Shown here: piece by piece, positions 1 to 34,784 of the stretch
Position numbering within the stretch: position 1 is the first letter of the stretch
Layout of the letters: the number at the start of each line of letters is the position of its first letter
Source: a virus
Length of the DNA: 34,784 nucleotides
Virus record (IMG/VR): IMGVR_UViG_3300046007_015485
Coordinates: 1 to 34,784 of that record
Direction: 5' to 3' (one strand)
Notes under the pieces: generated by a model
The model's input: the letters and a program-made list of their open reading frames with translations, nothing else
Told to the model about the DNA's origin: nothing
Database searches by the model: none
Translations under genes and position numbers: made by a program

Positions 1-585
1 AAACACATACGACAATGTAGACTCAATTTCAGTTGTTTGAGTTCCATTATAGAAAGTGCTTGACGTTACTGTAGTTGTAGATCCAGTTGTTGTAACTCCT
101 CCAGAACCAACAGGGTAGTAGATAGAGTGAACACGAGTAATGCTTGGCGTAATACTATTAACAACGTAATTTGTAGAGTCAACAGACGTAAACAAAGGGC
201 TAACACAATCAATTGTTTGTGTAATAGCTACAGTTGGAGTTGTGTAGGCGAAAGTGTAAGTGTTTGTAACTGTAGAATACGTCAGTAAATTACTATCGTA
301 AACAGTGTATAAAACAGTGTAAGTTCCAGCTTCAACAGCTCCAGTACCATCCAAAGGAAGGTTTATTGTTTGTTGGCTAGTTAATGCGTTGTCAATGTAA
401 ATATCGCAATCAGCATCATCAAAATCGGTGTTGTTATAAATTACCACTCCGCTTGGGGAAGTAATTGTAAAACAACCATTTACGTCAGCCAAGGCAATTC
501 CTTGTCCTGCGTAATCAGATGTATCTTCAGCTGAGAATGTTTTAGTAGTTATGTCGAATGTCGTTTCGAACGAAAGTGTTGCCAT
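1..585 (-). CDS. Structural (fibre/adhesin-like) protein, C-terminus outside window
   Basis: This reading frame starts at ATG 585 (MATLSFETTFDITTKTF) and stays open for 195 codons to the left edge, so only the N-terminal part is seen. The sequence is rich in Thr, Ser, Val and Tyr with alternating beta-strand patterns and almost no Lys, as in extracellular virion proteins with Ig-like or beta-sandwich domains. I recognise no enzymatic motif. It has its own promoter with an overlapping palindromic operator (606-642), in common with the portal gene, which supports a virion role. A tail fibre or baseplate-proximal protein is the best guess; family not identified. Confidence 0.6.
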   Translation of the reverse strand, partial: MATLSFETTFDITTKTFSAEDTSDYAGQGIALADVNGCFTITSPSGVVIYNNTDFDDADCDIYIDNALTSQQTINLPLDGTGAVEAGTYTVLYTVYDSNLLTYSTVTNTYTFAYTTPTVAITQTIDCVSPLFTSVDSTNYVVNSITPSITRVHSIYYPVGSGGVTTTGSTTTVTSSTFYNGTQTTEIESTLSYVF

Positions 586-605
586 TTTATAGAGTTATTT
601 GACAA

Positions 606-613
606 CAAATATA
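606..613 (-). promoter_or_regulatory. Bacteroidota -7 element (TATATTTG)
   Basis: Reading leftwards, TATATTTG matches the Bacteroidota housekeeping -7 consensus TAnnTTTG, 20 bp upstream of the ATG at 585. No TTTG -33 box is present at the usual distance; that position is occupied by the palindrome at 616-642. Confidence 0.6.
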
Positions 614-615
614 CG

Positions 616-642
616 AATTATTTAGAATCGTTCTAAATAATT
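616..642. promoter_or_regulatory. Palindromic operator, copy 1
   Basis: A 27-bp perfect inverted repeat with 12-bp arms around the central TCG. Its core, ATTTAGAA-N3-TTCTAAAT, recurs at 7703-7725 and 20390-20408. It lies where the -33 box of the 606-613 promoter should be, so it is either a repressor site or the site of an activator that replaces the -33 contact. It slightly overlaps the stop codon of the gene at 641-859. Confidence 0.7.
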
Positions 643-859
643 AATTCAAGAATCGCATGATGTCAGGAATGTCATCATCGCTATCCTCAAACATCATTGC
701 ACATACAAAATCAGGTTCATCTTCCATTTCAACGACTGCAATTTCTACTTTATCGCAGAAACTAAAGTTAAATGGTTCCCCATTTACTGAAGTTCTAAAC
801 ACCACCTCCATTTCTGGAGGCAGTGTATTTAAAGTTTCAATTAATTGAGCTACATTCAT
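641..859 (-). CDS. Small acidic hypothetical protein
   Basis: A 72-residue acidic protein. It begins with MNVAQLIETLNTLPPEMEVV, a pattern common in short phage proteins (ELIExLxxLPPdxEV), and ends in a run of Asp. Its ATG overlaps the GroEL stop as TAATG, so it is translationally coupled to GroEL and is the last gene of the chaperonin operon. Function unknown. Confidence 0.75.
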   Translation of the reverse strand: MNVAQLIETLNTLPPEMEVVFRTSVNGEPFNFSFCDKVEIAVVEMEDEPDFVCAMMFEDSDDDIPDIMRFLN

Positions 860-2460
860 TAGACATTTTTTGTTTCGGCAACCAATCCAGCACTTCCAAT
901 AATCATTGAGGCAACTGAATTTGCATTTTCTAATGCTACTCGTATAACTTTTACAGGATCGATAATTCCAGCTGCAATAAAATCATCATAAGAAAGAGTG
1001 TTTAAATTGTAACCTCCCTCTCCTCTTCTGATTTGTGAAACAATAACATCAATATTATCAATATGTGCGTTACTAAGGATTTGTCTAATAGGAGCCTGTA
1101 AAGACTCCGCCACAACACCAACACCACGCAAAAAGGACTCAGATCCATCTAAAATATCTTCTACAACAACAGAAGCTCTTAACAAAGCAACTCCACCACC
1201 CTCAGCAATACCTTCCTCAATAGCCGATTTAGTCGCTCTAACAGCATCGTCAACTCTATCCATCTTCTCCTTACGCTCAACGTCAGTAATAGCTCCTACA
1301 TGAATTTGACCAACGCTTCCAGTGAATTTAGCTAAACGAAGCGTGTTCACTTTTTTCAACTGCTCGTCTGAAGTGTTTTCTATTTCAGCTTTAATTTCAG
1401 CAATTCGTCTTTCGATTTCTTCTGGCTTACCAGCTCCTTCAACAAAGAGCGTTTTCCCGTTTGTATCAAGACCAGTTATTACAACCTTTTTAGCTGAACC
1501 AAAGTGCGATACCTCTACGTTTTCTAACTTAATACCGTTTTCGTCTGAGATTAATGTTGCTCCAGTTAAGGCTGCAACGTCACCCAAAATATCTTTTCTA
1601 AACACATTTCCTGGCGCACGGCAAACAAACACGTTTAAATTCTTCTCTCTGTTCATAACAGCAAAAGAATATGCTCCTTGGTCAATATTATTAACATAAA
1701 GCAACACTGGTCTCCCTCTTTCAAGTTCTGGAGCAACCTTTGTAAGATAAGGAATCATATCTTTTCTAGGATCCATTAATTCGTAGTCAGTAACCAAGAT
1801 TAACGGATTTTCAAGAACCGCTTGTTGTTTTGACGGATCAGTAACCATGTAAGGATGGATATATCCGCGTCCGATTTCAACTCCTTTAGTTACCGTAATA
1901 TATGTTTTATCGGTTGCTGAAGGCTCAATACTTAACACTCCGTCATCTCCAATTTGAGAGAATGCCTCAGCAATCAATTCTCCAATAACCGAATCGTTAT
2001 TTGCAGAAACGGTTGCAACATCTTTAATTTTGTGGTTTTGTGAATTAATCTTGATTGATTTATCGTCCAAATACTTTACCGCAGTTTTTACAGCAAAATC
2101 CATCCCAGCTTTCATTTCGCGAGGATTAATGTTTTGATCTAAGTACGTCATTGCCGAACTTAAAATCGATTGAGCAATTACCGTTGAGGTGGTTGTTCCA
2201 TCTCCAGCTTGGTCTAGCGTCTTTTCAGATACCGACTTCATTAATTGCGCTCCTACGGATTCTAACTCATCTTTTACTGTTACCGAACGAGCAACACTTA
2301 CTCCATCTTTTGTTACGATTGGAGTCTTTAAATACCCTTCGCTAATCACTACAGTCTTTCCGCTTGGTCCTAATGTAACCTTTACAATATCAGCAACCTT
2401 GTCGGCTCCTGCTTTTAACTTTAATCGAGCCTCTTGCTCTTGTAAAATTGTTTTTGCCAT
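859..2460 (-). CDS. groL: Phage-encoded chaperonin GroEL (Hsp60)
   Basis: Full-length 533-residue group I chaperonin, the ATP-driven folding chamber. Seen: TLGPSGKTV (29-37), KDG (51-53, equivalent to catalytic Asp52), GDGTTT (86-91, nucleotide binding) and VDDA (403-406), whose Asp405 aligns with E. coli Asp398. The AIEEGIAEGGGVALLR segment (413-428) is near-canonical. All key ATPase residues are present, so it should be active. In the apical domain GRGYIHPYM keeps both Tyr of the substrate/GroES site, but Phe204 becomes Met. The protein stops at GLVAETKNV and lacks the Gly-Gly-Met tail typical of bacterial GroEL. It shares an operon with a GroES and a GroES-repeat protein. Inference: it folds virion proteins. 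Confidence 0.97.
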   Translation of the reverse strand: MAKTILQEQEARLKLKAGADKVADIVKVTLGPSGKTVVISEGYLKTPIVTKDGVSVARSVTVKDELESVGAQLMKSVSEKTLDQAGDGTTTSTVIAQSILSSAMTYLDQNINPREMKAGMDFAVKTAVKYLDDKSIKINSQNHKIKDVATVSANNDSVIGELIAEAFSQIGDDGVLSIEPSATDKTYITVTKGVEIGRGYIHPYMVTDPSKQQAVLENPLILVTDYELMDPRKDMIPYLTKVAPELERGRPVLLYVNNIDQGAYSFAVMNREKNLNVFVCRAPGNVFRKDILGDVAALTGATLISDENGIKLENVEVSHFGSAKKVVITGLDTNGKTLFVEGAGKPEEIERRIAEIKAEIENTSDEQLKKVNTLRLAKFTGSVGQIHVGAITDVERKEKMDRVDDAVRATKSAIEEGIAEGGGVALLRASVVVEDILDGSESFLRGVGVVAESLQAPIRQILSNAHIDNIDVIVSQIRRGEGGYNLNTLSYDDFIAAGIIDPVKVIRVALENANSVASMIIGSAGLVAETKNV

Positions 2461-2463
2461 GTT

Positions 2464-2664
2464 TTATTTTAGTTTATTAATTAATTCTTCCAACCCTATT
2501 TGAACTCCGTTTAAATGGACCTCACCTGACGTAATGTCCATATTAAGCAAAACCGAGTTATCAACAGCATTAATTATTTTAAAGCAGTTTTCTTGACAGC
2601 GTTCACCACCGATCATAAAAACGCCATTATGCTGATACATGAAATACTTACCTTCCTGTCCCAT
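2464..2664 (-). CDS. Hypothetical protein, 66 aa
   Basis: Starts with ATG (MGQEGKYFMYQHNGVFMIGG) and ends in an amphipathic EELINKLK helix, 3 bp before the GroEL start. Its first 17 bases overlap the end of the upstream gene, so it is an operon member. The middle reads like short beta strands (LLNMDITSGEVHLNGVQI). No family recognised. Confidence 0.7.
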   Translation of the reverse strand: MGQEGKYFMYQHNGVFMIGGERCQENCFKIINAVDNSVLLNMDITSGEVHLNGVQIGLEELINKLK

Positions 2665-2917
2665 TAACCATTCTTAAAAAATGTTTAAAAGCATTCTTTT
2701 TATTCAACGCAGCAGTGTATAAACACCCTTGTTTAATTGTTAATTTCTTATTTCCTGTTTCCGACAACTCAGAATCGTATGTTGCAGGAATAATATTTCC
2801 AGTTTCAACTTCTAACTCCCATAACTTATGACCAGCCTTCATTACTGTTTGACCAATCATTTGTGGAACTACTTTAATAGGCTCATCAAGAGCTACTTTT
2901 GGCTTTTTCTCTTCCAT
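2648..2917 (-). CDS. Conserved phage hypothetical protein, 89 aa
   Basis: A small protein containing KVVPQMIGQTVMKAGHKLWELEVETG and a C-terminal KKNAFKHFLRMVNG. The sequence has the look of a conserved small protein of Bacteroidota phages, but I cannot name it. Its ATG overlaps the preceding stop (TAATG) and its 3' end overlaps the next gene, so it is tightly embedded in the chaperonin operon. Confidence 0.75.
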   Translation of the reverse strand: MEEKKPKVALDEPIKVVPQMIGQTVMKAGHKLWELEVETGNIIPATYDSELSETGNKKLTIKQGCLYTAALNKKNAFKHFLRMVNGTGR

Positions 2918-3342
2918 TAATTTTCTATTCCTAATTGAGTTAATATTCGTTTAAGTTCAGATTTATTTTTAATTTTACCAAAGAAACACCCCTTATCAAT
3001 ACCAAATGGACTACCTTCTTCAAAAATAGTATAAGTAATATTTATATCAGGACTATCAAGATAATCATCAAGAACCTCAATTTGAACCGTATATCTTTCA
3101 GAATGAAGCGAGAAATCGTAATCACCACTAGACTCAGGTATACCAAGACTTATTATATCTTCTTTATCAAGACGTTTTACTCTATAATCATCATAATCAA
3201 GTATTAATCCATCTTCATTTGAGTCAACACTAGCCAAGTTTTCTAAAACTCTCTTTGTCCAACCTTTATGTTTAACAAAATTCTCATACTCGAATCCTAC
3301 ATGAAATTCTGAAATTTCAGGTGTATAATATTTCTCTCCCAT
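2917..3342 (-). CDS. Hypothetical protein, 141 aa
   Basis: Begins with MGEKYYTPEISEFHVGFEYE. The short 'ISEFHVGFEYE' opening resembles small proteins of Bacteroidota phages. The rest is acidic and mixed alpha/beta, ending KSELKRILTQLGIEN. Its start overlaps the GroES stop as TAATG. No motif tells its role; it may serve the virion-assembly operon it sits in. Confidence 0.75.
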   Translation of the reverse strand: MGEKYYTPEISEFHVGFEYENFVKHKGWTKRVLENLASVDSNEDGLILDYDDYRVKRLDKEDIISLGIPESSGDYDFSLHSERYTVQIEVLDDYLDSPDINITYTIFEEGSPFGIDKGCFFGKIKNKSELKRILTQLGIEN

Positions 3343-3596
3343 TATAATATTGCGAATATGTCTGTGTTTTCGATTAAAATAACTAATTTTTCTCCTTCTG
3401 GAGACTCTACCTCAGCACCAGTGTAAGGTTTATACAAAATTGTATCACCAACGGAAACCCATTTACATTCCTCTCCTTTAGCAACCACAACTCCTTGTAA
3501 CGGCTTCTCAATTACCGAATCTGGAAGAATAAATCCTCCAACAATAGTCTTAGCGTCCGACTGTTTTATTAAAACTCTATTTGATAACGGCTTCAT
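3342..3596 (-). CDS. groS: Co-chaperonin GroES (Hsp10)
   Basis: 84 residues from MKPLSNRVLIKQ to NTDIFAIL, which follows the GroES pattern: PLxxRVLIK at the start, a mobile loop with the hydrophobic tripeptide FIL (in GGFILP, equivalent to IVL), then GVVVAKG, VGDTILY and a final LVILIENTDIFAIL. The frame is open further upstream, but I chose ATG 3596: it restores the usual GroES N-terminus and overlaps the preceding stop as ATGA. It would form a seven-fold lid on the GroEL encoded 0.9 kb downstream in the same operon. Confidence 0.92.
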   Translation of the reverse strand: MKPLSNRVLIKQSDAKTIVGGFILPDSVIEKPLQGVVVAKGEECKWVSVGDTILYKPYTGAEVESPEGEKLVILIENTDIFAIL

Positions 3597-4090
3597 ACTT
3601 CTTCTACTTTTATTATGTAACACTTTTTTTTCATTGTTAAGTCTGGAATAATATGCACTCCAGCACAAAACTTCTTATTATCATTAATAATTATTCCTTC
3701 TTCTTGTAACATATCCTCAACCAATTTAATCATCGTGATACAGTTACTTGGATCTAGTCTTGAATTATACGTCAGAGTTATGATATAGTTACAAATTTTC
3801 TCGTTACTTATCAACATACTCTTAAAAAATTCGTGCCACTCGTGTTTATGTTTGTTTCTAACCGTCCAGTGAGGAGTCGAGTACCAAGCATTTAAACTAA
3901 TATCTTTCCCAGCCCAACGAAACACATAAACTTTCTTATTTGCATCAAATTCTCCAACGACATCAGTTGCTATTTTAGGTTTTTTGATTACCTTAGCCTT
4001 TTGCTTTACACTTTTTTGTTTCGAATAAGATCCATCCTTATCCATAACCAACCCCATCACCTTTAATTGACCTTCGGTAAACCTTGTCAT
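3593..4090 (-). CDS. RusA-like Holliday-junction resolvase (probable)
   Basis: A 165-residue protein. The C-terminal ~105 residues follow the RusA layout: LNAWYSTPHWTVRNKHKHEW (substrate entry), a central strand, then RLDPSN (Asp113), IKLVEDML (Asp126) and IIINDNKK (Asp137). This spacing of acidic residues in D-P-x-N, E-D-x-L and N-D is typical of RusA metal ligands. Residues 1-45 are a Lys-rich extension. RusA enzymes cut four-way junctions, and in phages they act in recombination or before packaging. It overlaps both neighbours by 4 bp (ATGA). The family call is from motifs only. Confidence 0.6.
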   Translation of the reverse strand: MTRFTEGQLKVMGLVMDKDGSYSKQKSVKQKAKVIKKPKIATDVVGEFDANKKVYVFRWAGKDISLNAWYSTPHWTVRNKHKHEWHEFFKSMLISNEKICNYIITLTYNSRLDPSNCITMIKLVEDMLQEEGIIINDNKKFCAGVHIIPDLTMKKKCYIIKVEEV

Positions 4091-4920
4091 AGAACGTAAT
4101 TAATATTTGATAAAGCCAAGAACGACAAATCTTCGCCTTTGTAATTCAGTTTAGTTGCAACTCCGTGGCAATAATTTATTTTATCTCCTACGTTTATTCC
4201 AGCAACTTGTGATCCGACACTCAGGACCTCACCGAAATAATCTCGCCTTTTATCATCACCAATCGAAAACATTTGCTCTTTAAACGGAATCGGCTTAACA
4301 ATCATTTTATCTCTAAAACAAACCAAATCTCCGTTACGCTCAATAGCCATCACATTCCTTACACGCATCCTCCAGTAAAGTTTGTCTCCTACTTTTATTT
4401 CGTAGTCAGCGTTCTTAGTGAAGTACACAACATCGTTTTCAACTATCCCGTAATCGGAAGCAACCGTCCCAACGAAACATACCTTGGCGCAAGTTTTTAA
4501 GAACTCACGGTGAGGCTTCATAGCAAACATCCCGTGCCAAAGATTTTCTTCTGGCTCAAGTATCGGTTCTACGAAAATGAAGTTTTCTACTGGAATTATT
4601 CGGTCATTTTCAACCTTGGCAAATATCTGGAAAAATTCAGCTCGGTAAAGTTCTTGTTCATCAATCGAAACTTTGTTACAATCCTGAACAACGTGATGGT
4701 GAAACAGAATAGTATCGCCTTTCTTCAAAACACAACCCCCAGAGAATTGTTGGTCAATCTCTAGGGGAACGTGTGACAATACACCAATTTTGCAGGAATG
4801 TGTAAACTTTTCTAAATCAGTATCGATTATTAAAGGTTGTCCTTCTAATCCTTTTAAGGACAGATATTTGTTTAAATCTTTATCAGCCTTTATGAAAAAG
4901 GTATCCTTAATTAATCTCAT
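4087..4920 (-). CDS. Tandem (three-module) GroES-like protein
   Basis: 277 residues in which a GroES-like pattern appears about three times. Module 1 (about 1-100): KIGVLSHVP then LKKGDTILFHHHVV and a closing AEFFQIFAKVENDR. Module 2 (about 105-200): ENFIFVEPI, AKVCFVGTVAS, KVGDKLYWRMRVRNVMAIE. Module 3 (about 200-277): DKMIVKPIPF, GEVLSVGSQVAGINVGDKI and a final LSFLALSNINYVL, the clearest match to GroES. Each repeats G-x-V-x-x-V/P-G ... GD-x-I/L-x-Y/F. Tandem GroES domains are known from plant plastid Cpn20 (two domains). A triple form beside a phage GroEL and GroES is unusual. Inference: alternative or substrate-specific lid for the phage chaperonin. Confidence 0.65.
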   Translation of the reverse strand: MRLIKDTFFIKADKDLNKYLSLKGLEGQPLIIDTDLEKFTHSCKIGVLSHVPLEIDQQFSGGCVLKKGDTILFHHHVVQDCNKVSIDEQELYRAEFFQIFAKVENDRIIPVENFIFVEPILEPEENLWHGMFAMKPHREFLKTCAKVCFVGTVASDYGIVENDVVYFTKNADYEIKVGDKLYWRMRVRNVMAIERNGDLVCFRDKMIVKPIPFKEQMFSIGDDKRRDYFGEVLSVGSQVAGINVGDKINYCHGVATKLNYKGEDLSFLALSNINYVL

Positions 4921-4954
4921 ACTGTTTTATTATATTTTTAACTCTTCTTGGAGT

Positions 4955-5218
4955 TTATTTTGCTCTACCTAAAAAGTACTCTACCGAGATTGGAATCTCT
5001 TTGAATACCTTCCAGATTTCTTCTTCTGTTTTATCGGACTCAACGTAAACAAGATACTCTATTGCGCCAAATTTATAGAAAACGACTTCATCCTCTATAA
5101 TTCGAGTTATTTTAAATTCTCGACCTTGTCCTACCTCTTGTCCAACAGTAAATGCCAATCCTTGCATCGGATCAGCACCTAAAATAATCTTTCTTATAAT
5201 TCCTTTTTCTAAACTCAC
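4955..5218 (-). CDS. Conserved phage hypothetical protein, 87 aa
   Basis: Starts at GTG within TAGTG, so it is coupled to the upstream stop. The text EKGIIRKIILGADPMQGLAFTVGQEV followed by short strands looks like a conserved protein of Bacteroidota phages of unknown function. The C-terminal half is acidic with aromatic residues (EEIWKVFKEIPISVEYFLG). Nothing catalytic is visible. Confidence 0.7.
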   Translation of the reverse strand: MSLEKGIIRKIILGADPMQGLAFTVGQEVGQGREFKITRIIEDEVVFYKFGAIEYLVYVESDKTEEEIWKVFKEIPISVEYFLGRAK

Positions 5219-5550
5219 TATTTCTTTTTCTTACGTCTTGTCATCTTCATTTCAGCCATCTGTGCTGTTTGGTCTCCTTCGGCTCCTTGGTAAGAAGAAC
5301 GCTTTTGACCAGTTGCAGTCATTTCGTATGATGGTTTTACAACTCCAGGCTCACTATCCAAATCACGAACATTCATGTGCGCGCCTTGACGTTTAATTTC
5401 TGGAGTAGGAGTAGGATCACTTTTACCTAAATCAAACTTAATCTTTCTGTTAGACGAAGTAGACTTAGTTTTAAAATTAGGACAAGCATCAACTTTCTTT
5501 CCTTTTTTGCCTTTTTTCGGTTTAGGCTCGTCAATATTACACAGTTCCAT
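5218..5550 (-). CDS. Basic, probably disordered protein heading the chaperonin operon
   Basis: 110 residues from ATG 5550 (MELCNIDEPKPKKGKKGKK); the frame can be extended to a TTG, but the ATG is preferred. It is rich in Lys, Pro, Ser and Thr, has no hydrophobic core and ends RRKKKK, suggesting a disordered nucleic-acid-binding or scaffold-like protein. It is the first gene behind the promoter at 5567-5574, with a leader of only about 10 nt. Confidence 0.7.
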   Translation of the reverse strand: MELCNIDEPKPKKGKKGKKVDACPNFKTKSTSSNRKIKFDLGKSDPTPTPEIKRQGAHMNVRDLDSEPGVVKPSYEMTATGQKRSSYQGAEGDQTAQMAEMKMTRRKKKK

Positions 5551-5566
5551 GTTCAAATATTTTTGT

Positions 5567-5574
5567 CAAAGATA
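5567..5574 (-). promoter_or_regulatory. -7 element TATCTTTG of the chaperonin operon
   Basis: Matches TAnnTTTG and lies 17 bp upstream of the ATG at 5550. It should drive the whole leftward operon to 641. No palindromic operator and no TGTAAC box is present here, unlike at other promoters of the window. Confidence 0.6.
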
Positions 5575-5582
5575 CAAATAAT

Positions 5583-6200
5583 TTACCAATATAAAAATAT
5601 ACTTCCATCAACTCTTTCTAACCTGTATTTTTTACTCAATAACTTAGAGAAAGTTGTTTCGTAACTAGCTCTTGGACGGAAAACTCTGATTTTTTGAGTT
5701 ATCTTCTCGTATTTTTCGTAAAAGTAAGGGCTAATCTCTTCAATGATAACCTTTTGAATTAGCTCTCCATCTTGAACAACATTTTGGTGAGCAATCATAA
5801 TATCGCCATCTTCTCCAGCAATTAAAATCCCAATGTGGCAATCGATAGTATCTCCATTCTCAACAACATCATCAAACAACACAATATCACCTTCTTTCAA
5901 CACATCAAAATTAACTACAGCGTCAACACCTAAAACATCAGAATCCCCAACTCCTCTTGTTATAAAAAAGATTTCTTCTCCGTAAACAACTCCTTTGTCA
6001 TTAATTTCCGACCAAACTGATCCTTGTAACCAGGCAGTGTCCAATTGAGATAATGCAGAGTCTACTAAATCTAAACATAAACCTTTACCTACCTGCTGAC
6101 CAACGTGGTCCTTTGCGTACTGAGCAACGATTTGATTCGGAGTTTGTGAGTAACCAAAGTATCCTAAGATTACTAAAACTGTTGTGATGATTGTTTTCAT
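5583..6200 (-). CDS. Exported NlpC/P60-like cysteine peptidase
   Basis: 205 residues from ATG 6200; the longer frame begins with TTG and would include the promoter, so it is rejected. Residues 1-19 (MKTIITTVLVILGYFGYSQ) form a Sec signal peptide of Bacteroidota style, cleaved after YSQ. The mature part has KGLCLDLVDSAL (Cys42 as nucleophile), LKEGDIVLFDD and DCHIGILI (His122), then IMIAHQNV (His138), the order expected of NlpC/P60 or CHAP amidohydrolases. Such enzymes cut peptidoglycan stem peptides. Having a signal peptide rather than relying on the holin suggests action in the periplasm during infection. Substrate not predictable. Confidence 0.7.
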   Translation of the reverse strand: MKTIITTVLVILGYFGYSQTPNQIVAQYAKDHVGQQVGKGLCLDLVDSALSQLDTAWLQGSVWSEINDKGVVYGEEIFFITRGVGDSDVLGVDAVVNFDVLKEGDIVLFDDVVENGDTIDCHIGILIAGEDGDIMIAHQNVVQDGELIQKVIIEEISPYFYEKYEKITQKIRVFRPRASYETTFSKLLSKKYRLERVDGSIFLYW

Positions 6201-6221
6201 AGTTCGATTGTTTTGATTGGT

Positions 6222-6249
6222 TTTACGCAATATGTTTCCAAAGGTTACA
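6222..6249 (-). promoter_or_regulatory. ECF-like promoter TGTAAC-N16-CGTAAA
   Basis: Reading leftwards: TGTAAC (6249-6244), 16 bp, CGTAAA (6227-6222), 22 bp before the ATG of the exported peptidase. The TAA inside TGTAAC is the stop codon of the upstream gene. It belongs to the window-wide family described in the findings. Confidence 0.6.
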
Positions 6250-7393
6250 CTTTTTTCTGAAAATAATCGAAATATTTTTCTTGGTACTCGATAAGCGTCT
6301 CTTCATCCAGTAATTCCTCAAGTTTCAAATCTTTTCTCATTACTATTTTTTTATTGTAAACCAAGCGTTTGAAGTGGTCTATTTCTAACTCTATTGGTTT
6401 TTCTGGACCAATCGGAAGCAAAGTTACGATATTTTCGCTTTTATCGCAGAAAATAGCTTCGTAGCAAGTTTTTGTTTTTACCGATTGAAACAAATTATTC
6501 CGTATCTGGTAGTTGCTAACCTTGTCGCGCTGGTAATTTTGCTCCTCCAGTATTGCGTCAGCGTCAGCCCTAGCCGAGTCCGACACAACGTAACTACCAG
6601 AGGTTGTTGAAACTACTGCTTGTTCAGATGATTCGATATATTCATCGAAGTGAATAGGAGCGAACAGCGTTGATGGACGTAAGAACTTACGCATTTTTTC
6701 ATCGTTAATCCACTCCGTACACTTTGAATCTATAACTTTTTTGAACTCAGATACTGTTCTCCCTTCTTTTAACCTTGCCAAGACAAATTTGTTATGGCTA
6801 GATGTATGTTTGAAACTAGTACCAACTTTCTCAGTTAAATATTTATAAATTTCAACCAGCTCAGTTTCAAATTTAATTGGAAGTTTCAAACTCTCTTTTT
6901 TATCCTCAAGGTGGGTGGTCGATAAATCCGTAGGATTTTCGACAATAGATTTGTTATTATCTTTATTATTATTATTTATTTTTATTATCATGGTCGAATT
7001 TAGCCCAACTAGTTGGTCACTTTTCGTCCAACTAGTTGGACGTTTTTCGTCCAACTGACGCGAGAGTAGGAATGTAGCGACTTTTTCATCGATAATTTTG
7101 AAATTTCGTCTCATTGGAGTACCCATTAACTTAGTTTCAATGAACCCTAAATTAACTAAAAGATCAATAGCTTTTGCTTGGCTTGTCTTACCTAAAGTCG
7201 TATCTCTTTTTACGTCTTCGACTGTGCAGAAAAAATACGATTCCTCGTTTTCTATCATTTTATTTATTATGTAATACTCTCTTTTTGAAAGAATATCAGA
7301 TAAAAAAATTGCAGCATCTATACTTGACGCTCTTGCGATAGATTTGTTCACATTCCAATGAGAATCTCTACCTAAAATTGAGTTTATATTCAT
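6245..7393 (-). CDS. Replication initiation protein with Phg_2220_C-type C-terminus
   Basis: 382 residues from ATG 7393 (MNINSILGRD); ATG 7417 is an alternative, and the TTG at 7438 is unlikely. Residues ~20-110 look like a winged-helix domain (SSIDAAIFLSDILSKREYYII ... TTLGKTSQAKAIDLLVNLGFIET), as in phage replisome organisers. An Asn/Lys-rich linker follows, then YKYLTEKVGTSFKHTSSHNK, ARLKEGRTVSEFKKVIDSK and MRKFLRPSTLFAPIHFDEYI. This last block is the signature of the Phg_2220_C domain of phage replication proteins. Likely job: bind the origin and recruit the helicase encoded at 22784-24706. A long structured leader precedes it (7440-7660). Confidence 0.75.
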   Translation of the reverse strand: MNINSILGRDSHWNVNKSIARASSIDAAIFLSDILSKREYYIINKMIENEESYFFCTVEDVKRDTTLGKTSQAKAIDLLVNLGFIETKLMGTPMRRNFKIIDEKVATFLLSRQLDEKRPTSWTKSDQLVGLNSTMIIKINNNNKDNNKSIVENPTDLSTTHLEDKKESLKLPIKFETELVEIYKYLTEKVGTSFKHTSSHNKFVLARLKEGRTVSEFKKVIDSKCTEWINDEKMRKFLRPSTLFAPIHFDEYIESSEQAVVSTTSGSYVVSDSARADADAILEEQNYQRDKVSNYQIRNNLFQSVKTKTCYEAIFCDKSENIVTLLPIGPEKPIELEIDHFKRLVYNKKIVMRKDLKLEELLDEETLIEYQEKYFDYFQKKV

Positions 7394-7441
7394 AGTAGTT
7401 AAAAGAAAGGTCCCCATCAAAAGTTCGTTTGGTTGCAAACC

Positions 7442-7505
7442 GTAGTGAGCAGAACACTACACGAACCCCGACAGGGATAATTTTTTATTTCTGCTTATTT
7501 CAGAA
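7442..7505 (-). promoter_or_regulatory. Leader hairpins before the replication initiator
   Basis: The 5' leader of the initiator mRNA holds three hairpins: GTAGTG/CACTAC with a 7-nt loop (7442-7460), a short CCC/GGG hairpin with GACA loop (7467-7476) and TTCTG/CAGAA with a 7-nt loop (7489-7505). They lie between the second promoter (7528-7535) and the start codon, so they could act on translation or transcript stability. Confidence 0.4.
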
Positions 7506-7527
7506 GTCGCTTGCGAGTTCGACACTG

Positions 7528-7535
7528 CAAATATA
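7528..7535 (-). promoter_or_regulatory. Second promoter (-7 TATATTTG) for the initiator gene
   Basis: TATATTTG matches TAnnTTTG. A transcript starting here would begin near 7521 and carry only the inner part of the leader, in contrast to the longer transcript from 7666-7693. Confidence 0.45.
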
Positions 7536-7579
7536 CAAAAAATACAATTATGATCTAAATTAAAGTTAAAAAGTATATA

Positions 7580-7641
7580 TCAGTAGGCTCCTGCTTCCAT
7601 TAGCCGACTATTCAGAAGTCTTTCGACCTCCCACCTACCGA
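7580..7641 (-). ncRNA. Structured leader element with GAAA tetraloop
   Basis: As RNA on the minus strand, TCGGTAGG (7641-7634) pairs with CCTACTGA (7587-7580): 8 bp, one G-U. Inside is a 6-bp hairpin GAGGTC/GACTTC capped by a GAAA tetraloop (7630-7615). A closed outer stem with an inner GNRA hairpin in the long 5' leader of a regulated gene looks like a cis-regulatory RNA, or a structure at a replication origin. It resembles no riboswitch class I can name. Confidence 0.45.
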
Positions 7642-7665
7642 CACTAAACAATCTAAACAGTTAGT

Positions 7666-7693
7666 ATAACGAGTAAAAAAGGAGAAAGTTACA
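7666..7693 (-). promoter_or_regulatory. ECF-like promoter TGTAAC-N16-CGTTAT (initiator gene, distal)
   Basis: TGTAAC (7693-7688), 16 bp, CGTTAT (7671-7666), reading leftwards. It would give a leader of about 260 nt that includes both structured segments. Confidence 0.6.
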
Positions 7694-7702
7694 AAACGCC
7701 TC

Positions 7703-7725
7703 TTATTTAGAATGATTATAAATAA
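7703..7725. promoter_or_regulatory. Palindromic operator, copy 2
   Basis: 11-bp arms around a central G with one mismatch (ATTTAGAA-N3-TTATAAAT core). It sits between the leftward initiator promoter and the rightward early operon. Its centre (7714) is exactly 20 bp upstream of the TTTG at 7734, the same spacing as at copy 3. Confidence 0.65.
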
Positions 7726-7733
7726 CGAATTAA

Positions 7734-7766
7734 TTTGTTTCCTAAGATTCTTTTTCTATACATTTG
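7734..7766 (+). promoter_or_regulatory. Bacteroidota promoter TTTG-N21-TACATTTG for the early operon
   Basis: TTTG at 7734-7737 and TACATTTG at 7759-7766 are separated by 21 bp, as in the known -33/-7 promoters of Bacteroidota. The transcript would start near 7773, about 10 nt before the ATG at 7784. The TTTG end of TTAATTTG could also act as a -7 box itself. Confidence 0.7.
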
Positions 7767-7783
7767 CCAAAAATAAAATTGTT

Positions 7784-7978
7784 ATGAAAAATTTTACAGA
7801 TAACGTAACCTTTGAGCAATTAGAATCGTTAAACATGAAGAGAGGCGATGAAATTGGAGTTCCAATAGATACCGCTGACCAAGACTCTTTGTTAATTTGG
7901 AAGAAAAGTTTTGACTTAACCGAAGAGGATTATGAAATTATAGATGAATATTTTTTATTATTAACTAAAAACAATTAA
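7784..7978 (+). CDS. Small acidic hypothetical protein, 64 aa
   Basis: Starts at ATG 7784 (MKNFTDNVTFEQLESLNMKRG). An earlier in-frame ATG at 7712 lies inside the operator and upstream of the promoter, so it cannot be the start. The C-terminus is acidic (DLTEEDYEIIDEYF). First gene of the rightward early/replication operon. No family recognised. Confidence 0.7.
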   Translation: MKNFTDNVTFEQLESLNMKRGDEIGVPIDTADQDSLLIWKKSFDLTEEDYEIIDEYFLLLTKNN

Positions 7979-7981
7979 ATT

Positions 7982-8317
7982 ATGAAACAAATTCCATTAG
8001 CAGGTAATAACTCGAATTATTACCACACGAAAAAAGACTTTGGATTAACCAGAGTTCAAAAAGAGTCAAACGGAAGATTGCTTACGCATCCTGACGGAGA
8101 GCCTTTAATGCAATTGATGGGTAAATCAATTGTAACTGGTGCTTACTTAGGAGAAATTAACGAAGGCGATCAGTTAGTATTTAATCCACGCGAAACACAC
8201 GTTGTAACTAAGGTGTTAGAAAGAAGAAATCATAAAGGCATCTGGGAAGGCGGAAAAGATGACAAGAATCGTTATTTCAAAGTTGAAACTGAATTTAATT
8301 ACGAGATCAAAAGATAA
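7982..8317 (+). CDS. Hypothetical protein, 111 aa
   Basis: Begins MKQIPLAGNNSNYYHTKKDFG, 3 bp after the previous stop. It has a small beta-rich look (GKSIVTGAYLGEINEGDQLVF, an OB/SH3-like 'G-x-I-x-x-GD' turn) and a basic C-terminal half. Operon position beside SSB-like and ATPase genes suggests a part in DNA metabolism, but no motif shows it. Confidence 0.75.
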   Translation: MKQIPLAGNNSNYYHTKKDFGLTRVQKESNGRLLTHPDGEPLMQLMGKSIVTGAYLGEINEGDQLVFNPRETHVVTKVLERRNHKGIWEGGKDDKNRYFKVETEFNYEIKR

Positions 8318-8343
8318 ATTATTAACCAATTAAAAATTAAATT

Positions 8344-8637
8344 ATGAACAAACCTTATGTAAAGTCGCACAACGAAGACGGTAGCCTTGTCGACCAATTT
8401 GAAACCGTTACTGATGAGAAAACAGGTAAAACAACAAAAATCTATAAGTCAGAATCTGACAATAGAAAAGCAAGACGCGAAGTATTCTCTAAGGATCCAT
8501 TCAAAGGAAATGACAAACGAATCGGTCTTGTTATTGGACCTAAGTTTAAATACAGAAAGCGTATTCAAACTATAGTCACAAAAACTGGAGCTATAAAAAC
8601 AATTAAGCATTTAGACTTAAAAGGAGTAAATTATTAA
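8344..8637 (+). CDS. Basic hypothetical protein, 97 aa
   Basis: Strongly basic: Lys and Arg are frequent (TGKTTKIYKSESDNRKARRE, PKFKYRKRIQTIVTKTG). There is no Cys/His cluster. It is probably a nucleic-acid-binding accessory protein of the replication operon, judged by charge and context only. Confidence 0.7.
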   Translation: MNKPYVKSHNEDGSLVDQFETVTDEKTGKTTKIYKSESDNRKARREVFSKDPFKGNDKRIGLVIGPKFKYRKRIQTIVTKTGAIKTIKHLDLKGVNY

Positions 8638-8656
8638 CCAAAAAATCAATTAAACA

Positions 8657-9358
8657 ATGGGATTATCAACAACAGGTGGGAATGACTCACAAAAGAACTA
8701 CTTAAACATTTTAGGTGGAAAGATTACACAACGTGTAAAAGAAGGAACAGAAGGTGCTGTTTCTCGTATTAACAAACAAAACAAAGAAGTTTGGGAGCTA
8801 CACTTCGACACGTTAAGTGGACGAATCGTGGATTTTAACTTAGAGGAATCTGATTACGGAAAAGTTTGGGTTGTTACTATTCAAAGTGGTATCGATTACT
8901 ACTACTTACATTTACAACAATCAGGTCGTATCACAAACGGATTAATGCACCGATTGCCTAACATCGATTTGTCGAAAGAAATCGTTATTAAAACTTTCCG
9001 CATCTTCAATGAAGACAAACAACGCGACCAAGATTATTTGGTAGTTTACCAAGGCGGAACCGCTAAGTCGAATAAAATCGAAGGGCATTATACTAAAAAA
9101 GGTCCTGATGGTAAAGTTCAGAATATAAACGGACTTCCTGAAATGGTTCAAATAAAGGTTAAAGGGAATCTTGTTTGGGATGACTCGGCTCAAATCGAAT
9201 TTATCACTAACATGGTTCTAAACGAAGTGAAACCTAAGTTGAATGGTGACGCTCCTAAAGCGGAGTATAAAGAGCCTTCGATTAAAGATGTTGCTGCTGC
9301 TAAAAACGCTGCTAAGGCGCAAGTTGCTGATCCAGAATTGGATGACTTACCCTTCTGA
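8657..9358 (+). CDS. SSB-like single-stranded DNA-binding protein
   Basis: 233 residues. The body is beta-rich with many aromatic residues (VWELHFDTLSGRIVDFNL, SGIDYYYLHLQQSG). It is followed by a flexible Ala/Lys-rich linker and an acidic tip, PELDDLPF. That tip is the hallmark of SSB proteins (DDDIPF in E. coli), which use it to recruit replication and repair enzymes. The N-terminal body does not show an OB-fold sequence I can prove by eye. The position just upstream of a RecF/SMC-like ATPase fits. Call rests mainly on the C-terminal tip and context. Confidence 0.65.
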   Translation: MGLSTTGGNDSQKNYLNILGGKITQRVKEGTEGAVSRINKQNKEVWELHFDTLSGRIVDFNLEESDYGKVWVVTIQSGIDYYYLHLQQSGRITNGLMHRLPNIDLSKEIVIKTFRIFNEDKQRDQDYLVVYQGGTAKSNKIEGHYTKKGPDGKVQNINGLPEMVQIKVKGNLVWDDSAQIEFITNMVLNEVKPKLNGDAPKAEYKEPSIKDVAAAKNAAKAQVADPELDDLPF

Positions 9359-9370
9359 TAACTAGTTAAT

Positions 9371-9400
9371 AATCAAGTAGTTAGAAATAGCTACTTGATT
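9371..9400 (+). terminator. Intercistronic hairpin
   Basis: Perfect 10-bp inverted repeat AATCAAGTAG / CTACTTGATT with a 10-nt loop between the SSB-like and ATPase genes. No long T-run follows, so it is more likely a partial terminator or mRNA-stabilising hairpin that lowers expression of the downstream ATPase. Confidence 0.5.
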
Positions 9401-9421
9401 TAACACTTTAAATAAAACAAA

Positions 9422-10678
9422 ATGAAAATTCAAAAAGTAAAAATAAAAAAATTCAAAGTCCTCAAAGACTTTACTGCCGACATTGACGGACAAAACATCT
9501 TGTTGGTAGCCGACAACGGACGAGGGAAGAGCTCAACTCTCCAATTTATCCAAATCGCGTTAGGAAACACCGATATTATTCCTCCAAATGCTGAAGGCGA
9601 AGGAGAAGTAATAACAACAAAAGACGGATCGGAATATAAGTTTCACGTTAAGTTTAAAGGCGGAAAGCCTCAAGTAACAGTAATAACACCTGACGGATTA
9701 AAAGACACTCGTAAAGGAGTTATTGGAAGTATTGTAGGAGCCGTAAGTTTCGACATCAACGAGTTTGTTGAACTATCAAAAACAGTTGCTGGACGTAAGA
9801 AGCAAGTTGAAATCTTTAAGTCTTTCTTGGACCAAGACACGCAACAAGAATTACAACGCCTTGAGGCAAATGTTGAGTCAAAATACAACGAAAGAACTGA
9901 AATCAACAAGCAAATTAAACAGCTTGAGGCTAAATGTAACGCAAATCCGTTGCAACATTTAATCGGTCAAAAGAAGTTTGAAACTGTTAATATTGACGAT
10001 GTTTTCCAAAAGCTAAAAGAAGCGAACGATCACAACTCAAAAGTATCGGCTGGCGAAACACGCATCGCAACTCTAACGTCTCAAGAGCAAACAACGCTTA
10101 CCGAAATCAATAAGCTAAAAGCTGAGTTACAAGCTAAGGAAGAATCTCTTGGAACTATCCAAGCAGCAATTCACGCTGGTAAAGATTGGTTAGAGAAAAA
10201 TAAAAAGGTAGACGTTACGTCTTTCGAAGAACGCATTCAGTCGGCTCAAGAATTAAACAGCAAAGCAAAAGATGCCGAGTTACTTGAGAAGGATTTGAAA
10301 CTAGTATCTGAGATGAAGACTGAAGTCGAAGATTTAACTGTTTTAATTGAGACTCAGCGACAATCTATTGCGGATGCTATAAAAGATATGGCAACAGTAG
10401 TTGAGGGCGTAGAATACGATGAAAACGGCTTAATTTGGAATGGTGTTCCAGTATCAATGGAGAGTCTTTCAACTTCCGAGATTATCGAGCTTGGAGTGAA
10501 GTTTAAAATGGCTGAGAATCCAGACTTAGGAGTCCTGTTTATCGAACACGGAGAGTCTATCGGACAAGAGCGTTTTGACTACATTAAAAACTTAGCTAAG
10601 AAACACGATTGGCAATTGTTGATTGAGCAAGTTGAGCGCGGAAAAGACAAGTTAGAAATCCAAATTATCGCTGACTAG
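9422..10678 (+). CDS. SMC/RecF/SbcC-like AAA ATPase
   Basis: 418 residues. The N-terminal half-head has MKIQKVKIKKFKVLKDF and a Walker A ADNGRGKS (30-37). A region of long helices (about 135-330, e.g. INKQIKQLEAK, INKLKAELQAKEE) should form a short antiparallel coiled coil. The C-terminal half-head has SLSTSE (ABC signature-like, usually LSGGE) and the Walker B strand LGVLFIEHGES (369-379), with Glu375-His376 where Asp-Glu is normal. Family members act at DNA ends and forks; T4 gp46 is the phage example. A nuclease partner (SbcD/gp47 type) is not adjacent, though a metallophosphoesterase is encoded at 12828-13886. Confidence 0.8.
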   Translation: MKIQKVKIKKFKVLKDFTADIDGQNILLVADNGRGKSSTLQFIQIALGNTDIIPPNAEGEGEVITTKDGSEYKFHVKFKGGKPQVTVITPDGLKDTRKGVIGSIVGAVSFDINEFVELSKTVAGRKKQVEIFKSFLDQDTQQELQRLEANVESKYNERTEINKQIKQLEAKCNANPLQHLIGQKKFETVNIDDVFQKLKEANDHNSKVSAGETRIATLTSQEQTTLTEINKLKAELQAKEESLGTIQAAIHAGKDWLEKNKKVDVTSFEERIQSAQELNSKAKDAELLEKDLKLVSEMKTEVEDLTVLIETQRQSIADAIKDMATVVEGVEYDENGLIWNGVPVSMESLSTSEIIELGVKFKMAENPDLGVLFIEHGESIGQERFDYIKNLAKKHDWQLLIEQVERGKDKLEIQIIAD

Positions 10679-10905
10679 TGGCTAAAGATACTGCTGTAGG
10701 AATACTTTATCCATTGCAAATAACAATGAAGGATGGGAAGAAATGGAAGTTTAGAGTTTACATCGACTTCCCATCCTTAAAAATAGAGTTGAAACCTATC
10801 GATGGATACCACACTTCTTTCGAAATGTCGCAAGATAAAATGAGAGAGAATTTAAGGAAAGGTTCATTTGAGGTGTTGTTTAGTGAAGGAATGATATTTG
10901 ATTAA
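10678..10905 (+). CDS. Hypothetical protein, 75 aa
   Basis: GTG start overlapping the ATPase stop as TAGTG, implying translational coupling; an internal ATG at 10726 is the alternative. Sequence MAKDTAVGILYPLQITMKDGKKWKFRVYIDF is beta-rich and basic. No family recognised. Confidence 0.65.
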   Translation: MAKDTAVGILYPLQITMKDGKKWKFRVYIDFPSLKIELKPIDGYHTSFEMSQDKMRENLRKGSFEVLFSEGMIFD

Positions 10906-10916
10906 TTTAAAAATCC

Positions 10917-11318
10917 ATGCATACAATAAAAAACATTTACCGAGTAAATTTTATGAGAGATCAATTCTCTTATATTGGAACTCTGCGTAACCAATACAAA
11001 TTCGATATTAACGATAAAGTATTTTTCACCGTAAATAATCACGATATTTATTACGGAAGGATAGTTGGTGTAGAATTACCTCCTGATGAAAATCCTGAGT
11101 ATAGATATAAAATAGCGTTGCCAGAAGAGCTTATCAGAGAACGAATGGATAATAAAAAGTTTTACGCTGGAGAGGATATTGATAAAGTTGTATTAACTTG
11201 CAAATCTATTTTTACTACTACTCAACAAGCTAAAGAAGCAGCTATTAAAAATCTTGATAATACATACGAGTTACAAAAAGACGAAATAGAAAGATATTTC
11301 AGTAAATTTGAAAAATAA
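10917..11318 (+). CDS. Hypothetical protein, 133 aa
   Basis: The first half is beta-rich (INDKVFFTVNNHDIYYGRIVGVELPPDE, reminiscent of a small SH3-like barrel). The C-terminal part is helical and charged (TTQQAKEAAIKNLDNTYELQKDEIERYF). It follows the replication genes in one orientation. No identified family. Confidence 0.7.
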   Translation: MHTIKNIYRVNFMRDQFSYIGTLRNQYKFDINDKVFFTVNNHDIYYGRIVGVELPPDENPEYRYKIALPEELIRERMDNKKFYAGEDIDKVVLTCKSIFTTTQQAKEAAIKNLDNTYELQKDEIERYFSKFEK

Positions 11319-11359
11319 AACGTCAACACATCCGTTTAAAAAAAAATGAAAAAGTAAAC

Positions 11360-11659
11360 ATGAAAAAATTTGAAATTTGGACTGGATCCTATAATTTAGG
11401 ACAAGGTTATCACGGAGGAGAAAGACCTGAAAAATCAGGAGAAGAAATTGCCGTAAACTTCACAATCGCTTGCATGAAATATGAATTAAGAAGCAGATTA
11501 AAGTTTATTGAAATGCTTGAAAAAAGAGGAGATAATCCAAAATCAATTATATCCGTTGGATTAAAGTTTAACTTAGACCTTGAAACTCTAAGTCAATCTT
11601 GGATTGGTAGATATTACGAAAGCGAAGAGGAGGCATTAAAATCATTTAATAGAAGTTAA
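11360..11659 (+). CDS. Conserved hypothetical protein, 99 aa
   Basis: Opens MKKFEIWTGSYNLGQGYHGGERP, then an EEIAVNFTIACMKYELRSRLKFIE helix. This opening looks like a small conserved protein of Bacteroidota phages, function unknown. Preceded by a purine-rich A-tract rather than a Shine-Dalgarno sequence. Confidence 0.7.
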   Translation: MKKFEIWTGSYNLGQGYHGGERPEKSGEEIAVNFTIACMKYELRSRLKFIEMLEKRGDNPKSIISVGLKFNLDLETLSQSWIGRYYESEEEALKSFNRS

Positions 11660-11664
11660 AATAC

Positions 11665-12324
11665 ATGAAAACAAAATATTGGTTAATCATAATCGGAGTA
11701 ATTATTCTAGCAGTATCAATCGATAAATGCTCAACAGCTAATAGATTTGATGACATGGCAATTAATATTGCTAACTACAACGGAGCCGTAGATTCATTTA
11801 GAACGCAACAAAACGCTCTAATAACTAGCAATAACTCCTTAACTTTGACAACTCAAAAGCAAATGAATGAAATCGCTGCTAAAAACGATACCGTTGCTTC
11901 AATGATTAAGAAGTTTAAACAATTACAAAACATCACTTATGTTACAAACAATTTCGTCACTTCTGGAGATTCTTCTACTTTCGATAAACCAATCCCTTGT
12001 GACTTCAAGCCATTCCCATTTACCATTGCAACTAAAGAGTTTACGCTTGAACAAACGATTTCAAATAAAGGATCTAAAATAGACAAACTATTTATTCCTA
12101 ATGAAATTAAAATCGTCTACGGACAAAAGAAAACAGGATTATTTAAGTCGGAACATTCGGTTGCAATAAGTAACTCAAACGCAATGATGACTGCTTCTGA
12201 TATTAAGAATTACACATTTAAACCTAAGAAGATGTGGTACGAAAGACCAGCTGTAACTAGTTTAATTGGATTTGGAGCTGGATTCTTAACTAATACGGCT
12301 ATCCGTTCGTTATACTCTCGTTAA
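11665..12324 (+). CDS. N-terminally anchored membrane protein, spanin-like layout
   Basis: 219 residues: one N-terminal membrane segment (5-22, WLIIIGVIILAVSID), a polar helical stretch (~30-90) rich in Asn/Gln/Thr, a globular part and a second weakly hydrophobic stretch near the end (VTSLIGFGAGFLTNTAI). An anchored protein reaching into the periplasm with a helical stalk recalls inner-membrane spanins, but the second hydrophobic stretch is atypical and the lysis genes are elsewhere. Its last 26 bp overlap the convergent SPFH gene. Function uncertain. Confidence 0.6.
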   Translation: MKTKYWLIIIGVIILAVSIDKCSTANRFDDMAINIANYNGAVDSFRTQQNALITSNNSLTLTTQKQMNEIAAKNDTVASMIKKFKQLQNITYVTNNFVTSGDSSTFDKPIPCDFKPFPFTIATKEFTLEQTISNKGSKIDKLFIPNEIKIVYGQKKTGLFKSEHSVAISNSNAMMTASDIKNYTFKPKKMWYERPAVTSLIGFGAGFLTNTAIRSLYSR

Positions 12325-12823
12325 TAAGTCGTATTGTTCTTATCTTAGCAATATCAGTCAACGTCACTTGGTCTATTTCAACTCCGTACTTCTTAACTGA
12401 AGCACGGATTTTTTTTGTTATCTCGTTATCTATTTCATCACCTCGGCATTGCTCCCAATTGTTTTTCATAATCAAGAACTTAATTATCCCCTGGGAAATA
12501 TCAGAAATAGCATCTACGCTATCAAATAGTTCCAAACAGAATGTTTTAACATCTACTATTCGATACTTAATAACCGACTTAACAACAATATTCTCACCGT
12601 CTGCCGTAACCAATGACTGAGCTGGAAGCGTTAATGTGGTCCACATGATGTGCTGCTCAATGTATTCATCTAAGAACGGAACTTTGTAATGGAATCCAGC
12701 ATCCCAAACTCGAATAAACTTTCCCTTACGAAGAACAACCGCCTTTTGGTATTCTTTTATAATCACAAAAGGGTTGATATGATCTATCAACCCTATTAAA
12801 AAGTCTATTAATTTGTCTAACAT
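12299..12823 (-). CDS. SPFH/Band 7 (stomatin/prohibitin-like) protein
   Basis: 174 residues. After an N-terminal hydrophobic helix (LIDFLIGLIDHINPFVII) comes a typical SPFH start, EYQKAVVLRKGKFIRVWDAGFHYKVPF. Then TLTLPAQSLVTADGENIVVKSVIKYRIVDV and a helical C-terminal part. SPFH proteins build membrane-bound cages or microdomains; E. coli HflK/HflC control FtsH proteolysis and affected phage lambda decisions. It is short and lacks a long coiled-coil tail. It lies 4 bp downstream of the metallophosphoesterase gene, in the same operon. Confidence 0.85.
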   Translation of the reverse strand: MLDKLIDFLIGLIDHINPFVIIKEYQKAVVLRKGKFIRVWDAGFHYKVPFLDEYIEQHIMWTTLTLPAQSLVTADGENIVVKSVIKYRIVDVKTFCLELFDSVDAISDISQGIIKFLIMKNNWEQCRGDEIDNEITKKIRASVKKYGVEIDQVTLTDIAKIRTIRLINESITNG

Positions 12824-12827
12824 CTTG

Positions 12828-13886
12828 TTAAAATTTATGTGTGAAACGAGCTACTTGACCGTTTGTCGGGTGATGCAAATATGCTTCGATTGCTTTAGGC
12901 GAATGCTGATAACCTTTTTGATGATGCCAAGAGTCAGTTCCTGAAGGACTTCTTGAAGCCTCTACTGTTACTCCAATATAATCCTTTGATACCTTATGAT
13001 GAACATGGTGAGTAAAAATGTATCTATGTTCAGTTGCTGACCACTCCATTTTAAACTCTTGTGCCATAAGAAGTGGCAAATCATGTGATTTAGCTCCGTC
13101 ACCGTGAGTTGAACCAATTAGGTTTTTATGATACACAAACGCTTTTCTATGAGCTATTGATGTGTCGAATGTAATATTCTTGCTTGTCTTAAACCAAGTT
13201 TCAACTACTTGCGCCAAATACCATCCAGCCATGTAATCGTGGTTAGATTGGTTATGAATAACGTGTACGTCAGCTATTGTAACTAGAGTTTCAATAATAT
13301 CAACGTAAAGTTTTTTAGCTAACAAAAAATTGTCGAACCATTGTCCATCTGTATCTTGTGGAGTACCACTAGTAGTTGTTCTTCTTGTATTGTCGGTATG
13401 AAGAATATCATTCCCAATAATAAGAACGATTTTATCGATATTGAAACCTGCGCTATGCTGAAGAATTTTACTTACTCCTTCTTTAACACGTTTTACGGCT
13501 ATCGAATTATCGTAAGCATCTCCAGTTTCGTATTCTGAAGCTAATTTACCGATGTGTATGTCAGCTGGATCAATAACTAGACAGTGGCAATCTTTCGACT
13601 TAACGCGCTTAATAACAGGATATTTTGGAGTATATTTCCCCATATCCTTAATTAAATGCGACTTTAAATCATCAAGCGACTTTTGACCTTTCTTTGCGAA
13701 AATTGAGAATAACTTTGACTTGTACCAGTAATGCTTTACTTCTCTTGAGTCTATACCAGCATTTACACACTCAGCCTCTAATAAACCTTTTTGCTCTCGA
13801 TACTTAATAATTAACTGTTCTTCGTCTGGATCTAATCTATACCTTGGTTCACGATTTATTTCAGTAGAATTTTTAAGTTTTTTCAT
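12828..13886 (-). CDS. Calcineurin-like metallophosphoesterase
   Basis: 352 residues. An N-terminal helical, HTH-like part (DEEQLIIKYREQKGLLEAEC) is followed by all five metallophosphoesterase motifs: DIH (109-111), GND (158-160), NHD (215-217), HGD (261-263) and THHVHH (292-297). The order and spacing fit a two-metal phosphoesterase. The substrate could be DNA (SbcD/Mre11-like) or a small phosphoester. The N-terminal domain suggests DNA binding, and the phage also has an SbcC-like ATPase at 9422-10678, so a nuclease is plausible. Transcribed from the ECF-like promoter at 13914-13941. Confidence 0.85.
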   Translation of the reverse strand: MKKLKNSTEINREPRYRLDPDEEQLIIKYREQKGLLEAECVNAGIDSREVKHYWYKSKLFSIFAKKGQKSLDDLKSHLIKDMGKYTPKYPVIKRVKSKDCHCLVIDPADIHIGKLASEYETGDAYDNSIAVKRVKEGVSKILQHSAGFNIDKIVLIIGNDILHTDNTRRTTTSGTPQDTDGQWFDNFLLAKKLYVDIIETLVTIADVHVIHNQSNHDYMAGWYLAQVVETWFKTSKNITFDTSIAHRKAFVYHKNLIGSTHGDGAKSHDLPLLMAQEFKMEWSATEHRYIFTHHVHHKVSKDYIGVTVEASRSPSGTDSWHHQKGYQHSPKAIEAYLHHPTNGQVARFTHKF

Positions 13887-13913
13887 CTTGTTTTATTATA
13901 GTTTATTTAGAGT

Positions 13914-13941
13914 TTAACGGAAAGAAAATCAAAAAGTTACA
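13914..13941 (-). promoter_or_regulatory. ECF-like promoter TGTAAC-N16-CGTTAA
   Basis: TGTAAC (13941-13936), 16 bp, CGTTAA (13919-13914), reading leftwards, 28 bp upstream of the metallophosphoesterase ATG. The spacer is T-rich. Confidence 0.6.
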
Positions 13942-13947
13942 CTAAAA

Positions 13948-14139
13948 CTAATCTTCAGTGCAAAAATTTGTAAGGAATTTTCCGACAAGACCTACGATTC
14001 CAATAATCATTAGAGCCGTACTTTCTCCAGTAAACATTTGCTGAGTCTGAGCATACATTGAAACTGCCAATAGAGCATCACCTAGCTGCTTCATTTTTTT
14101 TGGCGTGGGCTGCCAATAGCCATTTGTTTTGAATTTCAT
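13948..14139 (-). CDS. Small membrane protein (holin-like candidate)
   Basis: 63 residues: MKFKTNGYWQPTPKKMKQLGDALLAV, then a hydrophobic segment (LMIIGIVGLVGKFLTNF). Short proteins starting 'KTNGYWxPTPKKxxxxGDALL' look familiar from Bacteroidota phages near lysis genes. With a recognisable holin at 14626-15039, this could be a second holin or an antiholin. No direct proof. Confidence 0.7.
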   Translation of the reverse strand: MKFKTNGYWQPTPKKMKQLGDALLAVSMYAQTQQMFTGESTALMIIGIVGLVGKFLTNFCTED

Positions 14140-14173
14140 AGTATACCCTGATTTTATTTTTAATATCTAAGGT

Positions 14174-14629
14174 TTAAACCTTAATTTCTTCTACCACCTT
14201 CTTTAAATCAACAACCTGAATACATTTCTTCCCATGTTCTTTCAGATCGATGTGTAGCCATGTAGTTGCAAGAGATTTATCCTCAATACGTCTTACTCCA
14301 AGAGCGTATAATTCACGAACATTCTTCTTTACAAATTCATACCACTCATTTCCAGAGTATCCAACAGCTTTTAAATCAATAGCCTTCCCTAGTTTATGTT
14401 GAGATAATTTAGCTCCAGTAGTTGAATTTTTGTTTCTTAATCCACTTTCTTTAAACTGTCCTCCCATGTGCCAGCTGTTTATTGTAACTCCTTTATCAAT
14501 CTTGATCCGAACATACTCAGCAATATCAATCAACTTCCCATCGATTAATTTATCCGAGTTAATACCGTATTCCGCCCAAGTTTCAGGATCAATAAATTCT
14601 CTTAAATCAAAATGTTCCGATACCTTCAT
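14174..14629 (-). CDS. Endolysin, peptidase M15 family
   Basis: 151 residues. SQHKLGKAIDL gives the His78-x6-Asp85 zinc-ligand pair and TWLHIDL supplies His126-x-Asp128, the VanY/M15 pattern. SWHMGGQFKESGLR before it is the usual substrate-side loop. M15 enzymes cut D,D or L,D peptide bonds of peptidoglycan. It has no signal peptide and overlaps the upstream holin by 4 bp (ATGA), making a classical holin-endolysin lysis cassette. Confidence 0.9.
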   Translation of the reverse strand: MKVSEHFDLREFIDPETWAEYGINSDKLIDGKLIDIAEYVRIKIDKGVTINSWHMGGQFKESGLRNKNSTTGAKLSQHKLGKAIDLKAVGYSGNEWYEFVKKNVRELYALGVRRIEDKSLATTWLHIDLKEHGKKCIQVVDLKKVVEEIKV

Positions 14630-15039
14630 TTTCTAAAATTTTGTATTTTATCAATCAACGCCTTCCAAATGTCAAGTCCAGTTATTGAACTAATGTTTTC
14701 GATGTTACTTTTAAACTCAATTAAAGCGATGTAACCACTTGTAATACTTGCAATAGGAATAGACGGGAAGAAAACTGTTTCCATCATCCTTGATAAGATT
14801 ATAGCTGTAAAATAGAAAATAATCTTACTTACAGAACGAGCCATCTTCTTTGAATCAACCTTTTCACCTCTTTTTGCAGCTGCAAAAACACCCGTAAAAA
14901 GATCCGTAAAAACTAACACTCCTGTCGCTATAAGTATTGCTACTATTGGAGAGAAGAAGAATATAAGATACGCAATAAGTATTGCGAAATACTTCGTCTT
15001 TAGCGAGTCGTTAAAAAATGCGTGTATCTGAGCTATCAT
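14626..15039 (-). CDS. Phage holin (holin_4 / PF05105-like)
   Basis: 137 residues with two to three membrane segments: YFAILIAYLIFFFSPIVAILIATGVLVF, then DLFTGVFAAAKRGEKVDSKKMARSVSKIIFYFTAIIL. The D-L-x-T-G-V-x-A-A-x-K-R-G-E ... SKK signature is that of toxin-secretion/phage lysis holins. It times lysis by permeabilising the inner membrane for the endolysin at 14174-14629. Confidence 0.88.
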   Translation of the reverse strand: MIAQIHAFFNDSLKTKYFAILIAYLIFFFSPIVAILIATGVLVFTDLFTGVFAAAKRGEKVDSKKMARSVSKIIFYFTAIILSRMMETVFFPSIPIASITSGYIALIEFKSNIENISSITGLDIWKALIDKIQNFRK

Positions 15040-15377
15040 ATATTATTATCAATGCTTTTTGAACAATGGTTTTTATCTAAACTATCTAAAATCAAAATAA
15101 TTAATCTACCGAATCTTGTAAGGCAGTTTTCTTTTTGGCACTTCCCTAATCGACTTGAAATAGTTTCTTTCCCATTTCCAAATCCATCACCAAGTAAATC
15201 ATTAAATAAATATCCTCCAAGAGTGTTTCCTAATCTGTCAATTGATATTGCAATCTTTTTAAACCACAATAATAACTCCCATTTAGTAATTGACCGTACT
15301 ATTCCATACGCAACCAATAAAGGTGTTAAAACAACCTTCATTGCCCAAGCAACTACCAATAGAATAAAGTTTATCAT
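15036..15377 (-). CDS. Conserved phage membrane protein beside lysis genes
   Basis: 113 residues. An N-terminal membrane segment (MINFILLVVAWAMKVVLTPLLVAYGIV) is followed by ISIDRLGNTLGGYLFNDLL and KETISSRLGKCQKENC, ending LDSLDKNHCSKSI. The pattern 'iDxLGNxLxG...ETISSRLGK...LDxxxxNHC' is common in small phage proteins encoded close to lysis or tail genes, with no proven role. Conserved Cys residues may bind metal or form a disulfide. It overlaps both neighbours by 4 bp. Confidence 0.75.
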   Translation of the reverse strand: MINFILLVVAWAMKVVLTPLLVAYGIVRSITKWELLLWFKKIAISIDRLGNTLGGYLFNDLLGDGFGNGKETISSRLGKCQKENCLTRFGRLIILILDSLDKNHCSKSIDNNI

Positions 15378-15649
15378 ACCGTTATAGTAAATCCGTTATT
15401 ACTTAATATATTATTTAACTCAGCTTTTTCTTCTGTTGTAAACTCAACTCCCATCCAAGTGAACGCTTGTAAAAAAGCATTCTGACTTGCATAGTTATTC
15501 TCTCCATCAGTTAATACTTTCAATAGTGTACTGTACGCATTTGGATTAGCAAACATCATTGCCTTTTGAAATAATGGCGAATAAAATAAGTCTTGACTTA
15601 ATCCTTTCCAGTTTAATTCTTGACTTGGTTCGTGTTGTATTGTTGGCAT
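15374..15649 (-). CDS. Hypothetical protein, 91 aa
   Basis: Soluble, mostly helical (QDLFYSPLFQKAMMFANPNAYSTLLKVL ... TEEKAELNNILSNNGFTITV). It lies between the fibre protein and lysis genes, 2 bp after the fibre stop. This position often holds chaperones or small accessory fibre proteins. Not identified. Confidence 0.7.
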   Translation of the reverse strand: MPTIQHEPSQELNWKGLSQDLFYSPLFQKAMMFANPNAYSTLLKVLTDGENNYASQNAFLQAFTWMGVEFTTEEKAELNNILSNNGFTITV

Positions 15650-15651
15650 GA

Positions 15652-16560
15652 TTAGTTTGTGTTAAATATTCTTGCATTGTGATACACGCTTGTTGGTGCA
15701 GTTGTAAATGCTCCAGTAACTATCTTTACACTCCAAAAATCAGTAGTGTTTGGAATTGATATAGATGGTGTAAATGTAAATGCGGTTGTAGTGTTACTTC
15801 CTTGATCATAGGTAATTGTACCTAAATTAGTTTCAGTTCCAGCGGTTATGTTTCGCAAGTACACATCGCAAGAATGATTTGAACCAACTGTTCCAGTAAG
15901 AGTTATTTGAATTATAACCTTGTTTATTGTTCCAGTATTTCCAAAAGTAAAAACCCTTCCAACTGTACTTGTTGAAGTCGCTAATGTTGGGTTTATTCCA
16001 AAGTAATAAGTTTGCGATGCAGATAAATTCGCTATTGCACCTGAACATTGCATTTGATTTGTTTTTAAAGCCAACGCATCATATACAGCATCAGAACTTG
16101 GAGCATGAGTTGTATCACCATTAGTTATTGTTTGAACTATTGGATTTACTGGTTCAGCTGTAATAACATTATCGTTATCTAAGTTTTGATATTGGTCTCC
16201 AGGAATAGTTACAATATACAATAACGCTACTGGAGTAGCAGAAGGAGTCCCAGAGAGAGTATAATTACCACTTGTATCAAAACTACTAACAGTAACATAC
16301 GCCCCACCTGCTGTAACTGGTGAGAATCCACTTGGCTTCCCGTTAACGATTGTTTCAACAAGCGCATCAACACCTGACATAAAACTATCAAGGATAATCG
16401 TTGAACCCGTTGGCTTAGTGATTGCGCCTGAATCTGAAGAGATTGACGACCAATATGTAATCTTGTACTCATTGTCTTCGAGGTATTCTAAACGAGCAAG
16501 CTCGGAAGGAGTCATTCCACCACTTCCACCTGATTGACCTAATCCTGTTCCTGCTGGCAT
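15652..16560 (-). CDS. Tail fibre-like protein A
   Basis: 302 residues. The N-terminus MPAGTGLGQSGGSGG resembles that of the next fibre gene (MGAGTGFNQSL), a likely docking peptide. The middle contains TNGDTTHAPSSDAVYDALALK, a repeat-like motif widespread in phage fibres (x-DGxTxxAPSxxAVxDALxLK). The C-terminal ~130 residues are Thr/Ser/Asn-rich beta structure and probably form a trimeric tip. Expected role: host receptor binding. Predicted from composition and motif. Confidence 0.75.
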   Translation of the reverse strand: MPAGTGLGQSGGSGGMTPSELARLEYLEDNEYKITYWSSISSDSGAITKPTGSTIILDSFMSGVDALVETIVNGKPSGFSPVTAGGAYVTVSSFDTSGNYTLSGTPSATPVALLYIVTIPGDQYQNLDNDNVITAEPVNPIVQTITNGDTTHAPSSDAVYDALALKTNQMQCSGAIANLSASQTYYFGINPTLATSTSTVGRVFTFGNTGTINKVIIQITLTGTVGSNHSCDVYLRNITAGTETNLGTITYDQGSNTTTAFTFTPSISIPNTTDFWSVKIVTGAFTTAPTSVYHNARIFNTN

Positions 16561-16569
16561 ATTGTTAAA

Positions 16570-16725
16570 TTAATTTTTGTCTTCAACTACAACAGTAGGT
16601 AAAGCTTTTGATTTTACTAAATCAAATGATTTTTCAAGAATAATATGATCGTGCTTTGTGCCAACATATTTATCCAATGCAATTGCTATATTTTCTAACG
16701 CTTTTTCTACTGTTAATTCTTCCAT
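16570..16725 (-). CDS. Small protein between two fibre genes, 51 aa
   Basis: ATG 16725 to TAA 16570: MEELTVEKALENIAIALDKY followed by VGTKHDHIILEKSFDLVKSK and an acidic end. It fills the gap between the fibre genes and starts 3 bp from the previous stop. The helical 'ALENIxxALDxYVGT' pattern is typical of short phage proteins encoded next to fibres; possibly a fibre assembly factor. Confidence 0.6.
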   Translation of the reverse strand: MEELTVEKALENIAIALDKYVGTKHDHIILEKSFDLVKSKALPTVVVEDKN

Positions 16726-16727
16726 AA

Positions 16728-17378
16728 TTATACTAATACTACTGTTCCTATTTTAACTGTCCCTGCTGCGTACTTAACTTTTACTGTTAATGTATTACCA
16801 GCCTCATTAATATAAAAACACAATTTTGAATTTGACATAGACCCATCTGCTATTGCTGCATTATTTGCTTGAAAAATAGCATATCCATCATTATTTATCT
16901 TAATTCCATAATTACCGCTAGTATCATTTCTTCCACTTAATAGTAATCCATTCCCTCCATTATTAACATATATATTTGACGTAGATGATGAATCTAATCT
17001 CAAATCTTTATTCATAGACCATGCCGACCCTGCGGTATTCAACTCAGACAATCCTCCAGTAGCTCCAAGAACAACAGATATACTATTAAATCCAGCAGAT
17101 GTAGTACTTAATAATAATACCTTTCCAGAACCGCTATTATTTAAAAATATACTAGAATTAACACCATTCCCTAAAGACATTTCTCCGCTTACAGAAAAGA
17201 ATTTCTCTGGCAAAGCAGTTCCAACGCCTACTCTAGTTCCATTATCAAATATTTGACTATTACCAATCGTAACTCCATCAGGAGTCCATTTAGATAAATA
17301 GTTTACTGTACCACTACCTCCAACAAATCCTCCTATCATAGAGGATAAAGATTGATTAAATCCAGTTCCTGCTCCCAT
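16728..17378 (-). CDS. Tail fibre-like protein B
   Basis: 216 residues. It starts MGAGTGFNQSL, like fibre A. GSGTVNYLSKWTPDGVTIGN then FDNGTRVGVGTALPEKFFSVSG is the recurring 'KWT-G...VGIGTxxP...L-x-V-x-G' motif of flavobacterial phage fibres and endosialidase-chaperone-type proteins. The remainder is Gly/Ser/Asn-rich beta helix-like sequence. No C-terminal self-cleaving chaperone is visible, so the protein is short for its class. Probable role: adhesion. Confidence 0.75.
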   Translation of the reverse strand: MGAGTGFNQSLSSMIGGFVGGSGTVNYLSKWTPDGVTIGNSQIFDNGTRVGVGTALPEKFFSVSGEMSLGNGVNSSIFLNNSGSGKVLLLSTTSAGFNSISVVLGATGGLSELNTAGSAWSMNKDLRLDSSSTSNIYVNNGGNGLLLSGRNDTSGNYGIKINNDGYAIFQANNAAIADGSMSNSKLCFYINEAGNTLTVKVKYAAGTVKIGTVVLV

Positions 17379-17379
17379 A

Positions 17380-17862
17380 TTATTTCATAAATTGAGCCAT
17401 AGCTGTAGTTCCTGTTGCATCCAAGATAATCGGATCAACAAAATCTTTACTACGGTTAGTGTCTCGTGAATCTTTAGAGAAAGTCATACTTGCTCCTTTA
17501 GGGAATAGTTCACCATCAACATACGCATCAGTAGCTGCTCCAGATAACACTTGAACGCTGATTGAAACTACATTGCAATTAGTTTTCTTAATTATTTCAA
17601 ACGCGCCTAATACCAAATCAGTAGAAAATGCTTCAGTTAAATAAGCTACAGTGTCAGAAACTACCGAGTCAACTTGACGAATCTCGTCATTAGCTAAATC
17701 AACTAACCAAGAACCAGCCTGAAGCTCAGTTCTAAAAGCAGTTGCAACTCCATCAATACGAATACCGTTTGTTGAAGCTGTACCAGTTGCCGTCTCATTT
17801 AGAGGTAGCGTAACCTTATCGTTACTAATGTATTTATAATTAGAATTTTTGTTGTTAGCCAT
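17380..17862 (-). CDS. Virion structural protein (head decoration or head-tail)
   Basis: 160 residues. The stretch ATGTASTNGIRIDGVATAFR followed by GSWLVDLANDEIRQVDSV matches a beta-barrel module frequent in phage structural proteins (TGTxFxTxLxxGDxLxxxxEIRxVxSV). The C-terminus is beta-rich as well. It has its own promoter (17880-17887) directly after the portal gene, so it is probably needed in quantity, as for a decoration or capsid-associated protein. Exact role not provable. Confidence 0.65.
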   Translation of the reverse strand: MANNKNSNYKYISNDKVTLPLNETATGTASTNGIRIDGVATAFRTELQAGSWLVDLANDEIRQVDSVVSDTVAYLTEAFSTDLVLGAFEIIKKTNCNVVSISVQVLSGAATDAYVDGELFPKGASMTFSKDSRDTNRSKDFVDPIILDATGTTAMAQFMK

Positions 17863-17879
17863 TTTCTTTAAATTTTATA

Positions 17880-17887
17880 CAAATATA
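17880..17887 (-). promoter_or_regulatory. -7 element TATATTTG between portal and structural gene
   Basis: Matches TAnnTTTG, just after the portal stop and 18 bp before the ATG at 17862. No palindrome or TGTAAC box accompanies it. Confidence 0.55.
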
Positions 17888-17893
17888 GTGATT

Positions 17894-20353
17894 TTACAGC
17901 AATCCTTTCTTCTCAGGAGCATTTTGTTTCATCGTTTCATTAAGAACTTTTCCGTCCTCTTTTATGTAGGCTACATCCTTAATCCCAACATTCTTTTCTT
18001 TGATTTGGTCAAGTGCTTGAACTCCTTCTTGAGCTAAGTACTGAGATTTTAACTGGTATTCTAAAGTTAATGTTTGACGCTTTTGTTCCTCAATAGCCGT
18101 AGCAGCTTCTAGGTTAGCTTGTGCTGCTTCTTTAGCAGCTTGTGACTGAACCTGAGCATTTTGCTCTTGTAAAGCAGCCGATTCTTGCATCTTATTCTTG
18201 CGATTCTTCTCCTCTAAATGAGTTAAAAGCGTAGCAGCTAACTTAACATCTTGTTTCAACACTTGGCGAACGCGGAAAATATCGCTAGTTGTTAAAGTTC
18301 CTCCTTGTTGACCGATAGCTAATTGGTTCTCGATAAACATTTTCTCTTCGTCATCTGGCAACAACTCAATTTTAATAGCAAATTGATTAAACGCCAATGA
18401 TCGACCAAGCTTAATTACCTCAGCTCCTTGTTCTCCAATAGCATTAGAGAAAGCTTCAAAATTATACTCAATAGAGTCTTGTATCATTAAGGCTAATTGT
18501 TTAGCCGTCTTTTCGATCAATCGGATGTGGTAAAAATAGATTGGTCTCAACGCGTTATTAGATGCTTGGACCGCCATCTTCTGAGTTCCTACCAAGGCTT
18601 CAGAGTTTGGTGAACTAGCGTCAACAGCTGTATTGTAACCTATTACTTGGTTCATTAACTCAATGTAATGGTTGTGGGTAGCCAATAAAGCATTGAAAGA
18701 GGTTCCAATACCATTATCTAATGGAGTGATTACCGCATTATTAATAACATTTCCTTCTTCGTCAATAGAAGAATAAACGTAATTACCTGTTTGTTCGTAA
18801 ATCTTGGTAATGTCGGTAGGCTTCATTTTGCCATCTCCCATACCTTTAATTACGTTATACATACCTCGGATGTCGATAGCGACTCCAGGCGGTTTCAATT
18901 TAATTAAATGTTGTTGAAACTTTAAGTGGGCTAAGTTTAGTTGGTCCTCCAATGGGATCATTCGCTCAACAATCGACTTATTTTCCATGTCGTAAATGTC
19001 TGGCGCGATAATTGCTATTGGTAACTCTACCTTTGGATTGTAACTTCCGCTAACTTTTTCTCTCGGCACGTTCTTAGATTGACCGTAATCCCAAAGATAT
19101 TCGGTGTCGGGTATCCACTTACCTTCAAATCGGTATTGGATAGACTTTCTAATAACTTCAGACTTCTCAGCCTTTTTCTTAGTTTTAACCTCAATAAAAT
19201 AAGCCTTAGCTGATTCTTTTGTAGGATAAGTATCTTTCGAAACGCGTAAATCTTCTCCCTTAACTATCCATTCATTACCAATATCAGTTACAACAAATGA
19301 GTTTGGATCGATTTCAATCTTATAATCAGGAGCCTTCTCTTCGAAGAAAAACCCTCCTTTTGACTTAGATTTCTTCAATCGAACCTCTTCACAAGGCGAT
19401 AAGAAGAAAAACTCCATCACTGGAATGTTGAAATTGTAATACGGCATTGTACCGCCAGCATTATTTTGATAGTATCCTTCATAGGAAACTCCGTAGGTCC
19501 ATGCTGGATTTCCGTTTCTTCCTTCTTGAGACTTAGCGATGTCGAATAACTCTTGGTTTGTAAAGCCAGTATTCATTTCAGCAATCTCACCAATAGTGTA
19601 TTTTTTAACTATTGCTTGGTAAGGTATATTTCTGAAGTCATCGTACTTAGAATAAGGAGTAATTATGTCAATCGGATCAGCATAATCTACTCTCAAGTTG
19701 AAATTCTCGTCATAATAACGATAAATTGCAGCTCTCTTAATAGTCAATAAATCTTTTAGAATAGCGCGTCTAGTGTCATCGAATAGGTTATTCATAAACA
19801 CAAATTGCAATGCTTGCTCCATTGCCATACTCGCGTCATTCTTATAATTAAGTTTCAAATGAAGTTCAGCCTCCTCGTTTGTTTGAGGCAATTGCTCACC
19901 CTTTGGAACTAATGGCACTCCTGTAAACTGCTCAATTTCAGCAGATATTGGAGCCAAAAACATCTTAGCGTATAATTTTCGTCTGTGTTCGTCAAATTTA
20001 ACCTTTGACTCAGTGTCTAATGGATTGCATTGAATCTTGTAGTTCTGATTCATCATCTTACCAACAATATTGTCGATAATTGTTGCAATCCTGTTGATCG
20101 GATTAAAGTCAAGATTTAGATACGAGGTATCTCCGTTTAAGTCTAATAAGTCCTTATACTTTTGGATTGAAGGCATCCCTTCAGCGTATTTTCGGCTAAC
20201 AATGTCACGCGCTCTCTTTTGATCGTATAAATTTATTGCTTGCTTATAGTTACCCCAAATTGATTGTGCGTATTGTAATCCGTAAGCCTTCTTTGACTTA
20301 TCTTCCTTGCTTTGAAATGGAGATGGAAATGCTGTATAGTTATTACCAGTCAT
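17894..20353 (-). CDS. Portal protein
   Basis: 819 residues from ATG 20353 (MTGNNYTAFPSPF); the frame runs on to 20401, but that part lies upstream of the promoter and includes the operator. Features fitting a portal: an early INRIATIIDNIVGKMMNQ segment, a central ERMIPLEDQLNLAHLKFQQHLI helix, SSPNSEALVGTQKMAVQASN and a long C-terminal helical, Gln/Ala/Glu-rich region (about 715-800) ending in charged residues. At about 820 residues it is in the size class of large Bacteroidota podovirus/crAss-like portals. Twelve copies would form the DNA channel of the head. Confidence 0.8.
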   Translation of the reverse strand: MTGNNYTAFPSPFQSKEDKSKKAYGLQYAQSIWGNYKQAINLYDQKRARDIVSRKYAEGMPSIQKYKDLLDLNGDTSYLNLDFNPINRIATIIDNIVGKMMNQNYKIQCNPLDTESKVKFDEHRRKLYAKMFLAPISAEIEQFTGVPLVPKGEQLPQTNEEAELHLKLNYKNDASMAMEQALQFVFMNNLFDDTRRAILKDLLTIKRAAIYRYYDENFNLRVDYADPIDIITPYSKYDDFRNIPYQAIVKKYTIGEIAEMNTGFTNQELFDIAKSQEGRNGNPAWTYGVSYEGYYQNNAGGTMPYYNFNIPVMEFFFLSPCEEVRLKKSKSKGGFFFEEKAPDYKIEIDPNSFVVTDIGNEWIVKGEDLRVSKDTYPTKESAKAYFIEVKTKKKAEKSEVIRKSIQYRFEGKWIPDTEYLWDYGQSKNVPREKVSGSYNPKVELPIAIIAPDIYDMENKSIVERMIPLEDQLNLAHLKFQQHLIKLKPPGVAIDIRGMYNVIKGMGDGKMKPTDITKIYEQTGNYVYSSIDEEGNVINNAVITPLDNGIGTSFNALLATHNHYIELMNQVIGYNTAVDASSPNSEALVGTQKMAVQASNNALRPIYFYHIRLIEKTAKQLALMIQDSIEYNFEAFSNAIGEQGAEVIKLGRSLAFNQFAIKIELLPDDEEKMFIENQLAIGQQGGTLTTSDIFRVRQVLKQDVKLAATLLTHLEEKNRKNKMQESAALQEQNAQVQSQAAKEAAQANLEAATAIEEQKRQTLTLEYQLKSQYLAQEGVQALDQIKEKNVGIKDVAYIKEDGKVLNETMKQNAPEKKGLL

Positions 20354-20373
20354 TATTGTATCTAATTTAGCAA

Positions 20374-20381
20374 CAAAGATA
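20374..20381 (-). promoter_or_regulatory. -7 element TATCTTTG of the portal gene
   Basis: Matches TAnnTTTG, 20 bp upstream of ATG 20353. As at 606-613, the position of the -33 box is taken by the palindrome (20390-20408). Confidence 0.65.
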
Positions 20382-20389
20382 ATAAATTT

Positions 20390-20408
20390 ATTTAGAATCA
20401 TTCTAAAT
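20390..20408. promoter_or_regulatory. Palindromic operator, copy 3
   Basis: Perfect 8-bp arms, ATTTAGAA-TCA-TTCTAAAT. It lies between the leftward portal promoter and the rightward DnaA-operon promoter, so one bound protein could control both. Its centre (20399) is 20 bp upstream of the TTTG at 20419, identical to copy 2. Confidence 0.7.
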
Positions 20409-20418
20409 TAAGGTTCTT

Positions 20419-20451
20419 TTTGGTATATTATGGTGATTTTAAATATTTTTG
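20419..20451 (+). promoter_or_regulatory. Bacteroidota promoter TTTG-N21-TATTTTTG
   Basis: TTTG (20419-20422) and TATTTTTG (20444-20451), spacing 21 bp as at 7734-7766. It drives the rightward DnaA/primase operon, in tandem with the ECF-like site at 20460-20487. Confidence 0.6.
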
Positions 20452-20459
20452 CCTATTAT

Positions 20460-20487
20460 TGAAACCTTATTAGATTTTTGCCGTTAA
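20460..20487 (+). promoter_or_regulatory. ECF-like promoter TGAAAC-N16-CGTTAA
   Basis: TGAAAC (20460-20465), 16 bp, CGTTAA (20482-20487). Transcription would begin only a few bases before ATG 20498, giving a near-leaderless mRNA for the first gene. Confidence 0.5.
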
Positions 20488-20497
20488 ACTGTGAAGA

Positions 20498-20665
20498 ATG
20501 GTTAAGCAAGGAATTATAAGAGAGATTGCAGTTGAGTGCGTTGTGAATGGTCAATATGCTATCATAACGGTGTACCACTACGGAACTGAGGCTGAGTTTA
20601 TCATGTTTAAAGAGGAATTAGAATTAGTTAAATTAGATAAAACGAACATTAAAAACCTAAATTAA
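20498..20665 (+). CDS. Hypothetical protein, 55 aa
   Basis: MVKQGIIREIAVECVVNGQY and onward, a small beta-rich protein (YAIITVYHYGTEAEFIMF) ending NIKNLN. It stops 1 bp before the DnaA-like gene and so is co-translated. Not identified. The ATG sits about 10 bp after the -10 box at 20482-20487, but the promoter at 20419-20451 gives a normal leader. Confidence 0.6.
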   Translation: MVKQGIIREIAVECVVNGQYAIITVYHYGTEAEFIMFKEELELVKLDKTNIKNLN

Positions 20666-20666
20666 G

Positions 20667-21083
20667 ATGAATATTAATTATTTTGCAGTCCCAGGACTGC
20701 CGACTGAGCGTTACACGCCAGAGATGTTAAAAATCGACATCGCTAATTATTACAACATTCCTCCATCGCAAATGCACAGCAAGTGCCGTAAAAAGGAATT
20801 TGTTGAGGCTAGGCAAGTAGCTTTCTATTGGCTAAATATCCACTTTGGATTATCATTAGCTGAAGCAGGAGCTTTTCTTGGAGGACGCGATCATTCTACT
20901 GGAACTCACTCAATTAGAATTATTGATGAACAATACATTATTGATAGAGAGTTAAGGAAAAGGTTTGACGATTTAAGGTCTATTGTAAAGCCAAAGATTA
21001 GAAGGTTGAAACCTTACAATGGAAGAGTTGAAGCATTGTTAAAAAACTTAGAATACTCAGAAGATCATATAAAACTGAATTAA
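20667..21083 (+). CDS. DnaA domain IV-like DNA-binding protein
   Basis: 138 residues. The central part is a DnaA C-terminal helix-turn-helix domain: IDIANYYNIPPSQMHSKCRK, VEARQVAFYWLNIHFGLSLA, AGAFLGGRDHSTGTHSIRII. GGRDHSTxxH is the DnaA-box recognition signature. The AAA+ ATPase domain of DnaA is absent, so this is a stand-alone DNA binder. It may bind DnaA boxes in the phage or host origin, to start phage replication or to compete with host DnaA. It is upstream of the primase-helicase in the same operon. Confidence 0.9.
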   Translation: MNINYFAVPGLPTERYTPEMLKIDIANYYNIPPSQMHSKCRKKEFVEARQVAFYWLNIHFGLSLAEAGAFLGGRDHSTGTHSIRIIDEQYIIDRELRKRFDDLRSIVKPKIRRLKPYNGRVEALLKNLEYSEDHIKLN

Positions 21084-21095
21084 AAACCACACACC

Positions 21096-21413
21096 ATGCA
21101 AGAAGAAAATAAATTTTCAGAAACAGAACAGGAAGCAATGAAAAAAGTTGAGCGTGACATTCTTGAGAAAGAAGCGTTAGCCGTTGCTATGAAAACAAAA
21201 GTTATAGTTGTTATTGATGAAGTGCAACTTAGTGTACTAGCTTTTAAAGAAGTAGCTTCTCGATTTGCTGTTCATTGTAACCATCCTTTTGAGCGATACA
21301 AGAAAAGAAACTATTACTACTTTGACTTCGTCTCTCCTTTCGGTAAGGAGGTTACAATCAGAGTGAAGCATTACGAAAGATACAGAAGAGATTTTATTTT
21401 AAAAGCGTTGTAA
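21096..21413 (+). CDS. Hypothetical protein, 105 aa
   Basis: N-terminal helix with many Glu (ETEQEAMKKVERDILEKEAL), then beta strands (KVIVVIDEVQLSVLAF) and a basic, aromatic C-terminus (YKKRNYYYFDF, VKHYERYRRDF). No family recognised. Operon member between DnaA-like and YopX genes. Confidence 0.7.
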   Translation: MQEENKFSETEQEAMKKVERDILEKEALAVAMKTKVIVVIDEVQLSVLAFKEVASRFAVHCNHPFERYKKRNYYYFDFVSPFGKEVTIRVKHYERYRRDFILKAL

Positions 21414-21415
21414 TT

Positions 21416-21817
21416 ATGAGAGAGTTAAAATTTAGGGTTTGGAGTGATGAGTCAGAAATGCATTATCCCGAAAAAAACTTAGAGTTATGCTTCAGTGTTG
21501 TTGGGGCAGAAGTGATGAATGCTTGGTCTCAAGGCGGAGAGCATTTGTATGAGGTCCATATAAAGCAAATTATGCAGTATACTGGAATGAAAGATAAAAA
21601 TGGTGAAGAGATTTATGAAGGTGATATTCTTCGTGGTATTACGGATAATGAGTTTTCTATAGAAAAATCTAAGAAGTATGAAGTTATATGGGGAGTTGAT
21701 CATTGGCATATAAAAGGAACTAGTTTTTTCTTACAAGAACTTTTTAACTACTGTAATAATAATGTATTTATTATCGGAAACATCTACGAGAACTCAACCC
21801 TTTTAACTGAAGAATAA
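21416..21817 (+). CDS. YopX family protein
   Basis: 133 residues with all YopX landmarks: MRELKFRVWSDESEMHYPE at the start, IMQYTGMKDKNGEEIYEGDI in the centre and FIIGNIYENSTLL at the end. YopX proteins are frequent in phages and prophages of Firmicutes and Bacteroidota and form oligomers, but their role is unknown. Confidence 0.9.
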   Translation: MRELKFRVWSDESEMHYPEKNLELCFSVVGAEVMNAWSQGGEHLYEVHIKQIMQYTGMKDKNGEEIYEGDILRGITDNEFSIEKSKKYEVIWGVDHWHIKGTSFFLQELFNYCNNNVFIIGNIYENSTLLTEE

Positions 21818-21819
21818 CT

Positions 21820-21987
21820 ATGGAAAACGAAGACCAAAAACTAAACATTTATTTATTACTACTATGTATTATATCTTTATGGTACAGTCAAATTTTAACT
21901 GCCATAGAAGTTGACAAAACTAAAGAGATTATTCACAAGATTAGTGAAATAGATAAGCTACAAAATGATTTAATACTAAATAGGTAA
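21820..21987 (+). CDS. Small single-pass membrane protein, 55 aa
   Basis: Short frame MENEDQKLNIYLLLLCIISL then WYSQILTAIEVDKTKEII, a membrane helix (9-26) followed by a charged helix. It fits between YopX and the next gene with 2-bp gaps on both sides. Function unknown; membrane-targeting of an operon partner is possible. Confidence 0.6.
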   Translation: MENEDQKLNIYLLLLCIISLWYSQILTAIEVDKTKEIIHKISEIDKLQNDLILNR

Positions 21988-21989
21988 TT

Positions 21990-22793
21990 ATGGAAAAAGG
22001 AAACGGACTTAGATTTAACAATGGGAAAACAAGACATGATCTTGTCCCTGCATTTGCACAAGAACAATATGCTAGAGTATTAACAGCTGGAGCAAACAAA
22101 TACGCTGATCGTAATTGGGAAAAGGGCATGAAGTGGAGCATTGTTATGGCTTCAATGAAAAGACATATCTTAGCTTTCGAAAGAGGGGAAGATTTCGATC
22201 CAGAAACAGGACAACTACACACTGCTCACGTTATGTGTAACGCAGCTTTTTTAACTGAGTACTACAACATCTTCCCTCAAGGAGATGATAGACCTCATCA
22301 ATACCTAACGCCTCCAAAAATAGGACTAGACATCGATGAAGTATTAGCTGATTGGGTTGGTCATTGGACTAAATACCACGGACAAGAAGTTCCTGAGACT
22401 TGGAACTTTGACAGAAATATAGGAGAGAAGTTCGAAAAACTAAAGGATGACAAAGAGTTTTGGTTATCAATACCAGTTAAAACAAATCCAAAAGACATTC
22501 ATTTTGAACCTCACTGTTACATAACATCACGAATAATTCCTGTTGAATGGACGATGGAGTGGTTAGACAAAAACGGATTCCCTACAATGCCTGTTTACTC
22601 TATCGGTCATGGAGAAAGCAAAGTAGAAGTTGCAAAAAAAAGTGGAATAGATATATTTGTTGACGATAGATTTGATAACTTCGTGGACTTAAATAACGCT
22701 GGAATTTGTTGCTACTTATTCTCAGCTCCTCACAACGAAAGATACAATGTTGGTCACAAACGAATTAATTCACTAAATGATTTATGCAGATAA
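21990..22793 (+). CDS. Fusion: dATP/dGTP pyrophosphohydrolase + HAD 5'-nucleotidase
   Basis: 267 residues, two domains. Residues 1-~95: GLRFNNGKTRHDLVPAFAQE, GANKYADRNWEKGMKW, FERGEDFDPETGQLHTAH and NAAFLTEYY match the phage dATP/dGTP diphosphohydrolase (DUF5664-type, MazG-like) domain, which turns dNTP into dNMP plus pyrophosphate. Residues ~108-267: IGLDIDEVLADW (Asp114/Asp116), ITSR (178-181), Lys211 and DIFVDDRFDN (Asp225/226) give a HAD phosphatase like 5'(3')-deoxyribonucleotidase. Together they could take dNTPs to nucleosides, or shape the pool for a modified base. It overlaps the primase-helicase start by 10 bp. Confidence 0.82.
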   Translation: MEKGNGLRFNNGKTRHDLVPAFAQEQYARVLTAGANKYADRNWEKGMKWSIVMASMKRHILAFERGEDFDPETGQLHTAHVMCNAAFLTEYYNIFPQGDDRPHQYLTPPKIGLDIDEVLADWVGHWTKYHGQEVPETWNFDRNIGEKFEKLKDDKEFWLSIPVKTNPKDIHFEPHCYITSRIIPVEWTMEWLDKNGFPTMPVYSIGHGESKVEVAKKSGIDIFVDDRFDNFVDLNNAGICCYLFSAPHNERYNVGHKRINSLNDLCR

Positions 22794-24706
22794 ATAAAAT
22801 AGAAGGATTGCAACTTATTCCTATAAACGATAAGAAGATTCCTTTAGTAAAGAATTGGCAAAACAGTACCGAAGCCCACAACTTCGACAACGCTTATGGT
22901 GTTGGATTGGTTTGTGGTGCAATATCAGGTAACGTAGAAGGGTTGGACTTTGACCTTAAATACGACCTTACTGGTGACTTGTTTGACCGATACAAAAGAG
23001 CCGTAAAGAAAATCAATCCAGACATACTTCCTAAACTTGTAGTTCAAAAGACTACTTCAGGAGGGTTCCATTGCCTTTACAAATGCTCGGTGATTGAAGG
23101 GAATAAGAAATTAGCCCAACGATACGCTACCGAAGAAGAGCAATTGCTTGGAGACAAGATTAAGGTATTGATTGAAACTAGAGGAGAAGGCGGATACTTG
23201 GCTATCTATCCAACTCCAGGATACGAATTAATCTACGGATCATTCGACAACATCCAAGAAATAACTCCAGAAGAACGCGAAGTGTTAATTAGCACGGCAA
23301 TAGAGTTTAACGAAGTAATAAAGGAGTTTAAACCAATAGTTAAGCCAACTAAGGTAGGTAAAGGAACGTCACCGTTCGAAGACTACGATGACCGAGGGGA
23401 TGTTATTTCGTTACTACAAAGTCACGGATGGAAAGTAATCGAACAAACAAGTTCAAAAACAATCTTCCTCCGTCCTGGACAAACAACGGCATCTCACTCA
23501 GGAAACTTTAACCACGATAACCGTTGGTTCTCCGTATTCAGCACCTCAACAATTTTTAACGCTCAGGAAGGATACCGTCCTTACGCAGTGTACGCAATGT
23601 TAGAATGTAACGGAGACTTCAGCGAAGCATCTAAAAAGCTTTACGATGAAGGTTACGGTGAACGCAGAGAGTTACAACGTGAAGAGAAGGTTCCTTCCAA
23701 GATTGATACTTTAGGAGAGAACAAATTTGTAGTGAAGCGTTCTGAATACCAACACTACATTAAGCAGGTTATTGACGGAACATTACAACTTGGGACCACA
23801 TACGGATTCCCGTCACTTGACAAAAACCTAGTATTCAACGAAGGGTATTTGAACATTTGGAATGGATACGATAATATCGGTAAAACAACAGTGCTTTGGT
23901 ATTTTAAGGTCCTACAGTCACTATTACAAGGTCGCAAGCATATTATCTACTCAGCAGAAAATAACTCGTTTGGAGGAACCCAGCGCAAGTTAATGGAGTT
24001 TTACCTTTGTAAGAAGTTAAATGATATGAAGGAAGACGAATTAGCAGCTGCATATCAGTTTGTTGATGATCACTTCTCAATCATTAAAAACAACGACATC
24101 TACAATTACAAAGACGTTTTGAATATTATTGAGCTTTGTAATAGCGAAAGACACCACGATACGGCATTAATCGATCCGTACAACTCATTAAAAATCGACT
24201 TATCCAGCAAAAGCAAACTGTCAACACATGACTATCACTACGAAGCTATGTCGGAGATGCAAGTTTTTGCGATGAAACATAAGACAACAATCGACCTAAA
24301 TGCTCATGCTGTTACTTCAGCTTTAAGAAATAATGGTGACAAGGCTCCATCAAAAGGAGATACTGAGCAAGGAACGAAGATGTCGGCTAAGGCGATGGAC
24401 TTTATAACTCTCCATCGTGTTACAAACCATCCTACAGATTGGATGTGGACCGAGATTTACGCTCGCAAGATTAAGGACACCGACTTAGGAGGTCAAGTAA
24501 CTCCTTCCGACAAACCATTTAAAATGAAGATGGTTAACAAGGTAGGATTTGAGGATGAGTTTGGATACAATCCAGTTCTAGCTTTCCACAACAAAGAAAG
24601 TTACAATCCTCCAGTAGCAATACAAGAGAACTTATCGTTCTTGGATGAGAAGCCAATCAGAAAATTAGTAATTAAAGATGAAGAAGAAGAGGAGGATCCG
24701 TGGTAG
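22784..24706 (+). CDS. Primase-helicase (PrimPol + RecA-type helicase)
   Basis: 640 residues. N-terminal AEP-type primase/polymerase: VEGLDFD (Asp55 and Asp57 as metal ligands), TTSGGFHCLYK (90-100, SGGxH) and ETRGEGGYLAIYPTPGYEL (131-149). C-terminal RecA-fold helicase: GYDNIGKTT Walker A (361-369), IIYSAENN (387-394), ALIDPYNSL Walker B (461-469, Asp464), then a basic stretch with DLNAHAVTS. It ends in DEEEEEDPW, an acidic-aromatic tail that could contact partner proteins. This is the main replicative engine: it primes and unwinds phage DNA. The start at ATG 22784 overlaps the previous gene by 10 bp. Confidence 0.9.
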   Translation: MQINKIEGLQLIPINDKKIPLVKNWQNSTEAHNFDNAYGVGLVCGAISGNVEGLDFDLKYDLTGDLFDRYKRAVKKINPDILPKLVVQKTTSGGFHCLYKCSVIEGNKKLAQRYATEEEQLLGDKIKVLIETRGEGGYLAIYPTPGYELIYGSFDNIQEITPEEREVLISTAIEFNEVIKEFKPIVKPTKVGKGTSPFEDYDDRGDVISLLQSHGWKVIEQTSSKTIFLRPGQTTASHSGNFNHDNRWFSVFSTSTIFNAQEGYRPYAVYAMLECNGDFSEASKKLYDEGYGERRELQREEKVPSKIDTLGENKFVVKRSEYQHYIKQVIDGTLQLGTTYGFPSLDKNLVFNEGYLNIWNGYDNIGKTTVLWYFKVLQSLLQGRKHIIYSAENNSFGGTQRKLMEFYLCKKLNDMKEDELAAAYQFVDDHFSIIKNNDIYNYKDVLNIIELCNSERHHDTALIDPYNSLKIDLSSKSKLSTHDYHYEAMSEMQVFAMKHKTTIDLNAHAVTSALRNNGDKAPSKGDTEQGTKMSAKAMDFITLHRVTNHPTDWMWTEIYARKIKDTDLGGQVTPSDKPFKMKMVNKVGFEDEFGYNPVLAFHNKESYNPPVAIQENLSFLDEKPIRKLVIKDEEEEEDPW

Positions 24707-24921
24707 TAACAGTTAATATCGGTTCAGAAGACAACCAAATTTTATTAGAGGTGCATGGCGATTATGAAAAGCCTACATCTGGAGATTATGAAACTCCTCC
24801 AACGCACGGAATATTTACAATCGAAGATGTGCTTTATGATGATGTGAGTATTTTTAACTTGCTCAAGTGCATTGAGTTTGATTGGGAGGATTTGGAAGAA
24901 AAGGTAATTGATAGATTATAA
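24700..24921 (+). CDS. Small acidic hypothetical protein, 73 aa
   Basis: GTG start overlapping the primase-helicase stop by 7 bp (MVVTVNIGSEDNQILLEVHG). Acidic C-terminus (FDWEDLEEKVIDRL). Last gene before a strong terminator. No family recognised. Confidence 0.65.
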   Translation: MVVTVNIGSEDNQILLEVHGDYEKPTSGDYETPPTHGIFTIEDVLYDDVSIFNLLKCIEFDWEDLEEKVIDRL

Positions 24922-24923
24922 AA

Positions 24924-24951
24924 AAAGAACCAACTTAATCGTTGGTTCTTT
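24924..24951. terminator. Bidirectional Rho-independent terminator
   Basis: AAAGAACCAAC / GTTGGTTCTTT, 11 bp, loop of 6. A-tract on one side and T-tract on the other make it work for both convergent operons. It overlaps the last codons of the minus-strand gene at 24935. Confidence 0.88.
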
Positions 24952-25282
24952 CGTATTCAGGCTTAATATTCATATCATCGAAGTATTGGTGCATCCTAAT
25001 CACTTTCTGATAGACATTAATTCGGTTCTCTTGAGACTTAAAATGGCTATTCACAGCTTCAAAATATTCCTTTTGCTCGGCTTCAAACATCTTTTCGTAC
25101 CGACTCATTCCAATAACATTGGCAAGAAGGATAGTTGAAACTAGAGTAAAGACTATAGCCCATCTAAAGTGTATTTTACTTTTTTTCTCTTCAGTATAAG
25201 CATCAATAGCGTGTTCTATCGATTCGTGATCTCCGTTAAATAAATTCATCGAGATCTCGTGGAGGCGTTTTTGTTTATCCAT
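24935..25282 (-). CDS. Single-pass membrane protein, 115 aa
   Basis: MDKQKRLHEISMNLFNGDHE, then a membrane helix (HFRWAIVFTLVSTILLANVIG, about 38-58), then a helical charged tail (EKMFEAEQKEYFEAVNSHFKSQE). The last six residues are encoded by the terminator stem. It overlaps the upstream gene by 8 bp. Role unknown. Confidence 0.7.
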   Translation of the reverse strand: MDKQKRLHEISMNLFNGDHESIEHAIDAYTEEKKSKIHFRWAIVFTLVSTILLANVIGMSRYEKMFEAEQKEYFEAVNSHFKSQENRINVYQKVIRMHQYFDDMNIKPEYERTND

Positions 25283-25718
25283 TGTTTTTAAACATTTCTA
25301 TTAGTTCGGTGAAAGTGTAGTGTTTTTCATAATGAATTGATTTATGGTCAGCAAAATGTTTATGATACCATTTTTTCTCAGCAAAACTGTATACAAAGAA
25401 ATAATTGGTAAATATGTTTAATGCTTCCATTTCCTCCTTATGCTTTTCCTCTCTAAACTCAATTTCTTTTGCTGTGTTGCGAATAACTCCGCTTGAGAAA
25501 TATGTTTGTGCTGGCTCTCTTTTATCAGATAGCATCCATTCGTATAGCTTTTGAGATTCGCTTTCTTGAGCCTTTAAACGGATAGTGGCGTATTCATTAG
25601 CTATATCTTCATATCCAACAATTTGCATAGAATGATTACAAACATAATCCTTTCCGCAATTTATCAATGTATAATTTTTCTTAATAAACTCTTCTGCTGT
25701 TTTTATTTCTTTACTCAT
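25275..25718 (-). CDS. Hypothetical protein, 147 aa
   Basis: Soluble, helical, aromatic-rich C-terminus (NYFFVYSFAEKKWYHKHFAD). Two Cys (INCGKDYVCNHS) near the N-terminus. ATG 25718 follows the stop of the preceding accessory gene by 1 bp. No family recognised. Confidence 0.7.
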   Translation of the reverse strand: MSKEIKTAEEFIKKNYTLINCGKDYVCNHSMQIVGYEDIANEYATIRLKAQESESQKLYEWMLSDKREPAQTYFSSGVIRNTAKEIEFREEKHKEEMEALNIFTNYFFVYSFAEKKWYHKHFADHKSIHYEKHYTFTELIEMFKNNG

Positions 25719-25719
25719 C

Positions 25720-26127
25720 TTAGTTGGGTTGGTTAGTTAAAATTAATTCCTCGTTTGTTAATGCAAAGTATAGGTTTTGGAGTTGGTGGACATATTTTAT
25801 TTCTGTTTTATATTCGGTTTCCCATCCTTTCATTTGACCTGTTGTTGTAATATAAAAAGGATAATCATTTGCCTCATTAAGACCGCCATCGTTATAAAGA
25901 CTAAATCTAAAACTATCTTCTTCAAACTCTTTAGCGTACTCCATAAAATCAACTTCTGCGTCCATTGTAATAAACCCAAACTTTAACAACCATTCTTCGG
26001 TTAATGGGATAGGCTTAATCCAAGTTCTATCTGCCTCCCATAATTCCACAATATCATTTGGACTTATCTTTTTTATTTCGCCATTATCGTTATAATAGTT
26101 TCCTAATCGAATTTCATTTGCTTTCAT
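25720..26127 (-). CDS. Accessory protein with KYVHQLQNLYFAL motif (copy 1)
   Basis: 135 residues. MKANEIRLGNYYNDNGEIKK at the start, PIPLTEEWLLKFGF in the middle and IKYVHQLQNLYFALTNEEL at the end: a layout common in Bacteroidota phages and prophages, function unknown. A diverged paralogue is at 28964-29386. The N-terminal 'RxGNyv' part resembles a small beta-barrel; the C-terminal helix is the conserved signature. Confidence 0.8.
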   Translation of the reverse strand: MKANEIRLGNYYNDNGEIKKISPNDIVELWEADRTWIKPIPLTEEWLLKFGFITMDAEVDFMEYAKEFEEDSFRFSLYNDGGLNEANDYPFYITTTGQMKGWETEYKTEIKYVHQLQNLYFALTNEELILTNQPN

Positions 26128-26145
26128 GTTTACTTTGTTAGGGGG

Positions 26146-26385
26146 TTAATTAAATGTTCTATCAAATGTGCTTCTATATTCGGGAGTAAATTCAAAAGTT
26201 TCACTGATTCTACTAAAATTAGCAGTTACACTTTTTTTCTTTTTAGGTATATAAAAATCCTTTACCCAATTAAAGCAAGCATTACCACTTATAAATTCAA
26301 GGTCTGTAATTTTTATCCAAAAAAATAAGTATTTCTTTTTAGCAGTCCAAAAACCTTTTGTTTCTCTTTCAATTCTTATTTTCAT
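26146..26385 (-). CDS. Basic hypothetical protein, 79 aa
   Basis: MKIRIERETKGFWTAKKKYL then FFWIKITDLEFISGNACFNW. Aromatic and Lys-rich; no predicted membrane segment of full length. Accessory region gene, unidentified. Confidence 0.6.
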   Translation of the reverse strand: MKIRIERETKGFWTAKKKYLFFWIKITDLEFISGNACFNWVKDFYIPKKKKSVTANFSRISETFEFTPEYRSTFDRTFN

Positions 26386-26419
26386 CTTATTTCTGTTTTT
26401 GTATTAGTGAGTGAAAAAA

Positions 26420-26797
26420 TTACCAAAATTCCTTAATTGGTTTATAGTTATTGTCAGGACAGCAAGCTAAAAAGCCTTCGCCTAACTTATCAGTACTTAA
26501 ACTTCCGCACCCGCTACACATTTTTAAATTATCAATTACCTCCTTACTCTTTATCTCTGATATTATGCTCTGCTCGGTTGCGCCTGCTATGTAGTTATCA
26601 ATAGCATCTTCAAAATAAACAAAATTATCTCCATGTTTCTTAGCCCTTTCCTCAATGCTCTCATCTATTGATATGGTGGTGGTTAAGTCTTTCAGTAAAG
26701 CTATTAAATCAACTGAAGTAACGTATGTTCTACGCTCAATCCAGCCTATAACTTTTTCGTTGAAATCCTTTTCATCTATTATTATCTTGTTTCCCAT
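26420..26797 (-). CDS. Zinc-ribbon-like hypothetical protein, 125 aa
   Basis: The helical, acidic N-terminal part (EKDFNEKVIGWIERRTYVTS, DLIALLKDLTTTI) is followed by a compact Cys cluster, MCSGCGSLST and FLACCPDN (four or five Cys), which looks like a small zinc-binding ribbon. First gene after the promoters at 26819-26867. Function unknown. Confidence 0.7.
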   Translation of the reverse strand: MGNKIIIDEKDFNEKVIGWIERRTYVTSVDLIALLKDLTTTISIDESIEERAKKHGDNFVYFEDAIDNYIAGATEQSIISEIKSKEVIDNLKMCSGCGSLSTDKLGEGFLACCPDNNYKPIKEFW

Positions 26798-26818
26798 TGC
26801 TTAGTGTTTTAGTGGTTA

Positions 26819-26826
26819 CAAATGTA
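26819..26826 (-). promoter_or_regulatory. -7-like element TACATTTG
   Basis: Matches TAnnTTTG and lies 22 bp before ATG 26797. It is downstream of the ECF-like site at 26840-26867, so the same gene may have two start points. Confidence 0.45.
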
Positions 26827-26839
26827 GTTATTAACTAAT

Positions 26840-26867
26840 AATACGCATAAAAAAAGAATAGGTTACA
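26840..26867 (-). promoter_or_regulatory. ECF-like promoter TGTAAC-N16-CGTATT
   Basis: TGTAAC (26867-26862) is in the loop of the terminator hairpin at 26851-26884; 16 bp on, CGTATT (26845-26840). The -35 box is thus inside the terminator of the upstream operon: a compact termination/re-initiation point. Confidence 0.55.
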
Positions 26868-26884
26868 ATAACACTATTCTTTTT
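26851..26884. terminator. AT-rich terminator hairpin
   Basis: AAAAAGAATAG / CTATTCTTTTT, 11-bp arms, 12-nt loop, flanked by A and T runs, so it can work in either direction. On the minus strand it ends the transcript from 27543 and its downstream non-coding block. Confidence 0.65.
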
Positions 26885-26893
26885 AAAAAGAAA

Positions 26894-26945
26894 ACTGCAT
26901 CTTCCTGAGTCATTAGCCTGGGGGACGGTGCAGTATTCAAAATAC
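26894..26945. other. Non-coding hairpins after the terminator
   Basis: ACTGCA / TGCAGT (26894-26899 with 26929-26934) closes a 29-nt loop; in plus orientation TCTTCC and GGGGGA can extend it with G-U pairs. It is followed by GTA / TAC around a 7-nt loop (26933-26945). These may be parts of a non-coding RNA together with 26988-27069; strand and boundaries are uncertain. Confidence 0.35.
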
Positions 26946-26987
26946 TCTTCGCTGGTTTCAACTCCATGAGTACTTCTATTCTTTTTT

Positions 26988-27069
26988 AACCTCTTGTGGA
27001 TTCTAACCACTTACAATCTGTTAGGATTTACTAACTAGATTAGCCATTACAGTCGGCATCTTCAAGGTT
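26988..27069 (-). ncRNA. tRNA-shaped structured RNA candidate
   Basis: Reading leftwards, 82 nt fold into a four-armed plan. Terminal stem AACCTT with AGAGGTT (6 bp, one G-U). Small arm GCC/GGC with a 9-nt loop. Long central arm AATCT-GTTAG / CTAAC-AGATT (10 bp, one bulged A, 6-nt loop). T-like arm GTGG/CCAC with 7-nt loop TTAGAAT. It lacks the GG of a D loop and the C of TTCRA, and the central loop is no normal anticodon loop. It could be a tRNA-like RNA, a decayed tRNA or an unrelated RNA. It lies right after the 27073-27543 gene. Confidence 0.35.
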
Positions 27070-27072
27070 ATG

Positions 27073-27543
27073 CTACAACAACGGTTTAGCTTCCATAATC
27101 AAATCCTTAAAATCTTCAAGGAACTTGTTGCGGATCTCGAATGATTTGAAGGCTAAGAATGTTTGAACTCTAGGAGAGTCATAATAAGTTATTTGGTCTT
27201 CTTTAAAATAAATACCGAATTTATACGATTCATCCGTCCAATCTGGCTCCCATCCTTCATTATACAAGTACATCCATTGAGATAGCTGAGATAAAGCTAA
27301 GGATGCGCGAGCTTGGGCTTCGGTGCGGAAAACATTCTTATTCTCTTTATCCGCCTTTAGAGTTGTTGCTGTTAAATATACTCCACTATTTACAGTTGTA
27401 TAAAATCCGCTAAAACGAGTTGGAAAATCCTCCCATGAAATCTTATTTTTAACTACTTTAATCTCAATATCTAGGTTACTAGACTTTACTACTTCTCCTT
27501 TTACGAGTTTTTGCAACTCTTCGGGGGTGATGCTTATTTGCAT
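27073..27543 (-). CDS. Conserved phage hypothetical protein, 156 aa
   Basis: MQISITPEELQKLVKGEVVK at the start. The central FRTEAQARASLALSQLSQWM followed by YNEGWEPDWTDESYKFGIYF is a pattern seen in many phage and prophage proteins of Bacteroidota ('AxAsLAqLsqL...W.PDW'), role unknown. Preceded by a weak ECF-like promoter. Confidence 0.75.
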   Translation of the reverse strand: MQISITPEELQKLVKGEVVKSSNLDIEIKVVKNKISWEDFPTRFSGFYTTVNSGVYLTATTLKADKENKNVFRTEAQARASLALSQLSQWMYLYNEGWEPDWTDESYKFGIYFKEDQITYYDSPRVQTFLAFKSFEIRNKFLEDFKDLIMEAKPLL

Positions 27544-27556
27544 AATATTTTAGTTT

Positions 27557-27584
27557 TTAACTACTCTTACGAGTAAAGGTTACA
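27557..27584 (-). promoter_or_regulatory. Weak ECF-like promoter TGTAAC-N16-AGTTAA
   Basis: TGTAACCTTT matches the consensus, but the -10 begins with A instead of C. It uses the TAA stop of the gene at 27580-27753 as part of the -35 box, like two other sites. Confidence 0.35.
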
Positions 27585-27753
27585 ATTCATAATTATCAAA
27601 AATAGATTCGATCAACCAAACCAAAGTTTCAACCATCCAATCCAGGAGCATACACTCCATCAAAAGATTAACGAATCCAGTGTAAGGTTCGAAACATACC
27701 CGAATGATCCCGACTATCAGGATCACCGAGAGGATAATTGCTATAATCGTCAT
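27580..27753 (-). CDS. Small membrane protein, 57 aa
   Basis: MTIIAIILSVILIVGIIRVC then FEPYTGFVNLLMECMLLDWM: one clear membrane helix (1-19) followed by an amphipathic, Trp-rich helix. It overlaps the previous gene as TAATG, so it is in its operon. GC content is slightly higher than its neighbours'. Function unknown. Confidence 0.6.
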   Translation of the reverse strand: MTIIAIILSVILIVGIIRVCFEPYTGFVNLLMECMLLDWMVETLVWLIESIFDNYEL

Positions 27754-27992
27754 TAGTAAGTGCTTAGTCCTAGTTTAATTAGTTCTTTGTCGAAGAAAGC
27801 AAACAGAGTCATTTCGGCATCAGCAACTTCTTTTATTTCTCTTGGAGATAACTTTATTTTGTCGTAAGTACTAAGATTAACTGCATCTTCATTCATCCTT
27901 AACGCCATCATTTTTAACTCTGCTAAAGACTCTATCGTAATCTTTAACTCTATAGGCTCGAAGCCTGATTTCTTGTTTGTTTCGATTTTCAT
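27753..27992 (-). CDS. Hypothetical protein, 79 aa
   Basis: MKIETNKKSGFEPIELKITI, helical (ESLAELKMMALRMNEDAV) with a mid-protein KIKLSPREIKEVADAEM segment. It overlaps both neighbours by 3-4 bp. No family recognised. Confidence 0.7.
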   Translation of the reverse strand: MKIETNKKSGFEPIELKITIESLAELKMMALRMNEDAVNLSTYDKIKLSPREIKEVADAEMTLFAFFDKELIKLGLSTY

Positions 27993-28531
27993 TGTTTTTT
28001 TGTTTTAATTTCATAAATACCAATAGCACATACTGACCATCCAAGCGAAAGTCCAAGATAACACGCTCTTCCTACATAGTCAAGAGTCGTTAAGTTAAAG
28101 TCTAGTCTAATAAACGCTAACCCTAGATAAGTTAGAATAAATGTCGAAATGATAATTCCGATTCGTGTTAGCTGTTTTTTCATTGGTGAGTTGTTAATTT
28201 GTTCTTGTAACTTTTCATATTCGAAGTCTAACCTAGCAGACTCTCTACATAAGGCATAATAACGATCAAGATTTTTATCTAGCTCTTCGTTATACTCTTT
28301 CCATTTTTCTGGTGACATTGTTTTATTTATTTGGTTAAATTCTTTACGCTGCTGGACCATCGTCCATAATAATCCGTCAGATGGAGTAAATTCTTGTTCT
28401 AATAATTCTTTTCGCCATGTATGCTGCTCATTTATTCCTAAGTAAGCCTCAACAAGATCAATTCGTCCTGCATCTGGTCTAATCCCAACAAAGCCTCTGG
28501 CATAAAGCCGCTTTTTCTCTAATTCATTCAT
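27989..28531 (-). CDS. Membrane protein with cytoplasmic helical domain, 180 aa
   Basis: Residues 1-120 are soluble and charged. Two membrane helices follow (LTRIGIIISTFILTYLGLAF and CYLGLSLGWSVCAIGIY), ending KTKKQ. No catalytic motif. Accessory gene that could act in superinfection exclusion, but that is only a guess from topology. Confidence 0.7.
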   Translation of the reverse strand: MNELEKKRLYARGFVGIRPDAGRIDLVEAYLGINEQHTWRKELLEQEFTPSDGLLWTMVQQRKEFNQINKTMSPEKWKEYNEELDKNLDRYYALCRESARLDFEYEKLQEQINNSPMKKQLTRIGIIISTFILTYLGLAFIRLDFNLTTLDYVGRACYLGLSLGWSVCAIGIYEIKTKKQ

Positions 28532-28548
28532 TTTTACAATTTTTGTAC

Positions 28549-28842
28549 CTATTCATTCTTTATAAACGATTTAAATATTTCTTCTTCCGTCCTTGTGTAC
28601 CAGCCTTCATCCGTTTTATCCCTCCTATGTTTGAAACATTCTTGAGTATCTATCTGACAAGTATTAGGAAGGAAAGAAACATCCTTACCGAACTTGTTAC
28701 AATACCCGTAGTGAATCCTATGGCTTGCATTCTTTTGATCGAGATTTATCTCCTTCTCATCCCAAAACTTCTTCTTCTCAAAATCACGCTGCATAAACAA
28801 GCAGTCATTACAGTTGCAATCTATTTTTTGTAACTCTATCAT
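28549..28842 (-). CDS. Cys-rich conserved phage protein, 97 aa
   Basis: Cys/His pattern NCNDCLFMQRDFEKKKF at the start, RIHYGYCNKFGKDVSFLPNT, then CQIDTQECFKHRR. This CxxC...HYGxCxKF...PNxCxxxTxxCFxHRR layout looks like a small zinc-binding family of Bacteroidota phages, possibly nucleic-acid-binding. Functional role unknown. Confidence 0.75.
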   Translation of the reverse strand: MIELQKIDCNCNDCLFMQRDFEKKKFWDEKEINLDQKNASHRIHYGYCNKFGKDVSFLPNTCQIDTQECFKHRRDKTDEGWYTRTEEEIFKSFIKNE

Positions 28843-28856
28843 TTTTACATTTTTTG

Positions 28857-28957
28857 TCGGTAGGGCAGCACTCGAACCTGCACGATATTAAAATCATAAA
28901 CACTCAGTTTGGTTTTATCCAAAAGGATCACGCGTCTACCAATTCCGCCACCTACCG
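28857..28957 (-). tRNA. tRNA-Leu-like gene with abnormal anticodon arm
   Basis: Acceptor stem CGGTAGG/CCTACCG pairs perfectly (28957-28951 with 28864-28858). TGGCGGAATTGGTAGACGC is a textbook tRNA-Leu D arm, and CAGGTTCGAGTGCTG is a T arm, with one G-G mismatch (position 53/61) where C61 became G. A class II variable region is present. Between D arm and variable arm no standard 5-bp/7-nt anticodon hairpin can be drawn; the best is TTTGG/CCAAA with a 6-nt ATAAAA loop. The total of 101 nt is ~15 too long. CCA is not encoded. Either a non-decoding tRNA remnant or a modified tRNA; decoding identity cannot be given. Confidence 0.6.
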
Positions 28958-28963
28958 ATGTTT

Positions 28964-29386
28964 TTAAACTAATTCTTCTCCTACTAAGGAGTAATAAAGA
29001 TTCTGTAACTGGTGGACGTACTTTAAATTGTAACAAAAAAATAAAGACGTGTAATCTAAACTGTCGGTTCCAGAATCATAATACTCATGACCGAAAAACC
29101 AAGTCTTGTCATTAAAATGAGTCTCAATAACAAATCCCCAATCAGCCATCTGCAATCGATACTTCTTTCCATATCTTGACGGTCCCACAAGCTCAAACCA
29201 AAGCTCAAGAATTTTCTCCTCGGTTAGTTCTATAGGAATCAAATCATCAACAGAAATACAATAATAGTCTATACCATTTTTTTCTGCCGTGCAACCAAGT
29301 GGACCACTACCGATTGAGATCAATCTGTATTTATCACCGTATCTGTCCTGAACCAGGTTCCCTATGCGTATGTCTTTTATATTCAT
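28964..29386 (-). CDS. Accessory protein with KYVHQLQNLYYSL motif (copy 2)
   Basis: 140 residues. MNIKDIRIGNLVQDRYGDKY, then LIPIELTEEKILELW and the closing LKYVHQLQNLYYSLVGEEL. Same layout as 25720-26127: small N-terminal barrel, central TEE helix, conserved C-terminal helix. The two are diverged paralogues 3 kb apart in one gene cluster. Function unknown. Confidence 0.8.
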   Translation of the reverse strand: MNIKDIRIGNLVQDRYGDKYRLISIGSGPLGCTAEKNGIDYYCISVDDLIPIELTEEKILELWFELVGPSRYGKKYRLQMADWGFVIETHFNDKTWFFGHEYYDSGTDSLDYTSLFFCYNLKYVHQLQNLYYSLVGEELV

Positions 29387-29404
29387 GATTATTTTTTAAG
29401 TTAA

Positions 29405-29428
29405 GTAGTAGCCATCTCTGACTACTAC
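29405..29428 (-). promoter_or_regulatory. Leader hairpin before the copy-2 gene
   Basis: GTAGTAG / CTACTAC, 7 bp, 10-nt loop TCAGAGATGG on the minus strand, 19 bp before ATG 29386. The loop is part of a GTCAGAGAT word also found at the 5' end of the small RNA at 34177-34285. Confidence 0.45.
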
Positions 29429-29481
29429 TAGTTACTGAAACGCAAATTAAGATTGAGACCTCTGTTTTGTTTCTTGATGGT

Positions 29482-29510
29482 TCTACGCAATAAGGCATAA
29501 GAAGGTTACA
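29482..29510 (-). promoter_or_regulatory. ECF-like promoter TGTAAC-N17-CGTAGA
   Basis: TGTAAC (29510-29505), 17 bp, CGTAGA (29487-29482) followed by AC, leftward. Spacing one base longer than the other members. It would transcribe the accessory cluster starting at 29386. Confidence 0.45.
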
Positions 29511-30120
29511 CTAAGTAGAGGAAAATATATTAACTAGCTGATAATCAAGAAGATAATTTACATAGACGTATTTTAAAATAATTTGTAGGGGTGTGGAGTG
29601 GGGGTTATTCCAATGATCAAGGGGGGAGCGCACCCCATCCCGAAACCGAATCCGTCTACCGTGTACCCTCCGAACGGAAACGAGTTTTGAATTTAAAAAC
29701 TAACTAATTTTAGGATGAAATTGATATTAACTATTTAAAACTACGATAGGGGAGGGGAGGGGCTGGCAATTATTTAACTAATTACATAGCTCTACATTCC
29801 TACGGAAACAAGGCATTTCAAATGCTATTTAACATAATAATTATTATACACCATGTTTTGGCTGGCGACTTGTTACGTTTTAACTCTCTACTCCTCTCCT
29901 ATTTTAGTAACTATTTAGCTATTCATACTATTTAAATACTCTCATATGATATTTAAGAAATCCTTAGCTATAAAATATCGGCTCAAAACTGTATTTTTGG
30001 GTGTTTCTTCGGTGATTTTCGAGAGAAAAGGCCGTTTTTGGTGATTTAGGCTGTTGTTCGGCATCTGATATTTGCATTAATTATGCTTTAAAACAGCTAT
30101 TTTTAACTGAATTAGGCTTA
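29511..30120. other. Long non-coding, G-rich divergent intergenic region
   Basis: No credible gene in about 600 bp. Against the AT-rich background there are islands of G runs: 29588-29604 (runs of 4, 2 and 5 G), a hairpin GGGG-AGCGCA-CCCC (29623-29636) and GGGGAGGGGAGGGG followed by CTGG (29749-29766). Small palindromes GCATTT-C-AAATGC and ATAATAATTATTAT lie near 29810-29840. It separates a leftward from a rightward operon. Candidate origin, packaging or recombination site; nothing proves which. Confidence 0.45.
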
Positions 30121-30126
30121 TTTTCG

Positions 30127-30134
30127 TATTTTTG
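30127..30134 (+). promoter_or_regulatory. -7 element TATTTTTG of the HTH gene
   Basis: Matches TAnnTTTG. A transcript starting near 30141 would have a leader of about 70 nt before ATG 30211. No convincing -33 TTTG. Confidence 0.4.
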
Positions 30135-30210
30135 TGTCCATGTGTGGTTGAAATAGAAGTAACCACCGAAAGAAATCCACGAATAACTATAATAAAACAA
30201 ATTTAACAGA

Positions 30211-30537
30211 ATGCGTAAACACACTGATAAAGGCAAGAGAGGTTTTGTTTCAACTAGAAAGAATAAGGTATTCACTCATCTAATGGAGAAGCACAACATA
30301 AGCCTATACACGTTATCACTACGTTTCAACCTCTCTGAGCAAATGACATTAAAGCTAATTAATGATGTAATGACCTTACGAATGAAACATATAGTTATCA
30401 TGGCTGGTTTATTCAATATTAAGGCTTCTGTATTGTTTCAACTTCTCTACTGTAATTACACAACTATTCCTCCTCACATAGAAAAGGAAATAGAAGAGGA
30501 TGTTTTATCTCTCTCTAAAGAAATAGGTCTTATTTAG
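30211..30537 (+). CDS. HTH (XRE/Cro-like) regulator candidate
   Basis: 108 residues with a very basic start (MRKHTDKGKRGFVSTRKNKV). Then FTHLMEKHNISLYTLSLRFNLSEQMTLKLINDVMTLRMKHIVIMAGLFNI gives the five-helix spacing of a Cro/CI-type DNA-binding domain (helices 2-3 around LYTLSLRFNLSEQMTLKLIN). As the first gene of the rightward accessory operon, next to the long control region, it is the best visible candidate to bind the palindromic operator. No family match could be tested. Confidence 0.6.
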   Translation: MRKHTDKGKRGFVSTRKNKVFTHLMEKHNISLYTLSLRFNLSEQMTLKLINDVMTLRMKHIVIMAGLFNIKASVLFQLLYCNYTTIPPHIEKEIEEDVLSLSKEIGLI

Positions 30538-30627
30538 AATCTGTTTAAATTACTATATTTACTTACTTTGGCATGGTTTTATTTTATGTTACTCTGTATA
30601 GGTAGAGTTTAAATAGTTTTATTATTT

Positions 30628-30684
30628 AGGCAAATTATTATACCTCATTTTCAATGAGTTACAATAATTTTTGCCTTTTTTTTC
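30628..30684 (+). terminator. Rho-independent terminator after the HTH gene
   Basis: AGGCAAATTATT pairs with AATAATTTTTGCCT, with an inner CTCATT-TTC-AATGAG hairpin, followed by eight T. It isolates the HTH gene from the operon behind it. Confidence 0.75.
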
Positions 30685-30691
30685 ATTTTAT

Positions 30692-30719
30692 TGTAACCTT
30701 ATTAATCCGTTACCGTTAA
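30692..30719 (+). promoter_or_regulatory. ECF-like promoter TGTAAC-N16-CGTTAA (distal)
   Basis: Directly after the terminator. TGTAAC (30692-30697), 16 bp, CGTTAAAC. First of two tandem sites upstream of the lipoprotein gene. Confidence 0.55.
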
Positions 30720-30776
30720 ACATACCAACAAACAATAATTAGTTCTTTTAAATAAATAAAAAATATTTTAAATAAA

Positions 30777-30804
30777 CGTAACCTTTACAAATAACTAACG
30801 TATA
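30777..30804 (+). promoter_or_regulatory. ECF-like promoter CGTAAC-N16-CGTATA (proximal)
   Basis: CGTAAC (30777-30782), 16 bp, CGTATAAC. It is 21 bp before ATG 30826. Tandem with the site 85 bp upstream. Confidence 0.55.
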
Positions 30805-30825
30805 ACCTAACAAAACCTAGAAATC

Positions 30826-31032
30826 ATGAGAAATTCAAAAAAAATTTATTTAATTTATTCACTTTTATTATCTGTTGTTTTTTTTAGCTGCAAAGAAACT
30901 GCTAATTATGGAATACAAACATTAGAGCATGAAGGATGTGAATATGTTATTTATAAGGATGACACAAGAAGTGATGTATCAATGGTACACAAGCAAAATT
31001 GTAAATATTGTGAAGAAAGAAATAAAAAGTAG
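30826..31032 (+). CDS. Small lipoprotein
   Basis: 68 residues: MRNSKKIYLIYSLLLSVVFF then SCK, a lipoprotein signal with lipobox-like FFSC (Cys22 becomes the lipid-bearing residue). The mature part has EHEGCEYVIYKDD and MVHKQNCKYC, whose Cys may form disulfides. Phage lipoproteins can block receptors or injection against superinfection. Here that is only inference from the signal and early position. Leader CTAGAAATCATG is shared with later genes. Confidence 0.7.
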   Translation: MRNSKKIYLIYSLLLSVVFFSCKETANYGIQTLEHEGCEYVIYKDDTRSDVSMVHKQNCKYCEERNKK

Positions 31033-31054
31033 AAACAATCTAAAATTAAACATC

Positions 31055-31402
31055 ATGAAACCTAGAAAATCAATCATCGAAAAAATTAGAGCATCAGTAT
31101 TAAGACAAGAAATAAGCCACAGAGGAGGAGGAATTGAAATCAGCCTAGATACCTTCGGTTTTAAAGGCGAGAAGATGGCAGCCTACCAAAACTATCTAGG
31201 AGGAGGAATTTTAGGTCGCATCTGTGCTAATGATACAATAAGAAGACAAACCTTAAAAACTACTGAAGCGAAGGCAAAAAAGCTAGATAAAATAGCTGAG
31301 GAGTTAAAAAAGTACTTTCATAGCCTAACAAGGCATGAAGATGATGAATGGGAGGATGAAGAGTACGAAAGCAATCAAAACAAGCCAGTATCAGCATATT
31401 AA
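31055..31402 (+). CDS. Conserved phage hypothetical protein, 115 aa
   Basis: Starts at ATG 31055 (MKPRKSIIEKIRASVLRQEI); the longer frame overlaps the lipoprotein gene and is rejected. The segment FGFKGEKMAAYQNYLGGGIL is a recognisable conserved motif of small Bacteroidota phage proteins of unknown function. The C-terminus is acidic (RHEDDEWEDEEYES). Confidence 0.75.
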   Translation: MKPRKSIIEKIRASVLRQEISHRGGGIEISLDTFGFKGEKMAAYQNYLGGGILGRICANDTIRRQTLKTTEAKAKKLDKIAEELKKYFHSLTRHEDDEWEDEEYESNQNKPVSAY

Positions 31403-31409
31403 TATTTTT

Positions 31410-31437
31410 TGTAACCTTTATCAATTATTACCGTATA
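31410..31437 (+). promoter_or_regulatory. ECF-like promoter TGTAAC-N16-CGTATA
   Basis: Best match of the family: TGTAACCTTT at 31410, CGTATAAC at 31432, 24 bp before ATG 31461. Confidence 0.65.
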
Positions 31438-31460
31438 ACACCATATAAACACTAGAAATC

Positions 31461-31661
31461 ATGAATAGAAGAGTCCAAGCAAGCCATTTAGAAACAGGAG
31501 ATGTATTTTATCACTCAACAGAACCTGAGAAATTATACATAGTACAGAAGGTCGATTTTAGGTATGGTAAGGTAGTAACAAAGGAATACATTCATGGTGA
31601 GCCATTCGGTAAAAACGTATATTTTTTAAGAGGTGCAACATATTACTATAAAATTAACTAA
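31461..31661 (+). CDS. Hypothetical protein, 66 aa
   Basis: MNRRVQASHLETGDVFYHST, beta-rich and basic ('LETGDVFYxxTEPEKLYIVQKV' looks like a small SH3-type barrel). Starts in the shared leader CTAGAAATCATG. First of a row of very small genes. Unidentified. Confidence 0.65.
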   Translation: MNRRVQASHLETGDVFYHSTEPEKLYIVQKVDFRYGKVVTKEYIHGEPFGKNVYFLRGATYYYKIN

Positions 31662-31675
31662 AAAAGGAGGATATT

Positions 31676-31924
31676 ATGACAATCGAATATAAAATAATCA
31701 AAAGCGCAAAGCAATTACAAGAGCATTTAGAAGCGCATGGATACTCTGAGGTAGTTTTACTTCACAATGGAGTAAAAAGCACTAGAGACTTCTTTTTAGC
31801 AGATGGAAAGTTTCAAGAAGAGGATAGTTCATTCAATTTATGGTCTTATTCAAATTATGAGCTAACCAAAGTTTATGGTGAATACTTCGAAAAAAACAGT
31901 TTTTTAATAGCTAATTATAACTAA
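31676..31924 (+). CDS. Hypothetical protein, 82 aa
   Basis: MTIEYKIIKSAKQLQEHLEA, then a strand-rich C-terminal half (SNYELTKVYGEYFEKNSF). It has a strong Shine-Dalgarno AAGGAGG 6 bp before the ATG, exceptional in this window. Unidentified. Confidence 0.65.
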   Translation: MTIEYKIIKSAKQLQEHLEAHGYSEVVLLHNGVKSTRDFFLADGKFQEEDSSFNLWSYSNYELTKVYGEYFEKNSFLIANYN

Positions 31925-31935
31925 ACTCATTAATT

Positions 31936-32133
31936 ATGGCAAATTTGAAACAATACAGAGATGATGGGCATTCTGATGGTACAAAGTGTTATACAAGAAG
32001 CCAAGCGATAAAAGTCATAAAGTCTATACTTAAAGATGATGAAGACCTTTTAAGAGGTCGGAGCATCAATAAAATATCAGATGATGACATTTTAGAAATA
32101 GGATATAATTTTTATAGTATTTACAAAGTTTAA
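31936..32133 (+). CDS. Hypothetical protein, 65 aa
   Basis: MANLKQYRDDGHSDGTKCYT, helical and charged (AIKVIKSILKDDEDLLRGRS). Operon member of the small-gene cluster. Unidentified. Confidence 0.6.
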   Translation: MANLKQYRDDGHSDGTKCYTRSQAIKVIKSILKDDEDLLRGRSINKISDDDILEIGYNFYSIYKV

Positions 32134-32145
32134 ACCTTATCAATC

Positions 32146-32286
32146 ATGGCAAAGAAAAAAAAATGTGTAGTAATCCTACACGGCATAAGAAGAGAAATTA
32201 GTGCTGGTTCATTCGAAAGCATAAAAGAGGCTAAAGAATTTGTTAAAAATTGGGACAGACCATATACTATAAAAACGATTAACTAA
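32146..32286 (+). CDS. Small basic protein, 46 aa
   Basis: Short frame MAKKKKCVVILHGIRREISA then GSFESIKEAKEFVKNWDRPY, ending TIKTIN. It lies neatly between 32133 and 32302 in the same direction, after a purine/AT-rich leader ending ATCATG. Compact alpha/beta pattern. Unidentified. Confidence 0.55.
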   Translation: MAKKKKCVVILHGIRREISAGSFESIKEAKEFVKNWDRPYTIKTIN

Positions 32287-32301
32287 AGTAAGGAGGCAAT
32301 T

Positions 32302-32550
32302 ATGAAATCAGCAACACTAATTAAAAAACTAGAAAAATTCGGCATCCCTTATAATGTGGTGGATGTTAATGGATATAACAAAGATATTGAGTTCACTATT
32401 AATGATACTAATTTCAAGGCTGGCATCATAGAAGGCAAAGAAGAGGTACAGGATTTTTGCAGAGAGATATGCTATGATAAAGTAAGAGACGAGATGCAGA
32501 GACGATTTTTCCGAAATTTTAAAGAATTACTAAGATACGCATACGCATAA
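32302..32550 (+). CDS. Hypothetical protein, 82 aa
   Basis: MKSATLIKKLEKFGIPYNVV, beta strand middle (IEFTINDTNFKAGIIEG) and an Arg-rich helical end (DKVRDEMQRRFFRNFKELLR). Preceded by the second strong Shine-Dalgarno AAGGAGG of the cluster. Unidentified. Confidence 0.65.
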   Translation: MKSATLIKKLEKFGIPYNVVDVNGYNKDIEFTINDTNFKAGIIEGKEEVQDFCREICYDKVRDEMQRRFFRNFKELLRYAYA

Positions 32551-32585
32551 CTAACTAATTACTAACAATTTAATACCTAGAAATC

Positions 32586-32774
32586 ATGAAAACTCAAGAA
32601 AACTTAATAAACAGCAATACCTTTGTAGATGGAAATTATTCTTTTGAAAATGAATTTTCATTCGCTAGAAAAAATGTAAAGGATGGTAAGGTAAAATACA
32701 ATGATGGTACATTGGTAGACGTAAAAGACCACATAAAAAAGAACCACTACGAAAAAGTATATTTTAACTTCTAA
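32586..32774 (+). CDS. Hypothetical protein, 62 aa
   Basis: MKTQENLINSNTFVDGNYSF, polar with DGKVKYNDGTLVDVKDHIKK. Starts in the shared CTAGAAATCATG leader. Unidentified. Confidence 0.55.
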   Translation: MKTQENLINSNTFVDGNYSFENEFSFARKNVKDGKVKYNDGTLVDVKDHIKKNHYEKVYFNF

Positions 32775-32787
32775 AAAACTAGAAATC

Positions 32788-32877
32788 ATGAAAAAGCTAA
32801 TAACTGACGAAAGCATCCAAAGTATTTTACTTGCAACAGCAGCAATAGGAATTGTATGGTTTATTCTAACTTTGTAA
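32788..32877 (+). CDS. Tiny membrane protein, 29 aa
   Basis: MKKLITDESIQSILLATAAI then GIVWFILTL: one membrane helix. Preceded by the shared leader CTAGAAATCATG, which supports translation. Its stop TAA is embedded in the -35 box of the next promoter. Confidence 0.5.
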   Translation: MKKLITDESIQSILLATAAIGIVWFILTL

Positions 32878-32900
32878 CCTTTCTTAAAAACTGACGTATA
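32873..32900 (+). promoter_or_regulatory. ECF-like promoter TGTAAC-N16-CGTATA
   Basis: TGTAACCTTT at 32873 and CGTATAAA at 32895; 33 bp before ATG 32933. Confidence 0.6.
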
Positions 32901-32932
32901 AAACTAAATATTAATCATAAAAACAAGAAATC

Positions 32933-33484
32933 ATGGAAATCAAATCAACAGAAAAAAAAGCAACAGAGTTAAAAAAGGGAGACTTTATAACCGACATTAA
33001 TCCTAATACAAAAGGAGCATTCTTAGGAGTGGTAACAAGTAATGAAGGTGAAGAGCTAAATGTTAGCCTCTATACAGAAAAAGACTCCCCTTACTTTACA
33101 GAAGGGAAGATAAGTAAATTTGCTAAAGGAAATACCCTTTGGGATGTTCTAACTAAGGAAGAGGCTATCAAATTTATAGCTAAAAATAATCCTCTAGGCT
33201 TTACAGTTAGAAAGGATACATTAGAACCTATTACTGAAGGATACTCAGTGGCCGTATCTGAGACTCAAAACTCATTCGGGGATGAAGGTATCGAACGAGT
33301 GCTGGAAGTAGCTAAAAAAAGCTATATTGATGCAATAGGAGGATGGAAGGAAGGGGAGGACTACTACTTTGATGCTGTTATGGTAGTTCAAGATTTCAAT
33401 ACGGCAGCGGAGCTAGGTTATAGAAACAGACAAAAGGCGATATTTCACTTGGATGAGAAGAAAGAATTGGTCCTTGTTTATTAA
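32933..33484 (+). CDS. Hypothetical protein, 183 aa, two-part
   Basis: N-terminal part ATELKKGDFITDINPNTKGA looks like a small beta-barrel. The C-terminal part (~100-183) has PITEGYSVAVSETQNSFGDE, then IGGWKEGEDYYFDAVMVVQD and NRQKAIFHLDEKKEL, which looks like a conserved domain of Bacteroidota accessory proteins that I cannot name. Largest protein of the small-gene cluster. Shared leader with one change (CAAGAAATCATG). Confidence 0.7.
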   Translation: MEIKSTEKKATELKKGDFITDINPNTKGAFLGVVTSNEGEELNVSLYTEKDSPYFTEGKISKFAKGNTLWDVLTKEEAIKFIAKNNPLGFTVRKDTLEPITEGYSVAVSETQNSFGDEGIERVLEVAKKSYIDAIGGWKEGEDYYFDAVMVVQDFNTAAELGYRNRQKAIFHLDEKKELVLVY

Positions 33485-33495
33485 AGAAAGTTTTC

Positions 33496-33561
33496 ATGAT
33501 GGTTGGTTTTGGGGGAGGAGTTGAAATGACCTCCCCCATCTCTAAACTCTTAAAAATATAA
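33496..33561 (+). other. GC-rich hairpin inside a 21-codon reading frame
   Basis: GGGGGAGG / CCTCCCCC (33511-33518 with 33530-33537), 8 bp, 11-nt loop, no T-run. It lies inside a short frame ATG 33496 to TAA 33561 (MMVGFGGGVEMTSPISKLLK). It could be a leader peptide with attenuator, or a terminator without U-tract between two genes. Confidence 0.4.
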
Positions 33562-33565
33562 AATT

Positions 33566-33958
33566 ATGATATTACAACACGAAACACCGAAAATAGAAGT
33601 AGTTAAAATAGTCGATGGAGACTATAAAGCTATCGAAGTTAGACAAAACAGAGATGGAGTAGATATGAATGATGTTTTAACTGCTCTGTCGAAGTTTAAA
33701 GACCAGCAATTTCTTGGCGATGCTCTTTTAAATGACAATGTATCTATATGGGTAGGACACAAGCAATACTACCATCTAGTTGGAAATGTTACTTCTGCTA
33801 TGTACCTTCTACATAAGTCAAGTAAGATACCAGTCAACCTAACCGCTAAGGAGCGTTTCAATATAGCTGAGGTATTCAAGTTTTACGATGAGCAAATTGG
33901 ATTGGATAAGGAGCAGAACAGAGCCTTCACCAAATTAAAACTAATTTTAAACCAATAA
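33566..33958 (+). CDS. Hypothetical protein, 130 aa
   Basis: MILQHETPKIEVVKIVDGDY; helical C-terminal half (KERFNIAEVFKFYDEQIGLD, KEQNRAFTKLKLIL). No family recognised. Behind the GC-rich hairpin. Confidence 0.65.
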   Translation: MILQHETPKIEVVKIVDGDYKAIEVRQNRDGVDMNDVLTALSKFKDQQFLGDALLNDNVSIWVGHKQYYHLVGNVTSAMYLLHKSSKIPVNLTAKERFNIAEVFKFYDEQIGLDKEQNRAFTKLKLILNQ

Positions 33959-33963
33959 GCGAT

Positions 33964-34101
33964 ATGTACCAAGCTATTTTTAACCTACTTGTTGTTGTTA
34001 GTCTTATTCTCTCCCTTTTAGTTGGAGTAGTAGTATTTGTTTTCTTCCCTTTCTATATTGGAAGATTGTTCTTTGAAGAGTTTAAGAAAGTTAGTAAGTA
34101 A
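33964..34101 (+). CDS. Small membrane protein, 45 aa
   Basis: MYQAIFNLLVVVSLILSLLV then GVVVFVFFPFYIGRLFF: one long or two short membrane helices with a charged end (EEFKKVSK). It starts 5 bp after the previous stop. Its own stop lies in the inverted repeat at 34099. Confidence 0.55.
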   Translation: MYQAIFNLLVVVSLILSLLVGVVVFVFFPFYIGRLFFEEFKKVSK

Positions 34102-34140
34102 TTATTTGCAATAATTCTTGCGATTTATTGCAAATAATTA
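34099..34140. terminator. 16-bp perfect inverted repeat
   Basis: TAATTATTTGCAATAA / TTATTGCAAATAATTA with a 10-nt loop. It begins within the stop codon of the small membrane protein. Probably ends the accessory operon, though no T-run follows; it could also be an operator upstream of the small RNA promoter. Confidence 0.6.
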
Positions 34141-34162
34141 GCTTTACTATTTGAAAATTTAC

Positions 34163-34170
34163 TATATTTG
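34163..34170 (+). promoter_or_regulatory. -7 element TATATTTG of the small RNA
   Basis: Matches TAnnTTTG; predicted start near 34177. No reading frame follows, supporting a non-coding transcript. Confidence 0.55.
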
Positions 34171-34176
34171 TGTGCT

Positions 34177-34285
34177 GTATTGTCAGAGATACACTTCGCA
34201 AAAGGAAACTAAGATAGAAATATCTTTTTCATAAAGAAAATGCTGAATTGTGCCTCTGACCACAAACATCAGCATTTTTCTTTTA
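34177..34285 (+). ncRNA. Small structured RNA with possible pseudoknot and terminator
   Basis: About 109 nt between a TAnnTTTG promoter and a terminator. Seen: hairpin AAGATA-GAAA-TATCTT (34211-34226) with GNRA loop; terminator stem AAAATGCTGA/TCAGCATTTT (34237-34246 with 34269-34278), then T-rich TTCTTTT; inside it a second stem TTGTG/CACAA (34248-34252 with 34261-34265). The 8-nt apical loop CCTCTGAC is complementary over 7 nt to GTCAGAG at 34182-34188, so a pseudoknot can form. No reading frame, and resemblance to no RNA class I know. Likely a regulatory sRNA; the C-rich loop may also pair with targets. Confidence 0.65.
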
Positions 34286-34377
34286 TGTAAATTTCAAATC
34301 ACCAATTAAGGAACGCAATAGCCTTTTAAGAACCGCAAACTTTTGTAGCAATACATTTGGATCAGATAAATGTGCTT

Positions 34378-34488
34378 ATGAAACAAAACATAGGCGGATT
34401 GTTTGATTTTCTGGGGGACTTTTCTTTTTCTTTCTTACTTACAATTGTTTGTAGTTGTTACTTTCCTTCTTTCTTTTTCTTTAAATGA
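34378..34488 (+). CDS. Tiny membrane protein candidate, 36 aa
   Basis: MKQNIGGLFDFLGDFSFSFL then LTIVCSCYFPSFFFFK. Preceded by TACATTTG at 34352-34359 (TAnnTTTG) with a short leader. Extremely Phe-rich. It may be real, but the evidence is only the promoter and the open frame. Confidence 0.4.
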   Translation: MKQNIGGLFDFLGDFSFSFLLTIVCSCYFPSFFFFK

Positions 34489-34572
34489 TATAAAGGGAGT
34501 TGAAACAATAGATTAGTAGTAGGGGCTTTTGTGTATAAAAATTAGTAAATAGTTAAAATAAGTAACCAATAA

Positions 34573-34600
34573 TGTAACCTTACATGGGAAATAACGTAAA
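34573..34600 (+). promoter_or_regulatory. ECF-like promoter TGTAAC-N16-CGTAAA overlapping a start codon
   Basis: TGTAAC (34573-34578), 16 bp, CGTAAA (34595-34600). The ATG of the last gene is inside the spacer, which conflicts with this promoter serving that ATG. Confidence 0.45.
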
Positions 34601-34784
34601 AATATTCGTTCTTACTTGGGTATTTGGAACTAGAGTAGTTGAAATAAAACGCTCTCCTTCTATTCAGGTGATACAACTAAAAAAGAAGGAGTTGAAAAAC
34701 CAGCCTCAATACAAGAAAGGATTTTTTGAGGTTAGAACCTCTGAAGGATTAAAAGCTAAACCGATATTAAAAGAAATAAACTAA
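34584..34784 (+). CDS. Hypothetical protein, 66 aa
   Basis: MGNNVKIFVLTWVFGTRVVE then KKKELKNQPQYKKGFFEVRT. Compact and basic, with plausible amphipathic strands, ending at TAA on the last base of the window. The only ATG lies between -35 and -10 of an ECF-like promoter. So the mRNA must start further upstream, or a non-ATG start is used. Family unknown. Confidence 0.55.
   Translation: MGNNVKIFVLTWVFGTRVVEIKRSPSIQVIQLKKKELKNQPQYKKGFFEVRTSEGLKAKPILKEIN

Follow-up and report, generated by a model that had tools for sequence, protein, structure and literature searches.

GroES forms a seven-subunit dome that binds through its mobile loops (PMC5780408). Cpn10 and Cpn20 form hetero-oligomers with seven domains, and GroES concatamers with six or eight domains work (PMC5780408). 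One Arabidopsis Cpn10 is functional only together with Cpn20; a minimum of four functional loops out of seven is said to be required (PMC4242682). In Chlamydomonas, the CLP core carries a CPN11/CPN20/CPN23 heterotetramer (PMC8889267). Two-domain GroES proteins are also annotated in phages (phi38:1 gp089, phi18:3 gp096, Elemovirus, and Maribacter Panino CDS0088), and GroEL and GroES homologs have been mentioned for Panino (PMC11590407). In the literature searched, we found no study of two-domain phage GroES proteins and no description of a three-domain phage GroES.

Here we describe a phage protein with three GroES-like modules. The window (the whole stretch of DNA that was analysed, 34.8 kb) comes from a relative of Bacteroidetes phages, and on its minus strand we found the three-domain gene followed by a RusA-like gene, a single-domain GroES gene, three small genes and a GroEL gene:

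4087..4920, minus strand: three-domain GroES-like protein, 277 aa (ORF, Pfam Cpn10 and family HMM)
3593..4090, minus strand: RusA-like Holliday junction resolvase, next in the run (phrog_4632, 6.3e-7)
3342..3596, minus strand: single-domain GroES, 84 aa, with the loop GGFILP (Pfam Cpn10, 1.6e-15)
2917..3342, minus strand: 141-aa gene of the GroES/GroEL run, no family (Pfam and PHROG profiles)
2648..2917, minus strand: 89-aa gene of the run, weak virion structural match (phrog_21065, 3.3e-5)
2464..2664, minus strand: 66-aa gene of the GroES/GroEL run, no family
859..2460, minus strand: phage GroEL, 533 aa (phrog_5725, 1.5e-125)

The 277-aa frame runs from an ATG at 4920 to a stop codon at 4087-4089 and overlaps the RusA-like gene by 4 bases; the RusA-like gene and the GroES gene overlap by 4 bases as well. 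The start of the single GroES is likely the ATG at 3596, which lies within a TTG-extended open reading frame (3342-3668). By motif alignment, the conserved GDGTTT and DRVDDA motifs of the window GroEL are intact. These data agree with the original prediction, which had placed a 277-residue product here in an operon with a normal GroES and GroEL; the coding strand is the minus strand, and the tight run includes the RusA-like gene.

No terminase was found within the 34.8 kb of the window. The window portal gene (17894-20401) has no adjacent terminase, in contrast to its relatives. A minus-strand gene at positions 1-585 is cut by the left edge of the window, and its counterpart in the nearest portal relative, a 32 kb fragment, lies within a virion gene cluster; that fragment contains no such GroES-like gene as the one described here. 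The late genes of the window appear either to have been rearranged or to be divided by the ends of the contig. At positions 21990-22793 there is a 267-aa protein whose N-terminal half matches a dATP/dGTP pyrophosphohydrolase PHROG and whose full length is matched by an unnamed PHROG.

The whole 277-aa protein matches Pfam Cpn10 (PF00166) in two stretches, with a value of 7.2e-9 and 36 bits (cut-off 21.1). PHROG 13932 (co-chaperonin GroES) matches residues 7-194 (3.6e-15), and the best stretch for PHROG 3188 (also co-chaperonin GroES) is residues 221-273 (1.5e-9). The protein is made up of three modules:

4606..4920, minus strand: module 1, residues 1-105, first domain (D1) of the two-domain family, divergent GroES barrel
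4333..4608, minus strand: module 2, residues 105-196, second domain (D2) of the two-domain family, Cpn10-like
4090..4332, minus strand: module 3, residues 197-277, extra single-domain GroES-like unit

We scored each module with a GroES HMM made from 30 Bacteroidota host GroES and 7 phage GroES, and as a control the residues of each module were shuffled and about 1,800 shuffles scored per module. Module 2 scores 26.0 bits compared to a shuffle maximum of 6.8, and module 3 scores 26.6 bits compared to a maximum of 11.0; both modules are far beyond chance as GroES-type sequences. Module 1 taken as a single sequence is a borderline GroES match, with 6.7 bits against a shuffle maximum of 6.8 (2 of 1,822 shuffles were as high). 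When the family alignment of module 1 (71 rows) was compared to a GroES profile, the hhalign score was 30.7 (70.9%). Among the controls, the best of 100 column shuffles scored 14.6, and reversing the alignment gave 14.0. The module 2 family (D2) matched the GroES profile at 98.6%. Searching solved structures with just the 277-aa sequence returned chance hits only. As a family profile and by its predicted structure, module 1 is a clear GroES relative.

The structure of the 277-aa protein was predicted with AlphaFold2 from an alignment of 71 rows. In modules 1 and 2, the strands outside the loops are at pLDDT about 90. In a comparison with the PDB, modules 1-2 match 7ekq_R first (Z 9.7, 165 residues, 3.8 A, spanning residues 2-195). 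The title of entry 7ekq names CrClpP-S2c, a Chlamydomonas ClpP-cochaperonin complex, and from their lengths of 205 and 194 we infer that its chains Q and R are two-domain cochaperonins. The module 1 model matches GroES 3nx6 (Z 8.1) and T4 gp31 1g31 (Z 7.0), and the module 2 model matches GroES/Cpn10 structures at Z about 8, with 4v4o_P at Z 8.7 over residues 107-195. This first model was weak in module 3 because no relative covers module 3. When module 3 was refolded with GroES-type rows, its pLDDT was 86.4 and the model matched 1p3h_A (Z 11.6, the best GroES-structure match), 3nx6 (Z 10.9, 0.9 A over 64 residues) and T4 gp31 1g31 (Z 9.1). Since the rows of that alignment were chosen as GroES-type, the fold of module 3 may be biased, and independent support comes from the sequence scores. 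Taken together, the sequence profiles and predicted structures bear out the three GroES-like modules originally proposed and support a GroES beta-barrel in each of them; the barrel is predicted in all three segments rather than missing from two or more.

Modules 1-2 (residues 1-196) fall in PHROG 13932, a large family of phage proteins with two GroES-like domains, and a two-domain family HMM from which the window protein was left out matches residues 7-194 at E 1e-36. Among the matches listed, the nearest relatives of modules 1-2 come from uncultured phages of subfamily B (31% identity), and in the tree a very long branch leads to the window protein from the base of this subfamily. About 160 relatives (80 + 80 loci, among the matches listed) all end after two domains, with lengths of 182-202 aa and one edge fragment of 166. 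At least 323 frames match the two-domain HMM in 495 loci, some of them overlapping, and the longest frame other than the window's own 277 has at most 214 residues from the first methionine. Two frames of 240-245 codons, in loci L104 and L120, are two-domain; their extra codons precede the first methionine or the start. Two-domain GroES is found in hundreds of IMG/VR stretches and is common to Pervagoviridae, Elemovirus, Pachyviridae and many uncultured phages. The original prediction knew of two-domain co-chaperonins from plastids, which understates their range: two-domain phage versions are annotated, make up PHROG 13932 and are widespread in IMG/VR.

Subfamily A comprises the phi38:1, Panino, elemo and MW202828 type, and a phage GroEL is often present; in phi38:1, MW202828, elemo and Panino, the GroEL, the single GroES and the two-domain protein occur together. 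A phage GroEL is present in 20 of 50 longer IMG/VR records, and in each of the 20 it is accompanied by both a single GroES and a two-domain protein. In subfamily B, neither a GroEL nor a separate GroES was found in any of 25 phage records, 8 of which are at least 50 kb and which may be incomplete. The complete genome of phi18:3 (Pachyviridae, NC_021794.1) encodes a single GroES (31108-31362) and a two-domain protein (41458-42060), and GroEL was not found in it. The window departs from the family pattern: its sequence is B-like, yet a GroEL is present and its 34.8 kb hold no terminase that we could find.

In each module there is a loop at the position of the GroES mobile loop:

4816..4863, minus strand: module 1 loop, residues 20-35, with GLEGQPLIIDTD
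4495..4557, minus strand: module 2 loop, residues 122-142, with HGMFAMKPH
4252..4296, minus strand: module 3 loop, residues 209-223, with KEQMFSIGDDKRR

In the predicted models, the loop is flexible and of low confidence in all three modules: pLDDT is below 50 at residues 22-26 and 28-34 in module 1 and at residues 133-136 in module 2, and is 56 in residues 21-30 of the module 3 model. The module 3 loop aligns by eye to SGIIIVGESSVKR of phi18:3 gp080 and is about 4 residues shorter. The GroEL-binding tripeptide is only approximate across the modules (GQPLII, GMFAM and QMFSI), and neither module 1 nor module 3 has a clean GG-I-V-L motif in its loop. Within the two-domain family, most members have retained the loop in D1; in subfamily B, module 2 still has GroES-like loops (for example KSDLLEIVSF and EAGVIIP), and in subfamily A it has largely lost the loop. 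Because of this loss, and because modules 1 and 3 are without the clean motif, the three-domain chain could bind GroEL poorly. The single GroES carries GGFILP and the modules carry looser loops; judging from these motifs, the long chain may bind less strongly, and the single GroES may anchor a lid.

To find where module 3 came from, we compared it with other GroES-type domains. In the tree, module 1 groups with the family D1 (support 99) and module 2 with the subfamily-B D2 (support 97), and module 3 is a long branch in no supported set. The best phmmer matches of module 3 among 45 GroES-type domains are phi18:3 gp080 (7e-8) and the elemo GroES (5e-6). A scan for relatives of module 3 returned only single-domain proteins, and among the relatives read, module 3 was seen in no protein other than that of the window. 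Duplication of module 1 or module 2 is disfavoured, as these two fall in the supported D1 and D2 sets and module 3 falls outside them. The sequences are best fitted by a fusion in which a two-domain protein would have gained a single-domain phage GroES as its last domain.

Three-domain members were not found when viral contigs were scanned with the 277-aa protein alone (a weak scan, by exact short peptides), with modules 2-3, or with module 3 and the single GroES. Scans of viral contigs with the two-domain family and with subfamily B likewise gave no three-domain member among the matches listed, and two scans of genome contigs (one weak, by exact short peptides) gave none. The three-domain form is known to us from one uncultured contig only, and other members may exist, as the family searches cover the matches listed. 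A viral model in BFVD, A0A516L046 (304 aa), aligned over 294 columns with TM 0.50/0.46; since it aligns along the whole protein, the three-domain architecture may already exist unannotated. The earlier suggestion that a three-domain version would be new thus stands insofar as we found no described case, and is tempered by this model. Two-domain phage GroES is already known; what is new is the three-domain variant, which may not be unique.

We propose that the 277-aa protein is a concatenated co-chaperonin that supplies three of the seven lid positions, with the single GroES supplying the rest, and we give this reading a probability of roughly 0.6. The third, single-domain unit would have been added at the C-terminal end of a two-domain phage GroES, with gene fusion as the most likely route. 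The linkers are of few residues, so the barrels would probably lie next to one another, as adjacent subunits do in the GroES ring. One long chain would then take three of the seven lid positions, and the single GroES from the same run would take the others. As a three-domain chain and a single GroES are encoded in one run, a mixed lid could consist of two long chains and one GroES (3+3+1) or of one long chain and four GroES (3+1+1+1+1), both of which make seven. The product would be a built-in asymmetric lid on the phage GroEL or on the host GroEL, for folding a virion protein. For the three-domain chain we thus infer ring membership, a mixed lid, a client and binding to GroEL. That the phage broke the seven-fold symmetry of the cap by fusion, with two long chains and one GroES or one and four, and tuned it to one virion client is a more speculative step, which we put forward tentatively. 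The original prediction had found the symmetry puzzling against a seven-fold ring; the puzzle is real and has precedent in seven-domain hetero-oligomers and in concatamers of six and eight domains (PMC5780408). Genomic context is consistent with a lid in that the three-domain gene shares its run with GroES and with a GroEL whose motifs are intact. Also in favour are the three predicted GroES folds, the match of modules 1-2 to a two-domain chain of 7ekq, the low-confidence loop at the mobile-loop position of each module, the GroES-like loops of subfamily-B module 2, and the company of a single GroES and a two-domain protein in the 20 IMG/VR records with a phage GroEL and in phi38:1, MW202828, elemo and Panino; the Arabidopsis Cpn10 that depends on Cpn20 is a precedent for a mixed lid (PMC4242682).

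The context of the two-domain family speaks against a lid. In each of the 146 testable loci, the two-domain gene has a same-strand match to the terminase large subunit downstream of it, at most 2.5 kb away in 136 of them, and in every isolate checked the two-domain gene is upstream of the terminase; thus the family adjoins terminase, not GroEL, and it occurs in many phage records that have no GroEL of their own. These data would fit a GroES-fold protein that has been diverted to head assembly or DNA packaging and acts on portal, terminase or capsid, with the third module as an elaboration, and so would the presence of the tandem protein without GroEL in 25 of 25 subfamily-B records and in complete phi18:3. 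However, T4 gp31 replaces GroES on the host GroEL (PMC6318259); a host GroEL is available, so the lid reading is not weakened where a phage has no GroEL of its own. Proximity to late genes would be expected of a capsid-protein chaperone too. In addition, the loops at the GroEL position are kept in most D1 and in the subfamily-B D2, and the window gene lies within a GroES/GroEL run, not by a terminase. We regard a packaging or assembly role as the main alternative to a lid and as rather doubtful.

A cap or regulator of another seven-fold machine such as ClpP, or a decoy that displaces the host GroES, seems to us quite improbable. In structure, modules 1-2 are matched best by a chain from the ClpP complex in 7ekq, and a cochaperonin-CLP complex has been described (PMC8889267), but the match may only reflect a solved two-domain GroES, and nothing links the phage protein to ClpP, its neighbours being GroES and GroEL. 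Least probable of all is an assembly or sequencing artefact in which two adjacent genes were joined: the evidence comes from a single contig, the third module is in no relative read, and an in-frame GroEL-GroES join in another locus may be of such a kind, but the 277-codon frame is uninterrupted, has its own start and a 4-base overlap with the next gene, has no methionine at the boundary of modules 2 and 3, holds a module 3 about as divergent as modules 1 and 2, and is aligned over its whole length by the 304-aa viral model.

The locus with that join (L391, positions 1-1686 of IMGVR_UViG_3300030090_003409) has a GroEL that continues in frame into GroES residues 25-85; the GroES part lacks its N-terminus and the larger part of its mobile loop. 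This join is either a true fusion in nature or a deletion made in assembly.

GroES subunits linked in the laboratory have probed how many lid contacts GroEL needs. If the concatenated co-chaperonin reading is right, related phages would offer natural lids of one, two and three domains, both where the phage encodes a GroEL and where it does not, and one could test directly how 2n or 3n domains fit a seven-fold ring and whether a single GroES must always be mixed in. Tandem GroES is not a plastid speciality; it occurs widely among relatives of Bacteroidetes phages.

Compared to known systems, the window protein is closest to the two-domain proteins of PHROG 13932, which are homologous to modules 1-2 end to end. 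These proteins have two domains and about 180-215 aa, whereas the window protein has three domains and 277 aa; their genes adjoin terminase, whereas the window gene adjoins the RusA-like, GroES and GroEL genes. The single-domain phage GroES proteins (phi18:3 gp080 and elemo) stand alone at 83-84 aa, in contrast to module 3, which is fused; phi18:3 gp080 likewise has a RusA-like gene, two genes upstream. T4 gp31 is a phage-encoded GroES fold, like modules 1 and 3 (which match 1g31); however, it is a single-domain homoheptamer that works on the host GroEL, with 8-17% identity. In plastid Cpn20 and in CPN20-CPN23 (7ekq), GroES domains are arranged head to tail on one chain, as in the window protein. 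Plastid Cpn20 is eukaryotic and has two domains and 12% identity, whereas the phage protein has three domains. Cpn20 acts together with the single-domain Cpn10, and the window phage encodes a single GroES alongside its three-domain protein.

Follow-up and report, generated by a model that had tools for sequence, protein, structure and literature searches.

Setting of the locus in the phage genome

The window analysed here is a complete virus record of 34,784 bases (IMGVR_UViG_3300046007_015485). The locus sits within a plus-strand gene block and occupies the gap that separates a 45-aa ORF (33964-34101) from a 66-aa ORF (34584-34784), both on the plus strand. The 45-aa ORF is short and hydrophobic and is followed by an A+T-rich perfect palindrome with no assigned strand (34099-34140; 16-bp TAATTATTTGCAATAA/TTATTGCAAATAATTA), possibly a weak terminator or an operator. 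In the downstream flank, a second -7 box, TACATTTG (34352-34359, plus strand), precedes a hydrophobic 36-aa plus-strand ORF (34378-34488; MKQNIGGLFDFLGDFSFSFLLTIVCSCYFPSFFFFK), which like the 45-aa ORF is unassigned. A first-pass annotation of this DNA had described 34163-34285 as a transcription unit holding no gene, and we likewise found no ORF of at least 40 aa on either strand; small ORFs lie near, the 45-aa ORF ending at 34101 and the 36-aa ORF starting at 34378.

A second IMG/VR contig, IMGVR_UViG_3300046011_006106 (33,384 bases), represents the same phage: it is identical to the window over the compared part, 34182-34784, and continues past the window end to window-frame position 46,680. 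The portal protein, encoded in the window, and the terminase, encoded in the overlapping contig, are 25-37% identical to proteins of Flavobacterium elemo phages, Maribacter phage Panino, and an environmental podovirus, and because of this relatedness the host is probably a flavobacterium. After the identical phage, the closest relatives of the portal protein are only 46-48% identical, and the terminase has no relatives in genome_contigs.

The promoter element of the locus is an exact TATATTTG box on the plus strand (34163-34170), which matches the Bacteroidota -7 motif TAnnTTTG, with consensus and spacing taken from published work (PMC9723704, PMC7366714). Since the -7 box of flavobacteria occupies positions -12 to -5 relative to the transcription start (PMC9723704), the RNA should start at about 34174-34177; the box stands 5 nt ahead of the first hairpin, H1, and the expected start 1-2 nt before it. 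From this spacing and the terminator, we predict a plus-strand small RNA of approximately 105 nt at 34174-34284, with a start accurate to 2 nt either way and an end within the T tract. The RNA had previously been drawn from 34163, but 34163-34170 is the -7 box and lies outside the predicted transcript, which runs from approximately 34174/34175 to approximately 34284. Four of the six copies of TATATTTG are intergenic, in a window of which 11% is intergenic DNA, and TAnnTTTG occurs 13 times in intergenic DNA where composition predicts 5.9, an enrichment of only about twofold. There is no TTTG at -33 distance, the nearest (34150-34153) being 9 bp away; in F. johnsoniae, too, attempts to identify the -33 element failed (PMC7366714). 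The proposed promoter and terminator unit is present as a -7 box and a terminator-like hairpin, H3, and lacks a -33 box.

Predicted fold, loop-loop pairing, and chance expectation

The predicted RNA contains three plus-strand hairpins. H1 (34176-34193) is a weak 5' hairpin with a 5-bp stem, TGTAT/ATACA (34176-34180/34189-34193), and an 8-nt loop, TGTCAGAG (34181-34188). H2 (34205-34230) has the 6-bp stem AAGATA/TATCTT (34211-34216/34221-34226), a GAAA loop (34217-34220), and a lower stem GAAA/TTTC. H3 (34233-34284) is a strong two-tier terminator hairpin: its outer stem pairs AAAATGCTGA (34237-34246) with TCAGCATTTT (34269-34278) and is extended by 34233-34236/34280-34283, and its inner stem (34248-34252/34261-34265) carries an 8-nt loop, CCTCTGAC (34253-34260); the T-rich tail is TTTTTCTTTT (34275-34284). 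The helices listed in the first-pass annotation are all exact, namely the 10-bp outer arms, the TTGTG/CACAA inner stem, and the 6-bp tetraloop hairpin at 34211-34226; the GNRA loop is also real and caps a separate hairpin, H2. Flanking A and T tracts make H3 terminator-like on both strands, and it was not listed by a simple terminator scan. Other two-tier, terminator-like hairpins with T tracts are present both in this phage, within the gap 30538-30928, and in further phages (L027). The gap 30538-30928 (391 bp, after the gene at 30211-30537) holds a two-tier hairpin followed by eight T, a clear terminator-like element built like H3.

The loops of H1 and H3 are complementary at seven of their eight bases, GTCAGAG (34182-34188, plus strand) within the H1 loop matching CTCTGAC (34254-34260, plus strand) within the H3 loop. 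The 7-nt complementarity between the apical loop and the 5' region noted earlier is therefore exact. Its reading as a pseudoknot between loop and 5' end needs revision; the 5' segment is not free and sits in the H1 loop, and because both segments lie in 8-nt hairpin loops a loop-loop kiss of 7 bp is the better depiction of the contact. A search for repeats identified a competing long-range helix on the plus strand, in which 34182-34197 pairs with 34245-34260 through 14 of 16 possible pairs, including one G-U. With no tertiary penalty counted, the kiss state sums to approximately -24 kcal/mol (H1 -0.9, H3 -14.2, 7-bp duplex -9.2), and the long-helix state comes to about -21 to -22 kcal/mol (duplex -17.9, outer 8 bp -3.7). 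The two would thus be of similar estimated stability, in rough sums that omit pseudoknot entropy and do not settle which of them prevails.

Against dinucleotide shuffles, the whole region (MFE -31.9) has a z score of -3.8, and by hairpin the scores are -5.4 for H3, -2.2 for H2, and -0.6 for H1; only H3 clearly outfolds the shuffles, and H1 alone is at chance level. The earlier argument that the nested complementarity exceeds chance is weakened by these results: the region as a whole and H3 fold better than shuffles, but H1 does not, and two-tier terminators are found elsewhere. Of the dinucleotide shuffles, 0.8% had a 7-nt complement of the H3 loop within 70 nt upstream, and 0.035% had one in the loop of a hairpin whose stem was at least 5 bp long. 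The pairing of 34174-34236 with 34245-34262 (-17.2 kcal/mol) was equalled in 0.24% of shuffles and 0.25% of windows from the phage itself. These frequencies are suggestive, because the tests were designed post hoc and the phage has more than 12 sizeable intergenic gaps. Nor is the 7-nt loop pairing unique, since scanning both strands of the window revealed one further 7-nt loop-loop match, at 224, and loop matches of 6 nt are common. A scan of 1.3 Mb of related phage DNA gave 196 loop-loop candidates, of which just two, this locus and one in L006, combine a -7 box, a 7-nt match, and a terminator-like second hairpin. What is unusual about the pairing is its position between a promoter box and a terminator.

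The sole other copy of the locus found is that of the identical phage in another assembly. Searches of viral_contigs with an exact 28-mer, the paired-loop pattern, a 17-mer from the linker, and an open-loop H3 pattern returned only the identical phage as a true match, and the exact H3 pattern detected no homologue in genome_contigs. No diverged homologue was recovered by blastn against phages and plasmids, by blastn and a covariance model on the relatives' records, or by a protein-level search. The covariance model reaches little beyond blastn because it was built from two identical sequences, and the lack of matches does not show that the RNA is restricted to this phage. Other pattern matches lacked the rest of the RNA and mostly resembled coding sequence, and a match in W03 (39463-39555; 16 bits, E 0.07) spans the 3' end of a structural gene and was provisionally taken as chance. 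The fast Rfam search gave no match above the gathering threshold for the window, and a permissive search of 34090-34400 gave only chance-level, mostly microRNA matches. With an identical copy as the only homologue found, there are no sequence changes in which covariation could show, and what we say of fold and function is therefore drawn from the sequence itself.

Candidate function and competing explanations

We tentatively favor, at close to an even chance, the reading of 34174-34284 as an orphan small RNA of a Flavobacterium-type podovirus, whose ends would be tied by the kiss or the long helix and for which a trans-acting role is likeliest. The host primary Bacteroidota sigma factor would transcribe it from the TATATTTG box, and the transcript would end at the intrinsic terminator H3. 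The RNA would adopt the three hairpins, with seven H1-loop bases paired to seven terminator-loop bases or the 16-nt helix taking their place, and the tying of the 5' end to the 3' terminator is predicted to give a closed shape that resists decay. It would probably serve as a trans-acting regulatory RNA in infected cells; on opening of the tie, the strands of the two loops, or else the unpaired linker CUUCGCAAAAGGAAACUA, might, speculatively, provide the contact surface. A more specific version, in which the terminator loop is a tertiary element kissing the 5' loop and a hidden seed is freed only when a partner opens the kiss, seems unlikely.

The first-pass proposal of a regulatory phage sRNA agrees with the -7 box, the length of approximately 105 nt, and the terminator-like hairpin; a diverged homologue and a convincing target were not found. 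When duplexes were predicted with the start regions of 89 phage genes, no target rose above genome background. The H1 loop pairs at 12 of 12 positions with approximately 5563-5574 on the minus strand, near the gene at 5218-5550 (-14.4 kcal/mol, 1% of shuffles), a candidate not adopted because equal energies occur elsewhere in the genome. A whole-RNA duplex scan of the genome was dominated by self-matches and was not used. A CRISPR-repeat mimic and a pRNA-like packaging RNA were considered and set aside; Rfam gave no such match for either, and the phage has a terminase with relatives among known large terminases.

Of the readings left, a stand-alone sRNA acting in trans is the best, and it would stand at about even odds with a terminator bearing chance complementarity taken together with minor rivals. 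In that terminator explanation, which is quite possible though clearly short of an even chance, there is no separate RNA: H3 is a possibly bidirectional terminator of the upstream plus-strand operon ending at 34101, H1 and H2 arose by chance, and the 7-nt match came about by coincidence, in a gap of 480 bp that is rich in A+T. The two-tier T-tract hairpins at 30538-30928 and in L027, the chance-level z score of H1 (-0.6), the commonness of 6-nt loop matches with another 7-nt match at 224, and the A-tract and T-tract flanks that make H3 terminator-like on both strands all fit it. It does not account for the exact TATATTTG box 5 nt ahead of H1 or for the rarity of the joint loop-in-hairpin match (0.035% of shuffles), and the upstream operon has its own palindrome at 34099-34140.

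A 5' leader, in which premature termination at H3 controls the downstream plus-strand operon (from 34378 or 34584 to 40683), appears rather improbable. The locus does head a co-directional gene block with no further TATATTTG box before 34584, and pairing between its 5' segment and part of H3 is possible. However, the competing helix takes in the inner stem and just 2 bp of the outer terminator stem, most of which is left intact, so it would be a poor antiterminator; the second -7 box at 34352 could serve the downstream genes, and the first sizeable gene is 300 nt away. It is highly improbable that the RNA forms a type I toxin-antitoxin pair with a flanking peptide (45 aa, 33964-34101, or 36 aa, 34378-34488). 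Both neighboring peptides are short and hydrophobic, but small membrane peptides are common in phages, the RNA has the same orientation as the peptides and does not overlap them, and it has no notable complementarity to the 34378 start region. Extended complementarity was sought where the 34378 and 33964 ORFs start and was not seen, and neither start region was among the best duplexes.

As a small RNA, the candidate can be compared with several known systems. Hairpin loops of approximately 7 nt that pair with each other are known from ColE1 RNA I/RNA II and the purine riboswitches; in the candidate, by contrast, both loops belong to one RNA and one is a terminator loop, and we identified neither a ligand core nor an antisense partner strand. 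For Bacteroidota hosts, it is established that intergenic sRNAs can have a start site together with an intrinsic terminator (PMC7366714), a flavobacterial ncRNA repertoire has been described (PMC9723704), and many members are strain-specific (PMC7366714, PMC9723704). Like GibS and other sRNAs of B. thetaiotaomicron (PMC7366714) and the F. psychrophilum ncRNAs (PMC9723704), the candidate is small and intergenic, with a TAnnTTTG-type box at the correct spacing from its predicted start and, in H3 (z -5.4, T tract), a 3' intrinsic terminator. Unlike the candidate, which is known only from sequence, GibS and the F. psychrophilum sRNAs are chromosomal and transcript-proven, and GibS has a long single-stranded 5' region (PMC7366714) where the 5' end of the candidate is predicted to be tied up. 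Among trans-acting sRNAs encoded by phages and prophages, the Pas sRNAs of E. coli prophages are likewise small non-coding transcription units and are described as base-pairing sRNAs of E. coli mobile elements (PMC13192938), whereas the candidate is a prediction. Narrow literature searches found no sRNAs of Bacteroidota-infecting phages, which appear little described. If transcribed, this RNA, as yet a single candidate without relatives, would offer a compact system for testing the double use of a terminator loop as a tertiary contact.

Other elements in this and other phages

Rfam RF00005 identified a tRNA at 28857-28957 on the minus strand in a permissive search (31.9 bits, above the gathering score of 29); it has a leucine-like 5' half, GGUGGCGGAAUUGGUAGACGCG, and was missed by ARAGORN and by the fast Rfam search. 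The palindrome TTATTTAGAATCRTTCTAAAT is common to 618-640 and 20388-20410, directly upstream of minus-strand -7 boxes at 606-613 and 20374-20381, and is a candidate operator for a phage regulator. L027 contains two similar short units, at approximately 3658-3820 and at 8691-8800, with related outer stems (ATCAACA/TGTTGAT or shorter) and GCTAAAG-type inner arms; one stands behind a TATTTTTG box, and the two are possibly paralogous small RNAs or terminators.

Past the window end, the same phage (L001) carries repeated large hairpins in the gaps 37134-37243, 37457-37608, 37969-38136, 38479-38650, and 39247-39397 (window frame), with an element at 38850. The units are bounded by TATAACGkTTTGC-like and GCTGTTATAG-like ends and mostly hold one small ORF each. 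No integrase was seen. The arrangement, in a phage of Flavobacterium type, looks like an integron-type cassette array with attC-like sites; phages with integrons and attC sites have already been reported (PMC9892861).
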